Assembly (NCBI GenBank): GCA_017540265.1 | Contig: JAFYBJ010000045.1 | Coordinates: 1 to 46,183, forward strand | Length of the DNA: 46,183 nucleotides | DNA from: Lachnospiraceae bacterium | GTDB lineage: Bacteria; Bacillota; Clostridia; Lachnospirales; Lachnospiraceae | Direction: 5' to 3' | Shown here: positions 1 to 46,183 of the stretch, piece after piece | How positions within the stretch are numbered: the first letter of the stretch is position 1 | Layout: every line of letters starts with the position of its first letter | Translations under genes and position numbers: made by a program | Notes under the pieces: model-generated | Told to the model about the DNA's origin: nothing | Database searches by the model: none | The model's input: the letters and a program-made list of their open reading frames with translations, nothing else

Positions 1-289
1 CATACAATATAGACAAATGGGCACGATTCTTTAAGGCACAAACCTGGGTATAAAAATGCTTGCAAAAAAAAACGAAGCGATCGATGATGCGGCTACAACT
101 GTATATCAACTTTCCGAGGATGAGCGCATACGCCTTCAGTGCCAGGCAAGAGAAGACTATGAGCGTGACCAGCGCACGGTACAGCACTATATTGAAATGC
201 AGGCAAAAGCTCTCGAGGAAAAAGATACGGCTATTGCAGAACAGGCTTCTCTGATTGCTAAATACGAAGCAAAATACGGCAAGCTGTAA
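1..289 (+). pseudogene. C-terminal remnant of an Rpn-family (PD-(D/E)XK) nuclease, frameshifted
   Basis: The 3' end of a gene enters from the left edge. One frame reads IDKWARFFKAQTW from about position 9 and stops at 51-53. The neighbouring frame continues from about 50 with IKMLAKKNEAIDDA, then an acidic helical stretch containing AREDYERDQRTVQ, and stops at 287-289. Joined, these match the usual C-terminal tail of Rpn recombination-promoting nucleases, formerly called PD-(D/E)XK transposases, as I remember that family. The simplest reading is a small indel near 45-55 that breaks the gene. The catalytic core would lie upstream of the window. The ATG at 56 could start a 77-residue peptide but has no convincing ribosome binding site. 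A sequencing error could also produce the shift. Confidence 0.6.
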
Positions 290-325
290 TCTTAAACACA
301 TTAGATGTTATGCTTACAAACGCAG

Positions 326-351
326 CACTCCCGGGGATATCCCCGGGAGTG
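326..351. terminator. 26-bp perfect palindrome, possible bidirectional terminator
   Basis: Every base from 326 to 351 pairs with its mirror (core CCCGGGGATATCCCCGGG), giving a very GC-rich stem in an AT-rich spacer. It sits between the end of the Rpn remnant (plus strand) and the end of the MORN lipoprotein gene (minus strand). A terminator for convergent transcripts is the natural guess. Neither side has a clean U-tract, and a perfect palindrome leaves no loop without unpairing the centre, so a protein-binding site is the alternative. Confidence 0.4.
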
Positions 352-446
352 TGATTATAACAGTAATATTCTATTTTACATCTATCATACACTGCGTACT
401 GTAACTCTTTCCTGTAATCAATAAGAAGCGATTAAAGACTTCTTCA

Positions 447-1352
447 TCATTTTATATCGCCATTTAAAAATTTTCCTTTATACTTAAGTGTTCCATCTTC
501 ATTGTACAACTTTCCTTTTCCATTGTACTCTCCATCCTTAAACATCCCTTCATACTTAATTGCTCCACCCTCGCCATATAACTTACCTTTTCCATTATAT
601 ATCCCACTTTTAAACTCACCTTCATACTTTAGCGTTCCATCATAATAGTATGAACAACCTTTTCCACTTTTTTCATTCTTACTAAAATCTCCAATATAAG
701 CTACTGATACGCAAGCAGCCATTCCGTTCTTTTCCAGGGTTTCCTGTAGTGTATATATATCTCTTGTATTTTCAATAAGATAATCAAGCACAGAAACGTA
801 TGATACGCCACTCCCTTCTGCAAGCCCCTGTTTAAACTCTCCCTCATAAACAATCGACTGCAACATAATTTCAGTATCTGAACTAGCCGGATAAACTAGA
901 ATTCCATAACCAGAATAGTAACCTTTTTTAAAATTTCCAATATAGGTTTCTTTCTGATCAATTATTACGCCCACACCATCAGGACGACCATTTTTTATAT
1001 TACCAAAATATATAGTTCCCTGATCATCTACTGATTCTACATATTCTCTACCAGGTTTTAGTGTAGAAACATTATATGTCACAAAATGTCCCAACTCCGC
1101 AGATATAGTACCATTTACAATTTCATCCCAAAGCACTAATGCTTTTTGTGCTTCTTTTTCATAAAAATAAGGGAAGTCACTAATATTAAAAGCCTTAACC
1201 TCCACCGTTTGTGTACCAGATGAAGCATAAATACCGGTTGATCCTCCTGTACTATTACTAATAGTTGTAACCCGATTTACTTCTTCACTATTTCCACACG
1301 CAACACTAAACATAACTAGCACCATAATCAGCAATACTTTTATTCTTTTCAT
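447..1352 (-). CDS. Lipoprotein with MORN repeats
   Basis: This is a predicted surface lipoprotein of 301 residues. The N-terminus is basic (MKRIK), followed by a hydrophobic stretch and VACGNSEE, so Cys19 is the likely lipidated residue; Ser at -3 makes the lipobox imperfect. From about residue 110 it carries MORN-type repeats with the pattern Y-G-F-G-G-G, and they are clearest near the C-terminus (YEGEFKSGIYNGKGKLY, YEGMFKDGEYNGKGKLY, YKGKFLNGDIK). MORN repeats form beta-hairpin scaffolds and have no fixed enzymatic role. The start has an AGAGGTGAT ribosome site. The gene follows the 994-residue zinc-ribbon gene on the same strand after about 70 nt and is similarly AT-rich, so the two probably share a history and perhaps a transcript. 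The function is unknown. Confidence 0.75.
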   Translation of the reverse strand: MKRIKVLLIMVLVMFSVACGNSEEVNRVTTISNSTGGSTGIYASSGTQTVEVKAFNISDFPYFYEKEAQKALVLWDEIVNGTISAELGHFVTYNVSTLKPGREYVESVDDQGTIYFGNIKNGRPDGVGVIIDQKETYIGNFKKGYYSGYGILVYPASSDTEIMLQSIVYEGEFKQGLAEGSGVSYVSVLDYLIENTRDIYTLQETLEKNGMAACVSVAYIGDFSKNEKSGKGCSYYYDGTLKYEGEFKSGIYNGKGKLYGEGGAIKYEGMFKDGEYNGKGKLYNEDGTLKYKGKFLNGDIK

Positions 1353-1423
1353 TTTAATATCACCTCTCTAAACTTTCTTATTCATTTTGCGTAAAGACTC
1401 CCAGTGACACCTCAAGAGTTAAG

Positions 1424-4408
1424 TTATAACTGTACTATTGTTCTAATTAAATCCACAATTTTACCTTTTAATTCTTTATTTGCACCCGTATAATAAACGA
1501 TAGCTTTACCATTTATACAAATTGTTGTAGGAGTATCCTCATCCCATTTAATCTCTGCCGTGTCTTTTAAATCGTGTATCAATGTTATTTCAGTTTTACC
1601 TAATATAGTCCTACAATAGAATGCTTTATTCGTAATTGCAAATCCGTTCTTTCCAGTTTTAAACACAGTATCATCGTGTCCAAGATATATGGTTTCACTA
1701 TCTGCAATTCCCAGACCACGACGTAATTTATCTGTCACCTCAAAATCACCTTGTTCTTCACTGATTTGCTTCAAGAATTCTTCACATATTGTCTTTAAAT
1801 CTATATTTGTCGTTAATAACACTACTCCAGAATCTGTAATATTATTTTTGTCTTCTGTACATTCATTTTTATTATTATCTATGAGATCTTTCTCCGTGTC
1901 ATTTTGAGCATTCTCGACGTATTCATTTTTTACAATTATTAGTATATCCTGCATTAGTTTCATTAATAAGTCACAATAATCAGATTCCGCATATGTAATA
2001 TCTCTACCATCAGCTTTAACCCCTGTTTTATATTCACTTTCTTTTAATTCGCTAACCTTTCTGTATTCTCCATATGAGATAAAATAAGTTTTATCGTATG
2101 TTATTCTACAATATATTCCTTTTTCTGTAATCGCAAATCCACTCTTTCCATTACGAAAAATTGTATTGTCAAATCCAAGAAACGTAATTTCTTCATTCGG
2201 TATTCCAAGCCCAACGCGCAATTTATCTGTTACTTTAAATCTTTCATATCTGTTTCCATATAAATTATCAAGATATTCATCACATTTTTCCTTGATCTTT
2301 GTTATATATCCAGATGTTCCTTCTTTAATCTCAACAGATTCTATTGTATTACTTCTAAGCTGATCAATTTTTTTTGCCCATAAGTGTCCGTCATTCTCCA
2401 TCTCAAAACTAACACTTTTTATTTTTCCTATAACCCTTATAATCAATCTATAATAGTACGTATCCGGGTTAGCAGAAAAATAATCCTTATATTTTTCAGA
2501 TTTTACTTTGATTATTTCATCTAACATTATTGTATATATATTGTATTCGTCATTAACCCTTGGTACAAAAATTATTCTGTCTACATATATACTTAATGTA
2601 CCAACTGGTTGAGCATCTTTATATACACCATCTACTTGTACTATAGATGAGCATAACGCATTTGGGTCTATCGAATATGTATTGTATTTTAAAGAAGCAA
2701 ATGCCTTATCCAAGTCCTCCTGACTTATAAAACAAATGTCAACACTACTTGTTCGTGTAAATCTAATTCTTAAGATATATTTTCCAAACCCATACGAAGT
2801 CCACTCACCATCCGGATGATGATCAGTGCCATCTATGATCTTTTGTACATCATAAAAGTATTTAATTTTATTATTCACTAAAAACTTTGAATGAAGTAAT
2901 GCATTATCATCGGATAATATCACTCTGTTCGTTGTAATAAACACAGCATAATAAGCATTACCATCATCTTTTAAGAGTTTTGAAAAGAGAACCTCTTCAC
3001 TTTCCTCAAAACTCGGAACCGTTGCAATTATTCCCTTGCTATGATTTTTTTCTATTAACAGTCTTAATTCTTCTTCTTTATTCTTAAGATCCCTTTCCGT
3101 TTCTAATAAAGCACGTTCTTCTTTATTTGCTTCCCTTGTTGCCTTAACGGCGGCCAAAATATACTCTTCCGATAAAGTTAATAATCCAGCTAATGGATCA
3201 AGCTTTATCAAGCAATTACAGGTCAATTCAATATCATCTAACTCTGAATCAATATAATCTAGATCCTCCATGTCTTTTTTATCTTCTGAATCTTCTGAAT
3301 CATCTAAGTCATCAAGTAATGCCAAAAGTATTTCATCAATATTGTTTCTGTAAAAGATGTCATTGAACACACCGAACTTTTTTGAAGCACTTAAAATTTC
3401 CTCAACATCAAAAGCACTTATGGATATTAAAGTTTCATATATTACCGGACTATGTGGGCAAGCGTTAAACATTCTTTTTATTACATTAAAAATCTGATCG
3501 TAATTATATGGATCCCTCTCAATATAATTAGTAAGCATACGACTATACTTTCTATACTCTTCAGAATCTGTATCCGTATATACTAATATTCCTTTTTTAT
3601 GCAGTATATCAATAAAAGTATAATATGTATTAAAACAAGCGTAATAAACTATGCATATTAGTTCTCTTATTATATCCTCACTACTAAGAATACTGTTAAC
3701 AACAGAATTAATTTTTTTATTATCCGCATTATCTTGTATACTATCTCCTATTTCACGTATAAACTCTTGCCCCGCATTCAATAGTGATGCCTGAATTTTC
3801 GCCGAAATAGCTGCTCGAACACCAAAGCCTGCACTTTGCCATTGACTTCTTCCGCTTCTCATTATTTGTTTTTCATACTCTAATGCGTTTATTCCATCCT
3901 TTACGCGATTTATCCCTGTTTTAATCTTCGAATCGTAATTTTCGGCATAATTATAATATTTAGGCATTCCAGTCATTATTTTCTTAAATTCATAATAATC
4001 AATATCTTCAATACCCTGGTTCATTAAATTTGTAATAGCAAATGATATTGAATTATCAATATGTTTTTCTATATTTTCCGGAATCCATGATTCAAAAACA
4101 TTTAATTCCTTGTTGTTCTTTATAAGATTCACGTAATCTATAAAGAATTTTTTTGCTTCTAAATTTGACATATCTGAGTAGGATTGCCTTATCCCTCCTA
4201 TTTCTTCCTCATTCTTGCTATAATTAAGGATTCCATATGAAAACTCTAATACATACTTTTTCTCATATAAAGGTTCAATTTTAGGTTCTGTTTTAGTTTC
4301 AACTCTTTCTTTAAAATGCTCTGCAATCGGGAATCCACAATCGGGACATGCAACAGCCTTATCTGAAATCTTCTCTCTACCACATTCTGGACAAACAACC
4401 AACGCCAT
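1424..4408 (-). CDS. Large zinc-ribbon protein with tandem PH/GRAM-like modules
   Basis: This 994-residue protein is not a family I can name. A rubredoxin-like zinc ribbon is at the start (Cys6, Cys9, Cys21, Cys24). A helical region follows to about residue 360, then a short acidic stretch rich in Asp/Glu and a coiled-coil-like segment near 430-455. After that come several beta-rich modules. Two near the C-terminus are obvious repeats of each other: one has VTDKLRVGLGIPNEEI with NGKSGFAITEKGIYCR, the other VTDKLRRGLGIADSET with TGKNGFAITNKAFYCR. That pattern resembles bacterial PH/GRAM-like domains often attached to zinc ribbons. There is no signal peptide or membrane helix, so it is probably cytoplasmic or membrane-peripheral. 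The ribosome site is AAAGGGAAG. It starts 27 nt after the small coiled-coil gene and probably forms an operon with it. Its low GC content suggests horizontal acquisition. Confidence 0.75.
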   Translation of the reverse strand: MALVVCPECGREKISDKAVACPDCGFPIAEHFKERVETKTEPKIEPLYEKKYVLEFSYGILNYSKNEEEIGGIRQSYSDMSNLEAKKFFIDYVNLIKNNKELNVFESWIPENIEKHIDNSISFAITNLMNQGIEDIDYYEFKKIMTGMPKYYNYAENYDSKIKTGINRVKDGINALEYEKQIMRSGRSQWQSAGFGVRAAISAKIQASLLNAGQEFIREIGDSIQDNADNKKINSVVNSILSSEDIIRELICIVYYACFNTYYTFIDILHKKGILVYTDTDSEEYRKYSRMLTNYIERDPYNYDQIFNVIKRMFNACPHSPVIYETLISISAFDVEEILSASKKFGVFNDIFYRNNIDEILLALLDDLDDSEDSEDKKDMEDLDYIDSELDDIELTCNCLIKLDPLAGLLTLSEEYILAAVKATREANKEERALLETERDLKNKEEELRLLIEKNHSKGIIATVPSFEESEEVLFSKLLKDDGNAYYAVFITTNRVILSDDNALLHSKFLVNNKIKYFYDVQKIIDGTDHHPDGEWTSYGFGKYILRIRFTRTSSVDICFISQEDLDKAFASLKYNTYSIDPNALCSSIVQVDGVYKDAQPVGTLSIYVDRIIFVPRVNDEYNIYTIMLDEIIKVKSEKYKDYFSANPDTYYYRLIIRVIGKIKSVSFEMENDGHLWAKKIDQLRSNTIESVEIKEGTSGYITKIKEKCDEYLDNLYGNRYERFKVTDKLRVGLGIPNEEITFLGFDNTIFRNGKSGFAITEKGIYCRITYDKTYFISYGEYRKVSELKESEYKTGVKADGRDITYAESDYCDLLMKLMQDILIIVKNEYVENAQNDTEKDLIDNNKNECTEDKNNITDSGVVLLTTNIDLKTICEEFLKQISEEQGDFEVTDKLRRGLGIADSETIYLGHDDTVFKTGKNGFAITNKAFYCRTILGKTEITLIHDLKDTAEIKWDEDTPTTICINGKAIVYYTGANKELKGKIVDLIRTIVQL

Positions 4409-4435
4409 ATTACTTCCCTTTCTTGTCTTAATTGA

Positions 4436-4690
4436 TTACTTATCTTTTTTTAGTATTTCCTCCAAACCAGAAATTATCCTATAATAATCTGAAAGTAATC
4501 TATAAAATTTATTCCCAGCCATTTCTAAATCATCATATTTTTTATTTATTTCTTCCAATTCTGGCGTACTTTCATTATTCATAATTTGTTTTTCTATTAT
4601 TGTTTGTTTCTCATTGATATCCCACAGTATCTTATTACAATCTGTTGTTATTTTATTGATTTCTTCGATTCTTTGATAATCTAGCATCAT
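4436..4690 (-). CDS. Small coiled-coil protein
   Basis: This is an 84-residue, highly charged, helical protein with heptad-like spacing (for example QTIIEKQIMNNES and LEEINKKYDDLEMAGNKF). It has no signal peptide or membrane segment and I do not recognise a family. It starts with two Met codons; an AGGAA sequence lies about 10 nt upstream. It is followed after 27 nt by the zinc-ribbon/PH-like gene on the same strand, so it may be a partner of that protein. Its upstream region contains the 16-bp inverted repeat described separately, which could be its operator. A real gene is likely but not certain. Confidence 0.6.
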   Translation of the reverse strand: MMLDYQRIEEINKITTDCNKILWDINEKQTIIEKQIMNNESTPELEEINKKYDDLEMAGNKFYRLLSDYYRIISGLEEILKKDK

Positions 4691-4735
4691 AATTCATTCC
4701 TGCTTTATTATTTATATTTCTATCAGATTTTAAAC

Positions 4736-4866
4736 GTGTACATTTCCAAACAGCATTTTTAGCAATTATTACGAGAAATCTATAAGAGAGAACACTGAAA
4801 TCATATGGTATAATTGTGTTTAGATAAGAATTTTTTTCTTGTTTGGAAATGTACACTTTTCCAAAC
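4736..4866. repeat. 16-bp perfect inverted repeat bounding 121 bp, plus a third half-site
   Basis: GTGTACATTTCCAAAC at 4736-4751 is mirrored exactly by GTTTGGAAATGTACAC at 4841-4856. A third TTTTCCAAAC occurs at 4857-4866, making a second inverted pair (GTTTGGAAA / TTTTCCAAAC) around GTACAC. The 121-bp unit has the size and termini of a MITE or an IS-end remnant. The repeated half-sites would also fit an operator for the small coiled-coil gene just downstream. No clear target-site duplication was seen. Confidence 0.6.
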
Positions 4867-4884
4867 TCATATACTCCGATTAAG

Positions 4885-4933
4885 ATCCTTCGCGCCGGAA
4901 AACGAATTCATTCGTTTTCCTTGCGCTCAGGAT
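4885..4933. repeat. Intergenic hairpin repeat, copy 1
   Basis: An outer ATCCT/AGGAT pair encloses an 11-bp inner stem, GGAAAACGAAT (4897-4907) with ATTCGTTTTCC (4910-4920). The arrangement ATCCTTCGC...inner stem...CGCTCAGGAT is shared with the copy at 7231-7280, whose inner stem has a different sequence but the same structure. This looks like a small dispersed palindromic element in intergenic space. Confidence 0.65.
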
Positions 4934-4990
4934 GACAAATAACCAGTATTACACAGTCTCTTTAAGTCGGAATTCGCATTCGTTTTTCCT

Positions 4991-5732
<742 letters not shown>

Positions 5733-5800
5733 CCCGGATTATTTAAATCTAATCTATTTAACTATTCAACTTTCGTAAGCATAGTCTTCCTTTCTCCCCC

Positions 5801-7204
5801 TCAATATATCTTCGGGCCATCCAGGAAACTATCCATTTTCTTCTTCCTGGTCCTTCTTCTTTCGTCTCTGTATACTTCCATCTTCAGCTCACCCGGGTAA
5901 CCTAATACCGATACCGCAGGTCCTTCATAAAGTCCTTCCGGATCATCTTCGTATACTCTTGTTCCTTCACGCATATGCTCCAGCTGACGGCGTCCTTCCC
6001 AGACATAATACACGCAGCTGCCTATCGCAAAAATGATCGCAGCAAGAATCATTCCGGAGATTCCCTGTTTAAACCAATGTGCAACTACAACCGATACAAA
6101 ACCAAATCCAATTTCAAAAATAAACCTGGCAGGCCACATATCATGCGGCTTCTGCGCAAGACCCATATTGTCTTTTCTCCACTGCTCAGCCACTCCGGGA
6201 GGCTGCTCTATCATTGCCTCTCCTGTCTGTCCGTTCATGCCGAAGATATACTCTCTTCCCTTGTAATTAAAATCACAGGTCCACATAGGAAGCAGGCAGT
6301 AACTGTAGCTTGCTTTCTTTACTTTTGAAAATGCAAACAGAGGAGTTACCGTGCTGTAATTTGAATTCTGCGAAACCATATCCCTTATTTTATTTCCAAG
6401 GAGATGCCTGTCTACTTCAGCCTGTACTGTATCCTTTTCCATTTCCGGTGTCAGATCCTGAAGCATCACTTTATAACCGCTTATAAGCGCCGGATTGAAA
6501 TCCACCATCTCACTCATATCAAAGGGATATAGTTTTCTTACTGATGATTCCTTAAATCTGTCGCTTGCCCTGGCAGGTATGCCGTCTATACGCGAAGAAG
6601 CTATACATGTAACATTATATTCCGTCTCCGTACTCATCTTCGCACCCACCTCACCGTAGGTTATCCAGTTTGTTTTTCCGGAGTAAACACCCACTGTTGT
6701 TATGCCACAGTCAAATATCCAGTAAGGCATGTACACGCCCTGTATATCCTGTATCCATTCTTCCTTTATCTTTTTTTCAGGTATGCCCGCCTTCTCTGCT
6801 GCCAGCCTGCGCATTGTCATCCTTGCGAATTCTCTCGTCTGCTTAAAGGGGATGATACCCTTTGGCATGTTCACGCCTTTTAATTTATCGTTCAACACCA
6901 GATCCGAATCGCAGTAAGGACACTCCGCCGTAGCCGAAAGAGCATCTGTCATCACACCCGCACCGCAGGTAGGGCAGGTGTAGATATGCACTTCATCTTT
7001 GTTTATCTCAGGGCCCTTAAGTTCCTCCCAGTCCTGTTCCACGGAAGGCTGCCAGTCTTTTTCATAATCAACAAATTCGTCAAGACTGAAAGATGATGAA
7101 CAGGAATCACAGCACAGCCTTTCCTCCTCCGGATCGTAGCTTACCTCTCCGCCGCAGGAAGGACATTTTAAGCTTGTGGCTGTTCTGATTTTTTCGTTTT
7201 CCAT
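5801..7204 (-). CDS. Double-zinc-ribbon (TFIIB-type) membrane-associated protein
   Basis: This 467-residue protein carries two zinc ribbons: Cys14/Cys17 with Cys31-32/Cys35, and Cys77/Cys80 with Cys95/Cys98. A conserved-looking segment GVNMPKGIIPFKQTREF follows, then a beta-rich middle that includes aromatic motifs such as YMPYWIFDC. A hydrophobic region at roughly 360-400 probably forms one or two membrane helices, and the tail is basic. Proteins of this layout are commonly annotated as TFIIB-type zinc-ribbon proteins in Clostridia, and their function is not established. A sigma-A-like promoter, a leader of about 130 nt and a terminator make this look like a single-gene transcript. The leader contains a copy of the intergenic hairpin repeat. 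Confidence 0.8.
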   Translation of the reverse strand: MENEKIRTATSLKCPSCGGEVSYDPEEERLCCDSCSSSFSLDEFVDYEKDWQPSVEQDWEELKGPEINKDEVHIYTCPTCGAGVMTDALSATAECPYCDSDLVLNDKLKGVNMPKGIIPFKQTREFARMTMRRLAAEKAGIPEKKIKEEWIQDIQGVYMPYWIFDCGITTVGVYSGKTNWITYGEVGAKMSTETEYNVTCIASSRIDGIPARASDRFKESSVRKLYPFDMSEMVDFNPALISGYKVMLQDLTPEMEKDTVQAEVDRHLLGNKIRDMVSQNSNYSTVTPLFAFSKVKKASYSYCLLPMWTCDFNYKGREYIFGMNGQTGEAMIEQPPGVAEQWRKDNMGLAQKPHDMWPARFIFEIGFGFVSVVVAHWFKQGISGMILAAIIFAIGSCVYYVWEGRRQLEHMREGTRVYEDDPEGLYEGPAVSVLGYPGELKMEVYRDERRRTRKKKMDSFLDGPKIY

Positions 7205-7230
7205 AATTATTATTTCTCCCTCTCATAAAG

Positions 7231-7280
7231 ATCCTTCGCAACAGCAAACGGACGAGTCCGTTTCCTGTTCGCTCAAGGAT
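7231..7280. repeat. Intergenic hairpin repeat, copy 2
   Basis: ATCCTT (7231-7236) pairs with AAGGAT (7275-7280). An inner stem AAACGGAC (7246-7253) pairs with GTCCGTTT (7256-7263). The flanks (ATCCTTCGC and CGCTCAAGGAT) match copy 1 at 4885-4933 while the inner stem differs, so the fold rather than the inner sequence is conserved. It lies in the leader of the double-zinc-ribbon gene. Confidence 0.65.
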
Positions 7281-7345
7281 GATAAAATGCGCCGCCCCTA
7301 ATGACACTCTTATTAAAAATATATCCTGTGTACGATAACCTTAAC

Positions 7346-7374
7346 ATTATAGAAAAACAGTAGCTTATCCACAA
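7346..7374 (-). promoter_or_regulatory. Sigma-A-type promoter for the double-zinc-ribbon gene
   Basis: The minus strand reads TTGTGG, 17 nt, then a perfect TATAAT. Transcription would start near 7339, giving a leader of about 135 nt that includes the hairpin repeat at 7231-7280. Confidence 0.65.
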
Positions 7375-7420
7375 CAAACTCTGTTTTGAACATCTGTAAA
7401 CTCCTGTTTACATCAGTTCT

Positions 7421-10147
7421 TCATTCCGATATCCTCTCCCACTTATCCTTATCAAAGATATCATCCTTCACGTGATACCACTTTGCTTTATCATCCGGAA
7501 ACCTGTTTCCCTCAAGCATTCCGGAAGCGCCGGAATAAAGCACCTTTACACCGTTTTCTTTACCGGACATATCCACCATATTTCCGGTAAATGGATTCAC
7601 GGCATCTTTTACTATACCTTCAAAAGCTAATGACGGCGTATCCGCATTTGTCATGAATGTATCATCGGTATGAAGGCCCTCGGCATTAAAATCCTTATAT
7701 AAAAGCAGCGCGTTGACAGCTTCAAGATCGGTTCCGTCATCAAGCAGCAGATCTTCAAACTGTCTCATGTTTCTTCCGTGATCCGCAGCGATCACTATCC
7801 TTGTGTTATCATATACGCCTGCTTCACGCATTTTATCGAACCATTCTCCAAGTAGTATCAGCGCCTTTAAGTTTACCTGGAAATGTTCCACTGCATCATA
7901 GTAGGTTCCGCTCTCTTCCATTGTCCTTCCGTCTATGGTCATCGGAACACCCTCAAAATAATCACTGTTGTCCGTATATTCATTTATCACCAGATCCGGG
8001 AGCTGCATATGTACCGGATCGTGCGTCATCTCGTTGCAATATACTAAAAACGTATCGCCTTTATCATCCGAGAATTCAGTATTATCGACAAACCAGCGCA
8101 TCGCAAGTTCATCTTTAACATAATCCTCTTTATATCCCGGATTTATTATCCTGTCGGCTCTTAAGTACTGCCCCTCATCATATATCTCATCCTGTAAGAA
8201 AGCAGGCGCGGCCTTATAAAGTCCGTAGAACACAAAATTTCTTTCCATCATGGAATCCACCTCTTCCCAGCTGTACATACTGTAAAGCGTATCCTTCAGA
8301 TGAAACGCATTCACTTTATCCATTCCGTCGTAAATGGAATAATCCGATGCTTCGTTATAATTTACATAGGGCAGATCACATACGGTCACATCATATCCTT
8401 CATCTCCAAAAAGCTGCGGCATAAGTTTCAATGCTTCATTATGCTTTTCCCTCAGAGTAACATCGGTTCTTTCATTTATGGCATCCGGCGTATATTCATA
8501 TCCTCCGTACAAAGCCGGAGATCCCATATTCGTATATATTCCCATGGATGTGGTATTGGGATAATAAGTAAAACCGTCAAATTTTTCCTTAAGCTCCGGC
8601 CTGTATTCCAGCAGATAGGGGAAATAACTTCCCACCGCGGCATCAAGCATTATCACCATCACATTATTTCCCTCTGCAGACATACAGTATTCCTGCTTTT
8701 CTTTTCCCTGATAATCCAGATGTTCCATTGCGGCAAGAGCCCTGTTTATGCCTGCGGATTTATAGATCATAAAGATCACTGACGCCATAAAGACTGCTAT
8801 AAATACTGTTCCGGCAAAACGTGTTATCAGATCTTTTAATATAAATATCACTGCCGCAATTACAGCCAGTATCAGTATATTTTTTAATCTTTCCGTCAAC
8901 TCAAAGTGCGGCCAGCCCGATCTCCACACCAACATCTGCGTAAGGAAATCAACCCTCTCCGGTTTCAGCATGATCATATCCGCTACAGCCGCGGCAAACA
9001 CTATGATAAGAACTGTCAGATACATTTTTCTTCCATTCTCATCCGCCATAAAAAATATAATGCTTCCCCAGAGAAGAAATATTCCGGCATATACGCACAC
9101 AGAGAAAAATATGAATTCCAATGGCGACCTGTAATGCAATACATTTACAAACTCAAGCGGCGCGGATGCCACAGCCATAAGAGGTATGACGGCACCAAGA
9201 AATAATGTAAGAGACGCTTCCGTAAACAGCACGGCTTTTGCATCCGTCTTCTTTTCTGTCTGAACACCGGAGCATCTTTTTTTGAAAAACCGTGCCGATA
9301 CCTTTTCAAAACACAGTTTAAACAGAGGCATTATTATGATAAAGAAAACCAGGCCGTACATAAGCAGCGCTTCCCTGTCTCCGGAATTTAAACATGCATT
9401 TATCTTTCCCGAAGCATAAGTAAATACCGCATATGCAAAAGCTGCTGCACCCCTGCAGATAAGTGAAAATCTTTTTTTGTTTTTAACAAGTCCGTTTACG
9501 ATATTCTTTACAAGAGAGAAAAGATTGTTCATCGTCCAGTAAAGCACCAGACCCGACGGACTGCGGTAGAGCAGCACCAGAAATACAAGTGCCAAAAGAA
9601 CCGGCTGCACCCTGTCCTTCCATTTAAAACCTTTCGTATATACAGCAGTAGATATGAGATTTATAAAAGTCATGAGTACGGGGAGCACATTGACGGCGAT
9701 GCCTCCTATTGAAAACATCGCATCCTCCGCCCCCATATCCTTTATGGGGCCGAAGCCCAGTCCCCTTAACAGCTCAAGGTTTGAGAGGAAATCATATGCC
9801 GCAAGAAAAAACGGGATCTGTAAAAGAAGTGGGATACTGCCTTTAAGCGCATAAAGAGGTTTGTAGCCCTGCTCGGAATAATAAGCATTTAACATCATGT
9901 ATCTTTCATCACCGCTAAAATTACCCCTGATGTGGCTCATCCATTTTTCCATCTTCTTCTGAACATCCCGCTCTTTTGCCTGAATGGCATCCGCTCTCAT
10001 GTAGAGAGGAAGGACAAGTATGCTTATCACCATGCTGAGAGCTATGACAGCATAGCCGGCATGGCCGAAAAAGGCATTCATTATGGTAAATACTGCTTCG
10101 ATGATATATCTTACGGGCAGTATGATCACGTTGTATAAAACCTGCAT
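7421..10147 (-). CDS. YidC/Oxa1 insertase domain fused to an extracellular sulfatase-like domain (copy A)
   Basis: Residues 1-220 of this 908-residue protein match a Gram-positive YidC core: a helix ending VLPLYMRADAIQ, a charged cytoplasmic loop, the hallmark GSIPLLLQIPFFLAAYDFL, and later helices ending [19 protein letters not shown]. About seven more hydrophobic helices follow (near 230-247, 260-280, 307-330, 343-367, 375-394, 421-437 and 445-463). Their flanking charges place the C-terminus outside. Residues 495-870 form an alkaline-phosphatase-superfamily (sulfatase / LtaS / EptA-like) domain: Asp502 in VMVIMLD, a Thr/Ser-rich segment with a candidate nucleophile near Thr539 (IYTNMGSPALYGG), His709 in EMTHDP, and Asp789-His790 in AADHG. 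The family transfers phospho- or sulfo-groups; the substrate here is unknown. AAGGAAG precedes the ATG. Copy B at 17040 is collinear. A true YidC is about 250-300 residues, so the fusion is striking. Confidence 0.85.
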   Translation of the reverse strand: MQVLYNVIILPVRYIIEAVFTIMNAFFGHAGYAVIALSMVISILVLPLYMRADAIQAKERDVQKKMEKWMSHIRGNFSGDERYMMLNAYYSEQGYKPLYALKGSIPLLLQIPFFLAAYDFLSNLELLRGLGFGPIKDMGAEDAMFSIGGIAVNVLPVLMTFINLISTAVYTKGFKWKDRVQPVLLALVFLVLLYRSPSGLVLYWTMNNLFSLVKNIVNGLVKNKKRFSLICRGAAAFAYAVFTYASGKINACLNSGDREALLMYGLVFFIIIMPLFKLCFEKVSARFFKKRCSGVQTEKKTDAKAVLFTEASLTLFLGAVIPLMAVASAPLEFVNVLHYRSPLEFIFFSVCVYAGIFLLWGSIIFFMADENGRKMYLTVLIIVFAAAVADMIMLKPERVDFLTQMLVWRSGWPHFELTERLKNILILAVIAAVIFILKDLITRFAGTVFIAVFMASVIFMIYKSAGINRALAAMEHLDYQGKEKQEYCMSAEGNNVMVIMLDAAVGSYFPYLLEYRPELKEKFDGFTYYPNTTSMGIYTNMGSPALYGGYEYTPDAINERTDVTLREKHNEALKLMPQLFGDEGYDVTVCDLPYVNYNEASDYSIYDGMDKVNAFHLKDTLYSMYSWEEVDSMMERNFVFYGLYKAAPAFLQDEIYDEGQYLRADRIINPGYKEDYVKDELAMRWFVDNTEFSDDKGDTFLVYCNEMTHDPVHMQLPDLVINEYTDNSDYFEGVPMTIDGRTMEESGTYYDAVEHFQVNLKALILLGEWFDKMREAGVYDNTRIVIAADHGRNMRQFEDLLLDDGTDLEAVNALLLYKDFNAEGLHTDDTFMTNADTPSLAFEGIVKDAVNPFTGNMVDMSGKENGVKVLYSGASGMLEGNRFPDDKAKWYHVKDDIFDKDKWERISE

Positions 10148-10341
10148 TTTATGATCTTCCTTATTGTGGATTACATAACATAAGTACTATATATACTTTT
10201 ATTCACATTTTATTAATATTTTGTTTTGTGAACGTTTATTTTTAACTCACCGAATCTACATTTTTATCGGTTATTATAAGACCATCGAAAGCGAGAGATG
10301 ATCTCATAGAAAAGCCAATTACAAAACTTTTTCATAATTTT

Positions 10342-10401
10342 TGCCGGGTGGGTTGAATACCTGCCCGGCATCCTCCCTTTTATGGGGCATTTTTTATTTT
10401 T
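10342..10401 (+). promoter_or_regulatory. Leader of the TraX-family gene with two mutually exclusive hairpins
   Basis: TGCCGGG (10342-10348) pairs with CCCGGCA (10364-10370). The segment TGCCC (10362-10366), part of that second arm, can instead pair with GGGCA (10385-10389), which is followed directly by TTTTTTATTTTT and the start codon at 10402. This has the form of an attenuator, but the second stem is only about 5 bp. The rest of the 10148-10401 spacer is AT-rich, and I recognise no riboswitch in it. Confidence 0.35.
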
Positions 10402-11157
10402 ATGACTGACCGGCTCACTTCATACTTAAAGAAAATCTCATTTATAAACGGCGCTGCCCTTAAATGGATAGCGGTGATCACAATGCTCATCGATCACTTT
10501 GCCATTGCTGTTTTTATCTCCATGCGCATCCCCCACGGAAAGATGGATATCTACAACACCCTCCGTTCCATCGGACGCATTGCCTTTCCCATATATATAT
10601 TCCTTTTATGTGAAGGCTTCCGCCACACAAAGAACATAAAAAAATATCTTTTCCGACTTTTTATATTTGCTCTTGTGTCCGAGATCCCTTTTGATCTGGC
10701 GGTTTACGGCAAAATCTGGTCCTACAGGACGCAGAATGTCTTTTTTACATTGTTTTTGGGCCTCGCCGCGATCACATTATGCCGGAAGATAAAGCATTAT
10801 CTTGAAACATCGCCCAATATCACATATGAATATGCCGATATGTTTTACCGTATCATATTCACTGTTATCGTGGCACTTACCGCCATCTTCGCGGAACTGT
10901 TAAAAACCGATTACGGCCCGGTGGGTATACTTGCCATCATCTCAGCTTCTCTATTCCCCTTATACCCCAAAATATCAATGATACCCTGCTGTACCGCCCT
11001 GCTTTTATCCGGCAAGCTGGAGAAATGGGCATTCCTCGCCCTGATACCCATCTTTTTCTACAATGGCAAACGGGGCCGGCAGTTTAAGTATTTCTTCTAT
11101 GCCGTATACCCCCTGCACCTGCTCATATTTTTTCTTATCAGATATTATCTTCTTTAA
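10402..11157 (+). CDS. TraX-family integral membrane protein
   Basis: This 251-residue polytopic protein has about eight hydrophobic helices. The N-terminal pattern GAALKWIAVITMLIDHFA, the Arg-rich RSIGRIAFPIYIFLLCEGF, and the later EIPFDLAVYGK and QNVFFTLFLGL are hallmarks of the TraX family, which is named for the F-plasmid pilin N-acetylase. Chromosomal members in Firmicutes are not conjugation genes. They share an acyltransferase-like membrane fold, and their substrates are not established. The gene runs opposite to its neighbours and ends convergently with whiA, overlapping it by 20 nt with no terminator between. There is no strong ribosome site within 12 nt of the ATG, and the leader ends in a T-rich run. 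Confidence 0.85.
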   Translation: MTDRLTSYLKKISFINGAALKWIAVITMLIDHFAIAVFISMRIPHGKMDIYNTLRSIGRIAFPIYIFLLCEGFRHTKNIKKYLFRLFIFALVSEIPFDLAVYGKIWSYRTQNVFFTLFLGLAAITLCRKIKHYLETSPNITYEYADMFYRIIFTVIVALTAIFAELLKTDYGPVGILAIISASLFPLYPKISMIPCCTALLLSGKLEKWAFLALIPIFFYNGKRGRQFKYFFYAVYPLHLLIFFLIRYYLL

Positions 11158-11800
11158 CTTCTCCAGCCAGTTCCTTTATCCTTCTCAGCCTGTGGTTGAT
11201 GCCTGACTTTCCGAGTGGCGGATCCATGAGCCTTCCAAGCTCTTCTATTGAGGCTTCCGGATGATCGAGCCTGGCTTCCGCAGTCTTTTTTAAATCTTCC
11301 GGAAGAGATGCATAAAGCCCATTTTCCTTTAAGCGCTGTATATCCTCTATCTGCTTCATTGCGGCCTTTACTATCTTTCCCGCATTGGCCGTGTCGCAGT
11401 TAACGGCTCTGTTCACGGCACCGCGCAGTTCCTTCTCTATGCGCATGTTTTCAAATATCATAAGCTGTCTGTGAGCGCCTATTATATTTAAAAACTCAGC
11501 TATGCCGTCGCCTTCCTTTATATAAACGATATAACGTTCTTTCCTCACCATCATATGCGCTGTGATTTCAAAACTTTCCAGCAATGCTTTAAGCTGCAGC
11601 GCCTGTTTTTCGCTCCTGCAGGAAAATTCCAGGTGATATTTTTTCCCGGGATCACCCATTGAGCCGCTTGTCAGAAAAAAAGAGGCAAGCAGTTCCCTGC
11701 GCTCTTTTATATCCTCCGGCACAGTATCCAGACTGATATCCGGAGGGAGCACATTAACACGTTCGCCTACTTCTTTCTTTATGTCTCCCGTAAATGACAT
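11138..11800 (-). CDS. whiA: WhiA-family DNA-binding protein, shortened
   Basis: WhiA is a sporulation/cell-division regulator with a LAGLIDADG-homing-endonuclease-like fold plus a C-terminal helix-turn-helix. This copy has 220 residues; the family is usually about 300-320. It keeps the canonical start MSFTGDIKKEVGER and then jumps almost directly to the second half-domain (RRELLASFFLTSGSM, YHLEFSCRSE). The helical linker INRAVNCDTAN-type region follows (here VNRAVNCDTANAGKI), then the HTH region near 175-215 (EASIEELGRLMDPP, GKSGINHRLRRIKE). Roughly the first LAGLIDADG-like repeat is absent. No stop or frameshift was seen, so this looks like a real in-frame shortened form. It starts 3 nt after the acyltransferase stop (TAG-ATC-ATG) and is the last gene of the array. 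Confidence 0.9.
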   Translation of the reverse strand: MSFTGDIKKEVGERVNVLPPDISLDTVPEDIKERRELLASFFLTSGSMGDPGKKYHLEFSCRSEKQALQLKALLESFEITAHMMVRKERYIVYIKEGDGIAEFLNIIGAHRQLMIFENMRIEKELRGAVNRAVNCDTANAGKIVKAAMKQIEDIQRLKENGLYASLPEDLKKTAEARLDHPEASIEELGRLMDPPLGKSGINHRLRRIKELAGEVKEDNI

Positions 11801-11803
11801 GAT

Positions 11804-13099
11804 CTACAAATACTTCTTTACTATGGGAATACGTCTTAATATCCATGTTATTGTAAAACTTGTCAGGAAAATGATCGCTATCCATGCAAGCTCCGGCCAT
11901 ATCCTCACAGCGCCGGTAAGTTCTCCGAAAAGCTTATCTCTTATATTTCCGAAGAAAACGATCCTGTCGAGTATTGCAGGATGGAATATATAAATTCCCA
12001 TAACGCATCCGGATATGGAATTCAGCACCTTCTTTGTAAAAGGCCTGCAGCTCCTGTAACCGAAAAGAAGCTTTACCGTGGCAAACAGGGATAATGCGGC
12101 ATAGTATCTTCCCCATGAAAAATATCCCGTATATACCTTAACACCCTCTATATACGTGGTATAGAATTTCGTATTGTATATTATCACGCCCATAGCCACG
12201 ACCGTGACACCCCAGAATACAGGCAGGAGCTTCATTAATGTTTTCCTGTCCGCGCGCTTATGAAGGTAATAGCCCATTAAAGGATAAAAGATGGTGGTAC
12301 CGCCCGGCCAGCTCGCCGAAAGGCTGGCATTTAAAGTGTATCTGCCGAGGAAAGCTTTTTCCTCCATCTCCGGAAGGACCAGTTTGATCACGGTGATAAG
12401 GATCATCATGTATATGAAATCCGCATCCTTCATATTTTTTGCCATCGGTCTCAGAAAAGGAAGGGTTATGAGAAATCCCATATAGGCATAAAGATACCAT
12501 AAAGGAGCCACTCTCTCTTTTGAATAAAGATCCCCTATAAATTTAAATACATCCATAAGGGAGCTGAAACTGTCCCTTCCTGCTATGACATCGGAGACAT
12601 AATACATTAAAGTCGCGCCAAACAATACGATAAAAATACGTAATATACGCTTGCTCCAGATATCTTTTATCGATTCTTCTTTATCAAGCAGCAGCGCACC
12701 CGATATCATGAAGAACATCATGGGACTTGAAAGCGAAAAAACCGAAAGGATAATGAAAAAACCATAGCCGAAGCTTCCCGCAACACATTCCGAAAAAAGC
12801 TCATACCCTTCCGTATGGGAAAACAGAACAAACAATATCGCTACTATCCTCATCACATCCAGATAAATCTCGTGCTTTGGTTTCTTTTTTTTATGTGTCT
12901 GGGCAGGCTTCTCTGTCTGAACCTCTTCCCCGGTCTGCTGCGTCACGTCTGATGTTTCGATATGCAGCGTAAACTCACCCTCAGGCATGCCTGATGGATC
13001 TGCGCCCGCTTCAGCCTCATCCATATGAAGTATTATTTTTCCGTCGCGCGAAGTTCCGTGATAGCTCCGGACCTTCTGCACTTTTTCTTCTTTATCCAT
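11804..13099 (-). CDS. Membrane acyltransferase, Acyltransferase_3 (OafA/WecH-type)
   Basis: Residues 1-80 of this 431-residue protein form a polar, probably cytoplasmic extension ending in a basic patch (HKKKKPKHE). About ten membrane helices follow. The first holds the family signature YLDVMRIVAILFVLFSHTEG, with the active-site His in LFSHTEG. Other typical features are PMMFFMISGALLLDKEE and the ATLMYY and PLWYLYAYMGFLITLPFLRP stretches. The family acetylates or succinylates surface sugars and peptidoglycan using acyl-CoA. It lies between murB (45 nt upstream) and whiA (3 nt downstream), where many Firmicutes carry rapZ (yvcJ). A cell-wall or surface-glycan substrate is an inference from position only. 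Confidence 0.88.
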   Translation of the reverse strand: MDKEEKVQKVRSYHGTSRDGKIILHMDEAEAGADPSGMPEGEFTLHIETSDVTQQTGEEVQTEKPAQTHKKKKPKHEIYLDVMRIVAILFVLFSHTEGYELFSECVAGSFGYGFFIILSVFSLSSPMMFFMISGALLLDKEESIKDIWSKRILRIFIVLFGATLMYYVSDVIAGRDSFSSLMDVFKFIGDLYSKERVAPLWYLYAYMGFLITLPFLRPMAKNMKDADFIYMMILITVIKLVLPEMEEKAFLGRYTLNASLSASWPGGTTIFYPLMGYYLHKRADRKTLMKLLPVFWGVTVVAMGVIIYNTKFYTTYIEGVKVYTGYFSWGRYYAALSLFATVKLLFGYRSCRPFTKKVLNSISGCVMGIYIFHPAILDRIVFFGNIRDKLFGELTGAVRIWPELAWIAIIFLTSFTITWILRRIPIVKKYL

Positions 13100-13144
13100 A
13101 TTAAAAACTAAAACCTTCCCGTATCAATTCTATAGAACCAGGTA

Positions 13145-14059
13145 TTAGAAATCTCCAAGTAATATCACTTCCGGCTCCAGTCTTACGCCGGAATTTTTAT
13201 ATACACCCTCTTCAACCCTGCACATAAGCCTGTAGATATCGGAGGCTGTTGCTTTTCCCTTATTTACGATAAAGCCGCTGTGTTTTTCAGACACGCACGC
13301 ATCCCCTTCGGAAAGGCCCTTAAACCCCGCCTCTTCTATAAGCTTTGCCGCATAATATCCTTCGGGACGTTTGAAGGTGCTTCCGGCGCTGGGATGATCC
13401 AGAGGCTGCTTTAATACTCTCAGATTCTTAAGTTCTTCTATGCGTGCCCTTATGGCATCAGCGTCGCCTTTTTCAAGCTTAAAGCCCGCAGATACGACAA
13501 CGCCCCTCTTTTCTTTAAGCAGGCTGTGCCTGTAGGATAATGAAAGTTCGGAAACAGAAAGTCTCTGTACCCCGGTGACATTACCGTCGCAAAAGATAAT
13601 ATCCGCATATTCAAGACAGTCCTTTATCTCCCCGCCGTAAGCTCCGGCATTCATATATACCGCGCCCCCTATGCTACCGGGTATCCCTGAAGCAAATTCA
13701 AGTCCCGTAAGCGAAGCTTCTGCCGCAGTCATCGAAAGCTTTATGAGAGATACAGCGGAACCGGCTTTAAGCCTTTCATCTAAGATCTCTATCTTTTCAA
13801 ATCCACGGCCGGGCTTTATTATAACGCCTTTATAGCCGGAATCCGAGACCAGCACATTACTGCCGTTTCCCAGCACAAAGTGATCCACGCCCTTATCGGA
13901 AAGAAACTCTAAAAGCTCTTTAAGCACGCTCTCATCTTCTGCCGTAACGAAATATTCCGCGCTCCCGCCTGCCCTGAATGTGCAGTGAGGGAGCATGGGC
14001 TCATCTTTTTTTACGCATGCCTCCCCTGCGATCAGGGCCAGGCTTTTTTCAAGCTCCAT
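13145..14059 (-). CDS. murB: UDP-N-acetylenolpyruvoylglucosamine reductase
   Basis: MurB reduces UDP-GlcNAc-enolpyruvate to UDP-MurNAc with NADPH and FAD in peptidoglycan precursor synthesis. The 304-residue length and lack of the extra E. coli-type loop fit the short type II class. Visible elements are the FAD-binding VLGNGSNVLVSD (GNGSN at 64-68), the SGIPGSIGGAVYMNAGAYGG loop at 124-143, the SYRHS segment (Arg177), the catalytic proton donor Ser227 in HPSAGSTFKRP, and the C-terminal Glu297 in LEPEV. The start overlaps the glucokinase stop by one base (TAATG), so the two are probably translationally coupled. It is part of the hprK-glk-murB-acyltransferase-whiA run. Confidence 0.96.
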   Translation of the reverse strand: MELEKSLALIAGEACVKKDEPMLPHCTFRAGGSAEYFVTAEDESVLKELLEFLSDKGVDHFVLGNGSNVLVSDSGYKGVIIKPGRGFEKIEILDERLKAGSAVSLIKLSMTAAEASLTGLEFASGIPGSIGGAVYMNAGAYGGEIKDCLEYADIIFCDGNVTGVQRLSVSELSLSYRHSLLKEKRGVVVSAGFKLEKGDADAIRARIEELKNLRVLKQPLDHPSAGSTFKRPEGYYAAKLIEEAGFKGLSEGDACVSEKHSGFIVNKGKATASDIYRLMCRVEEGVYKNSGVRLEPEVILLGDF

Positions 14060-15000
14060 TAAGACAGCACCAGCCTTGCTGCACCATAGATGCCTGCATC
14101 ATTTCCAAGCTCTGCAAGCGTGAATTTTGCATCCGAACATCCATGGAAAACAAATTTCTTATAATTCTTCTCTATATAATCAAAGAGCACGGGACCTGCC
14201 TTCGAAACACCTCCGCCTATAACAAACGCTTCGGGATTTACCACACATGCCACTGCGGCAAGACCCTTGCCGAGATATTCTCCGAACTGCTCCGCTATCT
14301 CCTCTGCCACCTTATCTCCCGCCTTCACGGCATCAAATACAGTCTTTGCGGAAATATTGGAAGCAGCTCTTAAACTGCTTGGTGCATCATCCTTTTCAAG
14401 ACGCCTCTTTGCAAGCCTTACCACACCGGTAGCGGATGCATACTGCTCAAGGCAGCCGCTGTTCCCGCAGCCGCAGGTATCGGGCTCTCCGTCCACTATG
14501 TGCATATGCCCTATCTCGCCTCCCGCACCTGTGGAACCGGTAAGTATCCTGCCGTCGATTATGACACCGCCGCCCACTCCTGTTCCGAGGGTTACCATCA
14601 CAAGGCTGTTAAAACCTTTTCCGCCGCCCTTCCACATTTCCCCGAGAGCGGCCACATTTGCATCATTTCCGGCCTCAACCCTGATGCCGTCCAATAGTTT
14701 TCCAAGCTCTTCTTTTACGGAAAAGACCCCCCAGCCAAGATTCGGAGCCTTAAATACGGTTCCGTCTCCGCCCACGGGTCCCGGCACGCCTATACCTGTT
14801 CCTGCCACATCCGGAGCGCTTATGCCTTTCTCATTCATCTTTGCCTTAATGGAAGCGGCAATATCCGGAAGTATAAACTTTCCGCCTTCATCTTTTCTGG
14901 TAACGATCTCCCATTTTTCGAGAACATTTCCTTCCCTGTCAAAAAGCCCCATCTTAACAGTGGTGCCGCCCAGATCAACTCCGAAAATATATTCAGACAT
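14059..15000 (-). CDS. glk: ROK-family glucokinase
   Basis: This 313-residue cytoplasmic sugar kinase phosphorylates glucose to glucose-6-phosphate with ATP. It has the N-terminal phosphate loop FGVDLGGTTVKMG (residues 6-18), the catalytic Asn112-Asp113 in GNDANVAALGE, the glycine-rich TLGTGVGGGVIIDG, and the ROK zinc site: GEIGHMHI (His165) with CGCGNSGCLEQYAS (Cys176, Cys178, Cys183). No N-terminal helix-turn-helix is present, so it is a kinase rather than a NagC/XylR-type repressor. It begins 2 nt after the hprK stop with GGAGG about 7 nt upstream. The pairing with hprK links glucose entry to carbon catabolite control. Confidence 0.95.
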   Translation of the reverse strand: MSEYIFGVDLGGTTVKMGLFDREGNVLEKWEIVTRKDEGGKFILPDIAASIKAKMNEKGISAPDVAGTGIGVPGPVGGDGTVFKAPNLGWGVFSVKEELGKLLDGIRVEAGNDANVAALGEMWKGGGKGFNSLVMVTLGTGVGGGVIIDGRILTGSTGAGGEIGHMHIVDGEPDTCGCGNSGCLEQYASATGVVRLAKRRLEKDDAPSSLRAASNISAKTVFDAVKAGDKVAEEIAEQFGEYLGKGLAAVACVVNPEAFVIGGGVSKAGPVLFDYIEKNYKKFVFHGCSDAKFTLAELGNDAGIYGAARLVLS

Positions 15001-15002
15001 GT

Positions 15003-15938
15003 TTATTCCTCCTTCTGCCTTTCTGCCATTGAGGCCTGTATACGCTTGTAAAGTTCTTCTGCTGCATTATAGCCCATCTTCTTCTGACGATGGTTTACTG
15101 CTGCCGATTCACATATCACAGCCAGATTTCGTCCCGGTCTTATGGGTATCGTATGGCTTACCACCCTGTTTCCAAGATATTCAGTGTATTCCTCCTCAAG
15201 TCCCATCCTGTCATATTCCTGATCCTTTGACCAGTCCTTTAATTTTATGACAAGATCTATTTCCTGATCGTCCTTTACGCTGGAAACACCGAACATCTGC
15301 TTCACATCCACGATGCCTATGCCCCTTATCTCTATGAGGTGCTTAGTAACCTCCGGAGCACTTCCGATCAGCGTATCCTCAGATACCTTTCTTATCAGCA
15401 CGGCATCATCACTGACAAGACGGTGACCTCTCTTTATAAGCTCTATGGCCGCCTCACTCTTACCGATGCCGCTCTCTCCCGTGATGAGCACTCCCTCACC
15501 GTAGATATCCACAAGCACCCCGTGAACCTGGATACAGGGCGCCAGCTTTGCGTTAAGCCACCTGATGGCCTGCGCCATGAATGAGGATGTAGCCTTTGAA
15601 GTACCAAGAAGCGGCACTCCGTATTTTACGGCAAGCTCCCTGAAAACCGGATCCGGCTTTAAATCCCTGCAGAAAATGAATGCCGGTGTCTGGTGATTCA
15701 GTATCGCATTGCAGATCTCCAGCTTCCTTTCCGGATCAAGGGACATGATGTAGGTATACTCCACAAAACCCATTATCTGCAGACGAGTGGAATCGTAATG
15801 CTCAAAATATCCGGTAAGCTGTATGCCGGGACGGTTTATATCCGGCTGTGTGATCTTTATCTTTGAGATATCGATCTCCTCGGTGAGATTTGTCATTTTA
15901 AATTTATCTATCAGTCTCTGTAACCCTATACTCTCCAT
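15003..15938 (-). CDS. hprK: HPr kinase/phosphorylase
   Basis: HprK phosphorylates HPr on its regulatory Ser and reverses the reaction by phosphorolysis. It is the sensor for carbon catabolite repression in low-GC Gram-positives. The 311 residues match the family length. The N-terminal MurF-like domain spans about 1-130. The C-terminal kinase has His139 in VHGVLVDIYGEG, Walker A GESGIGKS at 154-161, Asp177-Asp178 in HRLVSDDAV, and the signature LIEIRGIGIVDVKQMFG at 201-217. AAAGGAGG stands just upstream of the start. It is followed at 2 nt by glucokinase. The 98-nt spacer upstream holds a hairpin repeat and a TAAAATATACT stretch that could be a -10 region, so hprK may start a transcript of its own. 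Confidence 0.96.
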   Translation of the reverse strand: MESIGLQRLIDKFKMTNLTEEIDISKIKITQPDINRPGIQLTGYFEHYDSTRLQIMGFVEYTYIMSLDPERKLEICNAILNHQTPAFIFCRDLKPDPVFRELAVKYGVPLLGTSKATSSFMAQAIRWLNAKLAPCIQVHGVLVDIYGEGVLITGESGIGKSEAAIELIKRGHRLVSDDAVLIRKVSEDTLIGSAPEVTKHLIEIRGIGIVDVKQMFGVSSVKDDQEIDLVIKLKDWSKDQEYDRMGLEEEYTEYLGNRVVSHTIPIRPGRNLAVICESAAVNHRQKKMGYNAAEELYKRIQASMAERQKEE

Positions 15939-16002
15939 TGAAAACCTCCTTTACACATAGCATCAGTATATTTTACACTTTTTTCCCTTTTTTTTCGAGC
16001 AG

Positions 16003-16031
16003 CAGGACATGAGAACCGTCCCCATGTCCTG
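16003..16031. repeat. Hairpin with the AGAACCGTCCC loop
   Basis: CAGGACATG (16003-16011) pairs with CATGTCCTG (16023-16031) around the 11-nt loop AGAACCGTCCC. From memory, closely similar GGGACGGTTCT-loop hairpins recur in many unrelated bacterial genomes. It lies between the SGNH stop and hprK. There is no U-tract on either strand (an A-run follows on the minus strand), so a simple Rho-independent terminator is unlikely. Confidence 0.65.
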
Positions 16032-16036
16032 TTGTA

Positions 16037-17008
16037 TTATTTATATGAGGCATATTTTTCGCCGAGCAGTTTTGAATATATCTTTGCACCCTCCGTATTC
16101 AGATGCAGCGGGTGGTTAAAGAAGTATTCCGCGGGAATGGTATAATCCCCGAAGCTTCCCAGTACCGGGGCATTTAACGCCGCTGTAATATCCTCATCAA
16201 AGCTCTCAAACATCCCTTCTTCTTCCGACCAGGATTCCTCCACCGTAGGTGAAAAGCATATGATAAATTCAACACCGTTTTCACCGCACCATGCATTAAA
16301 ATCATTCAGATCGGCTATAGTCTCCGGATCCACCTCATCTATCGTTATCACATCATCATGATCCGTATTCGGAGATATCTGCGTGCCTTCCCTGAGCACC
16401 GTCATATTGCCTTTTTCATCAAAAGAATCTATGTTGTATATCTGTTCCTTTTTTGAAAAGGCACTCCGCAGCTTCTCCACCGGAACAGACGCCGTAAGCG
16501 CATAGATCTTGCGCCAGCAAAGATACGTCTTCGATACTATACCGTATTTTTTCCAGTAAGCGGTAAGCTTCTCCTTATCCGGTTCAAGCGCCGCAGATAT
16601 GGACATAACTGATGTCTCGTGGGGATTTGATTCTCCTAACATATAAATAACCGTATCCCCTTCTTTCGCCGTTTCCCTGAGTACCTGTGTCAGATAAGGT
16701 ATGCCAATGGCTGCCTCTATACCGAGGGTCTGCACTTCCCTTCCGTCGCCTATGCTTTCTTCCAGCGTTTCCTTATCTATCCCGTAAGGCACATATGAGG
16801 ATCCAAAAACTATTACACGGGGATCCCTGTCTGCATCTTCAAGCGCGTATATCTGTTTAAGTAACGCCCTCTGATACGACTTTGCATAAGCCTCCGGTCC
16901 TTTCTCATATTTCCATAAAAACCAGAACAGGGCGCGGAAAAGTACCGTCACCAGAAATACAAATACAATTGTTTTTAATATAAATATTAAAAATTTCTTA
17001 CGATCCAT
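16037..17008 (-). CDS. SGNH-hydrolase-like membrane-anchored protein
   Basis: This 323-residue protein has one N-terminal membrane helix (about residues 5-31, FLIFILKTIVFVFLVTVLF) and an extracellular domain. Block I is VIVFGSSYVPYGID, with candidate nucleophile Ser71. The C-terminal block is EYFFNHPLHLNTEGAKIY with His302. The usual Asp three residues before the catalytic His is His299 here, so the triad may be altered. DltD/AlgX-type SGNH proteins carry out O-acyl transfer on surface polymers. It starts 31 nt after YidC-sulfatase copy B with a GGAG site, so it is probably co-transcribed and may act on the same substrate. Motif similarity is weak, and activity is uncertain. Confidence 0.7.
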   Translation of the reverse strand: MDRKKFLIFILKTIVFVFLVTVLFRALFWFLWKYEKGPEAYAKSYQRALLKQIYALEDADRDPRVIVFGSSYVPYGIDKETLEESIGDGREVQTLGIEAAIGIPYLTQVLRETAKEGDTVIYMLGESNPHETSVMSISAALEPDKEKLTAYWKKYGIVSKTYLCWRKIYALTASVPVEKLRSAFSKKEQIYNIDSFDEKGNMTVLREGTQISPNTDHDDVITIDEVDPETIADLNDFNAWCGENGVEFIICFSPTVEESWSEEEGMFESFDEDITAALNAPVLGSFGDYTIPAEYFFNHPLHLNTEGAKIYSKLLGEKYASYK

Positions 17009-17039
17009 CTGTCATTACTCCGCAAATAAAGGATTAATA

Positions 17040-19712
17040 TCAGGGCGCCTCCACCGGTACCCAGCTCTTTTCAGAAAAAATACTGTCCTCTATCTCGTAC
17101 CACTGGCCACCTTCTCCTATGTCAAAAACATAACCGTTATTTTTGAGCACATCCCAGCTCTCGGAAAATACCACCTTCTGCACGCCTTCCTTCCTGCTCA
17201 TATCGATCGCATTTCCTGTGTACGGATTTACGGGATCCTCTATCATCCCTTCCATTGCAATTGCCGGCACATCTGCATTTGTCATAAAAGTCTCATCCGT
17301 GCAAAAACCATGGGCGTCAAAATCCTTTACCATGAGCAGCGCATTGAACCATTCTATATCAAGACCGTTATCAAGCACCATTCCCTTTATGTGTTCAAGC
17401 TGTCTTCCGTGATCCGATACGAGTATTATCCTCGTATTATCATAAACATTAAGCTCCCTCATCCTGTCAAAAAGTTTTGAGAGTTCCATATACGCCAGCA
17501 TGTTCACATCATAGTGCCCTTCCTGATAAGGCGTTTCAAATTCAAGAACATTTCCCTTATCATCCATAAGTTCATGCTCTGCATGATAAGCATCATTGTT
17601 GATATTTTTTGCAGGCTTATACTCCGGCTTCTTAAGCAGCATGTTATCGTGCGCCGTGTCATTATCCATCATAAGGAAGGTTCCCTTGTCGTCCGTAAGC
17701 TTTACATACGAAGGAAGCTTATCAAGAATATAATAGGCTTCGGAATAATCCGGTTCTGAAGCTTTCTCGTCAAAATACGCTCCGCTGTCATACATAAGCA
17801 GCCTTAATGTATAAGGCATCACTCTTGTGAGCGCAAAACGGAAGAAACTGTGTTCCTTTATATATTCCAGTTTTTCATCCGTTTCTTTTGTAATGGCACT
17901 TCGTCCCGCATCATATGCCTTCACATTTTCCATTCCGTCATATATTGAAAGATCGGGGACAAAGCTGTATCCGGCATAAGGAGGATCGATGACAGTTACC
18001 TCGTATCCGGCATCACCAAATACCGCCGGCATCACCTTAAGCGCCTCATCATGCTTGTCCCTTAAAAGCTCCGTATCTCTTTTATCTATCCTCTCCGGAG
18101 TATAATCATATCCGCCAAAAAGTCCCGGCGCGCCGAAGTTTGTAGAAGTTCCGTAGCTTGTCACATCCGGGTACCATACAAAACCATCAAATTTCTCCTT
18201 AAGCTCCGGAGACTCATTCATTATATATGGCACATATCCGTCAATTGCCCTGTCAAGCATTATGACCATTACATTTTTTCCTTCAGTGCTTAAAGGGATC
18301 TCCGGCTCACCTGTATTTCCCGTAGCCGCATTTTCAAGATAAACTTTATATTCACTGTTTATGACATACAGGTTTTTTATGCCAAGTCCCGTAACGGCAA
18401 GCGCCATCGATATGATGATAAGACGGGTAAACTGTCTTTTTCTGCTGATCAATATCCCTGCAAAAGCGGTCACTGCAAGGATCACAAGATTTGTAAGCTG
18501 GCCCGCCGCCTTTATATCCGGACCTTTTTCATAAACAAGCGAAGGGGCAAGTGTTTCCAGATCAAATTCAAAGAAGAGATAATCAGCTGTAAATATAAGG
18601 GCTGTGGCAAATACTCCGCCTGCAAATCCCTTCTTTGCCTCATCACCGCTCAGTGCATAGAACACCGACATCCACAGTCCGAAAGTGCCTAAGGATACCG
18701 GAAGCGCATGCAGCACATATCTTACGGGATTCAACGGATTTACCGTTGATACAAATTCAACCGGCGATGATGCTATGACCGCTGAAGGTATGAGCAGTCC
18801 CGTGAGTAAAAATAAAAATGCAGCTCCGCATATATATAAGGCGTTTATTTCTTTTAAAGCAGCGATATCAGTCTTTGTATTCTTTTTCTTAAATATCCCG
18901 CAGACAGCAGGAAGGCACATCATGCATCCTGTCAGTCCGATAAGTATATTGTGGGTATAATTGCTTCCCTTTGTGATAAAAGCAACATACACAAACAAAA
19001 GAGCTCCGATCCCGCAAGCCCCGTACTTAAAGAGTTTTACGGGTGGTTTAAGCTTGTAAAAAATATTTTTCACAAGCGAAAAAAGATTATTCAAGGTCCA
19101 GTAAAAAACCAGTCCCGCAGGGGAATCATATAAAAACACAAGAAATACAAGGGCCATTGTGTAAAGCTGCAGCCTGCTCTTAAACGGCATGCCTTTTGTG
19201 TATATGGCGCCGGATATTATATTGATAAGCGTCATAAGAACAGGCAGTATGTTTATGCTTAACGACGCAATGGTTAAAAGAGCATCGGGTTTTCCGAGAT
19301 CCGCTATGGGACCGAAAGATACACCTCTTATGCCGCCGTAACCCGAAAGGAAACGATATGCAGCTATGAAGAAGGGTATCTCAAGAAGAAGCGGCAGCAT
19401 ACCGCCAAGCTGTGAGACAGCGCTGTAATCAGATTCCTTATAATAGGCCTGCAGCATCATAAAGCGCTCATCACCGGAAAAATTCTTCCTGATATGTGAT
19501 ATCCAGGGCGACAGCTTCTTTTCTTTCTCGGCAGCCGCAGCCTGTATCATATCTGCTCTTCTGTAAAGAGGCAGCACAAGAAAATTCATCGCCAGGGAAA
19601 GCGCTATTATCGAAAGCCCTTTGTTCCAGAGAAAATCATCCGCCAGTCCGTAGACTGTTTCAAAAAAAATCTCCAGAGGACGTATCGTTATATTATAGAT
19701 AAACGATATCAA
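17040..19712 (-). CDS. YidC/Oxa1 insertase domain fused to an extracellular sulfatase-like domain (copy B)
   Basis: This is an 890-residue paralogue of the 7421-10147 protein, collinear over its length. Residues 1-220 are YidC-like ([54 protein letters not shown]). A multi-helix membrane block follows to about 450, then the sulfatase-like domain: Asp487 in [22 protein letters not shown] with candidate nucleophile Thr524, His688 in DTAHD, and Asp767-His768 in VSDHGR. The start codon is TTG (19710-19712) inside TTGA, overlapping the uvrC stop by 4 nt. AGGAGG lies about 11 nt upstream, and alignment with copy A supports this start. The SGNH-like gene follows at 31 nt. It is translationally tied to uvrC but functionally unrelated to it as far as can be seen. 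Confidence 0.85.
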
Positions 19713-21637
19713 TTTTCCTTTTCCCTCCTGAACCAGGCATAAATATCTTCCGCCACCCTTTTGGGAAGCTTTCCCTTTTCCATAAGAGTCTCCACATCCG
19801 CCTCTCTTATATCATTAAGTGATGCAAAACCGCGCATCAGATCACGCCTTCTCTTCGGACCCACACCGGGTATATCATCCAGAACCGAATGTACCTGTTC
19901 CTTTGTCCTGAGCGACCTGTGGTATTCTATCGCAAAACGATGCACCTCATCCTGTATGCGTGTGAGTAGCTTAAAAGCTTCGCTGTCCTTATCTATCGGT
20001 ATTTCCACATTATTAAAAAATAATCCTCTGGTCCGGTGATGATCATCCTTTACCATTCCGCATACCGGTATTTTCAGTTCAAGAGAATCAAGCACACCGA
20101 GGGCAATATTCACCTGACCTCTGCCCCCATCCATAAGGATAATATCGGGAAAGCGGTCAAAATGCCCGTCATCCCTGCCTTCCTCTCTCTCTTTTAATCC
20201 ATGTTCAAAGCGTCTGGTAAGAACTTCCTTCATGCTGGCATAATCATTCGGACCCACTACGGTCTTTATCTTGAATTTTCTGTAATCGCTCTTCTTTGGC
20301 TTTCCTTTTTCATAAACCACCATGGAAGCCACATTTTCATAACCGCTTATATTTGATATATCATAGGACTCCATGCGCTCGAGCCCCTCCATTCCAAGCA
20401 AAGCTTCCAGCTCCTTTACGGCGCCTATGGTCCGGCCTTCATCACGCTTTATCTTTTCCCTGTCTTTTGTAAGTACCAGCCTTGCATTATTTGCGGCAAG
20501 TTCCACCAGTTTTTCCTTCTGACCTATCTTCGGCGTCCTGAGATATACACGGCTTCCTCTTTTTTCCGTAAGCCATTTTTCTATTGTTGCGCCGTCGCTG
20601 CTCTCAAGCGGTATAAATATCTCTCTGGGGATAAAGGGGGTTCCGGAGTAAAACTGCTCTATAAAACTCGTGAGTATATGCTCCTCACTCTCCTCCTCGA
20701 TATGCTTCATATAATAATGTTCACGGCCTGTCATCCTGCCGCCCCTTATAAAGAATATCTGGACCACGGCATCTTCTTCATCTCTTGCAAGAGCGATGAT
20801 ATCCTTATCTTCCCTGTCGGTATATTCTATTTTCTGTTTCTGCGCGATCTTCTGCACACTGCCCAAAAGATCCCTGAGTGAAGCTGCCTCTTCAAATTCA
20901 AGATTTTCCGCTGCTGCCTGCATCTTCTCCTGCAGATTCTTTATCACAGGTGCATAATTTCCGTTTAGGAAATCAAGAGCCTTTTCTATCCTTACTTTGT
21001 ACTGTTCTGCAGATTCCCTGCCTTCTATACAGGGACCGCAGCATTTTCCTATATGATAATTAAGGCATGGTCTTTCCTTACCTATGTCACGGGGAAGTTT
21101 TCTTGAACAATCCCTCAGTCCGTAAAGTCTGTTTATCAGATCAATGCTCTCACGGACTGCATCCGCACTTGTATAGGGGCCGAAGTATCTTGCCCCGTCT
21201 TTTTCGGTTTTTCTGGAAAAGGTTATCCTCGGATAATCCTCACCCGTCGATACCCTTATATAAGGATACGTCTTATCATCCCTGAGCATGGTATTGTACC
21301 GTGGCTCATGCTCTTTTATCAGATTGTTTTCAAGTACAAGGGCCTCAAGCTCGGAATCCGTCACTATATACTCAAAACGCCGGATAAGACTCACCATTCT
21401 GTCTATTTTTGGTCCGCGTCCTATGTTAGAACGAAAATAAGACCGCACCCTGTTGTTAAGGTTTACGGCCTTACCCACGTAGATGATAGTATCATCAGCA
21501 TCCCTCATAATGTATACGCCGGGTTCTCCCGGAAGCTTTTTAAGCTCCTCGGTCACATTAAAACCACCCGGCAGTATACGGTCCTTTACTTCCTTCTTCT
21601 CTTTTTCAGTTTCCGCCTGACGTATTTCCGTTGTCAT
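19709..21637 (-). CDS. uvrC: Excinuclease ABC subunit C
   Basis: UvrC makes the dual incision in nucleotide excision repair with UvrA and UvrB. The 642-residue protein shows the N-terminal GIY-YIG nuclease ([18 protein letters not shown]), a Cys-rich segment ([12 protein letters not shown]), the UvrB-interacting UVR motif ([13 protein letters not shown]), and the RNase-H-like C-terminal nuclease ([33 protein letters not shown]). A helix-hairpin-helix pair closes it ([16 protein letters not shown]). The N-terminus is about 25 residues longer than usual before [15 protein letters not shown], and the ATG lies inside the 3' end of ftsH (32-nt overlap). A GTG start closer to the domain is possible. 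uvrA and uvrB are not in the window. Confidence 0.96.
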
Positions 21638-23987
21638 CGTCTGTATTCTTTTCGTGGTATGAACGGTTCTTCAGCATCTCTGAAAAATCCCTGCTGCCTT
21701 TATTTTCAGCCTCTGCAGGCTTATTCCCCCCATTTTCCTGAGGAGGCACATTCTGCGGCGGCATGTTATTCCACTGGGGAGGCACATTCTGCGGCGGCAT
21801 GTTATTCACCGGAGGCATGTTATTCCACTGGGGAGGAACATTCTGCCGGGGAGGCATGTTATTCACCGGAGGCATTCCCTGGGGAGGCATGTTATTCACC
21901 GGAGGCACGTTATTATTCTCCTCTTCACGCTCTCTCCTCATTTTAGCCAGGCTTTCCTCTCCCCTGTTCTTTTCAGGCATGGGGATGCCCTTTTCCCTGC
22001 AGTATATCTCCATGAATTCGTGACCTGTTATGGTCTCTTTTTCAATGAGATATGCGGCGATCTTATCAAGTATATCCCTGTTTTCCTTGAGCAGGGCCTT
22101 TGCTTCTTTGTAGCTTTCCTTGATCATCTTCATCACTTCTTCATCTACCGCAGCGGCTGTTTCATCCGCACAGTTAAGAGAAGTGGAGCCGTCAAGATAT
22201 GCATTATCCACACTTTCGATCTGCATCATCCCAAAGCGCTTGCTCATGCCAAAACGCGTGATCATGGCTCTGGCTATACGTGTGGCCTTTTCTATATCAT
22301 TCGCAGCGCCTGTCGTTACAGTATCAAATACTATATCCTCAGCCGCCCTGCCTCCGAGAAGACTCACAAGCTCTGCCCTCAGTTCCTTTTCTGTCTGTAT
22401 GAACTTCTCCTCTTCAGGGTAAGAGAGCACATAACCAAGTGTTCCCATAGTCCTGGGGATTATGGTTATCTTCTGCACCGGTTCCGTATTCTTCTGTAGA
22501 GCAGTGATAAGGGCATGGCCGGTCTCGTGATAAGATACCACCTGTCTTTCCTTGGGAGAAAGTATGCTGTCCTTTTTCTCCTTACCCATGCTCACCAGCT
22601 CAACGGCATCAAGAAGATCCTTCTGGCTTACATATTCACGTCCCCTCTTTACGGCAAGTATAGCTGCCTCATTTATCATGTTTGCCAGATCCGCGCCCAC
22701 AGCGCCTACCGTAGCTAAACCTATGGCATCCAGATCCACTGTCTGGTCAAGCATCACATTCTTGGAATGAACTTTAAGTATCTCTACACGTCCCTTGAGA
22801 TCAGGTTCTTCAACTATAATACGTCTGTCGAAACGTCCGGGACGAAGCAGCGCCTTATCCAGGATCTCCGGCCTGTTGGTAGCCGCAAGGATTATTATTC
22901 CCTTTTTTGCATCAAAGCCGTCCATCTCGGAAAGCAGCTGATTAAGAGTCTGCTCCCTTTCATCATTGCCGCCGAATTTTGAATCACGGCTTCTTCCTAT
23001 GGCATCAATCTCATCGATAAAGATGATACAGGGAGCATTCTTTTCCGCTTCCCTGAAAAGATCTCTTACACGGGAAGCACCCACACCCACATACAGCTCT
23101 ACAAAATCAGAACCTGCAAGGGAGAAGAAAGGCACGCCGGCCTCTCCTGCAACAGCTTTCGCAAGCAGGGTTTTTCCTGTTCCGGGAGGGCCTACCAAAA
23201 GCCCGCCCTTGGGTATCTTTGCGCCTATCTTTGAATACTTCTCGGGATTATGAAGGAAATCAACTATCTCTACCAGTGATTCCTTTGCCTCATCCTCTCC
23301 TGCCACATCCTTAAAAGTGATGCCTGTTTCCTTGCCTTCGTACATCTTCGCATTGGATCTGCCTACATTAAACCCGAAGCCTCCGGAACGTCCCATGCGG
23401 TTGAAGATAAAGCCCATGGCGATCCAGAGTATCACAAGAGGAAGCACATAGGTTAACAGTATGTTCATGATAAAGCTGGAGCCGTTCTCCACCTTGCTGC
23501 TGACTGCCACGCCGGCATCCAGCATCCTGCCGGTGACGGTGGTTGGATCTTCCGCCAGCCCCGTATAATATGTCTTTGAAGGAACCAGGCTGCCCTCTTT
23601 TGAGATCTCCGTGATGATGATGCGGTCTCCCTCTATGGAGATCTTCTCCACTTTATTGGAGCTGACCATGCCGAGAAACTCATCATATGTTACCTCAAGA
23701 TTCTGGGCCGACCCTCTTCCCACAAAATAGCTTATAAGAAGAAGCGCTATAAAAGTGACCACGATGAACAGCATTATATTGGGACCGCCGCTCTGGCTGC
23801 CTCCTTTTTCGCCGTCTCCCTCCGGCCCTTTCCTTCCTCCGTTTCCTTCGGGGCCATAACCATCCTGCCTGTCCTGCATAGGAGATTTCTTTATAATGCC
23901 TCCTTTAAAAGCATCCCTTTTTACAGGCAAACGTTCAGGAGTCTTTTTCTCCTGAACGTCTGCCGCTTTGTTTCCAAAAAATGTCAT
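21606..23987 (-). CDS. ftsH: ATP-dependent zinc metalloprotease FtsH
   Basis: FtsH is a hexameric membrane AAA+ protease that degrades membrane and regulatory proteins. The 793-residue copy has a polar Gly-rich N-terminal extension (1-70), a membrane helix at 71-90, an extracytoplasmic domain, a second helix near 174-195, Walker A GPPGTGKT (266-273), Walker [11 protein letters not shown] (321-330), the second region of homology around [10 protein letters not shown] (381-390) and the zinc site HETGH (487-491). After the protease domain comes an unusual low-complexity tail (about 691-752) built from VPP, NNMPP and QWNN units, then a conserved-looking end. Normal length is about 600-700 residues. 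It follows the TRAP binding-protein gene after 17 nt with AAAGGA, and its 3' end overlaps uvrC. Confidence 0.97.
21732..21917 (-). repeat. Degenerate tandem repeats encoding the Pro/Asn/Met-rich FtsH tail
   Basis: Blocks encoding [21 protein letters not shown] and similar units recur across residues 691-752 of FtsH. The DNA is correspondingly repetitive (GGCATGTTATTC, GGAGGCAC and related blocks on the plus strand), as expected from slipped-strand duplication. The reading frame stays intact throughout. Confidence 0.75.
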
Positions 23988-24004
23988 TTAAATTGTCCTT
24001 TGTT

Positions 24005-25069
24005 TTATTTTGTATAAAGATCTTTTACCTTCTGTGTAAGTTCTTCGCCATATATATCGGCAAATACGTTCACCACACCGGATGTAGCCGCTCTGAACTC
24101 GTTAAGGTCGGGATATGTTACTGTCATTCCGGCCTCTTCGAGAGAGGATACAAGATCCTCTGTCTGCTGCTTAACGATGGATCTGTTCTCATCGGAAGCA
24201 TTCTTTGCGGCAGTATTTATAACCTCCTGATACTCCGGAGTAAGCCCTGTCCATATATCCTGCCTTATGGTAAGAGGCATTGCATCATAGCTGTGATTTG
24301 TTATGGCAAGATAATCCTGTACCTCATATAAAGCAGAATTATAAATTACGGGGATAGGATTCTCCTGGGCATCAAATTCGCCGTTTTTAATTGCATCCTT
24401 AAGTTCGGTAAAAGGATAGCTCTTAGGCTCTGCGCCGAGGGCACTCATCGTTGCCATAAGTATCTGATTGTCCGGAGTCCTTATGTTAAGGCCGTTCATA
24501 TCGGCAGCCTTTTCGACAGGTCCGGCAGCTGCTGTTGTGGTAACACAACGGAAACCGTTATCGAAATATGAGAGCACATGTATATTGTACTGTTCAAGAT
24601 CAGTCTCTACGCTCTTCTGTGTATCGGAATCAATGAAAGCCCATGCCTCTTCAAAATCTCCGAAAAGGAAGGGAAGTGCGGACACGCCCATGCGTGTTGC
24701 ATAAACCGCATAATTTCCCGCGCTTGAAACAGTCATATCCACTGTGCCGTTTATCTCGCCTGCGATCAGATCGGAATCGCTTCCAAGCTCTCCCGAAGGA
24801 TGTATCTCCACCAGGATATCTCCGCCTGTAGCTTCTTCAACCTCTTTCTTAAATGATGCAAGGGCCACTCCTCTGGGATCATCCTCACCGGTTGAATATC
24901 CTACTTTCAATGTAAGAGGATAAGTAAGGCTGCCCTCTGCCGCAGTTCCCTGCTCCTCTGTTCCGTCTTCAGTTTCCGTAACAGCTGCAGTATCACCGGT
25001 GTCTCCGCATGCAGTAAAAGCAAGTGCACCCGTCATGGTTAACAGAAACAATAAGGTCTTCTTTTTCAT
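24005..25069 (-). CDS. dctP: TRAP transporter substrate-binding lipoprotein (DctP family)
   Basis: This is an extracytoplasmic solute receptor for a TRAP-type transporter. I start it at the ATG at 25069: AAGGAGG lies 7 nt upstream and ATGA overlaps the diguanylate cyclase stop. This gives 354 residues beginning MKKKTLLFLLTMTGALAFTACGD, a lipoprotein signal with lipidated Cys21. The mature part begins with an acidic/Thr linker. DctP hallmarks include LTLKVGYSTGEDDPRGVALASFKKEVEEATGG-type start motifs, EIHPSGELGSDSDLI, and the central substrate segment ADMNGLNIRTPDNQI, where the family has its carboxylate-binding Arg. No DctQ/DctM permease genes are in the window, so it is an orphan next to a Cache-domain signalling enzyme. 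The ligand is unknown; organic acids are usual for the family. Confidence 0.9.
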   Translation of the reverse strand: MKKKTLLFLLTMTGALAFTACGDTGDTAAVTETEDGTEEQGTAAEGSLTYPLTLKVGYSTGEDDPRGVALASFKKEVEEATGGDILVEIHPSGELGSDSDLIAGEINGTVDMTVSSAGNYAVYATRMGVSALPFLFGDFEEAWAFIDSDTQKSVETDLEQYNIHVLSYFDNGFRCVTTTAAAGPVEKAADMNGLNIRTPDNQILMATMSALGAEPKSYPFTELKDAIKNGEFDAQENPIPVIYNSALYEVQDYLAITNHSYDAMPLTIRQDIWTGLTPEYQEVINTAAKNASDENRSIVKQQTEDLVSSLEEAGMTVTYPDLNEFRAATSGVVNVFADIYGEELTQKVKDLYTK

Positions 25070-26898
25070 TCCCCTACCTCCTTGCCATAAAAGCAAAATT
25101 GATTTTTTCCACCGTATTTGACGTTATATAATGCCTCATCGGCTTTTTTATAGAGTTCTTCCGCAGTATCCGCATTTTCCGGTCCTATGGAAATACCTAT
25201 ACTTACCGATGTATGTACGCTCTTTCCGTCTCTGGAATATACCCTGTCCACTTCAGTAAGAATGGACCTTGCCTTTCTTCTGAAAAGCTGCTGAGGAGGT
25301 ATCCGGCCCCCTACCGGAACAGCCATGCAGGCCGCGAACTCATCTCCGCCTATCCTGCCCACGATATCATTCTCATTGAATACCCTTTCAAGGCTTCTTG
25401 CCACATCCGTGAGCACCCTGTCGCCGGTGGCATGTCCCAGATTGTCGTTTACCGCCTTGAAATTATCAAGGTCTATTATGAAGTATGCTACCGTCCTGTC
25501 TTCTTCAAGCTTATCGCAAAGTGCCGAAACATTATCTGCAAAGGCACCCTTGTTTAAAAGTCCGGTAAGAGGATCTTCTTCCGCTTTTTCCATAAGCTTT
25601 GTCTCTTTTATGATCTGCTCATCCACATTGCTTATGGTTCCTATGAGCCTTCCCTGCTTCATATCGCCGTGCAGACGGAACCAGTGATATGACCCGTCCT
25701 GACATTTATAACGGAATTCGGTATTGATCTTCCCCGCAGGGGCTTCCATGGTTATCCTTAACTGCTCCCTGACGGATGAATCCTCTTCGGACATCCCTTC
25801 AAAAAGAACAGGTATCTCGTCCTTTGTATACTGCGGCTTCGGTTCTTGTATAAGCATTTCCGTATTGCCGTCAAGCGTAAGTATCTGCTTTGCTATATTA
25901 TATTCAAATATAAGATTACTGCTGCCGGCACTTGCCTCTTCAAATCGATCATTCTGCTGCTGGACAGTTCTTACCTTCTTGTTCATTAACAGCACTATAC
26001 TTACAACAGCTGCAAAACAGATGACCAGAAGTATTATCACATTTATCATGTAGAAGGTGATGGCACGTGTGGGCTGGAATACCAGCTCTTCGGATGCAAG
26101 TGATACTATCACCCATCCGTGAAGCCCCACAGGAGTTGCTGTTACTAAAATATCTTTTCCGGAATATCTTACTTCGTATATCTGCGTGGATGTAAGATCC
26201 TTTGGAAGATCCTTTAATAATTCATGTATTTCCGATTCATTTGCAGGAGTGAGGTCACCTGCACCGGAACTTGCAAGCAGCTTCCCGCTCCCGTCAAGCA
26301 AAAGCTCCTCGGTATCATTTGCATTCTTTCCCGCATCAAGCAGCTCGGAAAGGGATTCTTTTGTGAAGGATCCGTATACAACACCGGTAGCTATTATCTC
26401 TTCATCTTTAACGATAGGAACCGCAAGTATCAGTACTTCCTCGCCCTCTTCATCTATATGGACTGTTTCCGATACGGATTCACTGCCCTTGAGCGCTTCT
26501 TTAAAATAATCTTCAAGAAGTATATTTCCGGAGGATTTTCCGTTATAGTTCATGGTGGCTCCGGTACGGTTCGCAACACCTATCGTCTTGAAGGCTCCGA
26601 TACCTCTTGTTGCCATTATCGTATCCTTCATCGTATTATAATCGTCCAGATTTATATCCCTGAAATATCTTACCTGGCTCTCAAGCATGACCAGCTGGTC
26701 GTTCATCTTCGTGCTGAAGACTCCGGAAAGGGTCTCGATATTTCCCCTGAGTGAGCCGTAAACCTGCTCTTCTATATATCCCGTGATCCTTCTTCTGAAA
26801 TTAAGGACTGTTATGGTCATGAAGAATACAGTCGCCATTACCACAACGATCAAAAGCAGTTGTTCGTTTTTCGACTTTTTTCTTCTGTCAGCTTCCAT
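25066..26898 (-). CDS. Diguanylate cyclase with extracellular Cache-type sensor
   Basis: This 610-residue membrane protein makes c-di-GMP from two GTP. It has a membrane helix at about 13-33, an extracellular sensor domain at 35-275 with a Cache-like layout (FKTIGVANRTGATM, EEVLILAVPIVKDEEIIATGVVYGSF), a second helix near 281-305, a PAS-like segment at about 320-430 (GSYHWFRLHGDM) and a GGDEF domain from about 440. The active site is intact: DPLTGLLNK, DLDNFKAVNDNLGH and GRIGGDEF (GGDEF at 517-521). The RxxD inhibitory site five residues upstream reads NEND, so product inhibition may be absent. The gene is coupled to speE upstream (TGATG) and to the TRAP binding protein downstream (ATGA). That binding protein could plausibly present a ligand to this sensor; this is an inference. 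Confidence 0.93.
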   Translation of the reverse strand: MEADRRKKSKNEQLLLIVVVMATVFFMTITVLNFRRRITGYIEEQVYGSLRGNIETLSGVFSTKMNDQLVMLESQVRYFRDINLDDYNTMKDTIMATRGIGAFKTIGVANRTGATMNYNGKSSGNILLEDYFKEALKGSESVSETVHIDEEGEEVLILAVPIVKDEEIIATGVVYGSFTKESLSELLDAGKNANDTEELLLDGSGKLLASSGAGDLTPANESEIHELLKDLPKDLTSTQIYEVRYSGKDILVTATPVGLHGWVIVSLASEELVFQPTRAITFYMINVIILLVICFAAVVSIVLLMNKKVRTVQQQNDRFEEASAGSSNLIFEYNIAKQILTLDGNTEMLIQEPKPQYTKDEIPVLFEGMSEEDSSVREQLRITMEAPAGKINTEFRYKCQDGSYHWFRLHGDMKQGRLIGTISNVDEQIIKETKLMEKAEEDPLTGLLNKGAFADNVSALCDKLEEDRTVAYFIIDLDNFKAVNDNLGHATGDRVLTDVARSLERVFNENDIVGRIGGDEFAACMAVPVGGRIPPQQLFRRKARSILTEVDRVYSRDGKSVHTSVSIGISIGPENADTAEELYKKADEALYNVKYGGKNQFCFYGKEVGE

Positions 26899-27788
26899 CA
26901 GACTTCCCTCACAGTCATGCTCTTCCCCTCTTCCTCATGCAGTATATCAACCACATATCGGGGAAGCATAAAGGCCGCTTTATGCAAACCGCTTGAATAG
27001 TACCATGTTTTTATGCCCCTTGCATCCCATCTTTCGGCATCAAAATCCTGTATGGGATGGTATTTCCTGCTGGCAAAACCAAAGGTCCAATATCCGGAAG
27101 AACAGGTAGGTACATGAGCCTGATATACACGGCTTATGGGGAAAGTACGGAACACCTTCCTGTGCATGGATCTGAAGGTGGATTCCTCCTCATCAAAAAA
27201 CGGACTGCCGTGCTGGTATACCATGATGCCGTCACTCTTTAACGCCTTATAACAGCTGCCATAGAATTCTTTTGTAAAAAGCCCCTCCGCATGCCCGAAA
27301 GGATCTGTGGCATCATTTATTATTATATCGTATTCATTCTCACGGCTTCTTACGAATCTTAAGCCGTCCTGATAGGATATCTGCACACGTTCATCTTCAA
27401 AACCCTTCGCCGTATCCGGAAAGAAACGCCTGCATACATCCACCATCTGTTCATCCGGCTCCACAACATCTATGCGCTCAATCTCGGGATAAGCGGTAAA
27501 CTCTCTGGCCACACCGCCGTCTCCTCCACCTATTATGAGCACCTTCTTTACGTCCGGATGCACAGCCATGGGCACGTGCGCCACCATTTCGTTATATATG
27601 AACTCATCGGATTCGGAAAATATCACCTCTCCGTCCAGCACCAGGAACTTTCCAAGAGACTCCGACTGAAACACATCTATCTCCTGAAAATCACTGATAC
27701 CGTGATAAAGCTGGTTCGTCACACGTATATTCAAACATACCGAATCTGTCTGGGAATCGGAAAACCAGATTTCTGAATTATTTTTCAT
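26898..27788 (-). CDS. speE: Spermidine synthase (polyamine aminopropyltransferase)
   Basis: SpeE transfers an aminopropyl group from decarboxylated S-adenosylmethionine to putrescine or a similar diamine. The 296 residues fit the family. The N-terminal beta domain carries YHGISDFQEIDVFQSES and LVLDGEVIFSESDEFIYNEM. The Rossmann fold has the nucleotide motif VLIIGGGDGGVARE (GGGDGG at 87-92), the acidic Glu110 in DVVEPDEQM, and the catalytic loop NDATDPFGHAEGLF with Asp159 and Asp162. The Gly-His step in that loop is slightly unusual (commonly Gly-Pro). The start overlaps the decarboxylase stop by 4 nt (ATGA). No S-adenosylmethionine decarboxylase is in the window. Confidence 0.95.
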   Translation of the reverse strand: MKNNSEIWFSDSQTDSVCLNIRVTNQLYHGISDFQEIDVFQSESLGKFLVLDGEVIFSESDEFIYNEMVAHVPMAVHPDVKKVLIIGGGDGGVAREFTAYPEIERIDVVEPDEQMVDVCRRFFPDTAKGFEDERVQISYQDGLRFVRSRENEYDIIINDATDPFGHAEGLFTKEFYGSCYKALKSDGIMVYQHGSPFFDEEESTFRSMHRKVFRTFPISRVYQAHVPTCSSGYWTFGFASRKYHPIQDFDAERWDARGIKTWYYSSGLHKAAFMLPRYVVDILHEEEGKSMTVREV

Positions 27789-29245
27789 GCTCTTATTCCC
27801 TCAAGCACCCGCAGCGTATCTGCAGCGGGATCTGCCATACCCTGCAGGCTGCAGCCCTTTTCTCTTGCGTAAAGGATATGTCCTATTATCTCATCCGTGA
27901 TCAGCTCACCCGGCGAAAGTATGGGTATGCCGGGAGGATAGCACATAACGAATTCTCCGCAGACCCTGCCGGAAGTCTTCTCTATTGGAAGTGTGGTCTT
28001 CTCCGCATAGAATGATTCCTGGGGTGAACATACCACCTTGGGTATCACGGAATCCACGTAGTTTAACTGTTCCCCCTCTTTCTTATAAAGCCTCCTGATA
28101 TCGGTAAGGGCACCCACCAGACGCTCTATATCCTGCATCCTGTCGCCAATGGATATATATGCCATTATTGTCCCTATGTCACCGAATTCCATCTGTATGT
28201 CATATTCATCCCTGAGCAGGTCATATACCTCTATACCTGTCAGACCTATGGGTTTCGTGAATATGCAGAGCTTGGTCACATCAAAATCATAAACGCTACT
28301 GCCGTCTATAAGTTCCCTTCCGTAAGCATAATAATCGCCTATCCTATTTATCTCATCCCTTGCATACTCACTCATCTCGATGACTTTTGCAAAGGATTCA
28401 CGTCCTCTGAGCGCCAGATTGCGCCTGCTTATATCAAGGCTTGAAAGCAGCAGGTAGCTGGCTGATGTGGTCTGTGAAAGGTTTATTATCTGCCTCACAT
28501 ACGCCCTGTCCATATTCTCTCCGATAAGGAGAAGAGAACTCTGGGTAAGACTGCCGCCCGATTTGTGCATGGATATGGCTGCCATATCCACACCTGCCCT
28601 TATGCCTGCCTCCGGCAGACCGTCCGCAAAATAAAGCTGTGTACCGTGAGCCTCATCACTTAACACTTTAAGACCATGCTCATGTGCCACTCTGGTAAGC
28701 TCTTTTATATTTGAGCAGATACCGTAATATGTAGGATTGTTTATAAGCACTGCCTTTGCATCGGGATTATCGGCTATGGCCTCTTTAAGCGCATCCACCT
28801 CCATGCCCAGTGCCACTCCTATGACAGGATGTATCTTAAGCTTTACATATACGGGGATAGCACCGCAGAGTATGAGTGCATTGATCACGCTCTTATGCAC
28901 GTTCCTGGGAACTATTATCTTATCTCCGGCCTTGCAGACGGAAAGCACCATTGTCTGAACCGCGCTGGTAGTCCCGCCAACCATCAGAAAAGCATGCGCA
29001 GCCCCGAAAGCATCCGCAGCCAGCTCCTCCGCCTCGGCTATCACCGATATCGGATTGCTCAGATTGTCCAAAGGCTTCATGCTGTTAACGTCTATACTGA
29101 CGCACTGCTGCCCCAGTATACTCGTCAACTCCGGGTTTCCCCTGCCTCTCTTATGCCCGGGTACATCAAAGGGCACCACTCTCTTTTTTCTGAAACGCTC
29201 AAGGGCTTCGCAAATCGGCGCCCTCTTCTGTCTGTCCGGATCCAT
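27785..29245 (-). CDS. speA: Orn/Lys/Arg decarboxylase, PLP-dependent (SpeA-like)
   Basis: This 486-residue fold-type I PLP enzyme belongs to the short Firmicute group that includes B. subtilis arginine decarboxylase SpeA. It has VPFDVPGHKRGRG near the N-terminus, the cofactor-contact LMVGGTTSAVQTM, Asp197 in LSDEAHGTQL, and the Schiff-base Lys228 in ISMHKSGGSLTQSSLLL. A C-terminal domain follows, ending FVMCYPPGIPILSPGELI. Whether it acts on arginine, lysine or ornithine cannot be decided by eye. Coupling to speE points to polyamine synthesis. No agmatinase gene lies nearby, so ornithine or an alternative agmatine route is possible. The ribosome site is GGTGGAG. It is the first gene of the long minus-strand array after the flagellar terminator. 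Confidence 0.88.
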   Translation of the reverse strand: MDPDRQKRAPICEALERFRKKRVVPFDVPGHKRGRGNPELTSILGQQCVSIDVNSMKPLDNLSNPISVIAEAEELAADAFGAAHAFLMVGGTTSAVQTMVLSVCKAGDKIIVPRNVHKSVINALILCGAIPVYVKLKIHPVIGVALGMEVDALKEAIADNPDAKAVLINNPTYYGICSNIKELTRVAHEHGLKVLSDEAHGTQLYFADGLPEAGIRAGVDMAAISMHKSGGSLTQSSLLLIGENMDRAYVRQIINLSQTTSASYLLLSSLDISRRNLALRGRESFAKVIEMSEYARDEINRIGDYYAYGRELIDGSSVYDFDVTKLCIFTKPIGLTGIEVYDLLRDEYDIQMEFGDIGTIMAYISIGDRMQDIERLVGALTDIRRLYKKEGEQLNYVDSVIPKVVCSPQESFYAEKTTLPIEKTSGRVCGEFVMCYPPGIPILSPGELITDEIIGHILYAREKGCSLQGMADPAADTLRVLEGIRA

Positions 29246-29353
29246 ATCTTATACTCCACCAATATATAGTCTATCCCATTTTACTACATTTACCGCTTTA
29301 ATTCCACATCGTGAGGTGAAAAGATTCTCTGCATGATCCACCATAGCATCGCA

Positions 29354-29385
29354 TAATAAAAGAAGGCAGGGACGCCCCCGCCTTC
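29354..29385 (-). terminator. Rho-independent terminator of the late flagellar operon
   Basis: On the minus strand GAAGGC pairs with GCCTTC (29362-29385), extended by a GGG/CCC region around a short loop and followed by TTTTATT. It lies just past the fliS stop and isolates that operon from the polyamine genes. Confidence 0.85.
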
Positions 29386-29417
29386 CGCATTATCTTCATA
29401 GATGATCAGGGCATGAC

Positions 29418-29909
29418 TTATGCCAGATACCCCCTGTTTGTCCCGGACTGGCTGCTTTCTGTCGAAAGCTTGCCCCTGCTGTAGGTCATACCGGCATATA
29501 TCATATCCGTATTCTTCATAAGCGGCTCGGAATCATCTTCCGCGGATGCCTGCGCATAAGCATCCCTTAACTGCTTCATTATCTTCATAACCTCAGGCAG
29601 CCCCTTGGGATCCCTGCGTATATCGGCCATTATCAGCTCTCTCTCCACAAAACGGTATATCTGATAGGTCCTGCGCGCTATATCATATTCCATATTGAGG
29701 GAATCAATGAGCTCTCTGAGCACTGCCTTTGCGTGCATCAGTCCCTGGCGGTAATTTTCCATATCTTCAAGCTTATACTCTTTTACCTCACGGCTGTTGA
29801 TAGATTCTCTTACATAGGTGAGAAACATATCATACAGTATCACCACCATACCACTCTTGTTTGCACCGCTTATACGAAGCATGAAATCCTGTTTGATATC
29901 TGATGTCAT
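29418..29909 (-). CDS. fliS: FliS-like flagellar export chaperone
   Basis: FliS binds the C-terminus of flagellin in the cytoplasm and keeps it unpolymerised until export. The 163-residue all-helical protein begins with a FliS-like segment, LRISGANKSGMVVILYDMFLTYVRESI, of which GMVVILYDMFLTY is the most diagnostic part. The helices continue through the bundle (AKAVLRELIDSLNMEYDIARR; YRFVERELIMADI), and a disordered Ser/Thr-rich tail follows. Typical FliS is about 125-135 residues, so the tail is longer than usual. It lies 29 nt after flagellin, as expected for a chaperone-cargo pair, and directly before the operon terminator. Confidence 0.85.
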   Translation of the reverse strand: MTSDIKQDFMLRISGANKSGMVVILYDMFLTYVRESINSREVKEYKLEDMENYRQGLMHAKAVLRELIDSLNMEYDIARRTYQIYRFVERELIMADIRRDPKGLPEVMKIMKQLRDAYAQASAEDDSEPLMKNTDMIYAGMTYSRGKLSTESSQSGTNRGYLA

Positions 29910-29938
29910 AATTTTTCTCTCCTTTTAGTTTATTTCAT

Positions 29939-31105
29939 TTACTGCAGAAGCTGCAGAACCTGCTGGGGTCTTTCATTTGCCTGTGCGAGCATCGATATAC
30001 CGGCCTGTGTGAGTACCTGATGGGTCGTATAAGTCGTCATTTCCTCGGCCATATCCACATCCATTATCCTCGAGTAGGAAGCTGTCATGTTTTCTTCGGA
30101 AACTGCCACACTTGCGGAATTGTGTTCCAGACGGTTCTGGTATGCGCCGAGCTTGGAACGCACCGCATTTACGTATGCCAATGCCCCCTTTACGGCTTCT
30201 ATAGCCCTTTCGGCTCCATCCTGTGTGGTAACATCCATTCTTTCGGGATCATCCTCATCATCCGGTATTCCCATATTTGAAAGAGATATCTTCCTTATCT
30301 GGATGGCGATCTCATTTCCTTCGTTTGCACCTGTCTGTATCTTCATGGCACCTATGCCGGTGATATCAAGCTCCACATTTGCAGCGGAAGATGCATCCAG
30401 ATCAAGCCTCAGTTCAAAACCGCCTGCGCCCTTTATGGTAACTTCCGTCTTTACATGATTTCCGTCCGCATCACTTATCTGTCTTGCGTTTGCACTCAGG
30501 GTTGAAACCTCGGGAAAGCCCGAATCCGCGCCTCCCAGGGAACTCATTATATCGGCTGCGCTTATGGCTCCGTCCGCGTTATATAATGCAGCCGTGTTGC
30601 TTATCGTATATTTGCCGGGATCCACATCCTCGGTATAATAATCCACCTTTGTATGTTCGGGATCGCTGCTGTATCCCTTAAGATCAAAGCTTCCGTCAAG
30701 CAGAGGCTGGCCGTTGAATTCGGTATCCTTCGCTATCCTGGTGATCTCCTTCTGGAGCTGCTCTATCTCGGTCTGTATCATTTCCCTGTCATCATCGGTA
30801 AGAGTAGCATTACCCGCTTTCACGGAAAGCTCGGTCATTCTCTGGAGTATGCTGGTAACCTCTGAAAGGGCACCGTCTGCTGTTTCAACAACGGATATTC
30901 CGTCATTGGTATTTCTGCCGCCCACTCCAAGACCCGAAATCTGAGCGTTCATCCTGTTTGCTATGGCAAGTCCTGCCGGGTTGTCCTTTGCATGATTTAT
31001 CTTAAGTCCCGAAGAAAGACGCTGCATTGACTCACTCATCAGGGCATCATTCCTGTTGAGCGTCTTATTCGTAACTACCGCGCTGGCGTTATAATTTATT
31101 CTCAT
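29939..31105 (-). CDS. fliC: Flagellin
   Basis: Flagellin is the filament subunit. The 388 residues have the conserved N-terminal D0/D1 part (MRINYNASAVVTNKTLNRN; QRLSSGLKINHAKDNPAGLA) and the C-terminal D1/D0 part (GAYQNRLEHNSASVAVSEEN; QVLTQAGISMLAQANERPQQ, ending QLLQ). A variable surface domain of about 150 residues lies between them. The C-terminus has the usual hydrophobic/Gln-rich motif read by FliS and the export gate. The ATG overlaps the stop of the FliK-like gene (ATGA) and has GGAGGA upstream. It is unusual to see an abundant filament protein coupled to a large upstream gene. Confidence 0.97.
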   Translation of the reverse strand: MRINYNASAVVTNKTLNRNDALMSESMQRLSSGLKINHAKDNPAGLAIANRMNAQISGLGVGGRNTNDGISVVETADGALSEVTSILQRMTELSVKAGNATLTDDDREMIQTEIEQLQKEITRIAKDTEFNGQPLLDGSFDLKGYSSDPEHTKVDYYTEDVDPGKYTISNTAALYNADGAISAADIMSSLGGADSGFPEVSTLSANARQISDADGNHVKTEVTIKGAGGFELRLDLDASSAANVELDITGIGAMKIQTGANEGNEIAIQIRKISLSNMGIPDDEDDPERMDVTTQDGAERAIEAVKGALAYVNAVRSKLGAYQNRLEHNSASVAVSEENMTASYSRIMDVDMAEEMTTYTTHQVLTQAGISMLAQANERPQQVLQLLQ

Positions 31106-34100
31106 ATTCTTCCTCCGTCCATGGTTCTGCCTACCGTCTGTATAAAAAGCTTTGATGCTCTGTAAAGCACTGCCGTATCACGGCTGCTGTTATCTTTATC
31201 GGCATTTCTTCCCGAAAGCTTAATACCCATATGCTCCGTAAGGAAGATATCCGTTCCCGCAAATGCGATCCCTGCCCTTTCCATGGCCTCTTCAAGCCCG
31301 TCTGCGATATGCGGCTGCTCCGCCTTCATTATTTCCGAAGATGTGAATATGCCTATCTTTACCGCTTCTCCCGCAAATTCTATCCTTGCCGTAAATTCAC
31401 CGTAAACGGAAGTTTCCATGTTTATATCCGAAAAAGCCGTGCCTCTTCCTTCATGAAGTATCCTTACCGTGACGGAACTCATCTCTCCGTCTATCTCCAT
31501 GGGTATCTCGTAGCTTTCCTGCCTTGAGAGCTCTCTTGATACGTGAAGCTCCTTCATGGCAAGGGAATAATCCCTTACGTCTATCCTCTCTCCCTCACCA
31601 AACGCTGCTCCTGTAAGAGCCTCCTCCAGCGCATCCGCCATTTCTTCGTAAGCCGCTTCAGCACTTTCCCTGCCGTCAAATTCATCTATAACTTTTGCAA
31701 ATTTTTCACGTATAAAGCTGTCCGTGAGGATACCGGCTGCGCTGTCTGAATCATTCTCCGAAAGAGCCGCCTTCTTTGCCGCCTTAAATAAGCTGCCCCT
31801 GTTACTTCTCATGGCAGCAAGTCCCGCTACATGATCTGCCGTGGCTATCACACCGCTCTCCGTAAGCTCTTCATAAATCTCTGAAGGAAGGCCTGCCGCT
31901 TCTCTTATCGAAGCCATGCTCTGAGCTGCCTTTGCCTCATCATAAGCGGTCCTTACCTGCTCATATATATCATTTTCTATATTTCCGTTCATTCCGGTAT
32001 AGAGATCATCCACGCTGACATCCATACCTCTTGCCCTGCTGCTCCTTACCGCGCTTAAGATATTTACGAAGTTTATCTCAGCACCTTCATTTACAAGAGC
32101 ACCTATGGCGGCGCCGTCATTTTTGCGGGTTTCGCGTATCAGTCTGTATATGCCTATGAAGGATTCGCTTTCCTCCTCGCTTATAAGGCCTTTTTCTCTA
32201 AGATCTACAAGATATTCACTGTATTTCTCCGGTGCCTCTTCGGTAGTGAGCTTTTCATCCAGCTCCTCCATTGAAAGCTTAAGAGGATCGTCTCCGTTCC
32301 TTATAAGCGAGAGCACATTGGCAGGTGTCATCTTGTCCAGCACCTTATCCACGAAACGGCATGTCCGCTTCATATTTTCAACGGATGCTCCGTTTATCTC
32401 CATTGAATTGTATCCGAGTATCCTTACGGCTCTTGAATTTTCCTCAGTTAGTTCAATGCCAAGCTCCTTCATAAGGCTGTCCGCATTTGCAAAAGCCTTC
32501 TTTATGGAATCACCCAGATCTGACCTTACCTCCGTGCGCATGGTCTCATAGGCCTCGCCTGCCTTTTCATATTCAAGGCGCCGCTTTGTGCCTTCATCCC
32601 TTAATTCCGAAAGAGAAACACTGCGTATGGAATAGCTCTGTTCAAAAGAAACACTTGCAGAAACAAAGACTCCCAGAGCCGAAACCGGCATATCCTTTAT
32701 CTCATCCGCAGTCTTAAGCGTCTCAGAGTAAAGAGCTGCTCTTACGGAAGCTTCTCCCGCGTCATCGCTGTTAAATCTTTCGCGGTTTATCTCTTCCTCG
32801 GCAGCCTTTAACATTACCACCAGATCCTTAAGCTCTGCGGTATCCAACGACGCTCCCTGTTTTAAAAGCTTAAAATTCGCCTCCACAGTCATTACCAGTC
32901 TGGTCTCTTCAAGCTGTCTGCGCGCGGTGATAAATCTTTTCTCCGGAAACTCTGCTTCTGTTCCCGCGTTTATCCCGCCGTTAAGCGCCTTTTGCAGGTT
33001 ATTAAGGTTTACAGGTCTGTCTGCCGCAACAAGTGCCCTGAGCGCCTCCGGATCATTTGCAGCCTCATCTGCCGTCTCTTTCATTTCCACAGCAGTCTCA
33101 AGAAGGCTCTTATCCCTGCTCACATCCGCCTGCAATGCAGATAAACCGTCAGATACCGCAAGCGCTGCTGCCTTTATCACTTTATCTTTATCCATGGGAA
33201 AACGTATATCATCCATGGACGTATACCTGACAAAATTCTCCGCCGTGACCGCAATGCCGTTGTCCATCATATCGGCGGCATGCTTAAGTGCCGCGTCATC
33301 AACTTCCATTCCCGCATCTTCTATCACTTTTCTGAAAGCGGGTTCCAGCTCTTTTACGGAAGAAACGCCCTGCACTCCCAGATATCCGTTTTCGGAAACA
33401 TAGGAATTTGAAGCCTTAGCGGCAGGCGCATTAAATGATTCGGGCACACTGTGCTCCGCATAATATATATTCTCAAGTGTGGGCTTAAGTCCGTTTTCTA
33501 TAAGATATGCCTTTGTTTTTTCATCCGGTGTCTCAAGCTTATCTGCCATATCTGCAGCAGCCATCATATCATTTACATTCTGCTTACTAAGCCTTATTCC
33601 CGCTTCCGAAGCTCCTTTTTTTAAGGACGCTGCCATGGAAGCGCTGCCTGTTATGGTTTCAAGCTGCTCATCGCTTAAGTCATCATTGAACCCCTGTATC
33701 ACTACACCCGCTTTTAACATGGTGGCGCGTATCCTGTCTCCGCTGTTTACAGCCTCCTTCGGATCCACATTTTCCAGGGAATATCCGTCCTTAGCCGCCT
33801 GTTTAAAACCTTCTTCGGAAAGCGTGTTTGAAAGCAGGACCATCTTATCCTTAAGCACTTCCCCGTCCGCAGCTAAAGAAAGTCTGTCCATAAACTCTCC
33901 GGCAGCGCTCTTTTTTCCCGCGTCGACGGAAATGATGCCACCGCTTCCGCCAAGATCTATATTTACGCCTGAAACAAGCCCGGAAGCTGTCTTTTTCTCA
34001 TCATCAAAAAATCCCGTCACATGACCTGATGCCTGCATTCTGCCTGCATCTGTAGTCACCGCGGGACTAAAAGCCTCGTATGCATTTTTTACCATCTGTC

Positions 34101-34107
34101 CGTTCAT
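31102..34107 (-). CDS. Large FliK-like flagellar protein (hook-length control type, tentative)
   Basis: This is a 1001-residue, Ala/Glu/Ser-rich, mostly helical protein with no signal peptide. I start it at the ATG at 34107 because GGAGGG lies 9 nt upstream; the in-frame GTG at 34116 abuts that site. The long middle has repeated acidic helical segments. Near the C-terminus, MEIDGEMSSVTVRILHEG-type beta strands, EFTARIEFAGEAVKIGIFTS and a helix IADGLEEAMERAGI resemble the FliK/Flg_hook C-terminal core that switches export specificity. It lies just downstream of a sigma-28-type promoter and is coupled to flagellin by ATGA, so a late flagellar role is likely. FliK is normally 350-550 residues, so the size is unusual. 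The identity is inferred from fold pattern and context. Confidence 0.6.
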   Translation of the reverse strand: MNGQMVKNAYEAFSPAVTTDAGRMQASGHVTGFFDDEKKTASGLVSGVNIDLGGSGGIISVDAGKKSAAGEFMDRLSLAADGEVLKDKMVLLSNTLSEEGFKQAAKDGYSLENVDPKEAVNSGDRIRATMLKAGVVIQGFNDDLSDEQLETITGSASMAASLKKGASEAGIRLSKQNVNDMMAAADMADKLETPDEKTKAYLIENGLKPTLENIYYAEHSVPESFNAPAAKASNSYVSENGYLGVQGVSSVKELEPAFRKVIEDAGMEVDDAALKHAADMMDNGIAVTAENFVRYTSMDDIRFPMDKDKVIKAAALAVSDGLSALQADVSRDKSLLETAVEMKETADEAANDPEALRALVAADRPVNLNNLQKALNGGINAGTEAEFPEKRFITARRQLEETRLVMTVEANFKLLKQGASLDTAELKDLVVMLKAAEEEINRERFNSDDAGEASVRAALYSETLKTADEIKDMPVSALGVFVSASVSFEQSYSIRSVSLSELRDEGTKRRLEYEKAGEAYETMRTEVRSDLGDSIKKAFANADSLMKELGIELTEENSRAVRILGYNSMEINGASVENMKRTCRFVDKVLDKMTPANVLSLIRNGDDPLKLSMEELDEKLTTEEAPEKYSEYLVDLREKGLISEEESESFIGIYRLIRETRKNDGAAIGALVNEGAEINFVNILSAVRSSRARGMDVSVDDLYTGMNGNIENDIYEQVRTAYDEAKAAQSMASIREAAGLPSEIYEELTESGVIATADHVAGLAAMRSNRGSLFKAAKKAALSENDSDSAAGILTDSFIREKFAKVIDEFDGRESAEAAYEEMADALEEALTGAAFGEGERIDVRDYSLAMKELHVSRELSRQESYEIPMEIDGEMSSVTVRILHEGRGTAFSDINMETSVYGEFTARIEFAGEAVKIGIFTSSEIMKAEQPHIADGLEEAMERAGIAFAGTDIFLTEHMGIKLSGRNADKDNSSRDTAVLYRASKLFIQTVGRTMDGGRI

Positions 34108-34130
34108 GGGCAACACCCTCCTGCAATATT

Positions 34131-34157
34131 ATATCGGACAGTTTCCGTTTTTACTTA
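34131..34157 (-). promoter_or_regulatory. Sigma-28 (SigD/FliA)-type promoter of the late flagellar operon
   Basis: The minus strand reads TAAG, 15 nt, then TCCGATAT, close to the sigma-28 consensus TAAA-N15-GCCGATAT. The TAA of the -35 element is the stop codon of the upstream membrane-protein gene. Transcription would start near 34124, just before the GGAGGG site and ATG at 34107, giving a leader of about 17 nt. This predicts motility-specific expression of the FliK-like gene, flagellin and fliS. Confidence 0.75.
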
Positions 34158-34832
34158 AATTCTGAATATTTCTATCTGTCTGAAGATCTGCATATGCTCA
34201 ACATCCGGCAGACCGGTTGCATCCTCAGGAAAAAAGCATACCAGCACATTCTCTCCCATCCTCACCTTTGAATAAACGCTGTCGCTCATTCCCACAGCCT
34301 TTACCGGATAGGTGCCTTTATCCGTCACATTTCCCTCTTTGTCCTCTTCGTACGGAAGCTGTACATCAGCCCTCCCCCTCAGACGATAACCCTTTATAAA
34401 TTCATCAAGAGTCCTGTGCCTTAGCATCTTCTTTTCTTCTATCACCGTCTCACAGACAAGCGCTGTATCATCGTTTATCGCAGCCAGCTCACGCCTCGGC
34501 CGGTGTACCAGGAGCTTTGAAAGTATTATGAGCAGCGTATAAAGAAGCAAAAGCACTCCCATAGAATAAACAGCCTGCAGATGCTCACCTTTCTCAAAAC
34601 GCAATACAGTAGATGCCACAAGCAATATGGTAAATATCACCGACATTACAAGAAGGGTCACTATGATAAGTGACCCCCTGAAATATTCTCCCTGAAAATA
34701 ATCCTTTATTCGATCCTTTTCATTAGCCGAAAGCTTACGCCATCTGAGCTCTTTTGTAACAGATGAGCCTTTACGCAGCTCAGGCGCCTTCGGCACGGGT
34801 TTCGAATTGCTTAAATCCCCTCCCATGATCAA
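34155..34832 (-). CDS. Two-helix membrane protein of unknown function
   Basis: This is a 225-residue protein. A basic cytoplasmic N-terminus (to about 55) leads to two hydrophobic helices, SLIIVTLLVMSVIFTILLVA and a second containing YSMGVLLLLYTLLIILSKLL. A soluble C-terminal domain of about 110 residues follows, ending in a beta-rich stretch (KAVGMSDSVYSKVRMGENVL). I do not recognise a family. The first possible start is TTG at 34832, inside a TTGA overlap with the glgB stop; an ATG follows at 34826. Neither has a strong ribosome site, so coupling to glgB is likely. Its stop codon forms part of the downstream sigma-28 promoter. Confidence 0.7.
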   Translation of the reverse strand: MIMGGDLSNSKPVPKAPELRKGSSVTKELRWRKLSANEKDRIKDYFQGEYFRGSLIIVTLLVMSVIFTILLVASTVLRFEKGEHLQAVYSMGVLLLLYTLLIILSKLLVHRPRRELAAINDDTALVCETVIEEKKMLRHRTLDEFIKGYRLRGRADVQLPYEEDKEGNVTDKGTYPVKAVGMSDSVYSKVRMGENVLVCFFPEDATGLPDVEHMQIFRQIEIFRI

Positions 34833-36778
34833 TATGAGAAGGAATAAACCGCAGCTCCAAAGGGAGGAAGATCAAAGAGTATCATATACGGCTTTCCGTC
34901 ACATTCATACTCCTTTGCCTTGATCTCAGCCGGGAGTTCATGACCGTTTCCGCCGAAACGCTCTTCATCCGAATTGATCACCAGCTTATACTTACCCTTT
35001 TTGGGCACGCCTACACTGTAGTCATTTATCGGCATGGGCGTCATATTCAGTACGAATATCATATTGTTCCTGCCATCCTTCGATTTGCGGATGAAGCTGT
35101 AGGTCGAACGATAATTGTCATTTGCATTTATCCATTCAAAACCTTCCCATGAATCATCCAGCTCGTAAAGACAGCGGTTCTCGCGATACAGCTTTAAAAG
35201 CTCTTCCGTATAATTGAGCATGCCTCTGTTAAGTTTATTCTCAAGAAGGAACCAGTCGAGCTCTCTCTTTTCGCTCCACTCCCTTTCCTGTCCGAAATCC
35301 TGTCCCATGAAAAGAAGCTTCTTTCCGGCATGTCCGAACATAAATGTATAACCGAGCCTTAAATTGGCATACTTATCAACCTGATAACCCGGCATCTTAT
35401 TTACCATGGAGCATTTCAAGTGCACTACCTCGTCGTGAGACAGGGGAAGAATGTATTTTTCCGCGCAATTGTAACTCATGGCAAAGGTCATCTTATTGTG
35501 ATTGTCCTTACGGAAATAAGGATCGAGCTTCATGTATTCGCAGAAATCATGCATCCATCCCATATTCCACTTGAAGGTAAATCCCAGACCGTCATCCTCA
35601 GGCGCTGCTGTAACCTTGGGCCATGCCGTGGATTCTTCCGCAATGGTAATGGCCCCGTTTCCCATGCTCCTTATAATACTGTTCATATGCTTGAAGAACT
35701 CGATGGCATCCAGATTTTCATTGCCGCCGTATTTATTTGCCACCCACTGGCCGTCCTGCTTGCCATAGTCAAGATAAAGCATTGAAGCCACCGCATCCAC
35801 ACGCAGTCCGTCCACATGGAACTCCCTTATCCAGTAAAGAGCGCTGGCAATAAGGAAATTACGTACCTCATTTTTTGAATAATTGAATATCTTGGTGCCC
35901 CAGTCGGGATGCTCGCCCAGCCTGGGATCGGGATGCTCGTAAAGAGGCTCGCCATCAAAATCAGCCAGACCGAAGGCATCTCTGGGGAAATGTGCAGGCA
36001 CCCAGTCAAGTATGACTCCGACACCGGCATTGTGAAGCTTATTCATAAGATATGCAAAATCCTCGGGCGTACCGTAACGGGACGTAGGTGCAAAATAACC
36101 CGTCACCTGATATCCCCAGGATCCGTCAAAGGGATGCTCCAGTATGCCCATCAGTTCCACATGGGTATATTTCGCATGCTGCAGATAATCAACTATCCTG
36201 TCAGCAAATTCCCTGTAATTGTAAAAACCATCCTCTGTTCCGTCAGGATGCTTCATCCATGAACCGATATGGCATTCATAGATCGACATGGGACTCTCGA
36301 AAGGATTGAGCTTTGCCCTTTCGGTCATCCACTTTTCATCAGACCATTTGATCTTCCTCATGTCATAGACAACAGAAGCCGTACCGGGACGGTATTCCGC
36401 ATAATTGGCAAATGGATCTGCCTTATAGATCCCTTCTCCGGAAGCGGTAACGATAAAGTATTTATACAGCTCTCCGCCCTTAAGCCCGGGTATAAAGCAG
36501 GCAAATATACCGCCATCTCCCAGCTTCTTCATGGGGTTTGCGGAAGTATCCCAGTTATTGAAATCACCGGTAACACTTACGCTCTGTGCATGAGGCGCCC
36601 AGACTCCGAAAAATACACCCTTCTTACCATCCTTGGTGCACGGATGTGAACCAAGCTTCTTGTATATATCGTAATGAGATCCCTGACCAAAGACATACTG
36701 GTCTGCTTCAGAAATAAACACTGTCTCCTCCTGAAGAACAGGAGCAGTCTTCTTTCCGGACTGCGATGCAGCTGCCAT
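34829..36778 (-). CDS. glgB: 1,4-alpha-glucan branching enzyme
   Basis: GlgB forms alpha-1,6 branches in glycogen. The 649-residue GH13 enzyme has an N-terminal CBM48-type module (about 55-140, VSVTGDFNNWDTSANPM) and the catalytic barrel: ILDWVPAHFP (253-264), nucleophile Asp328 in VDGLRVDAVASML, acid/base Glu381 in ITIAEESTAWP, and the His448-Asp449 pair in LPLSHDEVVH. A C-terminal beta domain follows. No other glycogen genes (glgC, glgD, glgA, glgP) are in the window, so glgB is separated from its pathway. It starts 12 nt after the TPR/acidic protein and ends overlapping the next gene by 4 nt. The ribosome site is GGAGG. Confidence 0.96.
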   Translation of the reverse strand: MAAASQSGKKTAPVLQEETVFISEADQYVFGQGSHYDIYKKLGSHPCTKDGKKGVFFGVWAPHAQSVSVTGDFNNWDTSANPMKKLGDGGIFACFIPGLKGGELYKYFIVTASGEGIYKADPFANYAEYRPGTASVVYDMRKIKWSDEKWMTERAKLNPFESPMSIYECHIGSWMKHPDGTEDGFYNYREFADRIVDYLQHAKYTHVELMGILEHPFDGSWGYQVTGYFAPTSRYGTPEDFAYLMNKLHNAGVGVILDWVPAHFPRDAFGLADFDGEPLYEHPDPRLGEHPDWGTKIFNYSKNEVRNFLIASALYWIREFHVDGLRVDAVASMLYLDYGKQDGQWVANKYGGNENLDAIEFFKHMNSIIRSMGNGAITIAEESTAWPKVTAAPEDDGLGFTFKWNMGWMHDFCEYMKLDPYFRKDNHNKMTFAMSYNCAEKYILPLSHDEVVHLKCSMVNKMPGYQVDKYANLRLGYTFMFGHAGKKLLFMGQDFGQEREWSEKRELDWFLLENKLNRGMLNYTEELLKLYRENRCLYELDDSWEGFEWINANDNYRSTYSFIRKSKDGRNNMIFVLNMTPMPINDYSVGVPKKGKYKLVINSDEERFGGNGHELPAEIKAKEYECDGKPYMILFDLPPFGAAVYSFSY

Positions 36779-36790
36779 ATTATAACCCTC

Positions 36791-39766
36791 CTAACGCTGA
36801 AAATCCTTCTCTTTGAGTACAACCATGTCGTACTCATTATCATAACGCTTTCCGCTTAAAATTTCAAAAAAACTTGATACCGGCCGGCGCCTTGAACGTT
36901 CGATCGCTTCATCCACGATCCCCTCTACCTCAGCCAGGGTCACATTGTGCTCTCCTATCTGAAGTTCATCTATCCTCTGATGCAGGGCAAGCACACCTCT
37001 TGCGCTGTCTATCATGTATTCCTTGTCAAAAGCATAGTCCATTGCATGATCTACCAGAGCGCTGTCCGTAAGGGGCAGCATGTCTATACGTGCATTAAAA
37101 TATCCGGTAAGAAGATCATAATCCGATATCACTTCATCCATGGACGCCCTGTCATCTATAAGGATAACAATGATCCCCGTGGATGAACTCTCCAGTACTG
37201 CAGTGAGCTTCTCTAGTGTCTCCCTTGTCAGATCGTAAGCACCCTCTATTACCAGAGCTCCGTTCTCAAGCTTTGAGCATACTGCTGCCACATCCTTGCT
37301 GTTCATCTTCTCGCCGCTTACCCTGGCGATCTTCTTCTCGTCGAAATTACTGTCTATAAGCTGTATCTCTTCAAGTATGGCTCTTGCAAGGGCCCTTGTC
37401 TCTCTTTTTTCGTCGCCGGTTATTATGACATTTCCAACATATGCGGCAAGGGTTATCTCTTCAATAGCAAAGAGTATCTGATCCTTCATCTTCCTTGAGT
37501 AAAGGAAAGGCGCAAAAATATCCAGTTCTTCCTCGGAGAAGTCTGCCTCATCTTCCTCACTGAGCTCATAATCATCGTCATATTCTACAGCTGTCTGTCT
37601 TTCAAGCCTGTCTGCATCCGTTTCCAGGGCATCAGCTATCATTTCCATCTGATCCGTATTAAGCGCGGGATCATCATATTCATCCTCTTCGGATACTTCC
37701 TCTTCTGCTTCGCCATCCTCTTCCTCTGCAGTTTCTGCAGTTTCGGCAGTTTCCGCATCATCTTCCGTTTCAGCTTCTGTATCGGATTCAGCCTCTTCTT
37801 CGGAATCCTCATTTTCCGCGGCTTCAGTTTCTTTTGTTTCTTCGGAAACAGCCTCTTCTTTTGCAGCTTCATTTTCTGCAGCCTCTTCTTTTGCAGCCTT
37901 CATTGCTTCCTGTTCAGCGATCAGTGCATCCACTTCCTTCCAAATGGTGGTACCGTGGGTATCCTGATCCACAAGGGGTGCATTTTCGTTTTCCGCAGGA
38001 ACTATATCCACACCTTCGGTAGTGTACTTATCCTTGAACAGCTTTTCCGGAACGATCACCTCTTCCACATCGGCATGTCTTGAGCGGCTTTCCTTTGTCT
38101 TTTTTTCGAAGTCGGCAAAGATGGGGCCTGTTGTATCCTTTATCTGCTTTTCTATCCCGCGGCGAAGCTCCTCATCCTTGCGCTGCCTGTAATCCTCCCA
38201 GTTTTCAAGCTCTTCATCCAGTGTCATCTGGCCTGTTATCTGCTTCTCCACCTTATCCTCGGGAGGTATGGGCATGGTAAGCTGTCCGTCATATCCTTCA
38301 TCAAAGATCCCTGCGGATCTTCCGCTTTTTATTGTTCTCACTTTTCTTATCCCCGCTGCTGTTGCTGCCACTCCCTTGTATGCCGGATTTGCTCCTGCGG
38401 GAGGCACATCTATCACAAGCTCTTCTGTCTTATCGCTAAAGAAAGTTTCGCTTTCCTTAGTCTTTACATCTTCCTTTTCGAGATCATCTTCTTCGCTTAC
38501 ATCTGTGTCATTACCGGGATCCCCATCGTAAGCATCCTCCGGAAGCTCATCATCATAAACCTCATCTTCATAAGCTTCTCCGTCTTTAGCTAGATCACCC
38601 CCGGCATACTCTTCATCTTCGTAAGAATCTTCCTCGTATGAGCCTTCCTCATCGTAATACTCATCTTCATACTCTTCCCCGTCTTCATAGGGAACATCTT
38701 CTTCGTCGTAGTACTCTTCCCCGTCTTCATAGGATCCTTCTTCGTCGTAGTACTCTTCCCCGTCTTCATAGGATCCTTCTTCGTCGTAATATTCTTCTTC
38801 ATCCAGGGGTTCTTCTTCATCGTAATATTCTTCCTCATCAAGAGGTTCTTCGTCGTCGTAATATTCTTCATCATCATATGAAGCCTCATCATCATATGAA
38901 TCCTCTTCGTCATAGTATTCGTCTTCTTTACGTTTTTCCTTCTTTTCCGCCTTCTTTTTTTCGTTATCCTCTTCCCCTGCGAGGAGCTCTGCCATTGATC
39001 TTGCAAGCTCTCTGGAAAGATTTATCGTATTGAATTTATCCTGGTCTATGAGCTTTACCTCTATGCCCTCTATTTCCGGATCCGGCTCCATGCCGCTGTC
39101 GTAACTCTCCAGGCTGTAGGTATCGCTCTCATAAGCGTTTAACTCTTCCTCTACCTCATCCCTTCTGTCATATACATACTGCTGCTCAGGCGTAAGACGC
39201 TTATGCAACATCTTAAGTTCCAGTGCCTTTACCACAAAGGGACCGTTCTGGAACCATATAAAAATATCATCACAGGTATCCACGCACTCTTTTACGGCGC
39301 CAACCCTGTGATAAAGATATGCCAGCTGATAACGCCATTCCGGATGTGTGGGGGAGGTGTTCTTTAACTTCTCAAGAACCTCTATCTGTGAGGCAATGGA
39401 ACCGCCCACCAGCTCTATAAGCCTGCAGTTGAGTATCATTTCCTCCGGCGTGTCAGGATCCATCTTTTTATATATGTTGTAAAAGCTGCTGGCGTTTACC
39501 GTATCTTTTCTTTCAAGGTAAAGATCGCACAGCCCGTAGACCACTCTTTTGTTCCTGGGCTTTTTATCGTAAGCCGAAAGCATCAGCTCCAGTGCGTCAT
39601 CCGGTCTGCCGCAGAGCCTGTAAAGACTGCTTATGTTCATCAGTACTTTGTAATTTTCCCTGCGCCAGTCTATGCCGTCCGCTATGTATGCCGCCTTCTC
39701 AAATTCATGGTCGGCGATGAGCGACATTATCTCTTCATAACGGATGTTCTTTTCCTTCTTGTCCAT
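36791..39766 (-). CDS. TPR protein with acidic tandem repeats and a degenerate AAA+ domain
   Basis: This is a 991-residue cytoplasmic protein. Residues 1-215 look like TPR helices (LGGRPDD-like turns such as CGRPDDALELMLSAY; HRVGAVKECVDTCDDIF). Residues about 265-390 are an extremely acidic Tyr/Asp/Glu tandem-repeat tract, and about 610-720 a second acidic tract. The last 240 residues resemble the CbbX/SpoVK group of AAA+ proteins, but the nucleotide motifs are damaged: the P-loop position reads NVIITGDEKRETRA with no GK[ST], and the Walker B position reads GALVIEGAYDL where active relatives have a pattern like GVLFIDEAYSL. It is therefore probably a non-hydrolysing scaffold. It is followed at 12 nt by glgB. 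No established function is known to me. Confidence 0.75.
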   Translation of the reverse strand: MDKKEKNIRYEEIMSLIADHEFEKAAYIADGIDWRRENYKVLMNISSLYRLCGRPDDALELMLSAYDKKPRNKRVVYGLCDLYLERKDTVNASSFYNIYKKMDPDTPEEMILNCRLIELVGGSIASQIEVLEKLKNTSPTHPEWRYQLAYLYHRVGAVKECVDTCDDIFIWFQNGPFVVKALELKMLHKRLTPEQQYVYDRRDEVEEELNAYESDTYSLESYDSGMEPDPEIEGIEVKLIDQDKFNTINLSRELARSMAELLAGEEDNEKKKAEKKEKRKEDEYYDEEDSYDDEASYDDEEYYDDEEPLDEEEYYDEEEPLDEEEYYDEEGSYEDGEEYYDEEGSYEDGEEYYDEEDVPYEDGEEYEDEYYDEEGSYEEDSYEDEEYAGGDLAKDGEAYEDEVYDDELPEDAYDGDPGNDTDVSEEDDLEKEDVKTKESETFFSDKTEELVIDVPPAGANPAYKGVAATAAGIRKVRTIKSGRSAGIFDEGYDGQLTMPIPPEDKVEKQITGQMTLDEELENWEDYRQRKDEELRRGIEKQIKDTTGPIFADFEKKTKESRSRHADVEEVIVPEKLFKDKYTTEGVDIVPAENENAPLVDQDTHGTTIWKEVDALIAEQEAMKAAKEEAAENEAAKEEAVSEETKETEAAENEDSEEEAESDTEAETEDDAETAETAETAEEEDGEAEEEVSEEDEYDDPALNTDQMEMIADALETDADRLERQTAVEYDDDYELSEEDEADFSEEELDIFAPFLYSRKMKDQILFAIEEITLAAYVGNVIITGDEKRETRALARAILEEIQLIDSNFDEKKIARVSGEKMNSKDVAAVCSKLENGALVIEGAYDLTRETLEKLTAVLESSSTGIIVILIDDRASMDEVISDYDLLTGYFNARIDMLPLTDSALVDHAMDYAFDKEYMIDSARGVLALHQRIDELQIGEHNVTLAEVEGIVDEAIERSRRRPVSSFFEILSGKRYDNEYDMVVLKEKDFQR
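38628..38930 (-). repeat. Tandem repeats encoding the acidic Tyr/Asp/Glu tract
   Basis: Units of about 39 bp and shorter derivatives encode repeats such as YYDEEGSYEDGEE and YYDEEEPLDEEE. Two consecutive 39-bp copies (38704-38742 and 38743-38781) are identical. The repeat length is a multiple of three, so copy-number changes would keep the frame. Confidence 0.85.
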
Positions 39767-39868
39767 CTTTCTCTCCGTGGTTGCCTTATGTCAACCTCAA
39801 TATTTATTAAAAATGTTTCTATATCAACACAATATCCTGTAAATTCTAGCATAGGAGCTGTATTATGT

Positions 39869-39910
39869 CAAAAAAACAGGCCCCCCGGAGAACAGAGGTG
39901 CCCGTTTTTA
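39869..39910 (-). terminator. Rho-independent terminator after ksgA
   Basis: On the minus strand AACGGGCACC pairs with GGGGGCCTGTT (one mismatch, one G-T) and runs into TTTTTTT. It lies about 20 nt past the ksgA stop and separates it from the TPR/acidic gene, which needs a promoter of its own in 39767-39868. Confidence 0.8.
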
Positions 39911-39931
39911 TGTTAATCAATCAGTATTTAT

Positions 39932-40807
39932 TCAGTTAACGGACTGCTGCCCCAGTATGCCGGAAAGCTCCGCAAACTGTTCAAGGGTAAGTTTTTCGCC
40001 CCTTATATCTTCCTTTAATCCCATTTTTCCCAAAGCTTCCGTCACCTGCTCTCTGGAAAGCTTAAGCGAAGCATCGTTTGAAAGACCGTTTGCGAGAGTC
40101 TTCCTGCGGTGATTGAAGGATGCGCGGATAAGCTTAAACATATATTCGGGATCTTCCGGTTTTACAGGCAGATCCCCGTAACGTTCCAGCTTTATAACAG
40201 TGCTTGAGACTGCCGGTCTTGGCATAAAACACTGCGGACCGGCTTCCGTCACTATCTCAGGCCTGCAATAATACTGCACAGCCAGCGAAAGTGCGCCGTA
40301 ATCCTTGGAGCCGGGGCCTGTCATCATCCTGGCAGCCACCTCTTTCTGAACCATTATGGTGATACTCTCAAGCGGCACATTTTTTTCAAGAAGCTCCATG
40401 ATAATGGGGGTAGTGATGTAATACGGCAGATTTGCCGCCACTTTAAAAGGCTTTCCTCCCGCTTCCTCTTGCGCCAGCTTATTGATATCAAGCTTTAAAA
40501 TATCGTCATTTATAACCTTTACATTGTCATATTCGGAAAGAGTATCCTTAAGAATGGGGATAAGTGCGCTGTCTATCTCCACAGCTATCACCTTTCCGGC
40601 GCGCTCTGCCAGATACTGGGTCATCGTCCCTATACCCGGGCCTATCTCAAGCACCGTATCATCCTTCGTGATACCTGCCGCATCCATTATGTCCTCAAGA
40701 ACAGAAGGATCGATCAGGAAATTCTGTCCGAATTTTTTCCTGAATGCAAAATCATATTTTCTTACTATTTCCGCCGTCTTATAAGGCGAGGCAAGATAAG
40801 CCATCAC
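39932..40807 (-). CDS. rsmA: 16S rRNA dimethyladenosine transferase
   Basis: RsmA (KsgA) dimethylates two adjacent adenosines near the 3' end of 16S rRNA during small-subunit maturation. The 291 residues match the family. It has the RNA-binding start FRKKFGQNFLIDPSVLEDI, SAM motif I LEIGPGIGTMTQYLA, the acidic AVEIDSALIPIL, the motif DDILKLDI, and the catalytic NLPYYITTPI. The C-terminal domain holds PRPAVSSTVIKLERY and ASFNHRRKTLANGL. Two Met codons begin it; GGAGG is close upstream. It appears to be a single-gene unit divergent from the MBOAT gene and closed by a terminator. Confidence 0.97.
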   Translation of the reverse strand: MMAYLASPYKTAEIVRKYDFAFRKKFGQNFLIDPSVLEDIMDAAGITKDDTVLEIGPGIGTMTQYLAERAGKVIAVEIDSALIPILKDTLSEYDNVKVINDDILKLDINKLAQEEAGGKPFKVAANLPYYITTPIIMELLEKNVPLESITIMVQKEVAARMMTGPGSKDYGALSLAVQYYCRPEIVTEAGPQCFMPRPAVSSTVIKLERYGDLPVKPEDPEYMFKLIRASFNHRRKTLANGLSNDASLKLSREQVTEALGKMGLKEDIRGEKLTLEQFAELSGILGQQSVN

Positions 40808-40836
40808 AAAACCTCCGCTTGTTACTAATATGCTTT

Positions 40837-40865
40837 TTGACCGTTACCGACTCTTGTTATAAAAT
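40837..40865 (+). promoter_or_regulatory. Promoter of the MBOAT/SGNH pair, giving a nearly leaderless transcript
   Basis: TTGACC (40837-40842), a 17-nt spacer and TAAAAT (40860-40865) form a good sigma-A-type promoter. The expected start is near 40872, only about 4 nt before the ATG at 40876, so the mRNA would have almost no leader. It lies in the 68-nt gap shared with divergent ksgA. Confidence 0.6.
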
Positions 40866-40875
40866 AGAGACCGTT

Positions 40876-42282
40876 ATGGGTTTTTTGTCCTACAAAACTT
40901 TGCTCGTACTTCTGCCGGTATCTCTTGTGCTTTTTTATACTGCCGGCCGGTTTGAAAAGCGGAAGCTGCAGAAACTTATCATCCTTGCAGCTTCTCTTGT
41001 TTTTTATTATTCCTATGGCAAAATCCCTTTCTTTACCATACTTGCGGCAACAGGCGTAAACTACCTGCTTTCAAGAAGCTTCCTTCCGGACAGCCGTTTT
41101 CCTTTAAAGAAACCTGTATTCGCTTTTTCCATAATCTTAAACGTGCTGCTTTTAGCACTTTTTAAATATTATACCTTTTTTACCGGAAAAGAACTTACGG
41201 GCATTATAGCACCTGCCGGCATAAGCTACATAGTCTTTACGCAGATAGCCTGGTTAACCGATTCCTTCAGGGGAGAAACTATAAATACTTCTTTTCCCGA
41301 TTATCTGAATTTCATATTATTTTTCCCCAAGGTGCTTTTGGGGCCTATCGAGACACATAAGGATCTTATCCCGGCTCTTAATGATGATAAAAAAAGCCGT
41401 ATAGATTACGAAAATATGTGCAGGGGACTATTATTATTTACAGCGGGCATGGCTAAAAAACTGCTGCTTGAACCTGTCTTTGCAGGTGGAGCCGATTTCG
41501 GTTTTAATTCACCGGATCTCCTTACTCTTCCCGTGGCCTGGGCTTCATCTTTCGCGTATACCATCCAGCTCTACCTTGATTTTTCGGGATACTGCGACAT
41601 GGCCGCAGGTCTTGCCCTTTTCTTTAACCTGGATATCATACAGAATTTTAATTCACCCTACAAAGCCGTTTCGGTTAATGATTTCTGGAAGCGCTGGCAC
41701 ATATCCCTCACCTCCTTCCTGCGTAAATACATATACTTTCCTCTTGGCGGAAGTAAAAAAGGAACTGTCCGCACTTACGTAAATATCATGATCATATACC
41801 TGATAAGCGGTTTCTGGCACGGTGCAGGCTTAAACTTCATCTTCTGGGGAGCATATCACGGGATACTCTGCGTGCTTGAACGCATATTCTTAAAAAAGAA
41901 AGAATATACCGGCGTGCATAAGTTATTCCGCATCGCACTCACCTTTGTCCTTGTAAATACCGGCTGGATCTTTTTCAGGGCTGAGGATCTTAAATCGGCT
42001 TTCTATTTTATCGGAAAGCTCTTTGATATACGAAGCCTTTCCATAGATCCTGTATTTTACAGCAGCTTCACCCTGGACAATGTCGCCTTTGTTTCAAAGC
42101 ATTTAAATCTTGCGGTGCCCTTCCTTTATTTCTGCACCCTTGCTGCTTTGATCTTTACCGGAAATTTATATGAGATAAAGAATATCAAAAAAGCATACAA
42201 TCCGCTTTTGATCGCACTTGTGTTTGTTTTCTCTTTCCTGTGCATGAGCGGCGTCAGCTCATTTATATATTTTAAATTTTAA
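40876..42282 (+). CDS. MBOAT-family O-acyltransferase (DltB/AlgI type)
   Basis: This is a polytopic membrane O-acyltransferase that moves acyl groups across the membrane to surface polymers. I start it at the ATG at 40876 (468 residues), because relatives begin with a short segment like MGFLSYKTLLVLLPVSLVLFY. An ATG-led upstream extension from 40744 would run back through ksgA. Family motifs are clear: GISYIVFTQIAWLTDSFRG, LLGPIETHKDLIP, FSGYCDMAAGLALFFN, VNDFWKRWHISLTSFLRKY (His275) and ISGFWHGAGLNFIFWG with the catalytic His315. The SGNH-like gene follows after 5 nt, the classic MBOAT/SGNH pairing of DltB-DltD or AlgI-AlgX systems. No dltA or dltC is adjacent, so O-acetylation of an exopolysaccharide or wall polymer is more likely than D-alanylation. 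Confidence 0.93.
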   Translation: MGFLSYKTLLVLLPVSLVLFYTAGRFEKRKLQKLIILAASLVFYYSYGKIPFFTILAATGVNYLLSRSFLPDSRFPLKKPVFAFSIILNVLLLALFKYYTFFTGKELTGIIAPAGISYIVFTQIAWLTDSFRGETINTSFPDYLNFILFFPKVLLGPIETHKDLIPALNDDKKSRIDYENMCRGLLLFTAGMAKKLLLEPVFAGGADFGFNSPDLLTLPVAWASSFAYTIQLYLDFSGYCDMAAGLALFFNLDIIQNFNSPYKAVSVNDFWKRWHISLTSFLRKYIYFPLGGSKKGTVRTYVNIMIIYLISGFWHGAGLNFIFWGAYHGILCVLERIFLKKKEYTGVHKLFRIALTFVLVNTGWIFFRAEDLKSAFYFIGKLFDIRSLSIDPVFYSSFTLDNVAFVSKHLNLAVPFLYFCTLAALIFTGNLYEIKNIKKAYNPLLIALVFVFSFLCMSGVSSFIYFKF

Positions 42283-42287
42283 ACACG

Positions 42288-43358
42288 ATGAAAAAAGATA
42301 TCTTCAGAAAAAAATTCATACTGACACTTGTGTTCATAGCACTGCTGCTATTTGCCGTTTCCGGCATCGTATATTTTTTCGATCCCTTTTTCCATTATCA
42401 CAAACCGTACGACGGCATATCCTATATACTTGATAATGAGCGCTATCAGGATCACGGCATAGCCGAAAATTTTGAATACGACACAGTGATCACGGGTACC
42501 TCAATGTGCGAAAATTTCAGCGCCTCACTTTGTGACAGTCTTTTTTCCGCAAAGACCGTAAAGATACCGATGGGCGGCGCTTATTACAAAGAGGCCGGTG
42601 AATTTGAGGGATATATACTTTCAAAGAATCCTTCCGTAAAGCGCATCATCCGCTCCGTCGATCTTGAATTTGCTCTTTATGATAAGGATTATTCAAATCC
42701 CGATGCTCCTGCGCCTGTATATCTTTACGACGAAAACATATTTAATGATGTCGAATATCTCTTCAACAAGGATGTGCATTTTTATTACATACCGAATATG
42801 ATAAGCAGAAGCATAAAAGGAGAAGAGCCTGATGATTTTGACAGCTTTATGCGTTTCCAGGAATTCATGACCTTCAGTAAGGAAAAGGTCCTCTCTACGG
42901 TAAAACAGGTTTCCATCCCTTCAGAGCAGCGTGGACTTACGGCAGAAGAAGAGCAGATGTTAAGGGAAAGCATAGAGCAGAATTTTATCCCCAATGTGGC
43001 GGCACATCCCGAAGTTGAATTCTATTATTTCATACCTCCCTACAGCGCGGCCTGGATATATAAAGAGCAGCTTTCCAAGGGAAGATACGGATGTTTTGAA
43101 GAAATGATGGAACTTTTCTGTGAAGAGCTGCTGCCTTACGAAAACGTAAAGCTCTTCTGCTTTTACGACTGTTATGATACCGTTACGGATCTTGATAAAT
43201 ACACGGATGTGATACATTACAGCGCCGATATAAATGACATGATACTTGAAAGCATGGCCGGAAAAGAACATCTGCTCACCCCTGAAGGCTATAACGAAAC
43301 CCTTTCAGAGATAAGCGGATATTATGAAGAATATGACTATGATGAAATGTTTAAATAA
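42288..43358 (+). CDS. SGNH-like partner of the MBOAT acyltransferase
   Basis: This 356-residue protein has one N-terminal membrane helix (about 11-31, TLVFIALLLFAVSGIVYFF) and an extracellular domain. The block I motif is DTVITGTSMCENFS with candidate nucleophile Ser72. The C-terminal block DKYTDVIHYSADIND supplies Asp307 and His310 in D-x-x-H spacing. In DltD- and AlgX-type systems such a protein receives the acyl group from the MBOAT partner and passes it to the polymer. It lies 5 nt after the MBOAT gene and is the last gene before a terminator, so the two form a simple bicistronic unit. The target polymer is unknown. Confidence 0.8.
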   Translation: MKKDIFRKKFILTLVFIALLLFAVSGIVYFFDPFFHYHKPYDGISYILDNERYQDHGIAENFEYDTVITGTSMCENFSASLCDSLFSAKTVKIPMGGAYYKEAGEFEGYILSKNPSVKRIIRSVDLEFALYDKDYSNPDAPAPVYLYDENIFNDVEYLFNKDVHFYYIPNMISRSIKGEEPDDFDSFMRFQEFMTFSKEKVLSTVKQVSIPSEQRGLTAEEEQMLRESIEQNFIPNVAAHPEVEFYYFIPPYSAAWIYKEQLSKGRYGCFEEMMELFCEELLPYENVKLFCFYDCYDTVTDLDKYTDVIHYSADINDMILESMAGKEHLLTPEGYNETLSEISGYYEEYDYDEMFK

Positions 43359-43386
43359 AAAATGGACCACAGGGGTCCATTTTTTA
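43357..43386. terminator. Bidirectional Rho-independent terminator
   Basis: TGGACC pairs with GGTCCA (43363-43379), flanked by an A-run on the left and a T-run on the right, so it works as a terminator on either strand. It sits exactly between the convergent SGNH gene and the secreted Ig-like protein gene. Confidence 0.9.
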
Positions 43387-43389
43387 TGA

Positions 43390-46140
43390 TCATTGCATGT
43401 CTATTGTCACTGTCGCTGTGTAGGTAACTCCGGTTACCGCATCATATATGACAGCTGTCGCTGTCCTGTCAGCTACTCCCGCCGGGAAAATGTATGTTAC
43501 CTTTCCGTTCTGATCACTTCCGGCCTTTATGGTATATCCGGCCGGAACGCTCCATTTAATATAGCTTCCTTCTTCTTTCAGCACCTTATAAGCAGGATTT
43601 GTCTTTACGGCAAGCGAAACCGACTTTTGCTTTGAGCTGCCGGATTTCACTTTTATATAATCCTTTGAAAGTTTAAAGAGCTTAATGGGTGTGCGGACTC
43701 TGATGCTTATCTCGCTTCCTTCAAGCTTTGTTTTTCCGCAATAGGCAGCTATGGTAGCGGTTCCTGTCTTCTTTGCCGTGATCCGTCCAAACTTATCTGT
43801 CTTTATCACACCCTTGCCGTCAACGACCTTATAAACTATCGCTTTTCCGCTGTTCCAGCCGGTGTTTGCCGTTACATCCGCATATACCGAAGCCATCTCT
43901 CCCGCATAAAGGAGCGGATTTCCGTTCGCATCCTTTGATCCAAGATAACGGGTCACTGCCTTTGTAGCGTCATATTTCTCTATTTTTTCCTGAGGCGCTG
44001 CACTGACTTTTACCTTGAAATTTACGCTTGCTCCTTCTTTTTTACCGTCCATGGATATTGCTTTTATCGTCGCATTACCTGTCTTTTTTGCCATGATCAC
44101 ACCGGAAGAATTTACTTTTACAACAGACGGCGTGTCGCTTACCCATTTAATGGTATCCGTGGAAGCCTTATCGGGATGAACCATCAGGCTCAGTTTCTCT
44201 CCCTGCATGATGCTCACAAAATAATTTCCTGACGAAAGCTTACTTACCTCTGCGCCGTTGTAGAATGCTTCAAGCTTTCCTGCCGGCTGTTTTACAGTAT
44301 ATTTTACGGTTTTAGTCTTTGTCCCCGAAGCAACCGTGACAAACGCTGTACCCGGCGCTGAAAGCTTATAGCTTGCCGATCCGGATATTGCTGATACAGG
44401 CGCTGCTATATGAGGATTACTGTTTACGTAATTTATTTCTGCAGCCTTTCCGTCCGCAGTCTCTGCCTTTACATTCAGTGTAACAGTCTCTCCGGCTGTA
44501 TAGGTTCCCGATACGGGAGTATCGCCCATATCTATCCCGGTCACCCTATGTTCCGCCTGAGGAGCAGTTGTAGGGGTTACTAAGCTGCTTCCCGATGTAG
44601 GCGTAGCCGTAGGTGTCGGTGTTTTTGAAGAAGACCCGCCTCCGGTAGATGAAGAAGGTGTGGGATCATTATCTCCGCCTCCCGTAGATGAAGAAGGTGT
44701 GGGATCATTATCTCCGCCTCCCGTGGAAGATGAGGGCACAGGCGTCGGCGTCGCTTCAGCCGAAGGAGTTACCGACTGCCCGTCTGCCTGTACTATAAAG
44801 TCCGAAGTCGAAACGGAATAATATGTAATGGTTTTTCCGTTTGAGCTGAACCAGTATATCTTTCCATCCGAATATACCGGCTGCATATCGGAATATTCAG
44901 CGCCCTCGATAGTCTGCGCTTCTTTCTTTATATTACCGCTCCCGTCTATGAGCATTATCTTTTCTGTGCTGTCAGATCCGGAAACCTCTGTCCACATAAG
45001 AGCAAAGGAATCCTGAGATATCTTTACCAGATGTACATAGTGCAGCTTTGTGGAAAGGGACGAGCCATTAAATGAAGTAAAGCTTTTTGTGGCAGCCTGG
45101 CCTGAATCCGCCGATCCCGTAAAGTCCTTTGGTATTACTGATAAATATATGTTTCTCTGTGCAGATGCGCTGTAGCTGTCTGCATCGCTTAACGGCACTG
45201 AGGTACCTGCTATTAATAGATTTGAAGCGGACTGCTCGAAGCCTTCAAGGGTGACACCGGTAGCATTTGCTCCTGTTGTCCCCGGTATGGTAAATGCATA
45301 AGTTTTAGTAACAGAACTGATACTTCCGGAAAGAGCAGCTTTATTGACCATAACTGCTCTGGGATAGGCGTCGCCGTGATCGGCCCTGTAAAGATATGTT
45401 CCGTCATTTAAGACAAACTGGTTAAAGGAATGGCTGCTGTATCCGGTTCCTTCAGACGACACTCCCGTATTTGATTCCGTGCAGGTCATGGTGGAGGTGT
45501 CTATCTTAAAAGTCATATTTGCCTGGTGGTTCAAACCATCATTACTCTTATACATCTTATGACAGGTGTGTATATAGAGGTCAGTGCCGGACATCGTCAT
45601 CCTTAAGGACCCTGCATCAAAGGGTGTATTTGTGTTTATCCCTTTTATGGAGCAGTATGCGAGTTCATTCATTTCCTTATCATAATGAACTACTCTGATC
45701 ACTTCTTTGTCATCAGACTCACCGGTATTACTCTCGCCGTAAACTGCATAATAACCGTCGTCTGCTTTGTATGCTCCGCCAAAGATGGGAAGAGGCAGTG
45801 TAAAAGCCGACATAGACATTTCTTTAAACTTACTGTTTAACTCCTGAAAATAAAGACATGTCCCGTCACTTCCGATAGCCGTAAAGCCGCCGTTTCCGTC
45901 AGACCATAAATAGGAATTTTCAGGATTAGCCCAGTTAAAGTCCTTATAATAGCTTCCATATGCATACGCAGGAAGCGTATTATCCACGCTCTCCATTCCC
46001 GCATTTTCAAAATCGGAATTTCCGTCATATACCTGATCTGCGCTGGCATCCTCAGGCGCAGCAAGTGCCGGTATCTCCGCCGTAAGGAGCACCGGTATCA
46101 TAAATAACCCCGCAAGTTTTCTTATAAACCCATTCTTCAT
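43390..46140 (-). CDS. Secreted multi-domain protein with Ig-like (BIG2-type) repeats
   Basis: This is a 916-residue exported protein. The signal peptide is MKNGFIRKLAGLFMIPVLLT, continuing to a probable cleavage after PALAA. Residues about 40-455 are beta-rich with repeated Trp/Gly/Asp motifs (WSDGNGGFTAIGSDG) and may form a propeller-like domain. A Ser/Thr/Pro/Gly linker (about 456-521) carries 13-residue repeats (TGGGDNDPTPSSS). Three to four Ig-like modules follow, with typical BIG2 endings such as VVKVNSSGVIMAKKTGNATI and GRITAKKTGTATIAAYCG. No LPXTG signal, SLH domain or C-terminal anchor was seen, so it is either released or wall-bound by the Ig-like modules. GAGGAGG precedes the ATG. 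The ligand or partner is unknown. Confidence 0.85.
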   Translation of the reverse strand: MKNGFIRKLAGLFMIPVLLTAEIPALAAPEDASADQVYDGNSDFENAGMESVDNTLPAYAYGSYYKDFNWANPENSYLWSDGNGGFTAIGSDGTCLYFQELNSKFKEMSMSAFTLPLPIFGGAYKADDGYYAVYGESNTGESDDKEVIRVVHYDKEMNELAYCSIKGINTNTPFDAGSLRMTMSGTDLYIHTCHKMYKSNDGLNHQANMTFKIDTSTMTCTESNTGVSSEGTGYSSHSFNQFVLNDGTYLYRADHGDAYPRAVMVNKAALSGSISSVTKTYAFTIPGTTGANATGVTLEGFEQSASNLLIAGTSVPLSDADSYSASAQRNIYLSVIPKDFTGSADSGQAATKSFTSFNGSSLSTKLHYVHLVKISQDSFALMWTEVSGSDSTEKIMLIDGSGNIKKEAQTIEGAEYSDMQPVYSDGKIYWFSSNGKTITYYSVSTSDFIVQADGQSVTPSAEATPTPVPSSSTGGGDNDPTPSSSTGGGDNDPTPSSSTGGGSSSKTPTPTATPTSGSSLVTPTTAPQAEHRVTGIDMGDTPVSGTYTAGETVTLNVKAETADGKAAEINYVNSNPHIAAPVSAISGSASYKLSAPGTAFVTVASGTKTKTVKYTVKQPAGKLEAFYNGAEVSKLSSGNYFVSIMQGEKLSLMVHPDKASTDTIKWVSDTPSVVKVNSSGVIMAKKTGNATIKAISMDGKKEGASVNFKVKVSAAPQEKIEKYDATKAVTRYLGSKDANGNPLLYAGEMASVYADVTANTGWNSGKAIVYKVVDGKGVIKTDKFGRITAKKTGTATIAAYCGKTKLEGSEISIRVRTPIKLFKLSKDYIKVKSGSSKQKSVSLAVKTNPAYKVLKEEGSYIKWSVPAGYTIKAGSDQNGKVTYIFPAGVADRTATAVIYDAVTGVTYTATVTIDMQ
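44636..44752 (-). repeat. 39-bp tandem repeats encoding the Ser/Gly/Pro linker
   Basis: Two nearly identical 39-bp copies (44636-44674 and 44675-44713, differing at one base) and a diverged third copy encode 13-residue units like TGGGDNDPTPSSS in the linker of the secreted Ig-like protein. Confidence 0.85.
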
Positions 46141-46183
46141 ATAAAAACCTCCTCTTGCCCCCCGTTTATTTTATCATTTTATC
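46141..46183 (-). promoter_or_regulatory. Start region of the secreted-protein gene with -10-like elements
   Basis: Reading into the gene on the minus strand, GATAAAATGATAAAATAAA contains two TAAAAT hexamers, then GAGGAGG about 8 nt before the ATG. A -35 element would lie beyond the window edge, so the promoter call is tentative. Confidence 0.35.

Follow-up and report, generated by a model that had tools for sequence, protein, structure and literature searches.

The window analysed here is a stretch of 46,183 nucleotides, contig JAFYBJ010000045.1 of the Lachnospiraceae assembly GCA_017540265.1 (genome G000 below). On its minus strand lie two paralogous genes that join a YidC/Oxa1 domain to a domain of the alkaline phosphatase superfamily, an arrangement (YidC-7TM-phosphotransferase fusion) that we call type A. 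Functional labels of genes are profile-based throughout, and the genomes compared are drafts. The features are as follows.

7421..10147, minus strand: copy 1, YidC-7TM-phosphotransferase protein of 908 aa (ORF and translation; Pfam; 1182.5 bits against family profile A3)
9497..10057, minus strand: YidC/Oxa1 domain of copy 1, residues 31-217 (PF02096, E 1.4e-22)
8750..9466, minus strand: seven further hydrophobic segments of copy 1, about residues 228-466 (family-averaged hydropathy)
7508..8680, minus strand: predicted extracytoplasmic alkaline-phosphatase-superfamily domain of copy 1, about residues 490-880 (PF00884, E 3.4e-4, below the cut-off; D502, T539, H709, D789-H790)
17040..19712, minus strand: copy 2, paralogue of copy 1, 890 aa, TTG start, 40% identical to copy 1, both domains over the Pfam cut-offs
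19056..19619, minus strand: YidC/Oxa1 domain of copy 2 (PF02096, E 1.8e-27)
17391..18278, minus strand: phosphotransferase domain of copy 2 (PF00884, 28.3 bits, cut-off 25)

Copy 1 is a single intact frame of 908 codons that starts with ATG, and the initial annotation had its coordinates, length and uninterrupted reading right. The YidC core claimed there is borne out by a PF02096 match of 80.9 bits (cut-off 35) over residues 31-217. The C-terminal half matches PF00884 at residues 495-809 with E 3.4e-4 and 20.5 bits, under the curated cut-off of 25; the whole protein of copy 2 reaches 26.9 bits and passes it. In an alignment of 54 family members (A3: 51 of the 97 full-length type A frames, at less than 60% identity, and the three copies of G000), PF02096 is matched by all 54 and PF00884 by 45 (E ≤ 1e-3). 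Beyond the YidC core, family-averaged hydropathy gives seven segments, with peaks near residues 236, 271, 317, 355, 385, 430 and 453; the fifth YidC helix has no separate peak at the threshold used. The content of K and R places loops 57-102 and 282-307 in the cytoplasm and the C-terminal domain outside, with a weak bias for the last loops. The seven added helices and the outer position of the catalytic domain that had been proposed agree with this picture to the same extent.

Residues D502, T539, H709, D789 and H790, four of which had been named together with a Thr-rich nucleophile segment, are invariant in all 54 rows; by analogy, they may serve as metal ligands and nucleophile. T539 occupies the place of the Cys or Ser of sulfatases, which we take to indicate a phosphoryl-transfer type with a Thr nucleophile rather than a sulfatase. 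A formylglycine sulfatase was rejected because Thr, not Cys or Ser, stands at the assigned nucleophile place in 54 of 54 rows. The word sulfatase in the initial annotation therefore describes the fold alone, with PF00884 matches in most members and invariant residues, and copy 1 itself remains under the cut-off. The fusion is unlikely to be the LTA synthase of the cell, since a further PF00884 protein, which stands alone and has 767 aa, is encoded in G000 as a putative alternative.

The genome carries three fusion copies. The third lies on contig C13 (L004:4958-7669) and is 35% identical to copy 1; both this gene and copy 2, in the same window as copy 1, had been overlooked. Copies 1 and 2 have no rnpA or yidD neighbours in the window, and no TagF-like or head-group gene adjoins them. 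Directly downstream of copy 2 lies an ORF of 323 aa with no Pfam match (16037-17008, minus strand). Elsewhere in the window, a DUF6240 protein of 1004 aa (31102-34116, minus strand) adjoins flagellin and FliS genes.

The fusion is a YidC part with an outward-facing enzyme found in some gut and rumen bacteria. A scan of the species collection gave at least 561 stretches at tblastn E ≤ 1e-3, some of which may be plain YidCs. From the best 80 of these we kept 78 loci, all of which match nearly the full-length query: by record title, 34 from Lachnospiraceae, 19 from Oscillospiraceae, 17 from Clostridia with no family assignment and 8 others, including two Coriobacteriia and one member of Negativicutes (Schwartzia). 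ORF calling recovered the type A frame at 75 of the 78, and in L074, L076 and L099 a longer frame on the opposite strand masked it. The fusion is present in 17 of 24 genomes of the genus of the window and in none of 16 others of the order; the search across the family that had been suggested found it in 16 of 299 genomes, and a sample of the phylum in 3 of 398, with G000 counted in both samples. A small number are broken or incomplete (G010 contig C9; the second copy on G008 contig C90). A contig of 4.3 kb recorded as uncultured Treponema (L073) also carries a close relative, through either transfer or mis-binning.

The neighbourhoods link the fusion to a partner gene and to head-group genes. 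The partner, a protein of about 430 aa with the TagB/TagF domain PF04464, is encoded in the flanks of 51 of the 78 best loci. At 45 loci the two genes touch and share a strand, with the partner upstream in 34 and downstream in 11 (gaps of -153 to +43 bp), and at 6 the partner lies in the flanks but is not adjacent. It was not seen in the flanks of the remaining 27, some of which are short at contig ends. Against a cut-off of 22.1, PF04464 scores 36.9 bits in L069 and 34.8 bits in the partner gene of G000 itself. An alignment of 27 TagF-like proteins (A4) shows that the N-terminus has one hydrophobic segment with the conserved start YIDPGTGSMLF, followed by basic residues, so the catalytic part of the partner is probably cytoplasmic. 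The YIDPGTGSMLF segment is an unusual and strongly kept membrane anchor.

Occurrence across genomes gives the same association. Of 32 genomes with the fusion, 29 have a full-length partner (E < 1e-100); of 43 without it, none has (Fisher 1e-17, phylogeny ignored). The 32 genomes comprise 17 of G000-G023, 14 from the family sample and G356, with none of G024-G039; the 43 consist of 7 genomes from the genus, 16 from elsewhere in the order and G436-G455, which are 20 of the no-match genomes in the family sample. When only other genera were compared, the partner was present in 14 of 15 genomes with the fusion, all from different genera, and in 0 of 20 without it (Fisher 6e-9). No partner match was found in the fusion-bearing genomes G001, G014 and G647, and the sole match in G007 contains a stop. 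G015, which has no fusion, gave a weaker match of the fused type (E 1.8e-56).

In congeneric genomes the two components also occur as one chain. Proteins of about 1,200-1,400 aa hold YidC, PF04464 and PF00884 together, either in the order YidC-TagF-phosphotransferase (L040, L041 and L042, the last with PF00884 at E 0.0017, under the cut-off) or in the order phosphotransferase-YidC-TagF (L043 and L044). Judged by hydropathy, both orders are compatible with TagF inside and the phosphotransferase outside if weak segments are counted. In L059 a chain of 639 aa joins YidC and TagF with no phosphotransferase and lies among genes of AEP transaminase type, PEP mutase and nucleotidyltransferase. Two CotH-kinase-domain proteins (PF08757; L040:1598-3406 and 7480-9417) flank the YidC-TagF-phosphotransferase chain of L040. 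In a YidC tree built with 20 of the 54 type A rows, type A and the TagF-containing chains (types B and C) fall on opposite sides of a branch with support 100/100. The two groups are not joined in the free tree, as separate capture of YidC by each would predict, but a single origin of their YidC domains is not rejected (AU p 0.42).

Head-group genes lie at 25 of the 78 best loci, 22 of which also have the partner. The phosphonate type was seen at 6 loci, choline-kinase/Lic-like or EamA genes at 10, and a CobD-like aminotransferase-nucleotidyltransferase at 5; the last, in which a nucleotidyltransferase is joined to the CobD-like aminotransferase beside the system (L131:10073-11890, L060, L078, L079 and L130), could supply another activated head group. 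On contig C37 of G000 a single run encodes an AEP transaminase, the partner, a cytidylyltransferase-PEP mutase fusion, an NTP_transf_3 protein and a phosphonopyruvate decarboxylase. Within it TIGR02320, TIGR03297 and TIGR03301 exceed their NCBIfam equivalog cut-offs, and PF12804 exceeds its own. The fusion genes of G000 lie outside this run. The run recurs in the congeneric genome G004, where its proteins are 61-88% identical and a fusion gene stands between PEP mutase and nucleotidyltransferase. Among the G000 copies this gene most resembles copy 3 (44% identity); its identity to copy 1 is 35%. PEP mutase (E < 1e-50) was found in 19 of the 32 genomes with the fusion and in 3 of the 43 without it (G015, G033 and G451). 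The domains, the invariant residues, the operon, fusion and co-occurrence links to the TagF-like protein and the links to head-group genes are all established at the level of sequence. The relatives in L062 and L065, placed close to copy 1 by the tree, have glycosyltransferase and ABC-transporter-like genes around them (the ABC label in L062 was given by sight), which suggests that the acceptor may be a surface glycan.

It is doubtful that the fusion is simply the housekeeping insertase with an inert tail. The initial annotation had named this as the reading that would overturn its own, together with a check for a canonical yidC beside rnpA in the same genome. Neither canonical yidC nor rnpA was found in the assembly of G000, which is 72.9% complete, but the congeneric genome G002 has a separate rnpA-yidD-yidC locus (yidC of 443 aa) apart from its fusions. 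This locus and the three copies in G000 disfavor the housekeeping explanation. The rnpA gene was located in L024, by ORF reading and Pfam, and in L020, by sight.

At the groove position, the YidC part differs from the canonical YidCs of other genera. None of the 54 type A domains has K or R there (N 36, S 16, G 1, Q 1). All 14 canonical YidCs taken from other genera and all 10 domains of types B and C carry R or K. In the portion of PMC8920935 consulted, the positive residue is called strictly conserved, yet a neutral one is tolerated if residue 517 is aromatic or hydrophilic, so that context decides. The canonical YidCs of the genus (L018, L020, L021 and L023-L032) have Tyr in 12 cases and Asn in 1. 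With all 13 of these also uncharged, and given the context effect, we dropped the loss of groove charge as proof that the insertase function is lost. W204, presumably the equivalent of E. coli Y517, and N207 are invariant in the 54-row alignment, and the cytoplasmic hairpin is strongly kept. E. coli YidC scrambles lipids in vitro, as stated in the part of PMC10491306 consulted; a lipid-moving role of the YidC part is thus possible by analogy.

From these links we propose an envelope-decoration system that works from inside to outside. In the cytoplasm a nucleotidyltransferase would make a CMP- or CDP-activated head group, which by gene content would be 2-aminoethylphosphonate in G000 and a choline-type group in some other lineages. 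The membrane-anchored TagB/F-like enzyme would pass this group to a lipid-linked acceptor at the inner face. The YidC part would hold the machinery at the membrane, and its groove would be the way of the loaded lipid to the outer leaflet, where the Thr-nucleophile domain would transfer the phospho- or phosphono-group to a glycopolymer at the cell surface. We are fairly confident that the outer domain is a phosphotransferase or phosphodiesterase that works with the TagF-like partner in head-group decoration. That the fusion is, more specifically, the outer-face enzyme that places these groups on a surface polymer seems to us about evenly balanced between right and wrong. Several observations count against the scheme: the copies in the window have no TagF-like or head-group neighbour, some loci and genomes with the fusion show no partner, head-group genes lie at a minority of the loci, PEP mutase also occurs in three genomes that lack the fusion, and the PF00884 match of copy 1 is under its cut-off. 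The TagF-like partner and the head-group genes lend indirect support to the earlier guess that a lipid-linked donor for the outer enzyme is handled by the YidC part. Translocation by the YidC part is a tentative step of the scheme, and we would likewise put forward only with reserve that the domain was recruited from protein insertion as a dedicated lipid path between TagF-like loading and the outer phosphotransferase. Our confidence falls from the positions of the partner (inside) and the enzyme (outside), through the phospho- or phosphono-nature of the head group and transfer in place of hydrolysis, to a lipid-linked donor and finally to carriage in the YidC groove; we infer the transfer, the lipid donor, the glycan acceptor and the groove movement.

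The chemistry of the outer domain could be read otherwise. It would be a hydrolase, a phosphodiesterase that removes or recycles surface groups linked through phosphate, if the best profile matches to solved structures were taken at face value: phosphonate monoester hydrolase (E 1.6e-6) and choline sulfatase (6.2e-6) precede LtaS (0.0024) and MCR-1 (0.38). However, these matches lie mainly over the DHG motif common to the superfamily, and operons and fusions couple the outer domain with activating and transferring enzymes; we consider hydrolysis improbable. It is also conceivable, though quite improbable, that the TagF-like protein builds a chain of the poly(alditol phosphate) type inside the cell, that YidC aids its export and that the outer enzyme links or extends it. 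PF04464 takes in the polymerising TagF, and one-chain fusions occur here. Against such a polymer, the units encoded nearby, choline-type groups and aminoethylphosphonate, resemble terminal groups, which cannot chain alone.

Two further explanations concern the YidC part. It may be a scaffold only, which docks the TagF-like partner at the membrane and keeps the outer enzyme in place, with any lipid donor flipped by another protein. The strongly kept cytoplasmic hairpin, the joining of YidC to the TagF-like domain even where the phosphotransferase is missing, as in L059, and the absence of the positive groove residue from all type A domains fit a scaffold; an anchor alone would not need the entire YidC core, which is retained with W204 and N207 invariant, and the in vitro scrambling described in the consulted part of PMC10491306 also speaks for a more active role. 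We regard the scaffold as possible but doubtful. A specialized insertase that still inserts membrane proteins, for example its own enzyme part or glycan-export proteins, would explain a PF02096 score far over the cut-off, and the tolerance of a neutral groove residue beside an aromatic neighbor (PMC8920935, in the portion consulted) accords with invariant W204. Nevertheless, the fusion is multi-copy, patchy (present in few genomes of the family sample) and constantly paired with an envelope enzyme, and G002 keeps a separate yidC by rnpA, so that this explanation is very unlikely. We retain the inside-to-outside decoration scheme, at the graded strengths given above, as our preferred reading.

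If the YidC part is a transport path, such a role would be new in kind, and decoration of the cell surface with phosphonate- or choline-type groups would be a surprising task for an insertion machine. The fusion offers a natural test of purposeful lipid movement by YidC-type proteins. It also bears on annotation, because insertase models pick up the fusion genes even though a separate yidC is present in at least one congeneric genome.

Among known systems, the YidC/Oxa1/Alb3 insertases (SpoIIIJ, YidC2) share the PF02096 core, and the family profile matches solved YidC chains with E values from about 1e-10 to 7e-5. The fusion differs from them in its seven added segments and outer enzyme, its multiple copies, the uniform absence of a groove K or R and its position outside the rnpA-yidD locus. 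LtaS and EptA/MCR have an outer domain of the alkaline phosphatase superfamily with a Thr nucleophile. The fusion resembles them in this domain and in the invariant Thr at the nucleophile place, but the profile matches to LtaS and MCR-1 are weak, and its membrane part consists of YidC and the seven segments. The partner passes the PF04464 cut-off as do the TagB/TagF CDP-glycerol glycerophosphotransferases, from which it differs by its N-terminal YIDPGTGSMLF segment and by lying often beside head-group genes, not known teichoic acid genes.

The closest parallels in gene content are the Lic system for phosphocholine, with nucleotidyltransferase, choline kinase and EamA genes at some loci, and the Pnt system for phosphonates, with genes for PEP mutase, phosphonopyruvate decarboxylase and AEP transaminase. 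The abstract of Rice 2019 (PMC6697681) calls the later Pnt steps 'enigmatic'; the text of that paper names LicD-like transferases, and a term search of it gave no mention of YidC or sulfatase. In the loci studied here, by contrast, the transferring part is apparently the TagF-like protein together with the YidC-fused outer enzyme. Literature searches of open-access PMC articles found no description of the fusion or of its gene linkage. How phosphonate-like head groups travel from cytoplasmic CMP or CDP donors to surface polymers is unsettled, and the fusion and its partner provide a concrete linked gene pair in many Clostridia. All of the single domains are already known, and the system files with the known surface-decoration systems.
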